DNA from: an uncultured Geobacter sp. | GTDB lineage: Bacteria > Desulfobacterota > Desulfuromonadia > Geobacterales > CAIOGM01 | Assembly: GCA_903857795.1 (NCBI GenBank) | Contig: CAIOGM010000041.1 | Location: forward strand, 1-53,357 | Reading direction: 5' to 3' | DNA length: 53,357 bases | Part shown: one piece after another, positions 1 through 53,357 of the stretch | Layout: every line of letters starts with the position of its first letter | Numbering within the stretch: position 1 is the first letter of the stretch | Notes under the pieces: generated by a model | What the model was told of the DNA's origin: nothing | Seen by the model: only the letters and a program-made list of their open reading frames with translations | Database searches by the model: none | Translations under genes and position numbers: made by a program

Positions 1-2420
1 AGGTTGGGGGCGAAGTCGTCGATGGCCATCCCCCTGGAGAGGTAATACTCCACGTAGGTGAAGCCATTGGAGAGGGTGAAGGCCAGCTGGGAGATGGGGT
101 TAGCCCCGGCCTCGGCGATGTGGTAGCCGCTGATGGAGACCGAGTAGTAGTTGCGCACCTTCTGCCGGATGAAGTACTGCTGAATGTCTCCCATCATCTT
201 GAGGGCGAACTCGGTGGAGAAGATGCAGGTGTTCTGCCCCTGGTCCTCCTTGAGGATGTCTGCCTGCACCGTCCCCCGCACCGTCTGCAGGGTGCGGCAG
301 CGGAGCTCTTCGTACTCGGCGGCAGTCGGTTCCCGTTCCTGCTGCTCCTCAAACCGCGCCACCTGCTGATCGATGGCGGCGTTGAAGAAGAAGGCCAGCA
401 TCATGGGGGCCGGGCCGTTGATGGTGATGGATACGCTGGTGTTGGGGGCGCAGAGGTCGAACCCGGCGAAGAGTTTCTTCATGTCCTCCACGGTGCAGAT
501 GGAGACTCCGCTCTCCCCCACCTTGCCGTAAACGTCTGGCGGGAAGTCGGGGTCCTCGCCGTAGAGGGTGACGCTGTCGAAGGCGGTGGAGAGCCTTTTC
601 GCGTCGTCATCCTTGCAGAGATAGTGGAAGCGGCGGTTGGTCCGCTCCGGTGACCCTTCGCCGGCGAACTGGCGCTTGGGATCCTCCTCGGCCCGCTTGA
701 AGGGGAAGACCCCGGCGGTGAAGGGGAAGAGGCCGGGGAGGTTCTCCAGCATGCTCCACCGGACGATCTCCCCCCAGTCGGAGAAGTTGGGGATGCAGAC
801 CCTGGGGATCCGGGTCCCCGAGAGGGTGACGGTATAGAGGTCGCTCCGGATCTCTTTGTCCCGGACCGTGGTGATCAGCTGATCCTGGCGATAGCTCCCC
901 TTCTGCCCTTCCCATCCGGCCAGCACTCTCTTGCTCTCTTCGGTGAGTTGCTGCTCCTGGCCGGTGATGCAGGAATCCAGATCGGCCACGGCGGGAGAGC
1001 CCCCCAGTAGTTCCCTGGCCCCGGTGAGCTGGAAGAGCCGCCGGGCGGTGCTGCTCTGCTCCTTCACCCGTTTGCGGTAGCTCCGGGCCGCCAGGACGAT
1101 CTCCCCCAGATAGTGGACCCGCTCCGGGGGGATGATGTATTTTTTCAGGCTCTCCGTCTCGGTGAGCTCCATTGACGACCGGAGGCCGAGCCCCCTTTTA
1201 CGGTTGAGGGTCTCCAGGAGGGCCAGGTAGAGGACGTTGGTCCCCGGATCATTGAACTGTGCCGCGATGGTGCCGAACACCGGGAGCTGCTCATCGGCCA
1301 GGTCGAAGAGATTCCGGTTGCGGCGGTACTGCTTTCGCACGTTGCGCAGGGCGTCCTCGGCCCCTTTGCGTTCGAACTTGTTCAAGGCCACCAGATCGGC
1401 GAAGTCAAGCATATCGATCTTCTCCAGCTGGGTGGGGGCGCCGAATTCGCAGGTCATGACGTAGAGGGAGACGTCGGCGATGTCAACCACCCGGGCGTCC
1501 CCCTGGCCGATGCCGGAGGTCTCCACGATCAGCAGGTCGAACCCGGCAGCCTTGACCACATCGATGGCGTCGCCGATGGCGGCGGAGAGCTCGGAATGGG
1601 AGTCACGGGTGGCCAGGGAGCGCATGTAGACCCGGCTGCTGTTGATGGCGTTCATCCTGATCCGGTCCCCCAGGAGCGCGCCGCCGGTCCGCTGGCGTGA
1701 CGGGTCCACCGCCAGGATCGCCACGCTCTTCTCCGGGAAGTCCCGCAGGAAGCGGCGGACCAGCTCGTCGGAGAGAGAGCTCTTCCCCGCGCCGCCGGTG
1801 CCGGTGATCCCCACCACCGCGGCGGTGCGGCCCATCCCCCTGATCCGCTCCCGTAAGAGGCCGTAGCCGGCGGTATGGTCATGAACCGCCTGCTCCGCCA
1901 GGGTGATGAGGCTGTTCACCGCCCGGATATCCTGCTGCTCCAGCCGATCGATCTCCGCCTCGATGTCACGCTCCACGACGAAGTCGCACTCCCGGAGCAT
2001 CCGGTTGACCATCCCCTGGAGCCCCAGCCGGCGGCCGTCCTCGGGGGAGAAGATCTTGGCGATGCCATACTCCTCAAGCTCCCGGATCTCATTGGGGACG
2101 ATGACCCCGCCGCCGCCGCCGAAGATCTTCACCTGGCCGGCGCCCCGCTGCTCCAGCAGCTCCTTGATGTACTTGAAGAACTCCAGGTGCCCCCCCTGGT
2201 AGCAGCTGACCGCGATCCCCTGGGCATCCTCTTGGATGGCGGCGGTGACGATCTCCTCCACCGAGCGGTTGTGCCCCAGGTGGATCACCTCGGCCCCGGA
2301 CGCCTGGAGAATCCGGCGGATGACGTTGATGGTGGCGTCGTGGCCGTCGAAGAGGCTCGTGGCGGTGACGACCCGGACCTTGTGACTGCTCCTGTAGATT
2401 TCAGGGGATGCGGTCTGCAT
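1..2420 (-). CDS. icmF: Fused isobutyryl-CoA mutase / methylmalonyl-CoA mutase-like protein IcmF (3' end outside window)
   Basis: Adenosylcobalamin-dependent acyl-CoA mutase fused to its own G-protein chaperone; the family interconverts isobutyryl-CoA and butyryl-CoA (some members act on related acyl-CoAs). The visible 806 residues contain, in order, a B12-binding domain with the Asp-x-His motif (D25-G-H27), a MeaI-type GTPase with a Walker A loop GTGGAGKS near residue 205, a linker, and the first part of the mutase barrel including the motif YHIAEAGAN. IcmF proteins are about 1,080 residues, so roughly a quarter lies beyond the left edge. The start ATG follows GGAGG at a good distance. It is the last gene of a minus-strand group with a DUF6125 protein and an acetate symporter, consistent with organic acid use. 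Family assignment is firm; the exact acyl substrate is inferred. Confidence 0.93.
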
Positions 2421-2473
2421 GAAAACCTCCGGAAAGAAAGGCTGAAGGGTAAAGGTTAAAGGATAACCTCAAA

Positions 2474-2515
2474 CCCTGAACCCTGAACCTAGAACCTAGA
2501 ACCTAGAACCTGGAA
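2474..2515 (-). repeat. Heptamer tandem repeat (GGTTCTA-type), six units
   Basis: Six consecutive 7-bp units, on the minus strand GGTTCCA, GGTTCTA three times, then GGTTCAG-like twice. The array begins inside the 3' end of the DUF6125 gene and fills the gap before icmF. A second array of the same heptamer, in the same orientation relative to transcription, follows ettA at 39305. Confidence 0.9.
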
Positions 2516-3060
2516 CCTTCACTTATGACAAACTCCCACGCGCACCAATACTCCTCGGGATGCCGGTCCGGCGGGCAGGCGAGACAGGTGGTGGTGATAC
2601 GGGGATCGATGGTCCGGGCGAACTCTGAATACTCCACGATACCCACGCTCTTGCAGGGGTGATCGGCCAGCCCTTTCCGTGTGCGCGCCGACTGGACCCG
2701 GCAATCGAGCATCCTGAAGACGGCGCGATTCTCCGTGACCTCGATGCACTCCTGAAGATTCAGCCGGGCGTAGAAGCGGTGTTTGAGACACTCCACCAGC
2801 GCCGGGATTCCCCCGCCCGGTTTCATCCTCAGTCGCTCCATGATCCGTTTTGCCTCGATGACGGTGAAGAGCCGCCAGGCGTCGGTGTCGATCTCCACCG
2901 CCACCTCCATGCCGTGCTTCTTCTCCAAGGCCTGGAACCAGACCCCGTCATGGGCCAGCCAGTTCTTGGCGTCGTCGATGATGATCCTGATGAGCTCTTC
3001 CTTGCTCAGTTCCGAGAGGAGGGCAACCCCTTCGTCTCCTGCCCGTGCCGCGCTTGACAT
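2503..3060 (-). CDS. DUF6125-like cytosolic protein
   Basis: A 185-residue soluble protein resembling the DUF6125 family seen often in Geobacter relatives; its function is unknown to me. It has no signal peptide or membrane segment. Four cysteines lie in the C-terminal half (around LNLQECIEV, MLDCRV, DHPCK, TTCLACP), suggesting a possible metal or redox site, which is inference. The start is taken at the ATG preceded by GGAGGAGG; a longer TTG start exists upstream but would overlap the symporter gene. The last four residues and the TAG stop are supplied by the heptamer repeat array, so the native C-terminus may have been replaced. It lies between the symporter and icmF on the same strand, probably co-transcribed. 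Confidence 0.75.
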   Translation of the reverse strand: MSSAARAGDEGVALLSELSKEELIRIIIDDAKNWLAHDGVWFQALEKKHGMEVAVEIDTDAWRLFTVIEAKRIMERLRMKPGGGIPALVECLKHRFYARLNLQECIEVTENRAVFRMLDCRVQSARTRKGLADHPCKSVGIVEYSEFARTIDPRITTTCLACPPDRHPEEYWCAWEFVISEGSRF

Positions 3061-3098
3061 CTGTAGCCTCCTCCGTGTTTCAACCGCATTTTTTACGA

Positions 3099-5054
3099 TC
3101 AATGATCGCTGGCCTTGGAGATCCCCAGACCGGTGATCTGCCGGACCTCGATCTCGTCGAACAGCTCTTCCGCCCGCTTGTCGCGGAAGAGGAGGGTGCC
3201 GAAGATGGCCGCCAGGAACCCCACCGGTACGGAGACTATGCCCGGGTTCTTCAGGGTAAAGATCGGCGCCTTCAGCCCGGTCATTGAGGTGCCGCCGTCA
3301 TTTTTCTGGAAATCACCCCGGGCTTTTTCCAGCGACTTCAGCTCTTTTTCGGCCAGGACGCCCCCTTCGGCCTGCTTCTTCTCCAGGGTGGTCATGACTT
3401 TTTTGGCGTCATCGGCGATCTTCTGGGGATAGGTCATGACCGGTGAGATCATCACCAGCGCCAGGGCGGTGATCGTCCCCACCGCCAGGCCGCTGACCAC
3501 ACCGGCGGTGTTGAAGCGCCTCCAGAAGAGCGACAGCAGGATGCAGGGGAAATTGCCCGACGCCGCCACCGCGAAGGCCAGGGCGACCAGGGCCACGACA
3601 TTCTCTTTTTCGGCCATGAGCCCCATGACGATGGCGGCTGTCCCCACGAAGAGCGAGGTGACCCGGGCGACCTTTACCTGGGTCTTCTGGTCGGCCTTGC
3701 CGTCCATGAAGATGTTGACATATACGTCGTGGGCGATGGCCGCCGACGCCGCCAGCACCAGCCCCGACACCACCGCCAGGATAGTGGCGAAGGCAACCGC
3801 ACAGATGAACGCCAGGAAGAGGTCACCGCCAAAGGAGCCGGCTCCACCACCAAGTTTCTGGGCCAGGAGCAGGGTCGCCATATTCCCCCCCTTGTCCACG
3901 GAGCTGATGAGCTGGGGGGAGAGGTAGAGGGCCGCACCGAAGCCGATGATGTTGATGAGGAAGAAAAAGCTGCCGTTGATGAAGAGGGCGATGACGATGG
4001 ACTTGCGCGCCTCCTTGGCGCTGGGGACGGTGAAGAAACGCATGAGGATATGGGGGAGGCCGGCGGCGCCCAGGGCCCAGGCAATGCCCAGCGAGATCTG
4101 GTCCAGGGGGCTTTTCAGGAAGAGCCCCGGCTCCAGGAACCGCTGACCATAGTCAAAGCCGGGCCTGGCCACGGCATCCTTGAGGACAGTCAGCCGGACA
4201 TGATCCTGAATCTGCGGATTATTGACGATGTCCGTGAAGAAGGCGACAGGATTCATGTTGGCCTTGAGCATGACCAGGAGGGCGAGAAATACGGTGCCGC
4301 TCATGAGCAACCCCGCCTTGATGATCTGTACCCAGGTGGTGGCCTTCATGCCGCCGAAGGCGACGTAGCCGACCATGAGGACGCCGACGCCGATGACCGA
4401 TACCCGGTAGGGGATGTCAAGGAGCACCTGCATCAGCTTGCCGGCGCCCACCATCTGGGCGATGAGGTAGAAGAGGGAGACGGTGACCGTGGAGAGGGCC
4501 GCCACGGCCCGTACGGTCTTGGGCGAGGTCCGGAAGGAGAGGATGTCTCCCAGGGTATATTTCCCGGCGTTGCGGCACGGTTCGGCGATGACCAGGAGGA
4601 TGACGATGAAGGAGAATGCCGGTCCCACCGCATACATGAAACCGTCGATTCCGTACAGTGAGATGAGGCCGGACATCCCCAGGAACGAAGCGGCGGACAT
4701 ATAGTCGCCGGCAATGGCCCAGCCGTTCTGGAGGCCGGTTATGCCCCCTCCGGCCGCGTAAAAATCGGCGGCGGTGGTCGTTCTCCTGGCGGCCCAGATC
4801 ACGACCCCCAGGGTGACGCCGACGATGGCCATGAACATGGAGATGGTGATGGTGCGGTTTGGTTTTACCTTGGTCTGCAGCGGTGGGGGGGCAACGGCGC
4901 CGGCCGCCTTGACATCCATCCCGGCCGGAATCGACTGTGCCGCGGCTCCGACGGCCGGAGCCGATTTCGGGGAGCTGTCGGCCGGTTCGGCGGCGGGCGC
5001 CACGGTGGCCAGGGCCAGGACGAACAACAGTGCGGAGATGATCTTGGTGAGCAT
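3099..5054 (-). CDS. actP: Cation/acetate symporter, ActP type (SSS family)
   Basis: Sodium:solute symporter family protein of 651 residues, probably importing acetate or a similar short monocarboxylate with a cation. About 13 hydrophobic segments are visible, with the family hallmark ADFYAAGGGI and GDYMSAASFLG near the first core helices. Compared with E. coli ActP (about 550 residues) it has a cleavable-looking N-terminal leader followed by an Ala/Pro-rich stretch, and a hydrophilic Lys/Glu-rich insert of about 55 residues just before the last membrane segment. The start follows TAGGAGG. The DUF485 gene directly upstream, 10 bp away, is the usual partner of ActP. Acetate is the central electron donor of Geobacter-type organisms, so the role fits the genome. 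Confidence 0.88.
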   Translation of the reverse strand: MLTKIISALLFVLALATVAPAAEPADSSPKSAPAVGAAAQSIPAGMDVKAAGAVAPPPLQTKVKPNRTITISMFMAIVGVTLGVVIWAARRTTTAADFYAAGGGITGLQNGWAIAGDYMSAASFLGMSGLISLYGIDGFMYAVGPAFSFIVILLVIAEPCRNAGKYTLGDILSFRTSPKTVRAVAALSTVTVSLFYLIAQMVGAGKLMQVLLDIPYRVSVIGVGVLMVGYVAFGGMKATTWVQIIKAGLLMSGTVFLALLVMLKANMNPVAFFTDIVNNPQIQDHVRLTVLKDAVARPGFDYGQRFLEPGLFLKSPLDQISLGIAWALGAAGLPHILMRFFTVPSAKEARKSIVIALFINGSFFFLINIIGFGAALYLSPQLISSVDKGGNMATLLLAQKLGGGAGSFGGDLFLAFICAVAFATILAVVSGLVLAASAAIAHDVYVNIFMDGKADQKTQVKVARVTSLFVGTAAIVMGLMAEKENVVALVALAFAVAASGNFPCILLSLFWRRFNTAGVVSGLAVGTITALALVMISPVMTYPQKIADDAKKVMTTLEKKQAEGGVLAEKELKSLEKARGDFQKNDGGTSMTGLKAPIFTLKNPGIVSVPVGFLAAIFGTLLFRDKRAEELFDEIEVRQITGLGISKASDH

Positions 5055-5064
5055 GGGTATCCTC

Positions 5065-5373
5065 CTAGCCTACTTCATTGACAAGTTCGTCGGTCAGACG
5101 GTCGAATTCGGTATTGGCCATTCTTGTGGAGATGATAGCCACGCAGAAGGTCATGACGTACTGAGAGAGGATGAAAAGATAGCCGAAGTTGATGACGCCG
5201 ATCATCTTGATCTTGAACAGGTCGGGGAAGTAGCCGGAGAGAACCGGCAGCAGGAAGTAGTAGACCGACGAGCAGAACCAGAGGCTGAAGAGGAACCGTC
5301 GCTTCTTTCGTCTGAGCTCCAGATACTTGGGGTTTCGGGCAATCTTTGCCCAATCGTAGCTCTTTGCCGCCAT
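5065..5373 (-). CDS. DUF485 family inner-membrane protein, ActP partner
   Basis: A 102-residue membrane protein of the DUF485 (YjcH) family, almost always encoded immediately upstream of an actP-type symporter gene. Two hydrophobic segments are visible, around residues 28-50 and 62-85, preceded by a basic cytosolic stretch containing RKKRRFLFSLW. Its biochemical role is not established; it probably assists or modulates the transporter. AAGGAG precedes the ATG. It is the first gene of the minus-strand group, so its promoter should lie in the 488-bp gap shared with the divergent merR gene. Confidence 0.88.
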   Translation of the reverse strand: MAAKSYDWAKIARNPKYLELRRKKRRFLFSLWFCSSVYYFLLPVLSGYFPDLFKIKMIGVINFGYLFILSQYVMTFCVAIISTRMANTEFDRLTDELVNEVG

Positions 5374-5801
5374 GGTCGTCTCCTTGTCGTCGAAGTTTTC
5401 GGCTGCTGCTGCCCGGGGTGAACTGGGGGCGCTGGGTCAACTGCTGCGGGGAGCGGGTGCTCCGTTATCATGGGAAGTCAGAACGATTTTATATTAGTGG
5501 TAAAAACGCCGGTATTTCTGCTGCGGTAAGCGGTGACAGAGCCCTGGCCGCGAGCTGTTGCAGGGATGAAGGGGGAAAACTAGTGGTGGGAACATTCCAC
5601 CCGTCATTTTTGACCGACGGTGACATCTGTCCGAAAAAACGGCATTATTTGCAGCTATCCTGTCCCACTCCGTCACGGTTTCCGGGATAGTAATATTTCG
5701 TTTACGTGCATGTCAAGCAAATTTAAAACATTTTTCTACAGAATCGCAAAAAGTGGGTCCTGACCGAAGTTTTACACGGTTTCGGGCTCTGTTCAAAGAG
5801 A
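5374..5801. other. Intergenic region between the divergent symporter operon and merR
   Basis: About 430 bp with no convincing gene. It must hold the minus-strand promoter for the DUF485-actP group, but I cannot place one with confidence. An imperfect 18-bp palindrome (GGTGGGAA then TTCCACCC around 5585-5602) could be an operator. AT-rich stretches around 5485-5505 could serve as a -10 region. Confidence 0.4.
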
Positions 5802-5830
5802 TTGACAAACCGCGGGGTGCGGTTTAGGGT
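5802..5830 (+). promoter_or_regulatory. Candidate merR promoter with inverted-repeat operator in the spacer
   Basis: A -35 TTGACA (5802-5807) and a weak -10 TAGGGT (5825-5830), 17 bp apart. The spacer is occupied by a perfect inverted repeat, AAACCGC and GCGGTTT (5807-5813 and 5819-5825) separated by 5 bp. MerR proteins typically bind a dyad lying between -35 and -10, so this looks like an autoregulatory site. Inference from position and symmetry. Confidence 0.5.
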
Positions 5831-5861
5831 TGTCCGAAATTTGACGTAAAGGGAATGTGCC

Positions 5862-6269
5862 ATGGATGAAATCAAGGACGGCGAGGAAATCGTAGCCATC
5901 GGTGAGCTGGCCAAATCACTGGATCTGACCACCCGGACCCTTCGCTACTGGGAAGAGGTGGGAATCATCGCATCGGTTCCCCGCTCCGACGGCGCCACCA
6001 GAGGGTACACCCCGTATTTCGTCCGGCGGATCAGATTCATCATGAGGCTGAAAGAGCTGGGGCTGACCATTAAGGAGATGCAGGATCTCTACGTCGCCTA
6101 TGGCGAGGCCAAGGAGACCGAACGAATGATCCCGCGACTGGTGGAGATTCTGGACGAACATACCGTCATGATCGACGAAAAGATGGCCAGGCTGGCGTTG
6201 CTGCGCAAGGATCTCGTCGACTACCGGCAGAAGATCATCGCAAAGTTCAGCCTGAGCCAGGGGCGGTGA
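5862..6269 (+). CDS. MerR family transcriptional regulator
   Basis: A 135-residue DNA-binding regulator. The N-terminal winged helix-turn-helix is clear (IGELAKSLDLTTRTLRYWEEVGII, then RGYTPYFVRRIRFIMRLKELGLTIKEM), followed by a dimerization helix of about 50 residues. No cysteines occur in the C-terminal part, so a metal-sensing role is unlikely; MerR proteins of this type often regulate acyl-CoA or organic acid catabolism. The gene is divergent from the DUF485-actP-icmF group, making that group the likely target (inference from synteny). A palindrome between its own -35 and -10 suggests autoregulation. Confidence 0.85.
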   Translation: MDEIKDGEEIVAIGELAKSLDLTTRTLRYWEEVGIIASVPRSDGATRGYTPYFVRRIRFIMRLKELGLTIKEMQDLYVAYGEAKETERMIPRLVEILDEHTVMIDEKMARLALLRKDLVDYRQKIIAKFSLSQGR

Positions 6270-6382
6270 CCCGCACTTGGTGCTCTGCACCGAAACCGCT
6301 CCCTTTGATGGCCGCTGCACAATTGTGAGGCAGTGTTGTGGGGTGGCGCCTCAAAAACATCAGTGATTACGCGGTTCTCCCG

Positions 6383-6400
6383 TTGGCACAGCTCCTGCTA
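6383..6400 (+). promoter_or_regulatory. Sigma-54 (-24/-12) promoter of nifV
   Basis: TTGGCAC, five bases, CTGCTA. The -24 GG (6385-6386) and -12 GC (6397-6398) are exactly 10 bp apart, as sigma-54 requires. Transcription would start near 6410, which excludes the upstream ATG at 6405 and supports the nifV start at 6489. A 10-bp palindrome CACAATTGTG at 6318-6327 lies where an activator could bind. Confidence 0.82.
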
Positions 6401-6488
6401 GAGAATGAATGGGATCTACCAACTGCGAACAGACGGCAATGGCGCCTCAGAGGAGACTCTGGGGTTTTTTATTGCCGGGGGAGGGATC

Positions 6489-7634
6489 ATGATACCAGCC
6501 GGACAGACAGTCATCATCGATGATACGACCCTGAGGGATGGGGAACAGACCGCCGGAGTCGTCTTCAGCAGAAGGGAGAAGATCGCCATTGCCCGGATGC
6601 TCGACGCCGTGGGGGTGCCGGAGCTGGAGTGCGGCATTCCGGCCATGGGGGAAGAGGAGCGGGACTCCATCAGGGCGCTGGTGGAGCTGGGGCTCAACGC
6701 CCGGCTCATCACCTGGAATCGGGCCGTCATCTCGGATATCCGATGGAGCGTCTCCTGCGGGGTCTCGGCGGTGGATATCTCCCTCTCGGTTTCCGACATG
6801 ATGATCGCCCACAAACTCAGGAAGAGCCGGGAGTGGGTCAAGGAACAGTTGAAGGTAGCCCTGGGTTTCGCCAAGGAGCGGGGGCTCTACGTCTCGGTGG
6901 GGGGGGAGGACGCCAGCAGGGCCGATCTGGGGTTTCTTATTGAACTGATGGAGCTCACCCGCTCCATGGGGGGGGACCGGTTCCGTTTCTGCGACACGCT
7001 GGGGATTCTGGATCCCTTCACCATGTTCGACCGGGTGAAGGCGCTGCGCGAGGCGGTGCCGGAGTTGGATATGGAGGTGCATACCCATAACGATCTGGGG
7101 ATGGCCACGGCCAACGCCATTGCCGGAATACGCGCCGGGGCCAAGTTCGTCAATACCACCGTCAACGGTCTCGGTGAGCGCGCCGGCAATGCCGCCCTGG
7201 AGGAGGTGGTCATGGGGCTCAAATTTGCCTGCGGTCTGGATCTGGGCATCGACACCCACCGCTTTCATGAACTCTCCCGGTTTGTGGGGAAGGCGTCACA
7301 GCGTCCTGTGCCCGCCTGGAAGGCGGTGGTGGGGGAGCGGGTCTTCTCCCATGAATCGGGCTTGCACGCGGACGGCGTGCTCAAGGAGCCGAAAAATTAC
7401 GAGGGGTTCGACCCGGCCGAGGTCGGCCTCAAGCGGCATCTGGTCGTGGGAAAACACTCGGGGGCCAGCGGCCTGGTGGACCGGTATCGGGAGATGGGAA
7501 TTCAGGTCTCCCGCGGGGAGGCGACGGCCCTCATGGATCAGGTCCGGGATACGGCCCAGCGGGTCAAGCGCCCCCTCAACGACCGGGAGTTGCGCCGGAT
7601 TCATCATCCGCTCAAGCCGCGTAACGCGGCGTGA
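6489..7634 (+). CDS. nifV: Homocitrate synthase NifV
   Basis: A 381-residue member of the isopropylmalate/homocitrate synthase family. The HMGL-like TIM barrel shows the active-site loop DTTLRDGEQTAGVVFS at the N-terminus and the metal-binding HTHNDLGMATANAI, followed by NTTVNGLGERAGN; the C-terminal part carries GLHADGVLK and GKHSGASGL. NifV condenses acetyl-CoA with 2-oxoglutarate to homocitrate, the organic ligand of the nitrogenase FeMo cofactor. The length equals typical NifV and lacks the regulatory domain of LeuA. The sigma-54 promoter and the adjacent ammonium transporter/PII genes support a nitrogen-fixation role. Citramalate synthase or AksA-like activity is a less likely alternative. 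The start is the ATG after GGGAGGG and lies downstream of the predicted transcription start. Confidence 0.88.
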   Translation: MIPAGQTVIIDDTTLRDGEQTAGVVFSRREKIAIARMLDAVGVPELECGIPAMGEEERDSIRALVELGLNARLITWNRAVISDIRWSVSCGVSAVDISLSVSDMMIAHKLRKSREWVKEQLKVALGFAKERGLYVSVGGEDASRADLGFLIELMELTRSMGGDRFRFCDTLGILDPFTMFDRVKALREAVPELDMEVHTHNDLGMATANAIAGIRAGAKFVNTTVNGLGERAGNAALEEVVMGLKFACGLDLGIDTHRFHELSRFVGKASQRPVPAWKAVVGERVFSHESGLHADGVLKEPKNYEGFDPAEVGLKRHLVVGKHSGASGLVDRYREMGIQVSRGEATALMDQVRDTAQRVKRPLNDRELRRIHHPLKPRNAA

Positions 7635-7666
7635 AATAGAGTCCCGGCGGCTGTATAAAACTTAGG

Positions 7667-7709
7667 CAACAGGAAAGAGCCCGTCCAAAAAACGGGCTCT
7701 TTCCTGTTG
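7667..7709 (+). terminator. Strong hairpin after nifV
   Basis: A perfect 18-bp stem (7667-7684 with 7692-7709) and a 7-base loop. The core is GGAAAGAGCCCGT. It lacks a good T tract on the plus strand but is placed as a transcription terminator separating nifV from the porin-amt unit. Confidence 0.7.
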
Positions 7710-7771
7710 ATAATCCCGGCTAATGTTTTTTAAGAGTCTAATATAATTGTTTTTTTGTAGATTGCACCGGC

Positions 7772-7787
7772 TGGCACGGCTTGTGCT
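7772..7787 (+). promoter_or_regulatory. Sigma-54 promoter of the porin-amt1-glnK1 unit
   Basis: TGGCAC, five bases, GTGCT, with GG (7773-7774) and GC (7785-7786) 10 bp apart. Predicted start near 7797, giving a leader of about 110 bases before the porin gene. Confidence 0.8.
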
Positions 7788-7905
7788 CATGGGAATACAT
7801 CTTCGCGGAAGGGGGGGCTTGAAGAAGTCAGACGTGGGACCGGTTGTGGATGGACATGGGGCGGCCAGTGACGCCACCAATCTCAATGAAAGAGGAGAAA
7901 TGACG

Positions 7906-8727
7906 ATGAAAAAGATGATCAGCATGGCGGCAGCAGTATTCACCCTCGTGGGCGCGTTTTCCGGGATGGCCTTCGCCACCCCCTCCACCCAGATCTGGAT
8001 CCCCTCTACCGACATTCAGGCGTACAAGACCGTCCACCTGAATATCGATGGCTACTTCAGGGCATCCGGGGTCGGGAAAGCAACCGGCGATCCCACCAAG
8101 AGAGATCCCAATATGTATGATGTCGGACCGACAATAGGAATTTTGCCTTTTGAAAAAATCCAGATGGAGGTAGGCTTTGATTATCTGACAATGGCCACTG
8201 AACCCAATGACAATCGACCGTTCAGCGGTAATTTCAAACTTGGTACGCCTGAAGATTCTTTGTTTACCTATTCTCCTGCGCTGGCATTTGGTATGTATAA
8301 CATCGGAAAAGTTGCTCCAGGAACAACTGGTGGCATAGCGAATGCATCCTTAACTGCTTCCGGGCAAAATATACTGTACTTCCTTGCTGCCAAGACGCTT
8401 CCGGTCATGGGTCCGCTCCCTTCTTTGGGAAGAGTTTCTGCAGGTTATTATAATGGTGCCAAAAGTGCTTTGATTGGTCCGGAAGGCAACAGTTCTAACG
8501 ACGGTCTACTCCTCTCGTGGGATCGTACCATGACTGAACTCACCGATAAGTTGTGGTTGGGCGTTGACTTCATGAGTGGCCATAATGTCGACAGTTCAGT
8601 TAATTTTGGCGCATCATGGGCGTTCTCAAAAAATGTTTCTGTGATCTTAGGCTATGATATCTGGCTTGAGAAAGCGGTTGCTGGAAACAATACGGTCACT
8701 GTGCAGGTTGATATCAACTGGCCGTAG
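7906..8727 (+). CDS. Outer-membrane beta-barrel-like protein next to amt1
   Basis: A 273-residue exported protein. Signal peptide MKKMISMAAAVFTLVGAFSG with cleavage probably after AFA (about residue 24). The mature part has alternating hydrophobic/polar strands ending in an aromatic-rich C-terminus (VQVDINWP), as expected for a beta-barrel, but I cannot assign a named family. The second ATG is chosen because GAGGAG lies 8 bases upstream of it; the first ATG, two codons earlier, is too close. A sigma-54 promoter precedes it and an ammonium transporter follows, so it may be a channel induced under nitrogen limitation (inference). Confidence 0.7.
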   Translation: MKKMISMAAAVFTLVGAFSGMAFATPSTQIWIPSTDIQAYKTVHLNIDGYFRASGVGKATGDPTKRDPNMYDVGPTIGILPFEKIQMEVGFDYLTMATEPNDNRPFSGNFKLGTPEDSLFTYSPALAFGMYNIGKVAPGTTGGIANASLTASGQNILYFLAAKTLPVMGPLPSLGRVSAGYYNGAKSALIGPEGNSSNDGLLLSWDRTMTELTDKLWLGVDFMSGHNVDSSVNFGASWAFSKNVSVILGYDIWLEKAVAGNNTVTVQVDINWP

Positions 8728-8793
8728 TTCGAAAATATCCGGATATGGGGGGGGTACGCTTCCCCGTTCGCGATGAACTTAGTATCCACATAT

Positions 8794-8839
8794 GAAAGGG
8801 TCAACGGAGCCCCTTTCAACGTCTAAACGAAAGGGGCTC
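8794..8839 (+). promoter_or_regulatory. Two mutually exclusive hairpins covering the amt1 ribosome binding site
   Basis: Three complementary segments: GAAAGGG (8794-8800), GAGCCCCTTTC (8807-8817) and GAAAGGGGCTC (8829-8839). The middle segment can pair with the first (7 bp) or with the third (11 bp, 11-base loop). The third segment contains the AAGGGG that serves as the amt1 Shine-Dalgarno, so the second pairing would hide it. It could also act as a partial terminator between the porin gene and amt1. Pairings are read directly; regulation is inference. Confidence 0.6.
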
Positions 8840-8843
8840 GACC

Positions 8844-10385
8844 ATGGAAACGAAACTAAACTTACGTGACAAACTCAGACGTCTCGGAGAGAGGGCACAC
8901 AATCCGGAATGGCGCCGCTATGGATATCTTTTGGCTGCCGGCAAGGTTCTCGGTATTGCGTTGGTTTTATCTGTTATCGCACTGGCGTCCAATATCATTG
9001 GCACCGAGGTCCTGGCCGCCGACCCGGTGGTTAAACCGAACGACATTATTAACCCCCTGAACACTCTTTGGGTGTTGCTCGCGGCCTTCCTCGTCTTCGG
9101 CATGCAGGTCGGCTTTACCATGCTTGAGGCCGGCTTCTGTCGTTCTCGCGAAACGGTCAACGTCCTGATGGAATGTGTCGTTGATACCGCGCTTTGTGGA
9201 CTGCTTTTCTATGCATGGGGTTTTGCGTTCATGTTTGGATCGGGTACTCCCTGGATCGGGACTAAGTACTTCTTTCTTCAGGGGATACCGGCCACCTATG
9301 AAACCACAGGTGTTTCATTCCTCGCCTTTTGGCTGTTCCAGTTTGCCTTCGCCGATACCTGTTCCACGATTACTTCAGGCGCCATGATCGGCAGGACAGG
9401 GTTTATGGGCGACCTGATCTATAGCTTCGGGGTTTCAGGGTTCATCTACCCCATTATTGGCCATTGGGCCTGGGGACCTGACGGATTCCTCGCCAGTATG
9501 GGGAGCAAGGGGAACTTTCTCCCTGAACTCGGCACCTGCTTCCACGACTTTGCCGGATCGACGGTTGTCCACACCATCGGCGGTTTTGTCGCGCTGGCCG
9601 GCGCCATTGCACTTGGGCCGCGACTTGGTCGCAAGTTCAAGAGGGATGGCGGCGCTCCCATGTTGCCCCATGACCTTGTTATGGCGACCGTTGGCGGCTT
9701 GATCCTCTGGTTCGGTTGGTATGGTTTTAACCCGGGCAGTACTCTTTCGATAATGGACTTTGAAGGCTCCGGCCGCGTGGCTGCCAACACGACGTTAGCT
9801 GCATGTGCGGCAGCGTTGACCGCAATGTTTTACGGTTATCCGAAAACAAAAAAATGGGACGTAAGCTATACGGTCAACGGCTTCCTTGCCGGTCTCGTCG
9901 CTATTACCTGCCCCTGTTATTGGGTTTCCCCGGCCGGCTCAATAGCCATCGGTGCTGTCGCCGGCGTGATCGTGGTGGTCGGCGTCGATCTTCTGGAGTG
10001 GCTGCGGATCGATGACCCGATTGGTGCTGTCCCGGTTCATGGTTTGAACGGGATCTGGGGGACTCTTTCCCTGGGGTTTTTTGCTTGCGGCAAGTACGGA
10101 GTAACCGGGCCTTTCGCTGCCGATAATACTGCTCCTCTTACCGGACTCTTTTACGGCGGAGGGACGACGGTTCTTGCCGCGCAGGCTGTCGGGAGTCTCA
10201 TTATTACAGCCGCAACATTCTCTGTCAGCTTACTGCTCATGTATATGGTTAAGGCGATGGGGCTACTTCGAGTCTCCAAGGCTGGAGAGCTACAGGGGAT
10301 AGATAACTACGAACATGGCATCGGGGCTTATCCGGAGTATGCTCTCAAGCAATCCGCCATGCCTCAGTACGATATCGAGGAGTAA
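8844..10385 (+). CDS. amtB: Ammonium transporter (Amt/Rh family), copy 1
   Basis: A 513-residue inner-membrane ammonium channel/transporter with 11 core membrane segments. The conserved pore residues are visible: the first His in DFAGSTVVHTIGG and the second in VPVHGLNGIWGTLS; also the family signature TMLEAGFCRSRETVN. Unlike AmtB it carries an N-terminal extension of about 60 residues with a basic cytosolic part (RRLGERAHNPEWRR) and an extra hydrophobic segment ending in VLAADP, possibly a late signal sequence. The ribosome binding site sits inside a hairpin stem. glnK1 follows 30 bp downstream, so its product probably blocks the channel when nitrogen is sufficient. Co-transcribed with the porin gene from a sigma-54 promoter. 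Confidence 0.93.
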   Translation: METKLNLRDKLRRLGERAHNPEWRRYGYLLAAGKVLGIALVLSVIALASNIIGTEVLAADPVVKPNDIINPLNTLWVLLAAFLVFGMQVGFTMLEAGFCRSRETVNVLMECVVDTALCGLLFYAWGFAFMFGSGTPWIGTKYFFLQGIPATYETTGVSFLAFWLFQFAFADTCSTITSGAMIGRTGFMGDLIYSFGVSGFIYPIIGHWAWGPDGFLASMGSKGNFLPELGTCFHDFAGSTVVHTIGGFVALAGAIALGPRLGRKFKRDGGAPMLPHDLVMATVGGLILWFGWYGFNPGSTLSIMDFEGSGRVAANTTLAACAAALTAMFYGYPKTKKWDVSYTVNGFLAGLVAITCPCYWVSPAGSIAIGAVAGVIVVVGVDLLEWLRIDDPIGAVPVHGLNGIWGTLSLGFFACGKYGVTGPFAADNTAPLTGLFYGGGTTVLAAQAVGSLIITAATFSVSLLLMYMVKAMGLLRVSKAGELQGIDNYEHGIGAYPEYALKQSAMPQYDIEE

Positions 10386-10403
10386 TTCTGCCCAGAGAAA
10401 TAA

Positions 10404-10754
<351 letters not shown>

Positions 10755-10802
10755 CCCGGGTTGCGGAGACGTATTCCATTGCAAATCAGTCGAATTACCG
10801 CG

Positions 10803-10833
10803 AACCGCCCCGCTGCTGCAGCGGGGCGGTTTA
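10803..10833 (+). terminator. Rho-independent terminator after glnK1
   Basis: A 13-bp perfect GC-rich stem (AACCGCCCCGCTG with its complement), a 3-base loop and a short TTTA. It closes the porin-amt1-glnK1 unit. Confidence 0.8.
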
Positions 10834-10945
10834 TCGTTCATAACCTGGGGATAGCTTCCGGCCGAAGCGGTTCCTCTGCTTCATCTGGTCGGCAGAAAAA
10901 CCCGAGACTCCTATAAAGAGTGAGTAGAAGAGAGGGCTTTACCAT

Positions 10946-11275
10946 ATGACAAAGGTCGCGTGGCTCATCTTTATCGCTGCAGCCATTCTGGAAGTCGCCG
11001 GAGATGCGATTATCAGAAAAGGGCTCCGCAGCGGCGCCGGCTGGATTATCCTGACCGGTTTTCTGGTGCTGGGTTGCTACGGCGTTGTGGTCAATACGGT
11101 CAGATGGGATTTCTCCAGACTTCTGGGTGTGTATGTCGCGGTGTTTGCCGTAGTCAGTATTCTGGCGGGGCGTTTTGTGTTCAAGGAGACGATACCTCTG
11201 ACCACATGGGTGGGACTCGGCATCATCATTGTCGGTGGTGCGGTCATCCAGACAGGGCAGATATGGCGTGGTTAG
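10946..11275 (+). CDS. Small four-helix transporter, SMR/DMT-like
   Basis: A 109-residue, very hydrophobic protein with four predicted membrane helices. Helix 1 contains LEVAGD with Glu16, matching the essential glutamate of small multidrug-resistance proteins (Glu14 of EmrE in a similar AEVIGT context). The final helix (WVGLGIIIVGGAVIQTG) also resembles SMR proteins. These act as dimers exchanging protons for cationic compounds or guanidinium; some relatives are lipid carriers or orphan members of the drug/metabolite superfamily. The substrate cannot be read here. It lies alone between two PII/Amt units; GAGAGGG lies 11 bases before the ATG. An association with nitrogen metabolism, for example guanidinium or amine export, is only suggested by position. 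Confidence 0.65.
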   Translation: MTKVAWLIFIAAAILEVAGDAIIRKGLRSGAGWIILTGFLVLGCYGVVVNTVRWDFSRLLGVYVAVFAVVSILAGRFVFKETIPLTTWVGLGIIIVGGAVIQTGQIWRG

Positions 11276-11358
11276 TGCTGGGTCTTTCTCCTGTCGGAGA
11301 TATCGCTCTTCCCGACATGATGACTCTGCCAGTTTTTTTTGCTGGTTGCTTTAATTGA

Positions 11359-11838
<480 letters not shown>

Positions 11839-11882
11839 GACGCCATGAACTCAGAACTCATCATCAAAAGGAGGTAGTTAAC

Positions 11883-13394
11883 ATGGTACAAAGAGGTATC
11901 GGAATGCCGGCAAAGGGAACTACTGGTTTGACGTGCAGAACATCCCCCATGAAAGCCGCAGTCGTAGGACTTTCTCTCGCCCTCGCTTTTGTGAGCGCTT
12001 CACCCCTCCACGCCGAGGAAGCAAAGAGCGCTCCGATCCAGGCCGCAGTTACCACGGCAAAGGCCGCCGCCCCCGCGGCCGCTACCGCCGTCGCCCCTGC
12101 CGAAGCGGCAAAACCGAAGAACGTGGATCCGGTCCTCAACACCGGAGATACCGCCTGGATGCTGGTCTGTTCGGCGCTGGTTCTGCTGATGATACCGGGT
12201 CTTGCCTTCTTCTACGGTGGCATGGTCCGCAAAAAGAACGTCCTCTCCACCATGATGCACTCTTTTGTGGCCATGGGGATCGTCGGGGTGCAGTGGACGG
12301 TGATCGGCTATACCCTCTCCTTCGGCCCGGACACCGGCAGCGGTCTCATAGGTAATTTTACCAAGAGTATGCTCAATGGGCTGATCACCTTCAAGGACGG
12401 CAACCCGGTCTACGCCCTCTTCCAGAACGTGCCGACCGAGGCGGGCTCCATCCCGGAGCTGGTCTTCGCCATGTACCAATGCATGTTCGCCATGATCACG
12501 GTGGCCCTGATCTCCGGCGCCATCGCCGAGCGGGTCAAGTTCTCCGCCTACTGCATCTTCGTGCTTGCCTGGACCACCCTGGTCTATGATCCTCTGGCCC
12601 ACTGGGTCTGGATGTCCGATGGCTGGCTCTTCAAGAAAGGGGCGCTGGATTTCGCCGGCGGCACCGTCGTCCACCTCTCCTCCGGTATCTCGGCCCTGGC
12701 GTTTCTCTACTTCCTCGGCAAGCGGCACGGCTTTCCCCATGAGCGGATGGCCCCCCACAGCCTGCCGCTGACCATGCTCGGGGTTGGGCTCCTCTGGTTC
12801 GGCTGGTTCGGGTTTAACGCCGGCTCCGCCATCGTCGGCCCCAACTGCTCCGACGCGGCGGGCGGTCTCGCCGGTCTCGCCTTTGCCACCACCACCATCG
12901 CTCCGGCTGCGGCCGGTCTCTCCTGGATGTTTGCCGAGTGGCTTCATGCCGGCAAGCCGTCAGCCCTCGGCTTTGGCTCCGGTATCGTCGCGGGTCTGGT
13001 CGTGATCACCCCGGCGGCCGGTTTCGTTCAGCCGGGAGCGGCCCTGATCATGGGGGCCGCCGCAGGACTCGTCTGCTACTTCGGCGTCATGATGAAGGCG
13101 AAGCTTAAATACGACGATTCCCTGGACGCCTTCGGAGTTCACGGCATCGGCGGCACCTTCGGCGCGCTCATGACCGGTGTCTTCGCCACGGTTGGGGCCA
13201 AGGGGCTCCTCCAGGGTGATGTCAAACAGTTCATGACCCAGGTGATCGCCGTCCTGGCGGCCGGGGGGTATGCGGTCATCGTAACCATCGTCATCGCCTT
13301 CGTCCTGGACAAGACCATCGGTCTCCGGGTGGAGAAGGAAGACGAGATCAGAGGGCTGGACGAAACGACCCACGCGGAATCGGCCTACAACTAG
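11883..13394 (+). CDS. amtB: Ammonium transporter (Amt/Rh family), copy 2
   Basis: A 503-residue ammonium transporter of the classical AmtB type. After an N-terminal signal sequence (about residues 23-45, ending SPLHAEE) there is an unusual Ala/Pro/Lys-rich periplasmic stretch of about 40 residues, then the Amt core starting at DTAWMLVCSALVLLM. Pore histidines are in DFAGGTVVHLSSG and FGVHGIGGTFG. The start has AAGGAGG upstream. It belongs to a different subgroup from copy 1, which shares only the core motifs. Co-transcribed with glnK2, 44 bp apart. A strong terminator follows. Confidence 0.94.
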   Translation: MVQRGIGMPAKGTTGLTCRTSPMKAAVVGLSLALAFVSASPLHAEEAKSAPIQAAVTTAKAAAPAAATAVAPAEAAKPKNVDPVLNTGDTAWMLVCSALVLLMIPGLAFFYGGMVRKKNVLSTMMHSFVAMGIVGVQWTVIGYTLSFGPDTGSGLIGNFTKSMLNGLITFKDGNPVYALFQNVPTEAGSIPELVFAMYQCMFAMITVALISGAIAERVKFSAYCIFVLAWTTLVYDPLAHWVWMSDGWLFKKGALDFAGGTVVHLSSGISALAFLYFLGKRHGFPHERMAPHSLPLTMLGVGLLWFGWFGFNAGSAIVGPNCSDAAGGLAGLAFATTTIAPAAAGLSWMFAEWLHAGKPSALGFGSGIVAGLVVITPAAGFVQPGAALIMGAAAGLVCYFGVMMKAKLKYDDSLDAFGVHGIGGTFGALMTGVFATVGAKGLLQGDVKQFMTQVIAVLAAGGYAVIVTIVIAFVLDKTIGLRVEKEDEIRGLDETTHAESAYN

Positions 13395-13426
13395 CCTTCG
13401 CAGCTGCTGTTCGCCCGTTACGATCG

Positions 13427-13460
13427 CACCCTTCAGGCGGTAGTGCCTGAAGGGTGTTTT
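13427..13460 (+). terminator. Rho-independent terminator after amt2
   Basis: Perfect 12-bp stem CACCCTTCAGGC with its complement (13427-13438 and 13445-13456), 6-base loop, then TTTT. It ends only 12 bases before the start of the next gene, so that gene is either read through or has its own start within this region. Confidence 0.88.
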
Positions 13461-13472
13461 CCCGGACCTGCC

Positions 13473-14222
13473 ATGAAAAAGAGCATCCTCGCCACCGCTG
13501 CCGACACGGCTCTTCCTGACAAGACGTTCCTCGACCTTCTGGCGTTCAACGAGAAGATGGCTGAGCTGGGACGGATTTCCGCAGGGATCATACATGAGGT
13601 CAACACCCCCCTCTGTGTCATCATCTCCGCGGCGCAGTTGGTGCTGCAGGAAGAGGGGATGCCCGAGGCGGCGCTGGAGTTGGTGGAGCGGATTCACCTT
13701 GAGGCGCAGCGGTTGTCACAGATGACCCGCGGCATCCTTACCTTTGCCCGGCCCGACAGTGATTCGTCGGGTGAAACAGATATCTGCCAGACGGTCCATG
13801 AGGTCGTGACGCTCATCAACTACGAGAGCGGGAAACGGTCGGTCCGGGTAATCGAGGAGTATGAGGACCATATACCCTCTCTACCGTCCGGAGGGAGTCG
13901 TCTCAAGCAGGTCGTGCTGAATCTGGCGATGAATGCGCTGCAGGCCATGGAAGAGGGGGGGGAGTTGACCCTCTCCTGCTCTCCTGACGTCGCCGGTGGC
14001 GCCGTGATCCGAATCTCCGATACCGGTCCCGGAATCCCGCCGGAGATCGTGGAGCTGATTTTCGATCCCTTCTATACGACAAAGAGAGAGGGGGAGGGGA
14101 CCGGTCTCGGTCTCTTCGTCTCCCGCAACCTGGTGGAGGAGCTGCATGGTTCCCTCACCGTCCAGAGTCTCCCCGGAACGGGGAGCCGCTTCACCATCAC
14201 CTTCCCCCAGCCAGCACTCTGA
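13473..14222 (+). CDS. Soluble sensor histidine kinase, NtrB-like core
   Basis: A 249-residue cytosolic histidine kinase with only a HisKA domain and an HATPase_c domain. The H-box GRISAGIIHEVNTPL gives phospho-acceptor His41; the N-box is LNLAMNALQAM, G1 is DTGPGIP, G2 is GTGLGLFVS. There is no membrane segment and no PAS domain; about 25 N-terminal residues precede the dimerization helix, so sensing must occur through partners. No response regulator gene is adjacent. Its place directly behind glnK2-amt2 suggests a nitrogen-signalling role (inference). The start is the ATG, just past the amt2 terminator; no strong Shine-Dalgarno is visible, so expression may be low or depend on readthrough. 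Confidence 0.85.
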   Translation: MKKSILATAADTALPDKTFLDLLAFNEKMAELGRISAGIIHEVNTPLCVIISAAQLVLQEEGMPEAALELVERIHLEAQRLSQMTRGILTFARPDSDSSGETDICQTVHEVVTLINYESGKRSVRVIEEYEDHIPSLPSGGSRLKQVVLNLAMNALQAMEEGGELTLSCSPDVAGGAVIRISDTGPGIPPEIVELIFDPFYTTKREGEGTGLGLFVSRNLVEELHGSLTVQSLPGTGSRFTITFPQPAL

Positions 14223-14375
14223 TCCGCACGGCACTCCTCGCAGGGCAAAGCTCTCCCCCGGATTCGCTCAGTTTCACCTTCTCCTGTCCGCACGGTAGCG
14301 CCGCAGAGGTCACTGCTCCGACCACCCCTGTCGATCCTGAATCTTCTCAGTTGTGTAAAACAGGGTTTTAACTTA

Positions 14376-14404
14376 TTGCATTTCGGGAAATTGATTTCTA
14401 TAAT
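14376..14404 (+). promoter_or_regulatory. Candidate sigma-70 promoter of the surface-protein cluster
   Basis: TTGCAT, 17 bp, TATAAT (perfect -10). It lies in the 308-bp gap 14223-14530, which otherwise shows no gene, and would give a leader of about 120 bases before the first surface-protein gene. Confidence 0.6.
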
Positions 14405-14530
14405 AATGGTCGAATAGTTGCGCCGCAGCCGACTCGACCCGTCCTTGGACTCCGATCAACTCATGGTGGAGTGGCGCTGAAGAATACGGCCAAAGATTGA
14501 TCAGATGAATTTACCAAAAGGAGCGTTGCC

Positions 14531-16594
14531 ATGAACAAGATGCTTACGGCCAGGAGTGCTTTGATTGTCGTATCCATGCTGGTCCTGGTGGGAACCGCCC
14601 TGTATGGTGCGCCAATCCCTCGCACCATCAACTACCAAGGCTACCTGAAGGATGCTGCAGGCAAACCGGTGACCGGGCCGGTTAATCTGACCTTTACCCT
14701 GTACAGCTCGGCCAGTGGAGTCGGTCCGGTCTGGACGGAATCCCACCCTGGGGTGCCGCTTGCCAACGGGGTTTACAGCGCCACTCTCGGCGAGACGAAT
14801 TCCTTCGGTGACGCTCCGGATCGGCAGCTCTGGGTCGGAGTCCAGGTGGAGGGCGGTCCGCTCCTTCTGCCGGTGGCGCCATTTTCCACAGTTCCATTTG
14901 CCATGCGGGCGGGGGTGGCCGACAGGGTAACTCTTATTGATGGTTCCACCATCGCCGCCGGCGCCATCTCAGCGGACAAGATCGCCGCCGGGGCGGTATC
15001 AGCCGACAAATTGAGCCAGCAGTATGTCAGAATTTCGGGGGATGCAATGACTGGTCCTCTGAGTATATCTGCTTCAGGTTACACGCTGAATCCCGCCTCA
15101 ACAGGCGCCGGACCGGCTCTGTACTCCATCAGCAGTGGTACCGGCAATGCCGGAACATTCGGGGTGCTGAATGACCTGAGCGCCGCTTCTGCGGTATCCG
15201 CCGTCACCACCGGGACCGGTCGGGCAGGATATTTTGTCACTACCAACCCGGCCAGTACTCTGCCTGCGCTGTATGGGGGGAGCAGCAGCAGCGTCGGGGT
15301 ACAGGGACACAGTGCCGGCGGTACGGGGGTTTGGGGGAGCAGCATTGCCGCCAGCGGAATCGGGGTGGATGGACTCAGTGACGCAGTAGGCGGGGTCGGG
15401 GTCAAGGGGCGCAGCGCCAATGGTTACGGCGTGCAGGGGATCAGTACCGGCAATGTCGGCGTTAGGGGGAGCAGTACGAGCAGTGTGGGGATTCAAGGGA
15501 GCAGCGGTGCCGACACTGGGGTTTGGGGGGTTAGCGGTGGGGCAACCGGGGTCGGCGTCGACGGATTAAGCGATGCCGTGGGGGGGATCGGAGTCAAGGG
15601 GCGCAGCGCCGGGGGGATAGGGGTAAGGGGGATCGGTGCTTCCTATGGCGGCTATTTCACCGCTTCGGGAGGGGGCAGTAGCTATGGCATATACGCTGTG
15701 GGTGGAAAAAACTATTTGGGAGGTTCTGTTGGTCTGGGGACAACCACCCCGGGGGCAAGAGTGCATCTGAAGGGGGCCGGATTTCCCGACTCTTTCATGT
15801 ATATGGATACTACTGCCGCCGGTCAGGACACTGGACTCCGTTTCTATGAGAATGGGACAGTCTCTTCGCATCTCTTCTGGAACGCCTTGACGCAGAATTT
15901 GAAGCTGTACGGGAAAGGGTATTCGGGAGTCGATATCACATCAACCGGCAATGTCGGTGTAGGGACGCAGAGTCCGTCGGAGAAACTTCATGTTGCCGGT
16001 CGATATATACGGGTAGAAGGGGCCGGCGGTGAGCAGGCTTATTTGGGCGGTGACGGTGCCGGGAGTGATGTGCAGATCGGTAGCCTGAATGCCGGTGTGA
16101 CGAATGTTGCCCTGTACAATCCGACCTCCAAGACCTATATGACGGTCTACCTGAGAGACGTTCATGTCATGGGCGGGGCTGATATTGCTGAACCATTCGA
16201 GAGTATCGATGCCAACAGGCTGAAACCGGGGATGGTGATGGTTATCGATCCGGAGAACCCTGGGCAACTGGTTCTGGCAGAGAAGGCTTATGATACTAAG
16301 GTCGCCGGGATCATCAGTGGGGCGAACGGCATCAGACCGGGAATGACCATGACTCAGGATGGGCTTGCAGCTACCGGTGGCGTGCCCGTGGCGCTCACGG
16401 GGCGTGTCTATGCATGGTCCGATGCGTCCTACGGGGCCATTGACCCGGGTGATCTTCTTACTACCTCTGCTACTCCGGGGCATGCGATGAAGGTCGCGGA
16501 TCATGGACGGGCGCAGGGGGCGATCATCGGCAAGGCGATGTCGAGGCTGACCGAAGGAACCGGATTGGTCCTCGTCCTGGTCACGCTGCAGTAG
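14531..16594 (+). CDS. Exported fibre-like surface protein with Gly-rich repeats and phage-tail-like C-terminus
   Basis: A 687-residue exported protein. The signal peptide covers about residues 1-26. An N-terminal beta domain (NYQGYLKDAAGKPVTGPVNL, to about residue 135) is shared with the gene at 18080. Residues about 250-375 are irregular repeats of the form GVGVxGxSxxG, a pattern known from trimeric tail-fibre-like proteins. Then a segment with VGVGTQSPSEKLHVAG, a motif typical of domains preceding intramolecular chaperone regions in tail proteins, and a conserved C-terminal domain of about 130 residues starting near VMGGADIAEPF. The start has AAGGAG. It is first of five same-strand exported genes, so it probably forms part of a cell-surface structure. 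I do not know a characterised homolog. Confidence 0.75.
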   Translation: MNKMLTARSALIVVSMLVLVGTALYGAPIPRTINYQGYLKDAAGKPVTGPVNLTFTLYSSASGVGPVWTESHPGVPLANGVYSATLGETNSFGDAPDRQLWVGVQVEGGPLLLPVAPFSTVPFAMRAGVADRVTLIDGSTIAAGAISADKIAAGAVSADKLSQQYVRISGDAMTGPLSISASGYTLNPASTGAGPALYSISSGTGNAGTFGVLNDLSAASAVSAVTTGTGRAGYFVTTNPASTLPALYGGSSSSVGVQGHSAGGTGVWGSSIAASGIGVDGLSDAVGGVGVKGRSANGYGVQGISTGNVGVRGSSTSSVGIQGSSGADTGVWGVSGGATGVGVDGLSDAVGGIGVKGRSAGGIGVRGIGASYGGYFTASGGGSSYGIYAVGGKNYLGGSVGLGTTTPGARVHLKGAGFPDSFMYMDTTAAGQDTGLRFYENGTVSSHLFWNALTQNLKLYGKGYSGVDITSTGNVGVGTQSPSEKLHVAGRYIRVEGAGGEQAYLGGDGAGSDVQIGSLNAGVTNVALYNPTSKTYMTVYLRDVHVMGGADIAEPFESIDANRLKPGMVMVIDPENPGQLVLAEKAYDTKVAGIISGANGIRPGMTMTQDGLAATGGVPVALTGRVYAWSDASYGAIDPGDLLTTSATPGHAMKVADHGRAQGAIIGKAMSRLTEGTGLVLVLVTLQ

Positions 16595-16643
16595 GATGGG
16601 GCGAGGATCGCACGCTCAGCGGACAACGGAGGAGAGTCACGCC

Positions 16644-18059
16644 ATGAAAACGACACACGTCTCTTTCATCTGCCTTGCAATCATTCTCGTGTCATTTTTT
16701 TCGGCTGCGGTGGTGGATGCGCACGTACCGGTCAGGATTTCCATAAAGTTCATTCTGGATGCAAACGGAAATCGTCCGGCAACGGGAGCGCTCAATACCG
16801 ACGAAGAGATCAACGCCGAATTTACTGCCGCCATCGATATCCTGAGCAGGCTCAACAGTGAACTCACCGTAGAGCGGATCGAGTTTGTGGATCTGTCCGG
16901 ATTGAGTCAGTGGTACGGGACATCGGCTGCAACAGATGCCGGACGGGACGCCGTGCGGAACGCGGCCCTGGCCTCTCCTGCCGCGTTTCACTGGCGGAGT
17001 GACGCCATCAATATCTACATCAATGGGGGGCCGAGTTCCGCCATAAGTGATTTTCCGCCAAATAACAATATCATCCTCATGAATCAGGGATGCGGAAACC
17101 AGCCGTCTTGCATCCTCCATGAAATCGGGCACAGCCTGAATCTCATGCATACGCATGAGACGTCAGGCGGAAACGGCGACGCCTGCGGTGACACCATAAC
17201 CGATAACAAGACGTGGACAAAAAATCAGCTGGCGCAGAACAATTTCGGCTGCCTCTACCTCGACTGTTCCGCAGCGCAGAAGGGAGCGGTGGACCTGGTC
17301 TACAACAATGTCATGTCCTACCATGTGGACGAACCTCAGACCCGGCTTTCGCCTTGTCAGATGGACAGAATCAGCTCTCAGTCCGACGGCGACAAAAACT
17401 GGCTCCTCGCAAAACTCCCTGTCTATGTGGACAATAGCAGATTTGTTCTGTTTCAGTTGGGTACGTTCGGGCTCCCCTATACTTCCCTGCAGAACGCCCT
17501 CGATGCCGGAGGAATAACAAACAGGGTGCTGGTCCTGCAGCAGGGCGCCTATACCATGACTCAGGAGACGCTACATACCAACGTGGAGATAGTGACGCGC
17601 TCCGGTCCTTCGACAGTTTCTCATCCCGGTGTCCAGTCCTATGTGCTGCCTGTTGACCTGGAGAATTCGAAACATCCCAGGGTGCGCGATGCCGTCAGGG
17701 CGTCACAGGATGAAGAGCGAAATGGGAGAAAAGTCATCGAAGATGCCGAAAATGCGGTAAAAACAGCGGGAAAGGCCGAGGAAAAGAGTGCAATCAGGGC
17801 TGAGGCCAAGGAAAAACAGAAGATTCATCGTGACAAAGCAGTCAAGGGTCTTCTGGAGGCGGAGCAGTATGCGGAGAAGGATGAGAAGATCGCCATACAG
17901 CTAGAGCTTGCCCAACGGTACAGAGATGCCGGGGATTACGAACGAGCGATACTCTATTTCACCAAGGTGGCCGTGGGGACGGATCAGCCGAACCTGAAAC
18001 AGGTAGCTCTTTTCCAGATAGACACCTGTCGGAAAAGAATGTCGAGGGGTGGACAGTAA
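16644..18059 (+). CDS. Exported metzincin-type zinc protease with C-terminal helical region
   Basis: A 471-residue secreted protein. Signal peptide through about residue 27 (ends VVDAH). The zinc site HEIGHSLNLMH has three His ligands and the catalytic Glu, with the metzincin spacing but Asn in place of the usual Gly; the Met-turn is VMSY about 60 residues later. This fits pappalysin-like (M43) or related metzincins. A segment with YTSLQNALDAGG resembles the start of the C-terminal module of the two genes downstream. The last 130 residues are charged and helical, ending in a TPR-like unit (LAQRYRDAGDYERAILYFTK). The start has GGAGGAG. It may process the neighbouring surface proteins (inference from context). 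Confidence 0.8.
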   Translation: MKTTHVSFICLAIILVSFFSAAVVDAHVPVRISIKFILDANGNRPATGALNTDEEINAEFTAAIDILSRLNSELTVERIEFVDLSGLSQWYGTSAATDAGRDAVRNAALASPAAFHWRSDAINIYINGGPSSAISDFPPNNNIILMNQGCGNQPSCILHEIGHSLNLMHTHETSGGNGDACGDTITDNKTWTKNQLAQNNFGCLYLDCSAAQKGAVDLVYNNVMSYHVDEPQTRLSPCQMDRISSQSDGDKNWLLAKLPVYVDNSRFVLFQLGTFGLPYTSLQNALDAGGITNRVLVLQQGAYTMTQETLHTNVEIVTRSGPSTVSHPGVQSYVLPVDLENSKHPRVRDAVRASQDEERNGRKVIEDAENAVKTAGKAEEKSAIRAEAKEKQKIHRDKAVKGLLEAEQYAEKDEKIAIQLELAQRYRDAGDYERAILYFTKVAVGTDQPNLKQVALFQIDTCRKRMSRGGQ

Positions 18060-18079
18060 GCCGATTATGGAGGTACGTC

Positions 18080-19312
18080 ATGAGTGAGAGACATCGTTGG
18101 CGCGTTATGGTCATTTCCGTTCTGTTACTCAACGTCTGGGCCGGAATCGTCGTCGCCGCGCCGTTGAGGACCATCGGCTATCAGGGGTATCTGAAGGATG
18201 GCTCCGGTTTACCCGTGACAACCACGGTGAATCTGACCTTCGCTCTCTACAGCTCACTCCGCCCTGTCTCAGGGCCGATCTGGCGGGAGAGTCAGAATGT
18301 AACACCGGTCAACGGTGTCTACAGCGCGGAGCTGGGCACGCTCTTCCCCTTGAGTCCACTCCCCTTTGACCGGCAGTATTTCCTCGGTATCGCCGTGGGA
18401 GCTGCTGCAGAGATGACTCCGCGCCAGCCGCTGTCGGCCACGGCCTATGCCTTCCGTGCGGGAGTTGCGGAGAGCGTCATGGGAAGCAGTATCGGCGCCG
18501 CCGCCATTGTCAACGGGAGTATTACTGCCGACAAGCTGGATACGGCCTACGTCAGGGTGGCCGGTGACAGCATGTCCGGGTTGCTGAACCTGCCAACCGG
18601 CGGTCTGAAGGTGGGTGGTACCGAGCTTGTGGTATCAGGCGGGAAGGTCGGTATCGGCATCGCGGCGCCCACCGAAAGCCTCGACGTGATCGGGAACGTG
18701 AAGATATCCGGTACGTTGTCGGCCGGCAGCCTTGCTCCGGGGGTGGTCACCGCCGGGGCGCTTGGCAACAACAGCATTACTACCGCAGCTATCGCCAATT
18801 CGGCCGTTACTACCGCCAAGATCGCCGACGGCGCGATAACCAGCGATAAAATTGCGGATGTTCAAAGAACCCTTCCGTTCCCGGCGGGGAGCTTGTCGTA
18901 TCCTCCCGGCAGCAGCATTATTTCCGCCCATGCATTTGGTCTGCTCTTCAAGAACGACTATGCTAATTCTGCAACGCTTACCATTCCGCGTCTTTCAGAC
19001 TGGACCGGCGCCGGGAGTGTGATCGTTCACCTTTTCGTGTATGTCTCCACCCAGGCCCCCGGCACCCTGCAGTTCTTCATGAGACCACGTGTGTATGCCT
19101 CGGGTGACCCCAATACAGATGTCGTTGCCGTGCTGAGTGACGTGATCACGGTCACTGCCGGCGACAAATTCTACGAACTCAAGATTGTGATCGCTGCGGG
19201 GGCCTTTGGCGTCAAACCCTGGTGGAACCTGATTCTGCAGCGGAACCCGTTGACCTACCTTGGCGATGCTGTGGTTACCTCCGTGGCGCTGGAATACACG
19301 GCCGTCAGATGA
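18080..19312 (+). CDS. Exported surface protein sharing N-terminal domain with the cluster's first gene
   Basis: A 410-residue exported protein with a signal peptide of about 27 residues (ends VVAAP). The N-terminal domain (TIGYQGYLKDGSGLPVTT to about residue 135, ending AYAFRAGVAE) is clearly homologous to that of the 687-residue protein. Next come VGIGIAAPTESLDVIGNV, a tail-fibre-like motif, and low-complexity repeats of the type ITTAAIANSAVTTAKIADGA. The last 130 residues form a different beta-rich domain without recognisable motifs. GGAGG precedes the ATG, and the gene starts 20 bp after the protease gene, indicating one transcript. It lacks the C-terminal domain of the first protein. Likely a second subunit or alternative tip of the same surface structure (inference). 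Confidence 0.72.
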   Translation: MSERHRWRVMVISVLLLNVWAGIVVAAPLRTIGYQGYLKDGSGLPVTTTVNLTFALYSSLRPVSGPIWRESQNVTPVNGVYSAELGTLFPLSPLPFDRQYFLGIAVGAAAEMTPRQPLSATAYAFRAGVAESVMGSSIGAAAIVNGSITADKLDTAYVRVAGDSMSGLLNLPTGGLKVGGTELVVSGGKVGIGIAAPTESLDVIGNVKISGTLSAGSLAPGVVTAGALGNNSITTAAIANSAVTTAKIADGAITSDKIADVQRTLPFPAGSLSYPPGSSIISAHAFGLLFKNDYANSATLTIPRLSDWTGAGSVIVHLFVYVSTQAPGTLQFFMRPRVYASGDPNTDVVAVLSDVITVTAGDKFYELKIVIAAGAFGVKPWWNLILQRNPLTYLGDAVVTSVALEYTAVR

Positions 19313-19364
19313 TCACGACAGGAGTTCTGATTTTGTGGAGAACGATCAAAAAGGAGAGACCACC

Positions 19365-20447
19365 ATGACCTACCCTCAGCGAATGCAGCTCCTGGGAATG
19401 ACGATTGCTCTGGCGGCGTTATGCTGTCGGGCTGAAACGGTTGACGCTTACACACAGCCTGTCTCTGTGGTAAATTCCGGCGGCGGGGTCTCTTTGTCCG
19501 CAGGGTACGAGAATCTTGCGTCCATCGGCCAGCCGGTCATCGGTCTCTCCTCCGGAGCAGGGGGGAGCAACCATGCCGGATTCATCCCGGCGCTGGGGGG
19601 GTACGGCCTCCTCTGGCCGGTCATCGGTTTCGATCCGGCCAGCGCGAGTTTCATCCTGTTCATCGGCGAGCCCTCCCCCCCCCCACAGGGACTTACCCTG
19701 ACCAATCGTGGGGGGAGCACCCTTGAATGGACGGTTGCCCGGACCCAGGCGTGGCTCACCCTGACGCCACTCTCCGGGACCGGCTCCTCCTCTGTCGCCG
19801 TCGGGATAAATCCCGGCGCCTCGGGGCTTCTCCCCGGGCTCTACACCGACACCATCACCGTCAGCGCCGTGGGTGCGGAAAATTCCGGCATCGCCATTCC
19901 GGTCACACTTACGGTGGGGCAGGAGTATGCCCTTACCATCTCCTTCGCCTCTTCCACCACCCCGGCCGGAGGGGGGACAATCGTCTTTACTCCGCCGCCG
20001 CCGGTGGGCGCCGCCACCTGCAGCGGCAACCCCTGCCAACGGAGTTTTTTCTCAGGTACTCCTGTCACTCTTACCGCCTATGGTGACGGCAACTCCCGGC
20101 TCGACCGCTGGTCCGGGGAGTGCGCCGGCGGCAGCTGCAGCGTCACCATGAGCGCCAATCGGGCGGTGACCGCCACCTTCAGCTATGTGCCGCCGGCCAT
20201 GATCGAAGGGACCGGCCGGTACTACACCTCGCTCCAGGCGGCCTACGGTGCGGCGCTGAACGGTCAGACAATCAGGGCGAGAATGTTCACCTTCGTGGAG
20301 GATCTGACCCTGGATCAGGCTAAGGGGGTTGTCATCAAGGGGGGGTATGATACGAACTACGCCGTGCAACCAGGCTACACACTCCTCCAGGGAAAACTGA
20401 CCGTTGAGAGGGGGGCAGTGGTCACGGAGCGTCTGACGGTGAAGTAG
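19365..20447 (+). CDS. Exported BACON-domain protein with InlB-like repeat and shared C-terminal module
   Basis: A 360-residue exported protein. Signal peptide to about residue 28. Residues about 95-188 resemble a BACON domain (LTLTNRGGSTLEWTVA through GIAIPVTLTV), a beta-sandwich often linked to carbohydrate or mucin binding. Residues about 190-272 resemble an InlB B-repeat (LTAYGDGNSRLDRWSGEC, then VTMSANRAVTATFS). The last 85 residues (from YVPPAMIEG) form a module repeated almost identically in the adhesin gene downstream. AAGGAG precedes the ATG. There is no sortase or PEP-CTERM signal, so surface attachment may depend on that C-terminal module (inference). It lies 52 bp after the previous gene. 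Confidence 0.75.
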   Translation: MTYPQRMQLLGMTIALAALCCRAETVDAYTQPVSVVNSGGGVSLSAGYENLASIGQPVIGLSSGAGGSNHAGFIPALGGYGLLWPVIGFDPASASFILFIGEPSPPPQGLTLTNRGGSTLEWTVARTQAWLTLTPLSGTGSSSVAVGINPGASGLLPGLYTDTITVSAVGAENSGIAIPVTLTVGQEYALTISFASSTTPAGGGTIVFTPPPPVGAATCSGNPCQRSFFSGTPVTLTAYGDGNSRLDRWSGECAGGSCSVTMSANRAVTATFSYVPPAMIEGTGRYYTSLQAAYGAALNGQTIRARMFTFVEDLTLDQAKGVVIKGGYDTNYAVQPGYTLLQGKLTVERGAVVTERLTVK

Positions 20448-20534
20448 TGTCATCCGTGATCAGTTCCGGCCAAGATTGGAATCGACACCAATCAGATATA
20501 TTTGTTTTCTTTTAAATTAGAAATATGTTATGTT

Positions 20535-20574
20535 GGCCCCCTGTCTCTTCGCAGAAACTACGGAGAAGGGGGCC
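20535..20574 (+). promoter_or_regulatory. Hairpin enclosing the adhesin ribosome binding site
   Basis: GGCCCCCT (20535-20542) pairs with AGGGGGCC (20567-20574); after one bulged G the stem continues with TCTC and GAGA. The purine-rich Shine-Dalgarno of the 1169-residue adhesin lies entirely in the 3' arm, four bases before its ATG. It would limit translation unless opened. AT-rich sequence just upstream (TTGTTT, 16 bp, TATGTT) may be an internal promoter. Confidence 0.6.
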
Positions 20575-20577
20575 ACC

Positions 20578-23500
20578 ATGAAACCATCCTCTGTTACTCT
20601 CACCGCACTGCTCCTCCTGATCATCGCACTGTCGTCTCCGCTCCATGCCGCAGCGGCACCGGAGTGGCTCTGGACCGGTCAGGCCTCTCCTGATCAGAAC
20701 TGGTATGCCCGCAAGGATACCGGCGTCAGGGACCCCGACGACAAGCCCATCTATGTCAACAACTGGGGCTACTACAGCACCGGGTCGCCGCCGGCGCCGG
20801 GAGGGGGAAACGTCACCATCGGCGCCTCGTTTACCGCCTGGGTGGACCACGACCAGAATCCGGTCATTAATGAACTGCTCCTCGGTACAGGGGCGACGCT
20901 CCATCTCTATAACGGAGGGCGCCTGTCTGTTCAGGGGCCGTCGCTGCTGGTTGACGGGGAGCTGAGGGTTCATTACGGCGGGTGGGGAGGGGCCGGACTC
21001 CTTACCATAGACGGCGCGACGACGCTGCACGGCTCAGGCGACGTACTGTTTCAGGATGCGGCCACAATGGATGGCGCAGCCCTTCTTACCATTGCCGACG
21101 GATTCCTTCTGCACGGATTCGGCGCAACCATCGACACCCCCCTGGATAATCGGGGAACCATTCATGCCGACACCGCCAACGGCTGGATCTCGCTCCGGTC
21201 AACGGCCAAGAGCAACAGCGGGACCTTCAAGGCGTCGGGGGGGGGCTTTCTGGGAATCTCTACCCCGGTGAGCCAGTCCGGCGCCGGTCAGGTCGTGGCC
21301 GATGGGGGGACGGTCCAGCTCTTCAACGGTTCCACCCTGACCGGCGGGAAGACCGTGACCGCCAACGACGGGAAGCTCTTCGTCAGTGGCGGCGGCACGG
21401 TGGTGGGGGTGACCGATATCACCAATCAGGGGGGGTGGCTGGTGCAGGACGGGTCAATCGCCGCAGTGGGGGGGAGCCTGTTCATCAACAGCGGGACCTT
21501 CAACGTGGGCGGTTACACCGGCGGCTCCGGCTGGGGGAGAGTACGCCTCCTCTCGGGAGTGGAGCTCTCCGGTGCGGGAGAGCTCCTCTTGAGCCCCGGT
21601 ATCGTGGAGAGTCCCGGCGGCTTTGCCCTGACGAATGGGGTCAATCAGAAGATTCATGGGTATGGGGAGATCACGGCCACGTTGGTGAATAACGGGACGC
21701 TGCTGGCCGATCAGGGGGGGCAGGCGCTCTCTCTGGGGGGGACGGGAGACGCCAACAATGCCGTGATGAAGGCCACGGGGGGCGGCTTTCTGGACCTCCG
21801 GACGATCATCACCCAGTCGGCTCAAGGGAGGATCGCCGCGGATGACGTCTCCACGGTGCGGCTGTATAACGGCAGCGCCATCAGCGGCGGGGTCATGGCG
21901 ACCAGCGGGAGCGGCGGTTTCTTTGTGGGGGGGGGAGGGGTGGCCGTGACGCTGATCGACAGCAGCAATGAGGGTTCCTGGCTGGCCCAGGACGGCTCGA
22001 CGGTAAACCTCGGGGGGAGCTCTTTTGCCAACAGCGGGATCTTCAACGTGGGTGGTTACACCGGCGGCTCCGGCTGGGCACGGCTCCGGCTGGCTTCCGG
22101 CAACAGCGTGACCGGCGCCGGCACGATTCTCTTGAGCCCGGGGATCATCGACTCCCCCGGCGGCTACTCCCTGACCAACTCGGCCGGACATGCCATCCGC
22201 GGCTACGGGGAGATACAGTCCGGGCTGGTGAACTACGGAGTGGTCGATTGCGATCGGACCGGCAACCTCGTACTCAATGGGGCGGCGAAGTCCAACTTCG
22301 GGATGCTGAAGGCGAGTAACGGTCGGACCCTGGAGATCCGGACGACGCTCAATCAGAGTGGCAGCGGCACGCTCCAGGCCGACGGCGCCTTCGTCTGGCT
22401 GGACAATGGGGCGGTCATCAGCGGAGGGGTGATGGAGAGTCCCAATGGCGGCAAGCTGCACTCCGACAGCCGCACCGTCACCTTCACCGATACGACGAAC
22501 CGTGGGTGGCTCTTCGGCCAGAACTGCGCCAAGTTCCAGCTGACCGGTGCGACCTTTACCAACGACGGCGTCTTCGAGATCGGCGGCTATACCGGTGGAT
22601 GTGGCCTGGCCACTGTCACCCCGGAGAACGGGCTGGTTCTCCAGGGGAGCGGCGCGCTCCTGCTGCAGCCGGGCTATGTGACCAGCGACACTCCGGTCAC
22701 CTTCGTCAATGCCGCAACCCATACCATCCGCGGCAGTTACGCCAGGATGTACGGAAATGTGCGCCTTGACAACCGTGGTACGCTGGAGGCCTTCAACGGC
22801 ACGCTGGATCTGGACGGGAGTCCGGTCCAGTTTGCGGGAAATACCCTCACCGGCGGCAGTTGGAAGGCGACCAACGGCGCGCTGAACATCAACGGCGCCG
22901 CCGCCGTCACCATCAACCAGGGGAGTGTTCTCCTGAGCGGTGCCGGGACCCTGCCGCAACTTGCCCCACTTGCCGACAACCGGGGGTTGTTCGCCCTCTC
23001 CGGCGGAAAGCTCTTCACCACCTCCGGGGCTCTGCTCAACTCCGGTACGGTTACGGTGGATCCGGCCAGCCGGCTCACCGTCAACGGCGGCTACTCAGCC
23101 GCTGCCGGTTCGACAACCCGCATCGATGGCCAGTTGGTTACGTCGGCGCCGGCCGCGATTCAGGGAGTACTCGGCGGCGCCGGGACGACCGGCGACATCG
23201 TCCTCGGGGCGACCGGAACCATTTCCCCCGGCGACAGCACGGGCGTTTTGACCACCGGCAGCCTGACCATCAACAGTGGCGCTACCTACCGCTGGGAATA
23301 CCGCACGCCAACCGACGCCGACCTGGTTAGAGTCACCGGCGCCCTGGATCTGGGCTCGGCCCAGCTAAACCTTAACCTCACCCTGCTTGATGGCGCGCCG
23401 GCCCCGGCTCTGATCAAGCTCTTCGAATTCGGCTCGTTGGCGGGAGCGGTGGCCAGGAGTCAGATCATACTCCCCAAGCATTGGAGTTTTGCGTCCATTG

Positions 23501-24087
23501 ACACCACCGGCCATCAGCTCTCCCTGGTTGGGGTGACGTACGATCCGAACTACAGACTCTCTGTCGCCTTCGCCTCGCTCACCACCCCCAAGGGGGGCGG
23601 TCACGTGGCCGTCAGCGACAACTCCTCGAATCCGCCGCTGATCACCACCTGCAGCGGAACCCCCAACCCCTGCGTGAGCCTGTTCCTGGATGGGGCGCCC
23701 CTGCTGCTCACGCCCTATCCCGACAGCGACTCCCTGTTTACCGCATGGTCGGGAGCGTGCAGCGGGAGCGGGTCATGCGGCGCCACCATGAGCGCCGACC
23801 GCTCCGTTACCGCCACCTTCAGCTACGTGCCGCCGGCCTGGACCGAGGGGACGACCCGCTACTACGCTTCGCTCCAGACGGCCTGCGGCGAGGCAATGAA
23901 CGGCCAGAGTATCCGGGCGCGGCAGTTCACCTTTACGGAGAACCTGACCCTGGACCAGGGGAGGCAGGTCACTATCAGGGGAGGGTATGCTCCCAACTAT
24001 CTGGATCGCCCCGGCGCCACCCTGCTGAAGGGGAAGCTGACCATCGGCAAGGGGGTGCTGGTGGCCGACCGGTTGATCCTGCAGTAA
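20578..24087 (+). CDS. Giant exported repeat adhesin with InlB-like and shared C-terminal modules
   Basis: A 1169-residue exported protein; signal peptide through about residue 27 (ends HAAAAP). Residues about 90-870 are Gly/Asn/Thr-rich beta-solenoid-like sequence with three long imperfect repeats of about 180 residues, each containing a GGYTGGSGW-type landmark and a 'LSPG' turn; the repeats are visible in DNA at 543 and 531 bp spacing. A segment near residues 870-1000 (TTGDIVLGATGTISPGDSTG) resembles the end of autotransporter passengers, but no beta-barrel follows. Instead an InlB-like repeat and an 85-residue C-terminal module nearly identical to that of the preceding gene close the protein. 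Probable long adhesin or matrix fibre; secretion route unknown. Confidence 0.78.
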   Translation: MKPSSVTLTALLLLIIALSSPLHAAAAPEWLWTGQASPDQNWYARKDTGVRDPDDKPIYVNNWGYYSTGSPPAPGGGNVTIGASFTAWVDHDQNPVINELLLGTGATLHLYNGGRLSVQGPSLLVDGELRVHYGGWGGAGLLTIDGATTLHGSGDVLFQDAATMDGAALLTIADGFLLHGFGATIDTPLDNRGTIHADTANGWISLRSTAKSNSGTFKASGGGFLGISTPVSQSGAGQVVADGGTVQLFNGSTLTGGKTVTANDGKLFVSGGGTVVGVTDITNQGGWLVQDGSIAAVGGSLFINSGTFNVGGYTGGSGWGRVRLLSGVELSGAGELLLSPGIVESPGGFALTNGVNQKIHGYGEITATLVNNGTLLADQGGQALSLGGTGDANNAVMKATGGGFLDLRTIITQSAQGRIAADDVSTVRLYNGSAISGGVMATSGSGGFFVGGGGVAVTLIDSSNEGSWLAQDGSTVNLGGSSFANSGIFNVGGYTGGSGWARLRLASGNSVTGAGTILLSPGIIDSPGGYSLTNSAGHAIRGYGEIQSGLVNYGVVDCDRTGNLVLNGAAKSNFGMLKASNGRTLEIRTTLNQSGSGTLQADGAFVWLDNGAVISGGVMESPNGGKLHSDSRTVTFTDTTNRGWLFGQNCAKFQLTGATFTNDGVFEIGGYTGGCGLATVTPENGLVLQGSGALLLQPGYVTSDTPVTFVNAATHTIRGSYARMYGNVRLDNRGTLEAFNGTLDLDGSPVQFAGNTLTGGSWKATNGALNINGAAAVTINQGSVLLSGAGTLPQLAPLADNRGLFALSGGKLFTTSGALLNSGTVTVDPASRLTVNGGYSAAAGSTTRIDGQLVTSAPAAIQGVLGGAGTTGDIVLGATGTISPGDSTGVLTTGSLTINSGATYRWEYRTPTDADLVRVTGALDLGSAQLNLNLTLLDGAPAPALIKLFEFGSLAGAVARSQIILPKHWSFASIDTTGHQLSLVGVTYDPNYRLSVAFASLTTPKGGGHVAVSDNSSNPPLITTCSGTPNPCVSLFLDGAPLLLTPYPDSDSLFTAWSGACSGSGSCGATMSADRSVTATFSYVPPAWTEGTTRYYASLQTACGEAMNGQSIRARQFTFTENLTLDQGRQVTIRGGYAPNYLDRPGATLLKGKLTIGKGVLVADRLILQ
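21508..22590 (+). repeat. Long tandem repeats inside the adhesin gene
   Basis: Landmark GGCGGTTACACCGGCGG-type sequence recurs at 21508, 22051 and, more diverged, 22582. The units are about 540 bp, in frame, and encode the 180-residue solenoid repeats. Recombination between them would change fibre length without breaking the frame. Confidence 0.75.
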
Positions 24088-24110
24088 TCCCCCCCGCTCG
24101 TTCCCCTTGA

Positions 24111-24139
24111 GAGACGTCACGGCTCCTCCGTGACGTCTC
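24111..24139 (+). terminator. Hairpin after the adhesin gene
   Basis: Perfect 12-bp stem GAGACGTCACGG with its complement and a 5-base loop, 24 bp after the adhesin stop. No T tract follows, but its position suggests it ends the surface-protein transcript. Confidence 0.65.
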
Positions 24140-24194
24140 GCTTCCCGGATTCCACTTCCCGGAGGAAAAGATTGTGCCGGCGACTCGGTAGCTA

Positions 24195-24223
24195 TTGACT
24201 TGACGGTTGCAAATCCGTAGTAT
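24195..24223 (+). promoter_or_regulatory. Sigma-70 promoter of miaB
   Basis: TTGACT, 17 bp, TAGTAT. Transcription would begin about 24230, only a few bases before the miaB ATG at 24234, suggesting a very short or absent leader. Confidence 0.65.
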
Positions 24224-24233
24224 CCGTCAGGTT

Positions 24234-25577
24234 ATGAACGAGACGACGCCACAGGAGCCCAAGGGGCTCTATCTTGAGACCTTCGGCTGCCAGATGAACG
24301 TCAGCGATTCGGAGAAGATTGTCTCCCTGCTGGCGGAGCTCGGCTACCGTCCCGTTGCCGAGCCGGCTCTGGCCGACCTGATCCTCCTCAATACCTGCAG
24401 CGTCCGCGCCAAGGCCGAGAGCAAGGTCTATGACTATCTCGGCCGCTACCGGCTCCGGAAGCTGAAGAACAGCCGGCTCATCATCGGGGTCGGGGGGTGC
24501 GTGGCCCAGCAGGAGGGGGAACGGCTCCTCAAGAAGGTCCCCTATCTGGACCTGGTCTTCGGCACTCACAGCCTCCACCTGCTGCCGGAGCTGGTGCGGG
24601 CCGCCGAACGGGGCGAACGGCGCTCTGCCACCGACTTCGTGGATACCGAGACCCGGCTCAATCTCTTTCCCGAGGCCGACGACAGCGGAAAACTCTCCCG
24701 TTTCGTCACCATCATGCAGGGGTGTGACAACTTCTGCTCCTACTGCATCGTCCCTTTCGTGCGGGGGCGGGAGATCAGCCGGCGCTCCGCCGAGATCCTC
24801 GGTGAGATCCGGGAGATGGCGCGGCACGGGGCGCGGGAGGTCACTCTCCTGGGGCAGAATGTCAACTCCTACGGCCTGAAGAGCCCGGGCGAGCTTCATT
24901 TCAGCGAGCTCATCCGTGAGGTCGCCGCCATCGACCCCATCCAGCGAATCCGGTTCACCACCTCGCACCCCCGCGACATCTCTTCGGAGCTCATGGACTG
25001 TTTCGCGGAAATTCCCAAGCTCTGCGGCCATCTCCATCTGCCGGCCCAGTCCGGCTCCGACGACATCCTGTCGCGGATGAACCGGGGATACAGCCGTGCC
25101 GACTACCTGACCACCGTGGCGGCGCTTCGGAAGGCGCGGCCGGAGCTGGCCGTGACCGGGGACATCATCGTCGGTTTTCCCGGAGAGAGCGAGGCCGACT
25201 TCCAGGCGACCCTGTCGCTCCTGGAGGAGGTCCGGTACGCCGACCTCTTCTCCTTTGTCTACTCGGAGCGTCCCGAGACCGCCGCGGCCGGTTTTCCCGG
25301 CCAGCTCTCCCGTGCGGTCAAACAGGAGCGGCTCGACCGGCTCCAGCGTCGCCAGCGGGAGATCACCGCGGAACTCTGTGACGCCATGGTCGGCACGCAG
25401 CAGCAGCTCCTCATGGAAGGGCGCAGCAGGCGGGGCGATCAGCTCACCGGCCGCACCGACAGCAACCGGATCGTCAACGTCGCGGCTGATCCCTCCCTCA
25501 TCGGCAGGATGGTGACGGTCAGGATCATCCGCTCCAACCCCAACTCACTGCTGGGTGAACTCTCCAGCCAAGGGTAA
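24234..25577 (+). CDS. miaB: tRNA-2-methylthio-N6-dimethylallyladenosine synthase MiaB
   Basis: A 447-residue radical-SAM methylthiotransferase that adds a methylthio group to i6A37 of tRNAs reading UNN codons. The N-terminal UPF0004 domain has its three cluster cysteines (TFGCQMN, LNTCSVR, GGCVAQ), the radical-SAM core has CDNFCSYC near residue 160, and a C-terminal TRAM domain is present (QLLMEGRSRRGDQLTGRTD). Length matches the family. The ATG at 24234 aligns with homologs; an upstream in-frame TTG would start before the predicted transcription start. No clear Shine-Dalgarno is visible. The bifunctional nuclease gene follows 6 bp downstream. Confidence 0.95.
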   Translation: MNETTPQEPKGLYLETFGCQMNVSDSEKIVSLLAELGYRPVAEPALADLILLNTCSVRAKAESKVYDYLGRYRLRKLKNSRLIIGVGGCVAQQEGERLLKKVPYLDLVFGTHSLHLLPELVRAAERGERRSATDFVDTETRLNLFPEADDSGKLSRFVTIMQGCDNFCSYCIVPFVRGREISRRSAEILGEIREMARHGAREVTLLGQNVNSYGLKSPGELHFSELIREVAAIDPIQRIRFTTSHPRDISSELMDCFAEIPKLCGHLHLPAQSGSDDILSRMNRGYSRADYLTTVAALRKARPELAVTGDIIVGFPGESEADFQATLSLLEEVRYADLFSFVYSERPETAAAGFPGQLSRAVKQERLDRLQRRQREITAELCDAMVGTQQQLLMEGRSRRGDQLTGRTDSNRIVNVAADPSLIGRMVTVRIIRSNPNSLLGELSSQG

Positions 25578-25583
25578 TTCATC

Positions 25584-26081
25584 ATGTATCAGGAGATGAC
25601 CATCCACGGTTTCGGTCTCGATCCGGCGACGCGTTTGCCGGTGATCATGCTCAACGACGCCTCGGACCGGAAGGTCCCCCTCTGGCTCAGCGCCGGAGAC
25701 CTGGTCCCTCTGGCTACGGATCTCATCGGCAGGGAGCTGTCGGGAGGGAAGGAGGCGGTTGATCTGGTAAAGGTGATCCTGAAGAACCTGGGGCTGACGC
25801 CGGAGCGGCTCTTTCTGGATGACGAGGCAGATGGGAGCTATCGCTCGACCCTGCAGCTGTCGGGGCCGCAAGGGGAGATAGTCATGCCGCTGGCCCCCCG
25901 GGAGGCCATTCTCATGGCGCTCCGGTACTCACTTCCGGTGATGGTCTCGGAGACCCTCCTGGCACGGCTCACGCTCCCCTCCGGGAGTTCTGACCGGCCC
26001 CCCGTTGGGGGGAAAAAGGAGTCATTCGTGGAGCTCCTGGAAAAGCTCGATCCCGCCGAAATGGGCAAATTTCCGATGTAG
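25584..26081 (+). CDS. Bifunctional nuclease family protein (DUF151)
   Basis: A 165-residue soluble protein of the DUF151/BFN family, recognisable from VIMLNDASDRKVPLWLSAGD and the following LKNLGLTPERLFLDD region. Some plant and Thermotoga members show DNase/RNase activity, but the role in bacteria is unclear. Pro/Gly-rich sequence (GSSDRPPVGGKK) links the domain to a short acidic tail. It lies between miaB and an M42 peptidase with gaps of 6 and 12 bp, so the three are probably co-transcribed. Confidence 0.85.
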   Translation: MYQEMTIHGFGLDPATRLPVIMLNDASDRKVPLWLSAGDLVPLATDLIGRELSGGKEAVDLVKVILKNLGLTPERLFLDDEADGSYRSTLQLSGPQGEIVMPLAPREAILMALRYSLPVMVSETLLARLTLPSGSSDRPPVGGKKESFVELLEKLDPAEMGKFPM

Positions 26082-26093
26082 AAGTGAGGTCCC

Positions 26094-27164
26094 ATGCGTG
26101 ACGCATCCTTTGAATTCCTGAAAAAACTGGTGGCGGCGCCGAGCCCCTCCGGCTATGAGCAACCGGCTCAACGGCTCTTTCGTGACTATGTGGGGGAGTT
26201 TGCCCAGACGAGCAGCGATGTCCTGGGGAATGTGATCAGCTTTATCCCCGGCGCGGGGGAGGAGCGGCTCAGGGTGATGCTCGTGGGGCACTGCGACGAG
26301 ATCGGCTTTCAGGTCAAATACATCGACGACAACGGCTTCATCTGGTTCGGCGCGGTGGGGGGGGTGGATCCCCAGATGACCATCGGTCAGCGGGTGGATA
26401 TCCATTCCGCAGGGGGGAAGGTCCCCGGGGTTATCGGCCGCAAACCGATCCACCTCCTGGAGCCCAAGGACCGGGAGAGCGTCATAAAGCTGGATAACCA
26501 GTATATCGACATCGGTGTCGTCAACCGGAAGGAGGCGGAAGAGCTCATCCGGATGGGGGATCCCATCACCTTTGCGGCGGAGCTGACGACACTTCAGGGG
26601 GACCGGATGGCGTCCCGGGGGTTCGACGACAAGGCCGGCTGCTTTGTGGTGGCCGAGGTGATGCGGCTCATCTCCCAGGCGCCGGAGAAGCCCCCCGTGG
26701 ATCTCTACGGGGTCTCTTCGGTGCAGGAGGAGGTGGGGCTCCGGGGGGGGAAGACCAGCTCCTACTCCGTGGACCCGGACGTGGGGATCTGTGTGGAGGT
26801 CTTCTTCAGCTCCGACCAGCCGGATGTGGACAAGAAGCTCAACGGCGAGATCTCCCTGGGGAAGGGGCCGGTGATCCCCCGGGGGCTCAACATCAACCCG
26901 TTCCTCTTCGATCTCCTCACCGCCACGGCGGCGAAGGAGGAGATTCCGGTGCAGCTCATCGGCCTTCCCCGGGCCAGCGGCACTGACGCCAACGTGATGC
27001 AGGTCTCCCGCTCCGGCGTGGCCACGGCGCTGGTCAACCTGCCGCTCCGCTATATGCACTCTCCCGTGGAGGTGCTGGCGTTCTCGGATCTGGAGCAGGC
27101 GGCCCGGCTCATCGCCGCAACCCTCTACGGGCTGACGAGCCGGGAGGCGCTGATCCCCCGGTGA
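26094..27164 (+). CDS. M42 family metallopeptidase (glutamyl aminopeptidase type)
   Basis: A 356-residue cytosolic aminopeptidase. Two-zinc site residues are visible: His in MLVGHCDEIGF, Asp in SRGFDDKAG, the catalytic pair in SSVQEEVGLRG and the last His in RYMHSPVEV. At the position where many M42 enzymes have Asp in a 'DVTHATD' context this protein has CVEVFFSSD, a possible Glu substitution worth noting. M42 enzymes form large tetrahedral complexes that trim peptides in the cytosol. GTGAGG precedes the ATG. Third gene of the miaB group. Confidence 0.9.
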   Translation: MRDASFEFLKKLVAAPSPSGYEQPAQRLFRDYVGEFAQTSSDVLGNVISFIPGAGEERLRVMLVGHCDEIGFQVKYIDDNGFIWFGAVGGVDPQMTIGQRVDIHSAGGKVPGVIGRKPIHLLEPKDRESVIKLDNQYIDIGVVNRKEAEELIRMGDPITFAAELTTLQGDRMASRGFDDKAGCFVVAEVMRLISQAPEKPPVDLYGVSSVQEEVGLRGGKTSSYSVDPDVGICVEVFFSSDQPDVDKKLNGEISLGKGPVIPRGLNINPFLFDLLTATAAKEEIPVQLIGLPRASGTDANVMQVSRSGVATALVNLPLRYMHSPVEVLAFSDLEQAARLIAATLYGLTSREALIPR

Positions 27165-27176
27165 GGCGCCCATTTC

Positions 27177-30100
27177 TTAAGCACATGCGGTATGCCTAAT
27201 CTGTGAGTTAATCGAAGCGGTAAGCTCTTTGAGCAGACGATCCGCCGTGCGGAAGTCCACCCGACTGAAACTGTAGGCAAGAGCCACTGCCTGCTGCGCC
27301 AGCTCTGTTCCCGACAATAGTTCAGAGAAGAGTTCGCTCAGCTCCTGAGCCGCCAGGTCATGTTGCTGAACCATGATGGTGAGTTTCCGAGTCAGCTCCA
27401 GGGCCGCACCGGCATCGAGATCACGGGTGGAGATTTCCCGTACAGAAGTCTCTCCTCCCGAAAGTATTGCCGCAGCCACCGACAGCTCCGCCATCCGTAC
27501 CGTCAGTATGGGGAGGAGAAGTGCTGCATCCGCCGGACAGTTTCGGGTACAGGCCCGTTCCAGTTCACCGGCAAGAGCAAAAACGGTAGTCGCGCCAATA
27601 TTGCCCGCTATCCCTTTGAGTCCATGGGCTTTCCTCCCCGCCTGATCCAACTCTCCGGCTCTAAGATCAGTCCCCAGTTCGATAATCCGGGCCTCTTGAG
27701 TCTGTCCGAGGTCTATGACCAGTTTGCGGTACAGGGCCGTGTTTCCCCCCAACAGCGCCAGCCCTGCGCAGACATCGAGGCCAGGGAGGGTATCCGGCAG
27801 GAGTACTGTCGATTCCGGAGGAGGCGGAGAGGCTATTTCCTGAAGGTGACCGTTTTTCACCCACTTCAGAAGGCAGGCGTAAAGCCGCTCCGGTTTGACC
27901 GGCTTGGTCAGGTGGTCGTTCATCCCGGCCTGCAGACACCTCACCCGCTCTTCCTTGCCGGCGTGGGCCGTCATGGCGATGATGGGGAGCGCTTCGGCGC
28001 TCCACTCTTTTCTCAGCACTCTGGTTGCCTCGTAGCCATCCATTTCCGGCATCTGCAGGTCCATGAGGATGGCATCGAACCGCCTCTCCTCCCGGGCCAC
28101 GATGGTCAGCGCCTCCCTGCCATGGGCGGCAATGGTGACGTCTGCCCCCACCTGCTCCAGAAGCTCTCTCATCACCTGCTGGTTGAGCGGTTGGTCTTCT
28201 ACCACCAGCAGCCGGCACCTCTGCAGCGCCGTCGAGGTCATGGCCCGGTCAACTGCGCCTTCCCTGGTCGATGCAGGCGCCACGCCTCTGAGCAGGTTGA
28301 CGGAAAATGTGAAGCAACTCCCCTTACCATGCTGACTTTCAACCCGGAGTTTCCCTCCCATGAGCGCCACCAGCCGCCGGCAGATGTTAAGTCCCAAGCC
28401 GGTACCGCCATAGCGGCGGGTGGTGGAACCGTCGGCCTGGGTAAACGGCTCGAAGATGCCTTCGGTCTGCCCCGGGGTCATTCCGATGCCGCTGTCCCGG
28501 ACCGAGAACTCCAGCACGGTCCACTCTGCCACTTCCGCCAGGGGGCGGACGGTCAGCTCAATCTCCCCGATGGAAGTAAACTTGATGGCGTTCCCCAGCA
28601 GGTTGAGGAAAATCTGCTCCAGACGCAAGGAGTCACCCACCAGATACTCCGGGGTTTCCGGGGCGAGAGTGAGGCGCAACTGTAACCCCTTGGCGGAGGC
28701 CCCGACTCCGACCAACCCGAGTAGCTGTTCCAGAAGAGGGCGCAGGATAAAAGGGACCGCTTCCAACTCCAGCTTCCCGGCCTCGATCTTGGAGAAATCC
28801 AGCAGGTCGTTCAGCAGTCGCAGCAGTCCTTCGGCCGAGGTGGTGATCTTCCCCAGATAATCCCGCTGTTTGTCGGTCAGGTTGGTCTGGAGCGCCAGGT
28901 GCCCCAGGCCGATGATGGCGTTCATGGGGGTCCGGATCTCGTGGCTCATGTTGGCCAGGAATTCACTCTTGGCCTTATTGCCCGCCTCGGCATATTCGCG
29001 GGCATGCCGGTTTTGTAGTTCAAACTGCTTGATTTCCGTGATGTCATGCACTACATGGACACTCCCCACGAGAAGGCCATTTTCATCATGGATGGGGGTG
29101 GCGGAGACCTGGACCCATCCCCCCAACCGCTCTTCGTAGATTTCCTCGTGGTGTTCCCGGCCATCGGCCAAAAGCCGGCTGTGGGGGCAGGCGGTCGGCG
29201 CGCAGTCCGTGCCGTGGATATGACGGTAACAGATCAGCCCCCGAGCACTCTCCACCTCCACATTCAGGGCTGCAGCCATGGCGCGGTTGACCCGGACGAT
29301 GCGGTGGTCTATGTCGAGAATGGCCACCAGATCCGGGATGGTATTAAACGTCTCGCGCCATTCGTCTCGTGCCCGAATGATTTTCTTTTCGGCGGCGACA
29401 CGCTCGGTGATATCCTCCATGGCCAGGAGGATGATGTGGGAGCCGACCTTTTCCCGAGAAATCTGGCGGGCGTTGAGGAGAATTGTCTTGCGCCCGATAC
29501 CGGGAAACTCATGTTCCACTTCATAGCCATTGAACAGGGTTTCATTGGGGAGGATATCCTCCAGGAGGCGCCGCAGAGCGGGAATATCCCATTGCCGGCT
29601 CCCCAGGTCGTAGATGAAATTACCCACGGTTTTCTGGTGAGTTACCCGGAAGGTATCATAGAAGCTCTGATTGGCGGTGAGGATCTTCAGATCGGAATCC
29701 AGCACCACCAGTGGTTCCCGTACGGTCTCCACAATGTTCTCGGCATACTCCCGAGCGTCCCGGATTTCCGCTTCCAACTCCTTGCGCGGGGTGATGTCGC
29801 GAATTATCGCCCACATCGCCTCCGGCTGGCCGTATTGATCCTGCAGCACGAAGCCGCGCAGTTCCACAGGGACTATGCCGCCGCTCTTGGTGATGTACTC
29901 CTTCTGGTACACATCACTATATCCTCTCCCCAGGATCTGCTCCTCAAACAGCCGGGCCTCCATGGCGTGCCATGAGGGGGGTGTAAGCTCGGCATAGGTC
30001 AGATTCGCCAACTCCTCGCAACTGTAGCCCAGCAGCTCCCTGAACAGTGCGTTGCTCTCTACAATCTTTCCCTGCAGGTCGGTTTTGGCGAAGGCGTCCA

Positions 30101-30683
30101 TGAGGCTTTCATGCAGTTGCCGGTACTTGGCCTCGCTGAGCAGCAGTTTCTGCTCCCGCTCACTGTTCTGCCGCAGGGAGACGCCGGCATTATCCAGGCT
30201 GACGGCCAGCTCTCTGTTCTGTCGCCCAACCAAGGCCGTGAGCCGTTGGTTCTCCCGGGTCAGGTGGTATCGCTGAAGCCCTTCCCGGACGGCCGTAATA
30301 AGATCACCGTCATCCCACGGTTTGGTGAAGAACCGACAGACGCCGCCTTGGTTGATGGCGTCAATTGCGGCTTCGGTATCGGCATGGCCGGTCAGGAGCA
30401 TTCGGGGGATATCGGGATAACGCGCTGCTGCCGTATGGAGGAAGAGCACACCGGTCATCTCCGGCATCTCCTGATCACTCACGATGAGGCCGATGTTCTC
30501 GGTCCGCTGCAGGATCGTCAGCCCTTCGGCCCCGGAGGAGGCCGTCAGTACCTGCCACGGTTCATGCCTGAAGGTGCGGCAGAGGGCCTTCAGGATCTGT
30601 TCTTCGTCGTCAACACAGAGGATGCTGAGAGTCGGCGGCGACGTATCATCTCCCGGTCGTCTTGCAGTATGAACTTCAGACAC
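27177..30683 (-). CDS. Hybrid sensor kinase: REC - three PAS - HisKA/HATPase - REC - HPt
   Basis: A 1168-residue cytosolic hybrid kinase. An N-terminal receiver (phospho-acceptor Asp in [11 protein letters not shown], about residue 70) is followed by a coiled coil, three PAS domains (about 185-302, 312-432, 443-552), HisKA with [12 protein letters not shown] (His about 581), HATPase_c, a second receiver ([14 protein letters not shown]) and an HPt domain ([11 protein letters not shown]). The third PAS carries a cysteine cluster, C-x3-H then C-x4-C-P, also present in the second giant kinase. The start is a GTG preceded by CAGGAG; a TTG nine codons earlier is possible. There is no output domain, so the phosphate must leave to a separate regulator. 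It converges with the M42 peptidase gene, 12 bp apart. Confidence 0.92.
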
Positions 30684-31223
30684 AGTGTCTCCTGAGTTAC
30701 GTTCATTCAATAACAGAAGTCATCTCCCGGTTGTTGGGGGTGTTCGAGGCGTAACAGATGTCGTATTCGGGTGCCGTATTATCGCCATAACTTCGTGAGA
30801 AAAATGAAGTGAACTGCGTCACGATAGCACGTTATTCAAATATGTACGCAATTAATTGGTCCACCAGTGTATGACTAATGAAAGATTCCAGCGAATACTG
30901 GGATACCTAATCGGTTGTCTGAAAAGAAAAAGGCCGGTCACTCCTCTGAGCGCCGGCCTTCCTATACTGCATATAGTCCACTTTGAAACAATTGGATTTA
31001 CGGGGCCAAAATCGGACGGTCCTGTCAGATAGCCGATACTGCGAGACTCCGTATTATAGTCCTCATGGACCGGCAGGCCCGGTCCCGTTCCGCTATCATG
31101 AGTCGTGCCATGGCACACCTTCCTTTGCGCTTGGAGGTCCTGTCACCCTTACGGGGTCAGGACCTCGGAGGTCGCGTGACAGTTATGTGCTGCGGTTCCC
31201 TTGTGTTCGGGGGCCACACCCTT
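30684..31223. other. Intergenic region between the hybrid kinase and the subtilase remnant
   Basis: About 540 bp without a convincing gene. It contains the kinase promoter (minus strand, not located), a minus-strand terminator hairpin at 30930-30960, and an inverted repeat near 31137-31164 (AGGTCCTG and CAGGACCT). A short purine-rich segment resembles part of a GEMM riboswitch but lacks its conserved core. Confidence 0.4.
30930..30960 (-). terminator. Terminator on the minus strand
   Basis: AAGGCCGG and CCGGCCTT flank a 15-base loop; read on the minus strand the stem is followed by TTTTTCTTTTC. It would end the subtilase transcript coming from the right. Confidence 0.75.
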
Positions 31224-31306
31224 TCACGATCCCCACAGCATCATCAGGGCAAGCATCACCTGGGTGACCACGATCAGTGCGCAGAAGCATAAGAAAAACC
31301 AGACAG
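31224..31306 (-). pseudogene. Truncated copy of a small membrane-protein gene
   Basis: Immediately after the subtilase stop codon the minus strand encodes SVWFFLCFCALIVVTQVM and LALMMLWGS then stop. This matches the membrane helix of the small protein encoded at 34294-34523 (LVWSFLGFCTLIVVAQMM). It lacks a signal peptide and a start codon. Similarity continues past its stop at DNA level to about 31197, with a 1-base indel. Confidence 0.7.
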
Positions 31307-31314
31307 AGGTTAAC

Positions 31315-34203
31315 TTACTTTAGCACCACGAAGTTATCCGGGTAGCTGGTGACGGGGTTGTAGTCAGTGTTGCCGGCCATTGTCGCGTTAACAAGGCAGT
31401 AGCCCGTGTTGCTTTTCGCGGTGAGCTTGTTGCCCGTGATTGAGCAGGGGCCTGACACGAGTTTGTAGGTCGCAGCCCCGCCGGTGGTACCGCCGGTGAC
31501 CGACATGGTCTCACTCTGAGCGTTGGCCAGCGGCATGGTTGTATTCAGAATCAGCGCCGCCTGGTCACCCTTGTTGATGGTTGTTATGATCAAGGGGGCG
31601 CTGGGTGAGGACATTGAATTGTAGTCGTCGCCGGCCTTTGTGGCTGTAACCGAACAGCCGCCGCTCACATGCAGCACCTTGCCAACACCGGTTGAGGCAT
31701 TGACCTGACACGCTGACCCGGTTGCACTATAGGCATAGGCTCCGGTTCCTCTACCGCCACTGGCAACCGCAATAAAGGTGTTGCCGACTTTGACGGTGTT
31801 GGGACCGCCAAACACGACCGATAAGGTTACGGTTGGCTGTGCAGACCGCATGTCACTTAATACGGTCAAATATCCAGTTGATGGAGCAAAGTAGGTATTA
31901 TTGTGATGGGTAGCGGCAGTGGCAGTGGTGGAACCCCAAGTGCCTTTAATAGTGCCTTGTTGTCCACTGGTAATTCCAAAAACTAGAGCACCAACCTGAA
32001 GATTAAGCCCAGGCGTTATGTATGCGGTTGCTCCGAGGTTGATATCGAGGGTGTTGAGAGTTACCCCTGGTGCAAACGATTTGACACCACTACCTGAAAG
32101 CGCAACATTCATAGAATTGTTAACAGAGGCAACTGTCTGTGGTCCAACTCCAGTATAGATGAACCAACTCGTTTTAAAATTAATATTTTTCAAGCTAAAA
32201 TTAGGCAAAGTCGATGAGCTTATATAATAGTCACCAGAAATGAAATTTAGAGCGCTACCAGAACTTAATGTAATAGAAAAACCATTGTCATAAAAGAAAG
32301 TCGGCATATTGATCACACATGGACTTGGATTACATTGACAAACAGTTGCATCACCGATAGTGAGCGTCTTGATGGTAGCGGCACCAGCTAAATTAACGTT
32401 AAAGCAAGAGTTTGCCTTCAATGTATTATATGTGTATCCGGCAACCGACTGATTGTGACCACCTCGAAAATTAACAGTACCTGTTGAGGCGGTAAAGGTG
32501 CCATTAGCGCCCAGATTTCCGCCGATATTGAGAGTTCCCGACCCGGTAAATGCCAATCTGGCCTGCGCTTGCATACCTGAAAAAGAAATATCACCGGTAA
32601 CATTGATGGTTCCGGTGCTGAGTGAAACAAGACTGTACTGACTTGAACTGCTGCCACCCGTTATAGTGATACTGCCGGCATTCAGTGTGCCCGTGCCTAC
32701 GGCAATGGTCCCGTTAGCGCTGGCAGTTGGCGCGTTCATTGCGATGGTACCTGAGCAATTCAGGGTATTTGTGCCGCTGACGGTGATGCCGTTACTTGAT
32801 GCAGGAGCATTTATCTTTATTGACGCAACCGATGCCGTATTGACGTTGACGGTAACCTTGACTCCTGAGTTGATGACGACCGTATCACCTGTAACCGGTA
32901 CCGCAGCGCCTCCCCAAGTTGTCGTGCTATTCCAGTTGCCTGTGACTGTCGCGGTTTTCATTGCCGCTGCCTTGTACGGACCTACATAAGGTCCACCGCC
33001 ACCGAGGGTGCCGGCGGGCTGGACGATAATGTTGGTGCTGGTGTCGGCAATTGCTTTAGCCATGTCAACCCGACCGTTGCCGTACATGGTCTGGTTATTC
33101 AGGTTGCTGGCGGAACCGACCGAATCTGCGGATTTTGCCAGGCGACCTACGATAGCACCGTTGGACAGTTTTGAGTCGTTTGCTTTCATGAAACCGGCTA
33201 CGCCAGCGACAATGGCCGAGGATGCGGAAGTGCCAGAGACGTAATTATAGGTATTGCCGAGAGTTGTAGTGTAGATGTTTGTTCCCGGCGCCGCCAGGAA
33301 GGTGTCGAGGCCGAAATTGCTTGTTGCCGCCAGAAGGTCGGTTTCATCAGTGGCCGAGATACCAATAACACCGCGATTCCCGGCTGGATAGGTAGGAGTT
33401 GAGGTCGCATTATTGCCGGTGGCCGCCACAAGGACCGTACCCTTGGACCATGCGTAGTCAAGGGCGTCTTGGAGATTCTGGCTGAAGTCGTGGTTACTGA
33501 AGGCCATAAGAAGAATGTTGGCACCGTGATCGACAGCCCACACAATTCCTTGGATGATGTCGGTATCCTGCCCGATACCGGCGGCGTCGAGCACGGTTAT
33601 CGGCATCACTTTCACTCCCGCGTAGGCGACGCCGGCGATTCCTTTGCCGTTGCCGGTCACCGCAGCAATGATACCGGCCATCTGGGTGCCATGGCCGGAA
33701 GGATCTGTAAAGCCATTCGAACCGTCTAAAATCGAGGTTCCGACAACGATATTATTCTTCAGGTCAGGGTGGGTGGCGTCGATGCCAGTGTCAAGCAGCG
33801 CCACTGTGGCGGTCCCCTTGGGAGCAATCTTGCCGTAGACTTTATCCCAGCCGATTTTCTGAAGTGACCACTGGACTCCCACGTGTTGGTCGTCAGAGAG
33901 CGTTTCCGCCTTACGGCTCTTGCTAACTTCGACACTTTCCACCTGCGGGTCGGCTCGATAGTCCTTCAGAAGTAAAAAAAGATTTTCGGCGGGCACAGAA
34001 ATCACGTGTAGCCGCAGCACCGGAACCGATGAGATTTCAACCCCACCGTTTCGCGCAATAATAGCCGCTTGTTCAGCAGCGGTAAGCCCTTTAACCATCT
34101 TGACCATGATGGTTGAGGTAATTGATGGGGTCGCGTAGACAATCTCAATGCCGCTACTGACGAAAAGCATGAGACAACCGACTATCAAGACAAATATTCT
34201 CAT
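31315..34203 (-). CDS. Exported subtilisin-like serine protease (S8) with long beta-rich C-terminus
   Basis: A 962-residue secreted protease. Signal peptide about residues 1-24; an inhibitor-I9-like propeptide (about 28-95); then an S8 catalytic domain with the triad Asp138 (VALLDTGID), His171 (GHGTQMAG) and Ser326 (GTSASSAIVAG) and oxyanion Asn264. The usual GTSMAAP is changed to GTSASSA, but Ser is kept. After residue about 420 come beta-rich sequences: a cell-surface segment (WNSTTTWGGAAVPVTGDTVVIN), solenoid-like repeats, and two C-terminal Ig/MBG-like units. The central part (about 31.9-32.4 kb) is noticeably more AT-rich, suggesting a mosaic origin. AGGAGGAAG precedes the ATG. The gene sits between two copies of a small membrane-protein gene. 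Confidence 0.88.
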   Translation of the reverse strand: MRIFVLIVGCLMLFVSSGIEIVYATPSITSTIMVKMVKGLTAAEQAAIIARNGGVEISSVPVLRLHVISVPAENLFLLLKDYRADPQVESVEVSKSRKAETLSDDQHVGVQWSLQKIGWDKVYGKIAPKGTATVALLDTGIDATHPDLKNNIVVGTSILDGSNGFTDPSGHGTQMAGIIAAVTGNGKGIAGVAYAGVKVMPITVLDAAGIGQDTDIIQGIVWAVDHGANILLMAFSNHDFSQNLQDALDYAWSKGTVLVAATGNNATSTPTYPAGNRGVIGISATDETDLLAATSNFGLDTFLAAPGTNIYTTTLGNTYNYVSGTSASSAIVAGVAGFMKANDSKLSNGAIVGRLAKSADSVGSASNLNNQTMYGNGRVDMAKAIADTSTNIIVQPAGTLGGGGPYVGPYKAAAMKTATVTGNWNSTTTWGGAAVPVTGDTVVINSGVKVTVNVNTASVASIKINAPASSNGITVSGTNTLNCSGTIAMNAPTASANGTIAVGTGTLNAGSITITGGSSSSQYSLVSLSTGTINVTGDISFSGMQAQARLAFTGSGTLNIGGNLGANGTFTASTGTVNFRGGHNQSVAGYTYNTLKANSCFNVNLAGAATIKTLTIGDATVCQCNPSPCVINMPTFFYDNGFSITLSSGSALNFISGDYYISSSTLPNFSLKNINFKTSWFIYTGVGPQTVASVNNSMNVALSGSGVKSFAPGVTLNTLDINLGATAYITPGLNLQVGALVFGITSGQQGTIKGTWGSTTATAATHHNNTYFAPSTGYLTVLSDMRSAQPTVTLSVVFGGPNTVKVGNTFIAVASGGRGTGAYAYSATGSACQVNASTGVGKVLHVSGGCSVTATKAGDDYNSMSSPSAPLIITTINKGDQAALILNTTMPLANAQSETMSVTGGTTGGAATYKLVSGPCSITGNKLTAKSNTGYCLVNATMAGNTDYNPVTSYPDNFVVLK

Positions 34204-34293
34204 GGTGCTTCCTCCTGTTTTAGGGAATCACATCAACCTTGCCTCAAAAACTGTAGGCATTCCTCAGTAAAGATGGGGGTTACCCGCAACAAA

Positions 34294-34523
34294 TTAGTTG
34301 AGAGCTTCAGCTCCCTTGTGTTCGGGGGCAACGCCTTTGACGATCCCCACCATCATCATCACGGCAGGCATCATCTGGGCGACCACAATCAGGGTACAGA
34401 AGCCAAGAAAAGACCAAACCAGCAGGCTGCTGTGGTCGGAATACACGGGACGGCAAAGGCCGGGGTCACTGCTGCCATCGTTGCTGCTGCTGCGGAAGCT
34501 ATGGTTCTCAGTGTGGTTTTCAT
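34294..34523 (-). pseudogene. Small exported/membrane protein, apparently frameshifted
   Basis: From an ATG with GAGGAG upstream, the first frame reads a good signal peptide (MKTTLRTIASAAATMAAVTP, then AFAVP) and stops after about 43 codons. The next frame carries the conserved continuation SDHSSLLVWSFLGFCTLIVV and a short basic/charged tail ending GAEALN. Adding one G near 34441-34452 would join them into a protein of about 76 residues with one signal peptide and one membrane helix. The total of 230 bp is one short of a whole number of codons. It could be a true mutation, programmed frameshift or sequence error. Confidence 0.65.
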
Positions 34524-34948
34524 GGCGTACTCCTCGTCTCTCGTTATTTTTTTCTCGTCTGTGCTCTAGCTTAGACCGTGCCAGAGTTGAGAAGTTCAAG
34601 AAAACAGTTGTAACCAGCCGTATTGTCTCGCTTGTCCTGCAGCTTGAACTTCTGCCGAGTAACCATTGAGAAGAGAGCTGTATAAGCAGCTTAGGCAGGG
34701 ACGTTGACCTCGTGAAGAGTCAAACACCCACGAAGTCAGAAGGTTAGCAGAGATGCGGTTGAAATTCATACAATCGGACGAGCGTATCATGAAAAGATAC
34801 AGGAGATGGGATTGATAGCTCTTGGCATATCCTGTTCCTCCTCTTGGGGGCACCCACGTTCTGTTCGGGGTGTTTGATCTGTTTATCTGCCCCCAGGACT
34901 CCTGGATTCTGTGATGTACTATCGCACCGTGTCAGACGATGAACAGCA
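34524..34948. other. Intergenic region with a structured segment
   Basis: About 425 bp with no gene I can support. On the minus strand, an 8-bp stem (TGGGGGCA with TGCCCCCA, 34845-34852 and 34888-34895) encloses a smaller CACCC/GGGTG stem and is followed by GAGGAGGAACAGG and a 13-codon open frame. This may be a leader of the small membrane protein-subtilase transcript. Confidence 0.4.
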
Positions 34949-34976
34949 AAAAGCCCCTGATTTCTCAGAGGCTTTT
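34949..34976 (-). terminator. Terminator downstream of tRNA-Met
   Basis: Stem AAAAGCCTCTGA paired with its complement with one mismatch, 4-base loop, ending GGGGCTTTTTG on the minus strand. It lies 30 bp beyond the tRNA 3' end. Confidence 0.75.
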
Positions 34977-35006
34977 GGATTCTTCCGGACCCGCCGGACT
35001 GTTATA

Positions 35007-35083
35007 TGGTGGCGGTGCAGGGACTCGAACCCCGGACCTAGCGAATATGAGTCGCTTGCTCTAGCCAGCTGAGCTACACCGCC
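35007..35083 (-). tRNA. tRNA-Met (CAU anticodon), CCA encoded
   Basis: A 77-nt cloverleaf on the minus strand: acceptor GGCGGTG with CACCGCC, D arm GCTC..GAGC, anticodon stem AGCGA/TCGCT with loop CTCATAT (anticodon CAU), T arm with GGTTCGAGTCC, discriminator A and genomic CCA. It looks like elongator tRNA-Met; a CAU-reading tRNA-Ile2 is the alternative, depending on lysidine modification. It stands alone with its own terminator. Confidence 0.93.
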
Positions 35084-35280
35084 GAACTGATCGTTTAAAG
35101 GAAGTGCTCTTTTATACAATATTCCTCCCGGTGTCAAGGGAAAAACAACTGCTCTTCCCGTCAGCCCCGTTGACATCGGCAGTCATCAGGGGCGATACCG
35201 TTTGCCGCTCCCGTAGAATTGGTGTATAAGGGGTCAGTTTCGGAACCTTCTACCACGCCGCTCCAGAGGACCTCCACCGC

Positions 35281-36243
35281 GTGACGCCACTCATCTCCAT
35301 ACAGAATCTGACCACCCAGTTCGACACCGCCGCCGGACCGGCCATCGCGGTGAACGACCTGAGCCTCTCCCTTGACGGCGCCGGAACCCTGGCCATCGTG
35401 GGGGAATCGGGGTGCGGCAAGAGTGTCACCGCCCTCTCCGTCCTGCGGCTGGTGCCGTATCCCGGAAGGATCGCTTCCGGACGGATCTTCTTTCAGGGGG
35501 TCGACCTCCTGGCGCTCTCCGAGGAGGAGATGCGGGCCGTGCGGGGCAACCGGATCTCCATGATTTTTCAAGAGCCGATGACCTCACTCAACCCGGTGTT
35601 TCGGGTGGGGGAGCAGGTGGCCGAAGGGATCATGCTCCACCGCCGACTGGGGCGGCGCGAGGCCCGTCACGAGGCGACGGAGTTGCTCCGAAAGGTGAGC
35701 ATCCCGTCACCGGAACAGAGGTACGACGACTATCCCCATCAGCTCTCCGGCGGGATGCGCCAACGGGTCATGATCGCCATGGCGCTGGCCTGCCGCCCCC
35801 GGCTGCTCATCGCCGACGAGCCGACCACCGCCCTTGATGTGACCATCCAGGCCCAAATCCTCGACCTCATCGACTCCCTCCGGCAACAGGAGGAGATGGG
35901 GCTGATCCTCATTACCCATGACCTGGGGATCGTGGCGGAGCATGCCGACGCCACCGCCGTCATGTATGCCGGAAGCCTCATGGAGTACGCCCCCACCGTC
36001 GATCTGTTCCGTGAACCGCTGCACCCCTATACCGAGCTGCTCCTGGCCTCCCTCCCCCAACAGGGGGAACCGGGGGAGCCGCTCCGGGTCATTCCGGGAG
36101 CGCTCCCCACACCGGGGGAGAGGGTCGTCGGCTGCCCCTTTGCCCCCCGCTGCCCCCGCCGGAGCCCCGCCTGCCTGAAGGCGCTCCCGGAGCTGCGCGA
36201 GCTTCGCCCCGGCCATCTGGCCCGCTGCGTGAACTGCTCATGA
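35281..36243 (+). CDS. dppD: Dipeptide/oligopeptide ABC transporter ATPase, DppD type
   Basis: A 320-residue ABC ATPase. Walker [10 protein letters not shown]-loop [10 protein letters not shown], signature LSGGMRQRV, Walker [14 protein letters not shown] and H-loop THD are all intact. The C-terminal oligo_HPY extension contains the GCPFAPRCP cysteine motif typical of peptide importers. The start is a GTG. It overlaps dppF by 4 bp (ATGA), and the two ATPases form a heterodimer. No permease or binding-protein gene is next to them, so they must serve permeases encoded elsewhere. Nickel or other substrates are possible for this family. Confidence 0.88.
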
Positions 36244-37217
36244 GTTGCCCCCTCCTGGAGACGCGAGGGGTGACCAAGGAGTTCCCGGTGCAACGGGGGC
36301 TTTTTGGTAACAAGCAGCTGCTGCGAGCCGTGGATGGGGTCGATCTCCGCCTGGAAGAGGGGGAGACCCTGGGGCTGGTGGGGGAGTCGGGGTGCGGCAA
36401 GTCTACCATCGCCAAGCTCCTCATGAACCTGATCCCCCCGACTCGTGGGACGATCTCGTTTCAGGGAGTGCGGTTGGATACCCTGGGGAGGAGCGAACTC
36501 TTCGCCTTTCGCCGGAAGGTGCAGATGATCTTCCAGGACCCCCAGGCCTCCCTCAACCCCCGGATGCGGGTGGGGGAGATCATCGGCGAGCCGCTCAAGA
36601 TCCATCGGCTGGTGTCACGGGGCGAGTATCGTGACCGGGTGGTGGAGCTGATGCGCCGGGTGGGGCTCCATGCCGACCATTTCAACCGTTACCCCCACGA
36701 GTTCTCGGGGGGGCAGCGACAGCGCATCGGCATTGCCCGGGCCCTGGCGGTCAACCCCAGGCTCCTCATCGCCGATGAACCGGTCTCGGCCCTGGATATC
36801 TCCATCCAGGCCCAGATCATCAACCTGCTCCAGGAGCTCCGCCATGACTTCGGGCTCTCCATGCTCTTCATCGCCCACGACCTGTCGGTGGTTCGGCACC
36901 TGAGCAGCAGTATCGCCATCATGTATCTGGGGCGGGTCGTGGAGCGGGGGGGGAGAGACGCCGTCTTCCTGCGCTTTCTCCACCCCTATACCGAGGCGCT
37001 GATCTCGGCCATCCCGACCCTGCGCCCAGGCGGCAAGAGCCGACGGATCATCCTCCAGGGGGATCCGCCGACCGCTCTCTCCCCCCCCGCCGGCTGCCCG
37101 TTCCATCCCCGTTGTTGCCATGCGCAGCCGCTCTGCTCCCGGGAGATTCCCCCGCTGCAGGAGAAGGAGCCGGGTCACTGGGCGGCGTGTCACTTTAGTG
37201 GGAAAATATATCGTTAA
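36240..37217 (+). CDS. dppF: Dipeptide/oligopeptide ABC transporter ATPase, DppF type
   Basis: A 325-residue ABC ATPase, partner of the preceding gene. Motifs: Walker [10 protein letters not shown]-loop FQDPQASLNPRM, signature FSGGQRQRI, Walker B LLIADEPVSALDI, H-loop AHD, and a C-terminal GCPFHPRC motif. The ATG overlaps the dppD stop. It shows the usual DppF/OppF pattern, including an N-terminal insertion (VQRGLFGNKQLLRAVDG). Together with DppD it would energise uptake of small peptides through permeases located elsewhere. Confidence 0.88.
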   Translation: MSCPLLETRGVTKEFPVQRGLFGNKQLLRAVDGVDLRLEEGETLGLVGESGCGKSTIAKLLMNLIPPTRGTISFQGVRLDTLGRSELFAFRRKVQMIFQDPQASLNPRMRVGEIIGEPLKIHRLVSRGEYRDRVVELMRRVGLHADHFNRYPHEFSGGQRQRIGIARALAVNPRLLIADEPVSALDISIQAQIINLLQELRHDFGLSMLFIAHDLSVVRHLSSSIAIMYLGRVVERGGRDAVFLRFLHPYTEALISAIPTLRPGGKSRRIILQGDPPTALSPPAGCPFHPRCCHAQPLCSREIPPLQEKEPGHWAACHFSGKIYR

Positions 37218-37229
37218 AACCCCTTTTTG

Positions 37230-37257
37230 TTGACTTTTCCGGTATGAATCATATATA
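37230..37257 (+). promoter_or_regulatory. Sigma-70 promoter of arsR-ettA with AT-rich region
   Basis: TTGACT, 16 bp, TATATA. The predicted start is near 37264. The -10 region is flanked by imperfect dyad sequence (GAATC and GGAATAAT), a plausible ArsR-family operator. Confidence 0.55.
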
Positions 37258-37295
37258 GGAATAATTGCAACCGTTCAGTTGCCCGGAGAGCGCCC

Positions 37296-37574
37296 ATGGA
37301 TTTTGACAAGAGCAGGGTTTTTATAGATGAATCGGAGGTTCTCAAGGTCCTGGGCCACCCGGTGCGGCTGAAGATCGTGGCGGGACTCTGCACCAAGGAG
37401 TGCAACGTCAAATATATTTGGGAGTGTCTCGGCCTCCCCCAGGCCACCGTCTCCCAGCACCTGGCGCTCCTGAAGAACAAGGGGATCATCATGGGGACCC
37501 GTGACGGGGTCGAGGTCCACTATAGTGTCATCCACCCTCTTGCCAGGAAGATCGTCGGGCTCCTCATGGAGTAA
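37296..37574 (+). CDS. ArsR family transcriptional regulator with three cysteines
   Basis: A 92-residue winged helix repressor: helix-turn-helix LPQATVSQHLALLKNKGII and wing RDGVEVHYSV. Cys32, Cys36 and Cys44 lie in and just before the recognition helix area (GLCTKECNVKYIWECLGL), but not as the ELCVCDL motif of arsenic sensors. The arrangement could bind a thiophilic metal or sense redox or persulfide (inference). It precedes ettA by 46 bp, with a promoter directly upstream of arsR that it may repress. Confidence 0.85.
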   Translation: MDFDKSRVFIDESEVLKVLGHPVRLKIVAGLCTKECNVKYIWECLGLPQATVSQHLALLKNKGIIMGTRDGVEVHYSVIHPLARKIVGLLME

Positions 37575-37620
37575 CCGGTCCAGCGGCATGGTTTCGTTTC
37601 ATCACGACTAAGGAGTATTC

Positions 37621-39300
<1,680 letters not shown>

Positions 39301-39304
39301 CAGA

Positions 39305-39368
39305 GGTTCGGGGTTCTGGGTTCTAGGTTCTAGGTTCTGGGTTCTAGGTTCTGGGTTCTTAGGTTCGG
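39305..39368 (+). repeat. Heptamer tandem repeat (GGTTCTA-type), about nine units
   Basis: Units GGTTCGG, GGTTCTG, GGTTCTA, GGTTCTA, GGTTCTG, GGTTCTA, GGTTCTG, an 8-base GGTTCTTA and GGTTCGG in series. It starts directly after ettA and has the same orientation relative to transcription as the array at 2474. Confidence 0.92.
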
Positions 39369-39395
39369 GGTTATTGTGAGTTGAAACGGGTGTAG

Positions 39396-39415
39396 GGGCG
39401 ATTCATGAATCGCCC
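39396..39415. repeat. Perfect 20-bp palindrome GGGCGATTCATGAATCGCCC
   Basis: A perfect palindrome between ettA and the lipoprotein gene, preceded by GTAG. Similar short palindromes are dispersed in many bacterial genomes. It may be part of a REP-like element or a binding site. It starts 43 bp before the lipoprotein ATG. Confidence 0.7.
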
Positions 39416-39438
39416 GCCCTTGCCATAAGGAGAGTGTT

Positions 39439-40044
39439 ATGAGGTCTGGATTAATCAAGCTGCTGGTACTATGCGGAGTTTCCCTGCTGGCCGGCTGCGC
39501 GGCCCCCGGGATGAACGTCACCGTGGGATACACCCCCTTTGGCGCCACCACGGGGGGGAGCGGGGAGCTCTACCTGGTACAGGATTCGGTGCCTCAGGTG
39601 GAACAGAAGGCGCTCTGGGTCATCGGTCAGGTGAAAGGGTACGACGGGGAGAAAGAAAATGATCTGGTCGTCTCCAGTATGCCCGCCGATCTCATCTCCG
39701 GTATGCTGGCCGAAGAGCTGACCTCCGCCGGCTACCTGGTAAAGCAGGTGAAGGTGATGCCGGAGAAAGCCGCCAAGGTGGTTCGGCTTTCCATGGTGAA
39801 GATGAGCCTCAATGAGAGTATCTCCTTCATGAACTTCAAGCTCGATGCATCGGGAGCGGTTGCCCTGACCCTGGAGCTCTGGCATAACGGCGGCCGCCTT
39901 CAATCCTTCGACTATCGCGCCACCCTTTCCGATTGGGACACCAAGGATGGGGATCTGCTGGGGAGTCTGGTCCTCAGGAACGCCATTCGGGACGTGATGA
40001 AGCAGGCGGTACCGGACATCGTCAAGAGCCTGGAGAAGAAGTAG
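39439..40044 (+). CDS. Putative lipoprotein
   Basis: A 201-residue lipoprotein: hydrophobic signal (LIKLLVLCGVSLLAGC) with lipobox LAGC, the lipidated Cys about residue 20. No Asp at +2, so probably sorted to the outer membrane. The mature part (about 180 residues) alternates helices and strands (VPQVEQKALWVIGQVKGYDG, SAGYLVKQVKV) and ends in a basic helix. The family is not known to me. AAGGAG precedes the ATG. A terminator follows; it seems to be a single-gene unit. Confidence 0.8.
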   Translation: MRSGLIKLLVLCGVSLLAGCAAPGMNVTVGYTPFGATTGGSGELYLVQDSVPQVEQKALWVIGQVKGYDGEKENDLVVSSMPADLISGMLAEELTSAGYLVKQVKVMPEKAAKVVRLSMVKMSLNESISFMNFKLDASGAVALTLELWHNGGRLQSFDYRATLSDWDTKDGDLLGSLVLRNAIRDVMKQAVPDIVKSLEKK

Positions 40045-40067
40045 GGGCACGGTGCGCCGTGATCATT

Positions 40068-40111
40068 AAAGGCCCGCAGGGACGACGCAGCCGTCGCCCC
40101 TGCGGGCCTTT
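40068..40111 (+). terminator. Strong terminator after the lipoprotein gene
   Basis: Perfect 14-bp stem AAAGGCCCGCAGGG with its complement (40068-40081 and 40098-40111); the 16-base loop can form an inner GACG/CGTC stem. A-rich and T-rich ends make it usable in both directions. The rest of the gap to 40385 shows no gene; AT-rich sequence at 40255-40300 may hold a promoter. Confidence 0.85.
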
Positions 40112-40385
40112 CCCACTCAATCTGCTTTCTACTCCCCGTACCAATCTGTTGGATCCCCCTCTCTTCACCGCACTCATCACTGAAGTTCCTCTGGGTCACT
40201 TTTGTGTATTCACTGTTTCTCCGGCGAAAATGCCGACGAAAATGCTTGACAGAAAGCATAGGGTATTGATATATGAATATTCAATTCGATATAGCTACCG
40301 ATTGATGATCCTGCCGCACCGTCCTTGTTATCTCCTCCGCGGTGCCAGGTATCGTCAGGAACTCACACGAAAGGGAAAATGTCCC

Positions 40386-40700
40386 ATGAATAACGTCAAC
40401 CGCAGCATCGTCAGCATCATGATCACCTTGATTATTGTACTGAGCGGTTCCTGGGCCTTTTGCGAAACCGGCAGCAGTTCCCGGATCGGCTCGGCGCCTG
40501 TCCGGCAGAGTCAAAAATGGAACAGCATCGAAGAGATCATCGCCCAGCGGCAACTGCATCAGCCCCGGGTCACGACTGCGGAGAGCCGCGACGGCGACAC
40601 AGAGCTGCTCCGTGAACTCCTGGAGCAGGGGGAGAGTGACGCCGGCATCCGCGCCACCGCCTCACCGGTTCACACCGGGATGGTAGCATCCCGGCAGTGA
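40386..40700 (+). CDS. Small exported protein
   Basis: A 104-residue protein with a signal peptide (SIVSIMITLIIVLSGSWAFC, cleavage about residue 27). The mature part is hydrophilic, rich in Ser, Arg and Glu, and shows a short amphipathic helix (TELLRELLEQGE). No family is recognised. The start is the ATG after AAAGGG, at somewhat long spacing. Upstream lies an AT-rich stretch likely to hold its promoter. It is followed 55 bp later by a 48-codon membrane-protein gene. Confidence 0.6.
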   Translation: MNNVNRSIVSIMITLIIVLSGSWAFCETGSSSRIGSAPVRQSQKWNSIEEIIAQRQLHQPRVTTAESRDGDTELLRELLEQGESDAGIRATASPVHTGMVASRQ

Positions 40701-40755
40701 CCGGGCGCCTGAAGGCGCCTCATCCTGCTCATCCGACTCTAAGAGGAGAATTCCC

Positions 40756-40902
40756 ATGGAACCGTTTCCAATTTTCTGTTCATTTCTGGTGATCTACTGC
40801 GGATATCTGACGTTCATCGACCTGACGGGGGGGCGGCAGGGCTCCCTGGCTCCTGTTCCCACCGGGAGGAGGGGGGCGCAGCGGGAGAGGAGGAGGGGGT
40901 AA
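40756..40902 (+). CDS. 48-residue membrane-anchored microprotein
   Basis: ATG with AGAGGAG eight bases upstream, then 48 codons. Residues about 5-23 are hydrophobic (FPIFCSFLVIYCGYLTFI) and the C-terminus is strongly basic (RRGAQRERRRG), consistent with a single membrane helix with a cytosolic tail. No homolog is recognised. It ends 21 bp before the converging minus-strand gene. Confidence 0.5.
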   Translation: MEPFPIFCSFLVIYCGYLTFIDLTGGRQGSLAPVPTGRRGAQRERRRG

Positions 40903-40923
40903 GTGGGTACGTATCGGGCCGAT

Positions 40924-41586
40924 CTACCGTCTCCAGAACTGCCACCAGCTCCCCTTGATCTTGGGTTGCGGCGGAACGTCGGGGGCGCTCCGGACCGATC
41001 CCGCCGGCGGAGCGTGCCGCTCTTTTTGCCCCGCAGGGGGGGCGTCGCTCTCGCTCACCCCTCCGGAACCACTCTGCAGCTCCTGGTCGGCAAAGCTCGT
41101 GACGTCGAACCAGAACTCTTCCTTCCAGCGGACAGTTCTCTCCTGCCGCCTGGTTTCGTGAGCTTGATGATCAAAGCCGGGAGTGTCGGCGCCGCGGGCT
41201 CCCTCATATTCGGCCTTGAGCTCCTCCCAATCGTCCTCTTGAAAGGCGGAAATCTCGAACGTCAGCTGGTCATAGGCGACTCCCTCCTCCAAGAGCCGCT
41301 CCCTCCGGAGTAGAGAGCACTCTATCCCCTGAAACTTCTCACCGCTCCCCCTGCAGATGACCAGCGCTTCGTGGATCCGCATCTCCACGAAGAGCTGCTC
41401 GACGCCGTTTCCATTAAACGGCAGGTGAGGATCCACCATGGCGTCTGAGCTGTCGATGATGCAGGCGTCATCCCTTGAATATCCCCAGCCGCCACGGATG
41501 GGGAGCTCGTTGCCGGCTGCTCCGGTCTGTTTCGCCAGCCGGCATCGAGGGGTTTCTTTGCTCCTGACAGGCTCCATGGGGACCAT
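40924..41586 (-). CDS. Conserved hypothetical cytosolic protein downstream of the second hybrid kinase
   Basis: A 220-residue protein. I recognise the central region (LPIRGGWGYSRDDACIIDSSD, WEELKAEYEG, REFWFD-type end) from proteins annotated hypothetical in Geobacter relatives; the function is unknown. No signal peptide. The last 45 residues are low-complexity (Ser, Pro, Gly, Gln) ending in WWQFWRR, an aromatic-basic tail that could touch the membrane. It starts 47 bp after the kinase gene on the same strand and is probably co-transcribed. A later ATG four codons downstream is also possible. Confidence 0.72.
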   Translation of the reverse strand: MVPMEPVRSKETPRCRLAKQTGAAGNELPIRGGWGYSRDDACIIDSSDAMVDPHLPFNGNGVEQLFVEMRIHEALVICRGSGEKFQGIECSLLRRERLLEEGVAYDQLTFEISAFQEDDWEELKAEYEGARGADTPGFDHQAHETRRQERTVRWKEEFWFDVTSFADQELQSGSGGVSESDAPPAGQKERHAPPAGSVRSAPDVPPQPKIKGSWWQFWRR

Positions 41587-41633
41587 CCTCTCCTCTCTTG
41601 AGACGACTTTTCCGGTTTGCGCAGTTCCCGGTC

Positions 41634-41658
41634 TTAATCAGCTTTTATCTGTGGATAA
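41634..41658 (-). repeat. Dispersed repeat copy forming the kinase C-terminus
   Basis: Reads TTAATC-A-GC-T-TTTATCTG-T-GGATAA on the plus strand; the copy at 51821-51845 has C at the three marked positions. The kinase stop codon is the first three bases. Confidence 0.75.
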
Positions 41659-44600
41659 TAAAGCCCCGGATCGGTGAGCCGATGAGTCAGCTGCTGCAGC
41701 ATGGCGTGGGCCTCCTCAAACTCCAGACGATCCATCGCCGTAGAGAGAAGCGCACTCTCCGGTGCGACGACGGTGCCGGCCAGCAGCTCTCCCACCTGGG
41801 CCATGACATGCAGGGCCGCCATCTGGCGCTGCTCCAAAAGGAAGCGCAGCTCCTCCAGCAGCGGGGAGAGTTCGTCCTTTGCCGGGAGGGGGGAGGGGAC
41901 GCTCTCCTTTCGGGGAGGAGGCTCTTCCTGCGACCGGATGGGGAGGGAGCGGAGTTCCGCCAGGGCCTCCGTCAACCGGAGGAGGAGTAGCTCCGAGAGC
42001 TCCCGCTCCCCCTGCTTCAGGGCGGATTCCAGCTCCTGCGTGATCCGGTGGATGGTGACTGCCGCCAGGTTGCCGGAGACCCCTTTGAGCAGATGAACCC
42101 GTTCTGCCGCATGGCCAAGATCTCCAGCGGCCAGGGCCGTCCTGATGCCGACCACATCATCCCCATGAACCCTGACCAACTCACCGAGCAGCTCCCGGTA
42201 GAGTTTCTCGCCGCCGCAGAGGGCGATCCCCTTCGCGACATCCAGGCAGGAATGCGGCTCCGGCAGGAGTTCCCCCTGCTCTTCTCGGTGGGGGAGCACT
42301 ATCCCTTCATCTGCGGGCCGGGGAGCGGTCCAGCGGAGGAGCATGGCGACCATCTCCTCCAGATCCACCGGTTTGGGGAGGAAATCAGTGACCCCGGCAT
42401 CCAGCGCCTTCTGCAGCTCATCGGGCCGGACGCCGGCGGTGAAGGCGATGACCGGGAGGGAGGAGAGCCTGGGTTCCTGTCGCAGGTGCCGGGTTGCGGT
42501 GAGTCCGTCCATCACCGGCATCTGGATGTCCATCAGGACGGCGTCGAACTGCCGCTCGCTCTTGAGGAGGTCGAGGGCCTGTTGACCGTCGGCTGCCGGA
42601 GTGCTCTCCGCCCCCTCCAGCGCCACCGCCCGGCTGATCAGATCCCGGTTAATGTCGCTGTCGTCAACCACCAGGAGCCGCACCCCTCTCAGGCGCGACC
42701 CGGTGGGAGCGAATCGCCTCGCCGTCGGGACGCTCTCCAAGTTGATCCCGGTGGTCCGGTCAAAGGTGACCTCGAACCAGAAGCTGCTCCCCACCCCCAC
42801 CCGGCTCTCCACTCCGATGCTCCCCCCCATCAACTCCACCAGCCGCTTACAGATGGAGAGTCCCAGCCCGGTCCCGCCGAACCGCCGGGTGATGCTGCCG
42901 TCGGCCTGGGTGAACGGCATGAAGAGGTTCGGCAGGACCTCCGGGTTGATGCCGACGCCGCTGTCCTGGACCTGGAACCGGAGCCGAACGCTCTCCCCGG
43001 TGGACGATTGCAGGATGACCCGGACCAGGATATCCCCCTGCCGGGTGAATTTGATGGCGTTGCCCAGCAGATTGAGGAGGATCTGTTCCAGCCGGAGGGC
43101 GTCCCCCAGCAGCCACCCCTCGACCCCTGCCGGAGTCTCCAACCGGAGCTGGAGCCCCTTGTCCCGGACGATCTCCCGCGACATGCCGGTAACATGCTCC
43201 AGCAGCGCCGGCAGGTTAAAGGGGCGCTGTTCAATGGCGAGCCGACCGGCCTCGATCTTGGAGAAGTCGAGGATGTCGTTGATGATCCCCAGCAGAGAGC
43301 GGCCGGCCAGCCGGATCCGCTGCACCATCTCCAGCTGGCCGGCCGAGAGCTGCTCCGTCTCCAGCAGCTGCGCCAGGCCGAGGACGGCGTTCATGGGGGT
43401 GCGGATCTCGTGGCTCATGTTGGAGAGAAAATCACTCTTGGCCCAGTTGGCCGTGTCGGCGGCCTCCCGGGCCAATTCCAGTTCCCGTTCGTGCTTCTTG
43501 CTCTCGGTGATGTCGTGGGCCACATGCACCGACTCCACGTAATTCCCCTGGGCATCGAAGATCGGGGTGGTGCTCACCTGGAAGTTGCGCCCCAGCTGCT
43601 CCACCAGGATCTCCACCTCATGGCTCTTCTGATCCTGCAGGGTCCTGGCCTGGGGGCAGTTCGCGGGGGGGGTATCGCCGCCGTGCATACAGATGCTGCA
43701 GTTGTCGCTGCTCAGCTCATCCAGGGAGGCGATGCCGAGGGCGTCCAAGGCGGACTGGTTGATCCTCCGGATCCGGTAGTCGGCGTCGATAATGAAGATC
43801 AGATCCGGCATGGCATCAAAGGTCCGTTTCCACTCGTCACGGCTCCGGCGGAGTTCGCTCTCGGCTTCTCTTCGCTGACTGATGTCGCGGGTCACCCCGA
43901 GCATCTCCACCACGTTGCCGTCGCTGTCCAGAAGCGGCGAGATGGTCGCCTCCACCCAGACGGTGGAGCCGTCTTTACACCACATCTCCAGCTCTCCCCG
44001 GAACGTCTCGGCGGGGAGTCCCGCATCCAGGTTGGCAAACAGGCGCCTGCTGTATTCGGTGATCACGGCGAGGGAGTCAGGGGTAAGAATCTCCTCATTG
44101 GGTTGGCCCATGGCCTCTGCCGGAGTATACCCCCGCAGCTTCTCAACTGAGGGGCTCATATAGGAGTAGACGCCGTTCAGCCCCACGGTGGAGATGACAT
44201 CGATGGCGTTGTCGGCCAGTATCCGGTGGCGCTCCTCGCTGAGCCGGAGATTCTGTTCCATCCGCTTCCGCTCGGAGATATCCCGGGCAAAGGCACAGTG
44301 ACGCGCCTCACCCTCCAACTGGACATAGTTGGTGATGATCTCCACCGGGATCAGTCGCCCCTCCTTGGTCCGGTGCTTCGTTTCAAACTTCATGGAGCCA
44401 AGCCGGCGGACCTCGGGGGCATGCCGCTGCCACTGCTCGGCGCTGTACTGGGGGTCGATGTCGTGGATGGTCATCCGGAGCAGCTCTTCCCGGCTGTACC
44501 CCAGGGCGCGGGAGACCGCCGGATTGACATCGGCGATCCGTCCGTCCGGCCTGATCCAGTAGACGGCGTCGGAGGCCGCCTCCACGCTGACCCGGGTCAT

Positions 44601-45497
44601 GAGCAGTTCGTCCTCGATCCGCCGGCGCTCGGTGATGTCATGGATGATGGCAAAGAGGAGCTGCTGTTCCTGGAGGGTGATAGGGGTCGTATAGATCTCC
44701 ACGCTGCGGAGCGACCCATCGGCCAGGCAGTGCAGGGCGGTAATGTGGTTCTTCGACTCACCCTCCCGGCTTTCCCGCTGGGGGGAGCGCTCCTCCGGGG
44801 GGAGAGGGACGAGCCCCCTGATCTCCATGGCCTGCAGCCCGTTCAGGTCGGCGCCGTAGAACTCCACTGCGGCGCTGTTGGCGTCGACGATCCGGCTGCT
44901 GACCGGATCGATGAGGAGCATGACGGCGCTGTGCTGCTCGAACAGCCGGCGGAAGCGGGTCTCACTGGCGATCAGGGCGGCCTCCAGCTCTTTTCTCCCG
45001 GAGATGTTTTCATGGGAGACCACCACCCTGACCGGTCGGCTGTCGGCAAAAGGGAGCACCCGGCCGTGGAACCAGCGCTGTTCTCCCTGGGAGTGACAGG
45101 AATACTCCTGTTCATAGCCCGGGAACTCTCCGGCGAGAACGCCCCTGATCCCCTGGGCAAAGAGTCGGGCGCTCTCACCGTCGTCCCCTTCGACGGCGGC
45201 GCAGACCGCGATATAATCGGCGCCGATGCCGTAGTTGTCCAGGATCGGCGGATTGACATCGGCGAATTCCCGCCACTTCCGGTTGACGGTCAGAATTTTC
45301 CCCTCCTCGTCAAGCACGCAGATCTCCGCCGGGAGGGTGTCCAGGGCAGCCCTGGACAGCTCATCGGACCGCCGGAGCGCCACCTCACCCGCCCGGAGTT
45401 CCTGAATCTGCCGCAGCAGTTCCTGCCGCTGCTCTCTGAGAAGCCGTTGAGACAACAGGAGGCGTTTGGGCGGGGGGCGGCGGTACTGTCTCTGCAT
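41634..45497 (-). CDS. Giant hybrid sensor kinase: five PAS - HisKA/HATPase - REC - HPt
   Basis: A 1287-residue cytosolic hybrid kinase. A short basic coiled-coil start is followed by five PAS domains, each followed by an 'ISxRKxxE'-type linker, then HisKA ([16 protein letters not shown]), HATPase_c (DSGVGI, GTGLGLSICKRL), a receiver (VLMDIQMPVMDGLT) and an HPt domain (RVHLLKGVSGN). The fifth PAS carries the C-x2-C-x-H and later N-C-P cluster also seen in the other giant kinase (27177). No output domain. GGAGAG precedes the ATG. The last seven codons and the stop (CCACAGATAAAAGCTGATTAA region, 41634-41658) match a dispersed repeat found near 51821 at 22 of 25 positions, so the native C-terminus was probably altered. 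Confidence 0.92.
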   Translation of the reverse strand: MQRQYRRPPPKRLLLSQRLLREQRQELLRQIQELRAGEVALRRSDELSRAALDTLPAEICVLDEEGKILTVNRKWREFADVNPPILDNYGIGADYIAVCAAVEGDDGESARLFAQGIRGVLAGEFPGYEQEYSCHSQGEQRWFHGRVLPFADSRPVRVVVSHENISGRKELEAALIASETRFRRLFEQHSAVMLLIDPVSSRIVDANSAAVEFYGADLNGLQAMEIRGLVPLPPEERSPQRESREGESKNHITALHCLADGSLRSVEIYTTPITLQEQQLLFAIIHDITERRRIEDELLMTRVSVEAASDAVYWIRPDGRIADVNPAVSRALGYSREELLRMTIHDIDPQYSAEQWQRHAPEVRRLGSMKFETKHRTKEGRLIPVEIITNYVQLEGEARHCAFARDISERKRMEQNLRLSEERHRILADNAIDVISTVGLNGVYSYMSPSVEKLRGYTPAEAMGQPNEEILTPDSLAVITEYSRRLFANLDAGLPAETFRGELEMWCKDGSTVWVEATISPLLDSDGNVVEMLGVTRDISQRREAESELRRSRDEWKRTFDAMPDLIFIIDADYRIRRINQSALDALGIASLDELSSDNCSICMHGGDTPPANCPQARTLQDQKSHEVEILVEQLGRNFQVSTTPIFDAQGNYVESVHVAHDITESKKHERELELAREAADTANWAKSDFLSNMSHEIRTPMNAVLGLAQLLETEQLSAGQLEMVQRIRLAGRSLLGIINDILDFSKIEAGRLAIEQRPFNLPALLEHVTGMSREIVRDKGLQLRLETPAGVEGWLLGDALRLEQILLNLLGNAIKFTRQGDILVRVILQSSTGESVRLRFQVQDSGVGINPEVLPNLFMPFTQADGSITRRFGGTGLGLSICKRLVELMGGSIGVESRVGVGSSFWFEVTFDRTTGINLESVPTARRFAPTGSRLRGVRLLVVDDSDINRDLISRAVALEGAESTPAADGQQALDLLKSERQFDAVLMDIQMPVMDGLTATRHLRQEPRLSSLPVIAFTAGVRPDELQKALDAGVTDFLPKPVDLEEMVAMLLRWTAPRPADEGIVLPHREEQGELLPEPHSCLDVAKGIALCGGEKLYRELLGELVRVHGDDVVGIRTALAAGDLGHAAERVHLLKGVSGNLAAVTIHRITQELESALKQGERELSELLLLRLTEALAELRSLPIRSQEEPPPRKESVPSPLPAKDELSPLLEELRFLLEQRQMAALHVMAQVGELLAGTVVAPESALLSTAMDRLEFEEAHAMLQQLTHRLTDPGLYYPQIKAD

Positions 45498-45687
45498 GGT
45501 GATCTCTCCTGGGAATCGAGGGGGAGGGGGAGAATTCTGAGGAGTCCCGTCAACGATGAGTGCGTCATGGCTGGTCAGGTGCAGAGCGCCGATTTCATGA
45601 TAAAACGCCCTGATGATAGCACAGAAGAGGCTGGATTAAACCAGATTTTTGGACCAGTCGGGTTAAACCGGAAGCTGTATCGCATCT

Positions 45688-45808
45688 CTTTACAAATCTC
45701 CCCGACTAATGGTAAGGTGCGATTCCATTTCTCCGTCACGAAGGCTCTGTCTGTCTGGCGGCGCTTCATAAAAATCGTTAGCAATCAATATGATAGAGAT
45801 CATCATTC
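45688..45808 (+). promoter_or_regulatory. Three-copy intergenic element, copy upstream of gmd
   Basis: Core CTTTACAAATCTCCCCGACT then AATGGTAAGGTGC, followed about 45 bp later by TTCATAAAAATCGTTAG and GATAGAG. The TTTACA hexamer and TAAGGT are 18 bp apart, resembling a sigma-70 promoter. It fills the part of the 326-bp gap 45498-45823 next to gmd; the rest also contains the kinase promoter on the minus strand, not located. Confidence 0.65.
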
Positions 45809-45823
45809 CACGGAAAGGAACTT

Positions 45824-46924
45824 ATGAAAAAAGCACTCATCACCGGCGTCACCGGCCAGGACGGCGCCTACCTGGCCGAACTGCTCCTGGAAAAAGGATA
45901 CGAGGTCCACGGCATCAAACGTCGCGCCTCCCTCTTCAACACCGACCGGATCGACCACCTCTATCAGGATCCCCACGAGACCGACAAGCGACTCTTCCTC
46001 CATTACGGGGATATGACCGACTCCACCAACCTGATCCGGATAATCCAGGCGGTCCAACCCGACGAGATCTACAACCTGGCTGCCCAGTCCCATGTGGCGG
46101 TCTCCTTTGAGACCCCCGAATATACGGCCAATGCCGACGCCATCGGCCCGCTTCGAATCCTTGAGGCGATCCGGATCCTGGGGCTGGAGAAGAAAACCCG
46201 CTTCTATCAGGCCTCCACCTCGGAGCTCTACGGCCTGGTTCAGGAGATCCCCCAGAAGGAGACCACCCCGTTCTATCCTCGCTCCCCCTACGCGGTGGCC
46301 AAGCTCTACGCCTACTGGATCACGGTGAACTATCGCGAGGCCTACGGCATCCACGCCAGCAATGGCATCCTCTTCAATCATGAGAGCCCCCTGCGTGGTG
46401 AGACCTTCGTCACGAGGAAGATCACCCGCGCCCTGGCCCGGATCAAGCTGGGGCTGCAGGAGTGTCTCTATCTGGGGAACCTGGACTCCCTGCGCGACTG
46501 GGGGCATGCGAAAGATTACGTGGAGATGCAGTGGCTCCTCATGCAGCAGGAGCAGGCGGAGGATTGGGTCATCGCCACCGGTCTCCAGTACAGCGTCCGC
46601 GACTTCGTCAATGCCGCCGCCGAAGAGCTGGGGATGAAGATTGCGTGGGAAGGGGCGGGGGTCGACGAAATCGGCACTCTGGTCTCCCCGGTCCCCGGTC
46701 ACCAACCGCGGACCATCGTGAGAGTCGATCCCCGTTACTTCCGGCTCACCGAAGTGGAGACCCTGCTGGGCGATCCGACCAAGGCGCGGGAAAAACTCGG
46801 CTGGACCCCCAAGATCAGCTTCAGAGAGCTGGTCGCCGAGATGGTGCGGGAAGACCTGAAAACCGCAGAGCGGGACGAGTTGGTCAAAAAACACGGCTAT
46901 AAGACGTTTGACTATAACGAGTAA
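45824..46924 (+). CDS. gmd: GDP-mannose 4,6-dehydratase
   Basis: A 366-residue short-chain dehydrogenase/reductase. NAD(P)-binding [15 protein letters not shown] near the N-terminus, catalytic STSELYG and YxxxK ([10 protein letters not shown]), and the substrate loop [16 protein letters not shown]. It converts GDP-D-mannose to GDP-4-keto-6-deoxymannose, the first step to GDP-L-fucose and GDP-D-rhamnose. AAAGGAA precedes the ATG. fcl follows after a 189-bp gap containing an inverted repeat element. The pair would supply an activated sugar for surface polysaccharide. Confidence 0.96.
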
Positions 46925-46958
46925 GTCGGAACCGCGAAGAAAGGCCCAAGGCATTGTT

Positions 46959-47100
46959 AACCGCCGATAAAAGCGGATGGCCGCCGATAACTGCGTAAAC
47001 CAAACAAACACTGTAAAGACTTTGGGTTAAACCAAAAGAAGTAAGCTTTAGAAGTAAGTTCAGGATTTCTCGGCGTTCATCCGCCTTTATCGGCGGTTCC
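46959..47100. repeat. Small inverted-repeat element between gmd and fcl
   Basis: AACCGCCGATAAAAGCGGAT (46959-46978) and its complement (right arm to 47098) match over 21 bp with one mismatch and enclose about 100 bp. The inner sequence GGGTTAAACCAAAAGAAGTAAG is related to that before the repeats at 51783. Looks like a MITE- or REP-type element; no transposase. Confidence 0.7.
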
Positions 47101-47113
47101 AGGGGGTTAGTTT

Positions 47114-48097
47114 ATGGATTTGACATCAAAGATTTTCGTTGCCGGTTCGAACGGGTTGGTTGGTTCTGCCCTTGTTAGAAAATTGACCTCGCATGGCTAC
47201 ACCAATCTCCTTCTCCCCGAGATCGACGAACTGGACCTGACCAACCAGCAGGCGGTGGCGGATTTCTTTGCGGCGGAGAAACCCGAATATGTCATCCTGG
47301 CGGCGGCCAAGGTCGGCGGAATCCATGCCAACAACACCTTCCCCGCCGACTTCATCTATCTCAACCTGATGATCCAGAACAACGTGATTCATCAGGCGTA
47401 CCTCCATGGGGTAAAAAGGCTCCTCTTCCTCGGCTCCTCCTGCATCTACCCCAAGAGCGCCCCTCAGCCCATGAAGGAAGAGCATCTCCTCACCGGCCTG
47501 CTGGAGCCGACCAATGAGCCCTATGCCCTGGCGAAGATCGCCGGGATCAAGATGTGCGAATCGTATAACCGGCAGTACGGGACGAAGTTCATCGCGGTCA
47601 TGCCCACCAACCTCTACGGCCCCGGTGACAACTTCCACCCGGAGAACTCCCACGTCCTCCCGGCCATGATCCGACGGTTTCACGAGGCGAAGATGGGAAT
47701 CGAGAGGAGTGAGACGTCAGCAGTCACCGTGTGGGGCAGCGGCGCCCCCATGCGCGAACTCCTCTATGTGGACGACATGGCCGAAGGTTCGATCTTCCTG
47801 ATGGAGCAGTCCGACGAGGCCATTGCTGCGGAGCTCTTGAACTTCCCTCGTCCCTGTTTCGTTAATCTGGGGACCGGGGTTGATGTCACCATCCGTGAAC
47901 TGGCGGAGACGGTGAAGCGGGTGGTCGGGTTCCAAGGGGAGATCGTCTTTGACAGTACCAAGCCGGACGGGACCATGCGCAAGCTGGAGGATGTCTCCCG
48001 GATGGCGGCGCTGGGGTGGAAGGCTACGGTTCCGCTGGAAGAGGGGATCAGAAGGACCTATGAATGGTACCGGCACAACGAGCGGCGTGAGGAGTGA
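47114..48097 (+). CDS. fcl: GDP-L-fucose synthase
   Basis: A 327-residue SDR enzyme, epimerase-reductase that converts GDP-4-keto-6-deoxymannose to GDP-L-fucose. NADP-binding [16 protein letters not shown], catalytic LGSSCIYPK and YALAKIAG, plus substrate residues in [18 protein letters not shown] and MRELLYVDD. The start follows AGGGGG. Its last 38 bp overlap the first nucleotidyltransferase gene, if the ATG start of that gene is used; thus the TA-like genes appear attached to this transcript. Confidence 0.95.
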
Positions 48098-48530
48098 GGC
48101 GGAGTACATTGCAGAGGTGACGAGCTCTCACGAACTGCTGACGGAGCGGTTGATCATGGCGCTCCTGGCTGCCGTTCCCAGTTGCCGGGCAATCTACCGC
48201 TTCGGTTCGTGGGGGACGGTAGATCAGCATCGTGACAGCGACATCGACCTGGCCCTCTTGCCTGCTTCCCCCCTGCCGTCGTTCACGAGATGGGAGATCG
48301 CCCAATCGCTGGCGGCGCTGGCCGGCGGCGACGTGGATCTCGTTGACCTCCTCTCCGCCTCTACGGTGCTGAGGATGCAAGTGATCGGCCACGGGGTTCG
48401 GCTCTACAGCGCCGATCTCTCAGCCACGGCAGAGTTTGAAGACCTGGTCTTTTCCAGCTATGCGCGGCTCAATGAAGAGCGGAGGGAGATTCTTGCCGAT
48501 ATCCGGCGGAGGGGGAAGATTTTTGAGTGA
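48060..48530 (+). CDS. mntA: MNT-type nucleotidyltransferase, antitoxin-like (pair 1)
   Basis: A 156-residue (from ATG) minimal nucleotidyltransferase. The polymerase-beta signature [21 protein letters not shown] has the G-S and D-x-D metal ligands; a third acidic residue is in [10 protein letters not shown]. In known MntA-HepT modules such proteins adenylylate the HEPN toxin and so neutralise it. The start is uncertain: ATG 48060 has AAGGA but overlaps fcl by 38 bp; GTG 48087 or GTG 48117 would give a length closer to typical MNT proteins. It overlaps the HEPN gene by 4 bp. Confidence 0.82.
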
Positions 48531-48958
48531 CGATGTCCTCATCAACAAGCGCCATCATCGAGCGGTGCCTCCAGAGGATAGCGTCGGGATATCTGGGGCA
48601 TGAGAGTGAACTGGAGACGAACCACACTCGTCAGGACTCCATCATCCTCAATCTGCAGCGGGCGTGTGAAGCTTCCATTGATGCAGCCATGCACCTGGTG
48701 CGGGTCAGGAGGCTGGGGATTCCCCAGGAGTCGCGGGAGGCGTTCGACCTCCTGGGTGAGGCTGGAGTGATTTCCCCAGGGCTGCGCGACCGGCTCAAGG
48801 CGATGGTCGGCTTCCGTAACGTGGCGGTCCACGATTACCGGAAGCTGAATCTGGAGGTGGTCAGAGCCATTCTCCAGAGCCGTCTGGGTGATTTCAGCGC
48901 ATTCGGAGAGGCAGTGGTGAGAGCCGGTTTTGTCGAGAGGGAAGGTGACAGATCATGA
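48527..48958 (+). CDS. hepT: HepT-like HEPN RNase toxin (pair 1, DUF86)
   Basis: A 143-residue all-helical HEPN protein. The RNase motif RNVAVHDY (Arg-x4-His-x-Tyr) is intact, including the Tyr modified by MntA in studied pairs. The usual QxSxxxN-like region is seen as RQDSIILNLQRACEASID. Start: GTG at 48527 overlapping the TGA of the antitoxin gene, or ATG at 48533. The order antitoxin then toxin is one of the known arrangements. The next nucleotidyltransferase gene overlaps its stop by 4 bp. Confidence 0.85.
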   Translation: MTMSSSTSAIIERCLQRIASGYLGHESELETNHTRQDSIILNLQRACEASIDAAMHLVRVRRLGIPQESREAFDLLGEAGVISPGLRDRLKAMVGFRNVAVHDYRKLNLEVVRAILQSRLGDFSAFGEAVVRAGFVEREGDRS

Positions 48959-49236
48959 GACTCAAGGAGTTTGAACGGACGGCCATACTGACTACCGTTC
49001 GCTGCTTTGATGAACATGCCGTCGTGTACCTGTTCGGGTCGCGTGTCGATGATGCCAAAAAGGGGGGGGATATCGATCTGCTTGTCCTGTCGGAGCAGCT
49101 TTCACGAGATGATAAACGGGCCATCAAGTCCAGACTGTATGAACTTATCGGCGAGCAGAAGATAGATCTTCTCCTAGCTGCGGACGACGTGGACCCCTTT
49201 GTGCGGCTGGCGTTGGAGACGGGGGTACGGTTATGA
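48955..49236 (+). CDS. MNT-type nucleotidyltransferase (pair 2)
   Basis: A 93-residue minimal nucleotidyltransferase, clearly smaller than the first. Signature YLFGSRVDDAKKGGDIDLLVL has the G-S and D-x-D residues; the third acidic residue is in EQKIDLLLA. The ATG overlaps the stop of hepT 1 by 4 bp, and its own stop overlaps the next gene by 4 bp. It probably acts on the HEPN protein that follows (inference from adjacency and family). Confidence 0.87.
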   Translation: MRLKEFERTAILTTVRCFDEHAVVYLFGSRVDDAKKGGDIDLLVLSEQLSRDDKRAIKSRLYELIGEQKIDLLLAADDVDPFVRLALETGVRL

Positions 49237-49676
49237 CTCAGCAGATGCGGGAGCTGTTGGTGAATGAGCTGAAACTTCTTACCGATGCACGGGATGTACT
49301 GCTCTATTCATTCAACAAATGTCGAGCCATCGGATTGAAAGAGGCGTATGCACCTGAAGAGCTGGAGAGTTTTGAATCGTTCACCGGCAGATTTGCGCGG
49401 TTGAGCGATATCCTGATCCAGAAGATTTTCCGGTTGGTGGACGAGTTGGACCTGGATTCCCATGGGACGATCAGAGACCGGATCAACAGGGCGGAAAAGA
49501 AAGAGCTGATCGCTAGTGGTGATGTTTTCGTGGAGATACGGATGGTCCGGAACGACATTGCACACGAGTACCTTCCTGAGGCGATTCGCGATATCTTCGG
49601 TAAGGTTCTTAACCTCACTCCGGCACTGCTCGAAGGGGTTGAGCGAACTGTAAATTACTGTAGCAGCTTTTCATAG
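49233..49676 (+). CDS. HEPN-domain protein (pair 2)
   Basis: A 147-residue helical protein with the HEPN motif RNDIAHEY (Arg-x4-His-x-Tyr) near residue 112. It is of the HI0074-like type, a different branch from the first HEPN gene, so pair 2 is not a simple duplication of pair 1. Four-bp overlap with the preceding nucleotidyltransferase gene. Likely RNase toxin of a second toxin-antitoxin unit, or a substrate-binding partner, as HEPN/MNT pairs of this type are also proposed to form a joint enzyme. Confidence 0.8.
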   Translation: MTQQMRELLVNELKLLTDARDVLLYSFNKCRAIGLKEAYAPEELESFESFTGRFARLSDILIQKIFRLVDELDLDSHGTIRDRINRAEKKELIASGDVFVEIRMVRNDIAHEYLPEAIRDIFGKVLNLTPALLEGVERTVNYCSSFS

Positions 49677-49985
49677 TTCCCATGCTCCAGCTGCGGATTA
49701 CTTGATAACCGGAGAAGAGTTGAGCCAATAATAATTCCGGGCAACGCCATGTCTGAAGAGCTACTCACAGCAAAAAGTCAGAGAGCCGGAAACTCAGTGG
49801 GATGTAGAGATGAGGCTGCTGCAAAAATCGTTAGATCACCTTTGTTGTTCCCTATTCAGTGAGCATCAGCCATTATCTGTGGATAAAAAAGATTCGCCTC
49901 GTCGTCCGTCAGTTACAATCCGGAAAATAGTTACACACAAGACTAACCTAAGTGTTCCTTGTTGTTGACCTCACCCACTCCATCG
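49677..49985. other. Intergenic region with a dispersed-repeat copy
   Basis: About 310 bp without a gene. At 49866-49896 lies a copy of the dispersed repeat (TTATCTGTGGATAAAAAAGA then TTCG), matching the ones at 51826 and 51941. No promoter is clear before 49986. Confidence 0.5.
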
Positions 49986-50103
49986 CTTTACAAACCTCCT
50001 CGACTAATGGTATGTTGCCTTCCTGTATTCCTTTGCTGTTCAGGCCGTGCCTGTACAGCCGATGCCCTCATGAAAATCTTGGATAATTGATAGGATAGAG
50101 CAT
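49986..50103 (+). promoter_or_regulatory. Three-copy intergenic element, copy upstream of the coiled-coil gene
   Basis: Core CTTTACAAACCTCCTCGACT then AATGGTATGTTGC, followed by CTCATGAAAATC and GATAGGATAGAG about 80 bp on. TTTACA (49987) and TATGTT (50011) are 18 bp apart. The same blocks in the same order occur at 45688 and 52055. Confidence 0.65.
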
Positions 50104-50123
50104 CCTCGTTCCGGAGGAAAGCA

Positions 50124-50299
50124 TATGAGGATGCAGTCGAAACCGGCGTCACCGGCCAGGAAGACGCTGGCAGGGAGTTTTCGGAGACGCCTTTGCTGGA
50201 GAAGGAAAGAGGTCGGACGAGGAAGATGATCAGCTGTCCGACCAAAGCGACTCTGTCTGCGAATCTTGCCAACTTGGAAGCCTGACCCGGGCCTCCTAA
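50124..50299 (+). pseudogene. Decayed coding remnant (frameshifted)
   Basis: Reads Y-E-D-A-V-E in one frame, then after a frame change G-V-F-G-D-A-F-A-G-E-G-K-R-S-D-E-E-D and ends CESCQLGSLTRAS stop. A homologous stretch at 52185 keeps Y-E-A-A-V-E through R-P-D-E-E-D in a single frame. The shared pattern of conserved residues suggests both derive from one lost gene; the family is unknown to me. Confidence 0.5.
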
Positions 50300-50318
50300 G
50301 CGATGAAAGGAGTTTTGC

Positions 50319-50609
50319 ATGCAAAAAGACCACCTTGAGATATTACTTGAAGATATCAGCAGCAAATTCAGCCTGGTGCTTGAAGGACATGATGCGATCA
50401 GGGCTGAGATGAAGACAATGCATGATAATTTGACCGAGAAGATCGAACATAATTCTTTTATAACCAACATTGTTAATCAAAAGGTCGATAAGCTTGAGGC
50501 CAAAGTCGATAAGCTTGAAGCCAAGGTAGATGGTATTGCCGCTGATCTTGCGGCCCATCGTGCCGACACAGAAGCGCATCATGGCTTGTATCTGGTGAAG
50601 GAAGGGTAG
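50319..50609 (+). CDS. Small coiled-coil protein
   Basis: A 96-residue soluble helical protein. The middle contains the duplicated unit VDKLEAK-VDKLEAK with heptad spacing, predicting a coiled coil; the conserved ends HLEILLEDISSKFSLVLEGH and ADTEAHHGLYLVKEG are familiar from hypothetical proteins found in many copies in Geobacter relatives. Function unknown. AAAGGAG precedes the ATG at 6 bases. It stands downstream of the repeated intergenic element and before an Rpn-family gene. Confidence 0.8.
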   Translation: MQKDHLEILLEDISSKFSLVLEGHDAIRAEMKTMHDNLTEKIEHNSFITNIVNQKVDKLEAKVDKLEAKVDGIAADLAAHRADTEAHHGLYLVKEG

Positions 50610-50738
50610 AGCGTTACGGCGAGTAACGGGGAGAGATTGTGGTAGGCGCTGGGGGTATTTGATGGTCAACCAGTGGCAGGCAGACAGGGGATAGGGCGGT
50701 TAATTAAAAGATGCCTGTCCCCCTCGAAGGAGTTATGC

Positions 50739-51626
50739 ATGCAATTTGTTGATGTCAAAACAGATATAGCCTTCAAGAAAATATTCGGGAGCGAGCAACA
50801 TACAGAGATCCTTATAGGGTTTTTGAATGCCGTGCTTGAATTAGAGGGTGACAGACGCATAAAGAGCGTAACCTTGAGGAATCCGTGGCAGCCACCTGAT
50901 ATCCCTATATTGAAAGAAACAATTCTTGATATCCGTGCTGTTGACTGCCGTGATATAAATTTTATCGTGGAAATGCAGGTAAAAGATACTAAATTTTTTG
51001 ACAAACGTGCTATGTATTACACCTCCAAGGCATATACCAGTCAGATAAAAAAAGGTGAGGACTATCCAAAACTTAATCAGGTCATATTCATTGGTGTACT
51101 TGCTTTCAATTCCTTTGAAGGTGACAACTACCTGACCCGTCATCTTATTCTGAACCGTGAAACCATGAAACAGGATCTGCGCGACTTTGAATTCAACTTC
51201 ATAGAGCTGAAAAAGTTTGATAAACAAGAAGAAGAGCTGGAAACGGTCATCGATAAATGGATATATTTCATAAAGAATGCCGACAATCTTTCGATGATTC
51301 CCAAAAATGCAGTTGATATACCAGAACTTAACGAAGCCTACAAACTGGCATCTATGAATGCCTGGACTGAAGTGGAGTTAGAAATATACGAATACTGGCA
51401 GATTCGAGATGCTGGCGATAGATATAAGATTCAGGAGGAATTTGAAAAAGGGATCGAGCAGGGCAAGCTAGAAGGTAAGCTTGAAGGGAAACTAGAAGGG
51501 AATCTTGAAGGCAAGCTTGAAGGGAAGATTGAGGTTGCACGTCGGTTGATTGATAAAGGAATGAGTGTTGAAGAAGCGGCGGAGATTGCCGGTGTGAGTG
51601 TTGAAATGTTGAAGAGCGGGGTCTGA
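50739..51626 (+). CDS. Rpn family PD-(D/E)XK nuclease/putative transposase, copy 1
   Basis: A 295-residue protein of the Rpn/PDDEXK transposase-like family. N-terminal DVKTDIAFKKIFGSEQHTEI is characteristic, and the nuclease core shows the Asp of ILDIRAVD and the E-x-Q of FIVEMQVKD. Residues about 242-265 are six tetrapeptide units (GKLE-type), encoded by 12-bp tandem repeats, followed by the conserved tail VARRLIDKGMSVEEAAEIAG. Rpn proteins are DNA endonucleases linked to recombination and, in E. coli, phage defence with an intragenic C-terminal antitoxin. The ATG at 50739 has GAAGGAG upstream. More AT-rich than the genes to the left. No flanking inverted repeats mark it as a mobile unit. 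Confidence 0.87.
   Translation: MQFVDVKTDIAFKKIFGSEQHTEILIGFLNAVLELEGDRRIKSVTLRNPWQPPDIPILKETILDIRAVDCRDINFIVEMQVKDTKFFDKRAMYYTSKAYTSQIKKGEDYPKLNQVIFIGVLAFNSFEGDNYLTRHLILNRETMKQDLRDFEFNFIELKKFDKQEEELETVIDKWIYFIKNADNLSMIPKNAVDIPELNEAYKLASMNAWTEVELEIYEYWQIRDAGDRYKIQEEFEKGIEQGKLEGKLEGKLEGNLEGKLEGKIEVARRLIDKGMSVEEAAEIAGVSVEMLKSGV
51462..51533 (+). repeat. Six 12-bp tandem repeats in Rpn copy 1
   Basis: Units encoding GKLE, GKLE, GKLE, GNLE, GKLE, GKIE. Twelve bases keep the frame, so unit number can change without breaking the protein. Confidence 0.9.
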
Positions 51627-51629
51627 AAA

Positions 51630-51782
51630 GTGATAATTCAAGATTTGACCACCGGGATTACTCCGCCTTTGGATATGCAAGACGATTTAGCTGAATATGA
51701 CAAGGTAAAGATGCAAGAGCAGTCAGGATTTGCGAGAATTGTACTGGGCGATGCGAAAGAAGATGTTTGGAATGAGCAATAG
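51630..51782 (+). CDS. 50-residue open frame after Rpn copy 1, antitoxin-tail-like
   Basis: Starts at a GTG four bases after the Rpn stop. The product MIIQDLTTGITPPLDMQDDL and onward ends FARIVLGDAKEDVWNEQ, which recalls the C-termini of small antitoxin-like proteins ending in 'EDVWNDL'. No good Shine-Dalgarno; translation might be coupled to the Rpn gene. It could instead be a fragment of a lost gene. The similarity is from memory and short. Confidence 0.35.
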   Translation: MIIQDLTTGITPPLDMQDDLAEYDKVKMQEQSGFARIVLGDAKEDVWNEQ

Positions 51783-51820
51783 GGTTAATCCAAAAGATGT
51801 AAGTTATATATTTATCGGCG

Positions 51821-51970
51821 TTAATCCGCCTTTATCTGCGGATAAAAAAGATTTTAAGGTAAAACCAGATATCTCGTCGTATATCCGCCTTTATCGGCGG
51901 TTCCAAAAGGCTTAAGGCTTTTATTCAGTGTAAATTAGCAGTTATCAGTGGATGAAAGAGATTCGATTTT
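51821..51970. repeat. Cluster of dispersed repeats related to those near gmd and the kinase end
   Basis: Three related units: TTAATCCGCCTTTATCTGCG plus GATAAAAAAGATT (from 51821), ATCCGCCTTTATCGGCGG plus TTCC (51883-51904), and a diverged GTTATCAGTGGATGAAAGAG (51941). Preceded by GGGTTAATCCAAAAGATGTAAG, as in the gmd-fcl gap. The rest of the 616-bp gap 51783-52398 holds the element and remnant listed next, and no gene. Confidence 0.75.
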
Positions 51971-52054
51971 AGCCTGTCAAGCAACAAACCAATCTATAAT
52001 TATATAATATTAACTTAAAGACTGGATTGATTAGCCTGCCAACACGTTCCATCG

Positions 52055-52175
52055 CTTTACAAACCTCCCCGACTAATGGTATGTTGCCTTTCTGTATTAC
52101 TTCATTATTTAGACCGTGTTTGGCTGGCTGATATTCTCATGAAAATACAGATTAATTATTAGGTTAGTGAGCATA
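52055..52175 (+). promoter_or_regulatory. Three-copy intergenic element, copy upstream of Rpn copy 2
   Basis: Core CTTTACAAACCTCCCCGACT then AATGGTATGTTGCC, with CTCATGAAAAT 81 bp after the TTTACA, as in the copy at 49986. TTTACA (52056) and TATGTT (52080) are 18 bp apart. More AT-rich than the other copies. Confidence 0.65.
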
Positions 52176-52184
52176 GTCGCGGAA

Positions 52185-52370
52185 TATGAGGCTGCAGTCG
52201 AACTGGCGTTACCGAGTATAGAGGGAGTTTGCTGGTACGCATTTGATGGGGAAGTAATGAGACCGGACGAGGAAGATGGTTCGTTGTCAGCAAGGAGAGG
52301 ATAGAGCAGTCGATTGATATTTGCCTCTGTCTGTAAATCTTGACAACTTGGAAGCCTGACCCGGGCCTCC
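52185..52370 (+). pseudogene. Decayed coding remnant (in-frame stops)
   Basis: In one frame: YEAAVELALPSIEGVCWYAF then DGEVMRPDEEDGSLS, a TAG, and further on S-V-C-K-S, TGA, QLGSLTRAS. It aligns with the frameshifted remnant at 50124-50299, whose last part is open to its stop codon. Same relative position behind the repeated intergenic element. Confidence 0.5.
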
Positions 52371-52398
52371 CCAACGCCCATAACGTTGAAGGTTGATT

Positions 52399-53357
52399 AT
52401 GAAAACTAAAAAAGAGCGAAAACTGATCACATTTGACTGGGCAATGAAGCGGTTGCTGCGGAGCAAGGCCAACTTCGAAATCCTGGAAGGGTTCTTGAGC
52501 GAATTGCTCCATGAAGAGATAACCATCCTTGAACTGCTGGAGAGCGAAAGTAATAAGGAAACAAAAACTGACAAATTCAACCGGGTGGATCTCAAGGTAA
52601 GGAATAGTGCCGGCGAGATAATCATCATAGAAGTCCAGCACGAACGGGAGTTCGACTACCTGCAGCGGATTCTCTACGGGACATCACGGGTGATTACCGA
52701 GCATCAGCAGGAGAGTGACGCGTATTCTACTCTGGTAAAAGTTATCTCCGTCAACATACTTTATTTCGATCTAGGGCATGGTAGTGATTACATCTATCGA
52801 GGGATCACAAACTTTACCGGAATTCACGACAATGATCATCTGCAGCTTAGCCGTAGACAGCAGAAGTTGTACGGTAAGGAGCAACTGTTCCATCTGTTCC
52901 CGGAATATTATCTGATAAGAATCAACAACTTTAATGATGTGGCAACAACACCTCTCGACGAATGGATCTACTTTCTCAAGAATGAAGAGATCAAGGACGA
53001 ATTCAAGGCCAAGGGGTTACAAAAGGCAAAGAAGACGTTTTCCCTGTTGAGCATGCCGGAGAAGGAACGTCTAGCCTATACACGCTATCAGGATGACTTG
53101 AGGTATCAGGCAAGTCTCGTCGAATCCAACTATGGACTTGGTAGAATAGAAGGTCGAGAAGAGGGTCGAGAAGAAGGGCGGGAAGAAGGTCGAGAAGAGG
53201 GTCGAGAAGAAGGGCGAGAAGAAGGGCGGGAAGAAGGGCGGGAAGAAGGGCGGGAAGAAGCAAAAAGAGAGGTTGCCCGGCGTTTAATAGATAGTGGCAT
53301 GAGTGTAGAGGATGCAGCAACATTGGCAGGCGTGGATATGGCGCAGTTGCAGTTAAA
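52399..53357 (+). CDS. Rpn family PD-(D/E)XK nuclease/putative transposase, copy 2 (3' end outside window)
   Basis: At least 319 residues, still open at the right edge. N-terminal KLITFDWAMKRLLRSKANFEILEGFLSELL is typical of this Rpn subgroup; the nuclease core shows Asp in RVDLKVRN and E-x-Q in IIIIEVQHE. Residues about 248-287 are ten tetrapeptide units (one GRIE, nine GREE) encoded by 12-bp tandem repeats, then EVARRLIDSGMSVEDAATLAG, which matches the tail of copy 1 and should be within a few residues of the stop. The catalytic half belongs to a different subgroup from copy 1. The ATG follows GAAGG. Preceded by the repeated intergenic element and a gene remnant. Confidence 0.88.
   Translation, partial: MKTKKERKLITFDWAMKRLLRSKANFEILEGFLSELLHEEITILELLESESNKETKTDKFNRVDLKVRNSAGEIIIIEVQHEREFDYLQRILYGTSRVITEHQQESDAYSTLVKVISVNILYFDLGHGSDYIYRGITNFTGIHDNDHLQLSRRQQKLYGKEQLFHLFPEYYLIRINNFNDVATTPLDEWIYFLKNEEIKDEFKAKGLQKAKKTFSLLSMPEKERLAYTRYQDDLRYQASLVESNYGLGRIEGREEGREEGREEGREEGREEGREEGREEGREEGREEAKREVARRLIDSGMSVEDAATLAGVDMAQLQL
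53140..53259 (+). repeat. Ten 12-bp tandem repeats in Rpn copy 2
   Basis: One GRIE unit then nine GREE units; the last three are identical (GGGCGGGAAGAA), a sign of recent unit duplication. The strand is purine-only over long runs. Confidence 0.93.

Follow-up and report, generated by a model that had tools for sequence, protein, structure and literature searches.

A conserved hairpin before the amt1 ribosome binding site in an uncultured Geobacter: a candidate single-hexaloop ANTAR-target switch of translation

The 53,357 nucleotide stretch of an uncultured Geobacter sp. analysed here, referred to as the window, carries an ammonium transporter gene, amt1, whose Shine-Dalgarno sequence can be paired by an upstream segment that is also the arm of a different hairpin. 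This raises the question of whether the two pairings form a switch for amt1 translation and, if they do, what operates it. The locus has the following features.

7772 to 7787, + strand: promoter-like site of the sigma-54 type, TGGCACGGCTTGTGC, for the porin-amt1 unit (pattern match)
7900 to 8727, + strand: porin-like gene, an ORF with no Pfam or NCBIfam family match; the porin assignment is from the preliminary description
8746 to 8766, + strand: hairpin 3' of the porin gene; in relatives this place is taken by an intrinsic terminator and its U run
8844 to 10385, + strand: amt1, ammonium transporter of 513 aa (PF00909, 1.1e-110; TIGR00836 above cut-off)
10404 to 10754, + strand: P-II (glnK/glnB) gene 3' of amt1 (PF00543, 5.1e-34)

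The preliminary description placed amt1 in a sigma-54 unit, and this is supported by the promoter-like site at 7772; the porin genes of relatives are preceded by matching sigma-54-type sites. Homologues of the porin-like gene are present in 121 of 141 genomes of the order. The terminator that follows the gene has lost its U run in the window. A second sigma-54-like site, CTGGCACAATCTGTGCT, is at 11427, 5' of the glnK2, amt2, and histidine kinase genes. The amt1 gene itself (8844-10385) encodes a patchily distributed Amt type, the best relatives outside the order being from Acidobacteria and Nostocales (70-76% identity), a distribution suggesting horizontal spread. A plasmid search found nothing.

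Between the porin-like gene and amt1, the leader reads from 8794 as GAAAGGGTC, the loop AACGGA, and GCCCCTTTC to 8817, followed by the linker AACGTCTAAAC (8818-8828), GAAAGGGGCTC (8829-8839), GACC, and the ATG at 8844. Within this, the element consists of the following parts.

8794 to 8802, + strand: 5' arm of the ANTAR-type hairpin, being segment 1 with U8801 and C8802; GRAAGGGUC is conserved in 9 genomes
8803 to 8808, + strand: hexaloop AACGGA, with A8803 as loop position 1 and G8806 as position 4, the ANTAR-target signature
8809 to 8817, + strand: 3' arm of the hairpin, the anti-Shine-Dalgarno segment GCCCCUUUC (segment 2), which can partner 8794-8802 or 8829-8837, not both
8807 to 8839, + strand: sequestering hairpin, a perfect inverted repeat of 8807-8817 with 8829-8839 (11 bp) around an 11 nt loop (8818-8828)
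8829 to 8836, + strand: amt1 Shine-Dalgarno sequence GAAAGGGG (segment 3), 7 nt 5' of the ATG at 8844; GAAAGG is present in 9 of 9 orthologous leaders

The complementarities are exactly as had been claimed for a segment 2 able to pair with either neighbour. CCCTTTC (8811-8817) is the exact complement of GAAAGGG in segment 1 (8794-8800), segment 3 (8829-8839) makes 11 perfect pairs with 8807-8817, and the Shine-Dalgarno sequence does lie inside segment 3. The first of these pairings extends further, with G8809 and C8810 added to segment 2 and U8801 and C8802 to segment 1. The resulting 9 nt arms form eight pairs and one U.C mismatch, with a C-G pair closing the six-base loop and the mismatch, which is conserved, directly beneath it. 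The consensus of segments 1 and 2 is GRAAGGGUC[AAYGGN]GCCYCUUUC. Segment 2 resembles the 3' end of the 16S rRNA. The hairpin of segments 1 and 2 ends approximately 12 nt 5' of the Shine-Dalgarno sequence (10 to 12 nt across nine genomes) and 27 nt 5' of the start codon.

Such an arrangement is seldom produced by chance. When the 116 bp intergenic stretch was dinucleotide-shuffled 3000 times, an exact inverted repeat (arms of 11 or more, loop of 3 to 15) arose in one shuffle and the three-way arrangement of exact 7-mers in 22. The window as a whole has 2 such three-way 7-mer layouts, where 12 shuffles gave 0.75 on average. The folding of the 143 nt leader is 3.3 sd below that of its shuffles. 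The minimum free energy state is predicted to be the sequestered one (-26.5 kcal/mol), with the Shine-Dalgarno sequence fully paired, and its accessibility of 0.00 makes it the most occluded, tied with one gene, among the 35 genes of the window that have a recognisable Shine-Dalgarno sequence (median 0.50). The gene start at 36288 is another whose Shine-Dalgarno sequence is wholly paired in the predicted fold, with an accessibility of 0.00 and a leader of -39.9 kcal/mol. When the hairpin of segments 1 and 2 is enforced, the amt1 leader folds at -16.9 kcal/mol and the accessibility of its Shine-Dalgarno sequence rises from 0.00 to 0.66; in the folding model this hairpin and the pairing of segment 2 with the Shine-Dalgarno sequence are mutually exclusive.

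The order was searched for the pattern GRAAGGGTCAAYGGNGCCYCTTTCRA, allowing up to 3 mismatches, in 141 genomes. It is present in 9 of these, from four families, while the reversed pattern used as a control gave 1 match, and all nine matches are directly 3' of a porin-like gene and 5' of a transporter gene. A covariance model recovered the same nine at 52 to 60 bits and everything else at 26 bits or below in 138 genomes of the order. The matches below 26 bits are mostly coding or unrelated, except for those in genomes G109 and G135, which are real divergent copies before the same permease. The same model, run over 277 genomes of the class, gave no further strong copies. A different family of this class has GAAAGGC[AATAGT]GCCTTTC followed by AGAAAGGAGG 5' of an apparent ribosomal protein L10 gene (L195:1480-1560); this hairpin is of a similar anti-Shine-Dalgarno type, has a loop lacking G at position 4, and is perhaps an L10 leader.

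In the nine genomes the gene 3' of the element is amt1 in three, a different Amt (approximately 43% identical) in two, and an AA_permease in four. The downstream gene therefore varies while the element stays, and the element has outlived the replacement of the gene that it precedes. The permease leaders of G109, G135, and G136 carry three further, divergent copies, and those of G022, G043, and G044 have a shorter relative of the element. The permease loci were located with an approximate query, 87% identical to the real protein of G010 and used for locus finding only. In the order, the closest homologues of amt1 (approximately 90% identical) are in G048 and G026, and the motif is common to both while the surrounding intergenic sequence has diverged. 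Homologues of amt1 from further afield (Acidobacteria, Nostocales, and others; 70-76% identical) were seen by inspection to lack the element, which makes it a trait of the host lineage and not of the transporter gene.

Loss of complementarity in close relatives, which would have spoken against a switch, was not seen. The hairpin of segments 1 and 2 is paired in 100% of cells of the alignment of nine orthologous leaders, where the variation is one-sided only, and the inner six pairs of segment 2 with GAAAGG are kept in 9 of 9. The 11 bp form of this second pairing, to which the preliminary description had drawn attention, does exist in the window; the extension is private to this genome. Compensatory changes had also been named as a check, and none were found in either pairing beyond those in shuffled controls among the nine leaders. 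The structural claim therefore rests on conservation, on the exclusive pairing, and on the identity of the loop, and conservation by itself cannot tell RNA structure from other constraints. Enforcing the hairpin of segments 1 and 2 raises the predicted accessibility of the Shine-Dalgarno sequence in 9 of the 10 leaders with the segment 2 core (the nine genomes and G109), G024 being the exception. Among the divergent leaders (G022, G043, G044, G135, and G136) it does so in G136 only. These five have kept the hexaloop and have a match of just 4 bp between the arm and the Shine-Dalgarno sequence, thus sequestering is not universal. Judged from sequence comparison, the element is neither a chance occurrence nor a private oddity, and the switch-like layout that had been described holds as a genuine pair of mutually exclusive structures, both kept in the nine orthologous leaders and both seen in folding.

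It is the loop that suggests what may operate the switch. All 15 single-hairpin leaders have A at position 1 and G at position 4, and the bases at positions 2, 3, 5, and 6 differ between them; the loop in the window, AACGGA, has both. Where the sixth base is U, a pair between A1 and U6 is conceivable, which qualifies the strict hexaloop; several attenuator loops have this feature as well. A hexaloop with A1 and G4 is the defining signature of ANTAR-target RNAs (PMC3369931), and the G4 of the loop stacks on Tyr164 of EutV (PMC8934654). The minimal ANTAR site has been redefined as one hexaloop, and single-hexaloop sites may exist where the polymerase sets no time (PMC8934654); such sites have been predicted (Walshe 2022). 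Known targets have two hexaloops, and in the scanned leaders a second AxxGxx hairpin with 5 or more pairs turned up only in isolated, unconserved cases. Nor is the competing structure an intrinsic terminator, since there is no U run after the element, as there is in the nifH, porin, and glnK leaders; a terminator scan does not list the site, which lacks a GC stem followed by a U run, and on the absence of the U run the identification of the element as a terminator was rejected. The competing structure that binding would prevent is instead the pairing of segment 2 with the Shine-Dalgarno sequence, which is weak in 5 of 15 leaders. With a hexaloop and a competitor present, and a second hexaloop and a terminator absent, the element is therefore classed as a candidate ANTAR-like switch, not as a classical ANTAR antiterminator.

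The loop also speaks against a switch working without any protein, where segment 2 sequesters the Shine-Dalgarno sequence and the hairpin of segments 1 and 2 only sets the path or timing of folding, so that amt1 translation is lowered relative to that of the porin or is coupled to ribosome traffic. Such a device would account for the strong 11 bp sequestering stem of this genome and for the predicted occlusion, and leaves the invariant A1 and G4 (15 of 15) unexplained, because nothing would preserve these bases in a loop that is not bound; it is considered unlikely.

Other ligands were weighed on the same leaders. The loop in the window contains ACGGA, which we take to be a CsrA-like core, and the Shine-Dalgarno sequences of relatives contain AAGGA, so that CsrA/RsmA could bind at the GGA of the loop and of the Shine-Dalgarno sequence. 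However, GGA is not conserved in the loop, being absent from most (AACGGG, AATGGC, AACGAA, AATGGT), and the CsrA/RsmA target was rejected. A small molecule acting through a riboswitch would have to be sensed by a single short hairpin that lacks any conserved internal pocket; the curated Rfam models gave no match at the gathering threshold, only a chance match to mir-202 (E 1.7), and this candidate was rejected too. Control by another protein or by a small molecule is thus extremely unlikely. A leader peptide was also rejected: the ATG at 8792 opens a frame of 25 codons overlapping amt1, and relatives have no ATG there.

An ANTAR protein is available in this genome. A single PF03861 protein was identified (1.7e-20), a REC-ANTAR protein of 188 aa (PF00072 and PF03861) encoded immediately 5' of nifH, which we take to be GnfR-like. 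It aligns over its whole length with EutV and with Mycobacterium Rv1626 (1s8n), and keeps the RNA-contacting residues aligned with EutV Arg142, Lys143, Lys147, Lys149, and Met172, while Tyr164 is replaced by Phe, as in Rv1626; in the EutV numbering, which was inferred, Tyr164 and Met172 were placed on the alignment. PF03861 was found by profile search in 128 of 138 genomes of the order, and because ANTAR proteins are so common there, their co-occurrence with the element carries little weight. In some genomes (G004, G005, G012, and G013) the ANTAR gene is beside the porin gene by coordinates. G010 has the element and no PF03861 match; the region 5' of its nifH fragment, where the gene would be expected, reads N, and G010 is therefore not a counter-example.

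In the order, the leaders after the sigma-54 promoters of porin, glnK, amt, and nifH carry a pair of hexaloop hairpins. The first is, for example, GCAC[AAYGNN]GUGC, with stems that vary and keep their pairing (ACAC/GUGU, AUAC/GUAU, GAAGAC/GUCUUC); the second, GGC[AANGGC]GCC, overlaps an intrinsic terminator that ends in a U run. G4 is present in 20 of 20 loops of the first kind (P1) and 20 of 20 of the second (P2), as tabulated by eye. By their sequence, these leaders are the canonical ANTAR antiterminator. On contig 26 of genome G000 (L196:1260-2097), the REC-ANTAR gene is followed by a sigma-54-like site, an attenuator of this kind (GAAGAC[GCAGGA]GTCTTC and then GGC[AAAGGC]GCC) with its terminator, and nifH. 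A model of the dual-hexaloop leader (R2) gave nothing above threshold in this genome, which does have the motif before nifH, as found by eye; that leader was badly aligned in the seed. In the window, the porin leader (7747-7906) has no recognisable canonical ANTAR attenuator, unlike most relatives. The nifV (HMGL-like/homocitrate synthase) leader at 6384-6470 has a sigma-54-like TTGGCACAGCTCCTGCT and then GGC[AATGGC]GCC; this hairpin overlaps with a terminator ending in TTTTTT and looks like an ANTAR P2 attenuator, with no first hairpin recognised.

The element could accordingly be seen as a relic or part of such an attenuator, acting on transcription, its terminator either lost or located upstream, after the porin gene. 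U-run terminators do lie between the porin gene and the element in most relatives. In G135 and G136 (L187 and L192) a sigma-54-like promoter and a terminator are directly 5' of the element, and the permease gene follows it; no porin ORF intervenes, which gives the impression that the unit has lost its porin gene. Yet there is no U run 3' of the element, nor after the porin gene in the window, the distance from the element to the Shine-Dalgarno sequence is near-fixed, and the element, sitting 3' of the post-porin terminator, cannot prevent the formation of that terminator. This origin or role is very unlikely.

The preferred reading, to which a probability of roughly 0.6 is given, is that the element is a single-hexaloop ANTAR-target RNA that serves as a translational ON switch operated by GnfR. 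The preliminary description had allowed translation of the upstream porin gene, a protein, or a small molecule as the trigger; the A1 and G4 loop, the ANTAR attenuators, and the ANTAR gene point to a protein, of ANTAR type, and away from the others. By default, segment 2 would pair with the Shine-Dalgarno sequence and amt1 would be poorly translated from the sigma-54 transcript. Nitrogen scarcity would lead to the phosphorylation of GnfR, the nif-linked response regulator, which would then bind G4 of the hexaloop and hold the hairpin of segments 1 and 2, keeping segment 2 off the Shine-Dalgarno sequence so that the ribosome could bind and the transporter be made. GnfR binding, the sign of the regulation, and the nitrogen signal are what we infer here. 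The spacing of the hairpin from the start codon and the Shine-Dalgarno sequence suits activation, not a roadblock. As the sequestered fold is approximately 10 kcal/mol more stable, GnfR would act before segment 3 is fully transcribed, or the leader would be strongly off without it. Against an ON switch are the absence of a second hexaloop, which published ANTAR antiterminators require, and the conserved U.C mismatch in the stem of segments 1 and 2.

The opposite sign has a precedent, since actinobacterial ANTAR RNAs that overlap the ribosome binding site repress translation, as in mycobacteria (PMC8164766). GnfR on a hairpin near the ribosome binding site would in that case hinder ribosomes and repress amt1, and the sequestering pairing would be secondary. 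However, the hairpin here excludes the Shine-Dalgarno sequence, by a gap that is kept in the nine genomes, and it would be odd for a nifH-adjacent nitrogen regulator linked to antitermination to repress an ammonium transporter. Repression is decidedly unlikely.

The known role of ANTAR proteins is antitermination, for which two hexaloops are needed. The structure of 2022 left open whether single-hexaloop sites have any role in cells where the polymerase sets no pace, and the element, with one hexaloop, is a compact, conserved, and testable candidate for such a role. If the ON switch is real, a nif-linked regulator may switch on translation and not only prevent transcription termination, which would explain how ammonium uptake is set apart from the other genes on a shared sigma-54 transcript. 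A literature search found no natural example of an ANTAR protein activating translation. It is about an even chance that a natural ANTAR regulator does so here through a single-hexaloop hairpin, one nif-linked regulator thereby exerting two layers of control in one sigma-54 regulon. The nif, glnK, and porin genes would be controlled by antitermination in their leaders, and the transporter genes by a switch of translation.

In Geobacter, Ueki and Lovley reportedly described in 2010 an ANTAR response regulator that controls nitrogen genes after sigma-54 promoters by antitermination. The protein encoded here resembles this regulator, GnfR, in being an ANTAR response regulator, with a gene that adjoins nifH, and the nitrogen genes again follow sigma-54 promoters; it differs in that translation of an ammonium transporter is the proposed target. 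With the ANTAR-target RNAs bound by EutV, NasR, and AmiR, the element shares a hairpin with a six-base loop in which A1 and G4 are invariant, the association with nitrogen genes, the presence of a genome-encoded REC-ANTAR protein, and a stem set against a second structure (PMC3369931, PMC8934654). It has one hexaloop where they have two, and its competitor hides a Shine-Dalgarno sequence where theirs forms a terminator. Like the actinobacterial ANTAR RNAs (PMC8164766), it is at a ribosome binding site and would control translation, but there the ribosome binding site or start codon is within a dual hairpin and binding represses, whereas here the site is not part of the hairpin and should be released on binding.

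An engineered counterpart of the proposed switch uses NmPAL, an ANTAR-containing photoreceptor. The NmPAL riboptoregulator of 2024 is a two-state design with which protein-dependent translation was obtained (PMC11381354). Its closed state masks the Shine-Dalgarno sequence, its open state presents a hairpin recognised by the RNA-binding protein, and its equilibrium is tilted to the closed state so that binding turns translation on, as is proposed here. That device is synthetic, light-driven, and based on another aptamer, whereas the element in the ammonium transporter leader would be its natural, nitrogen-linked counterpart.
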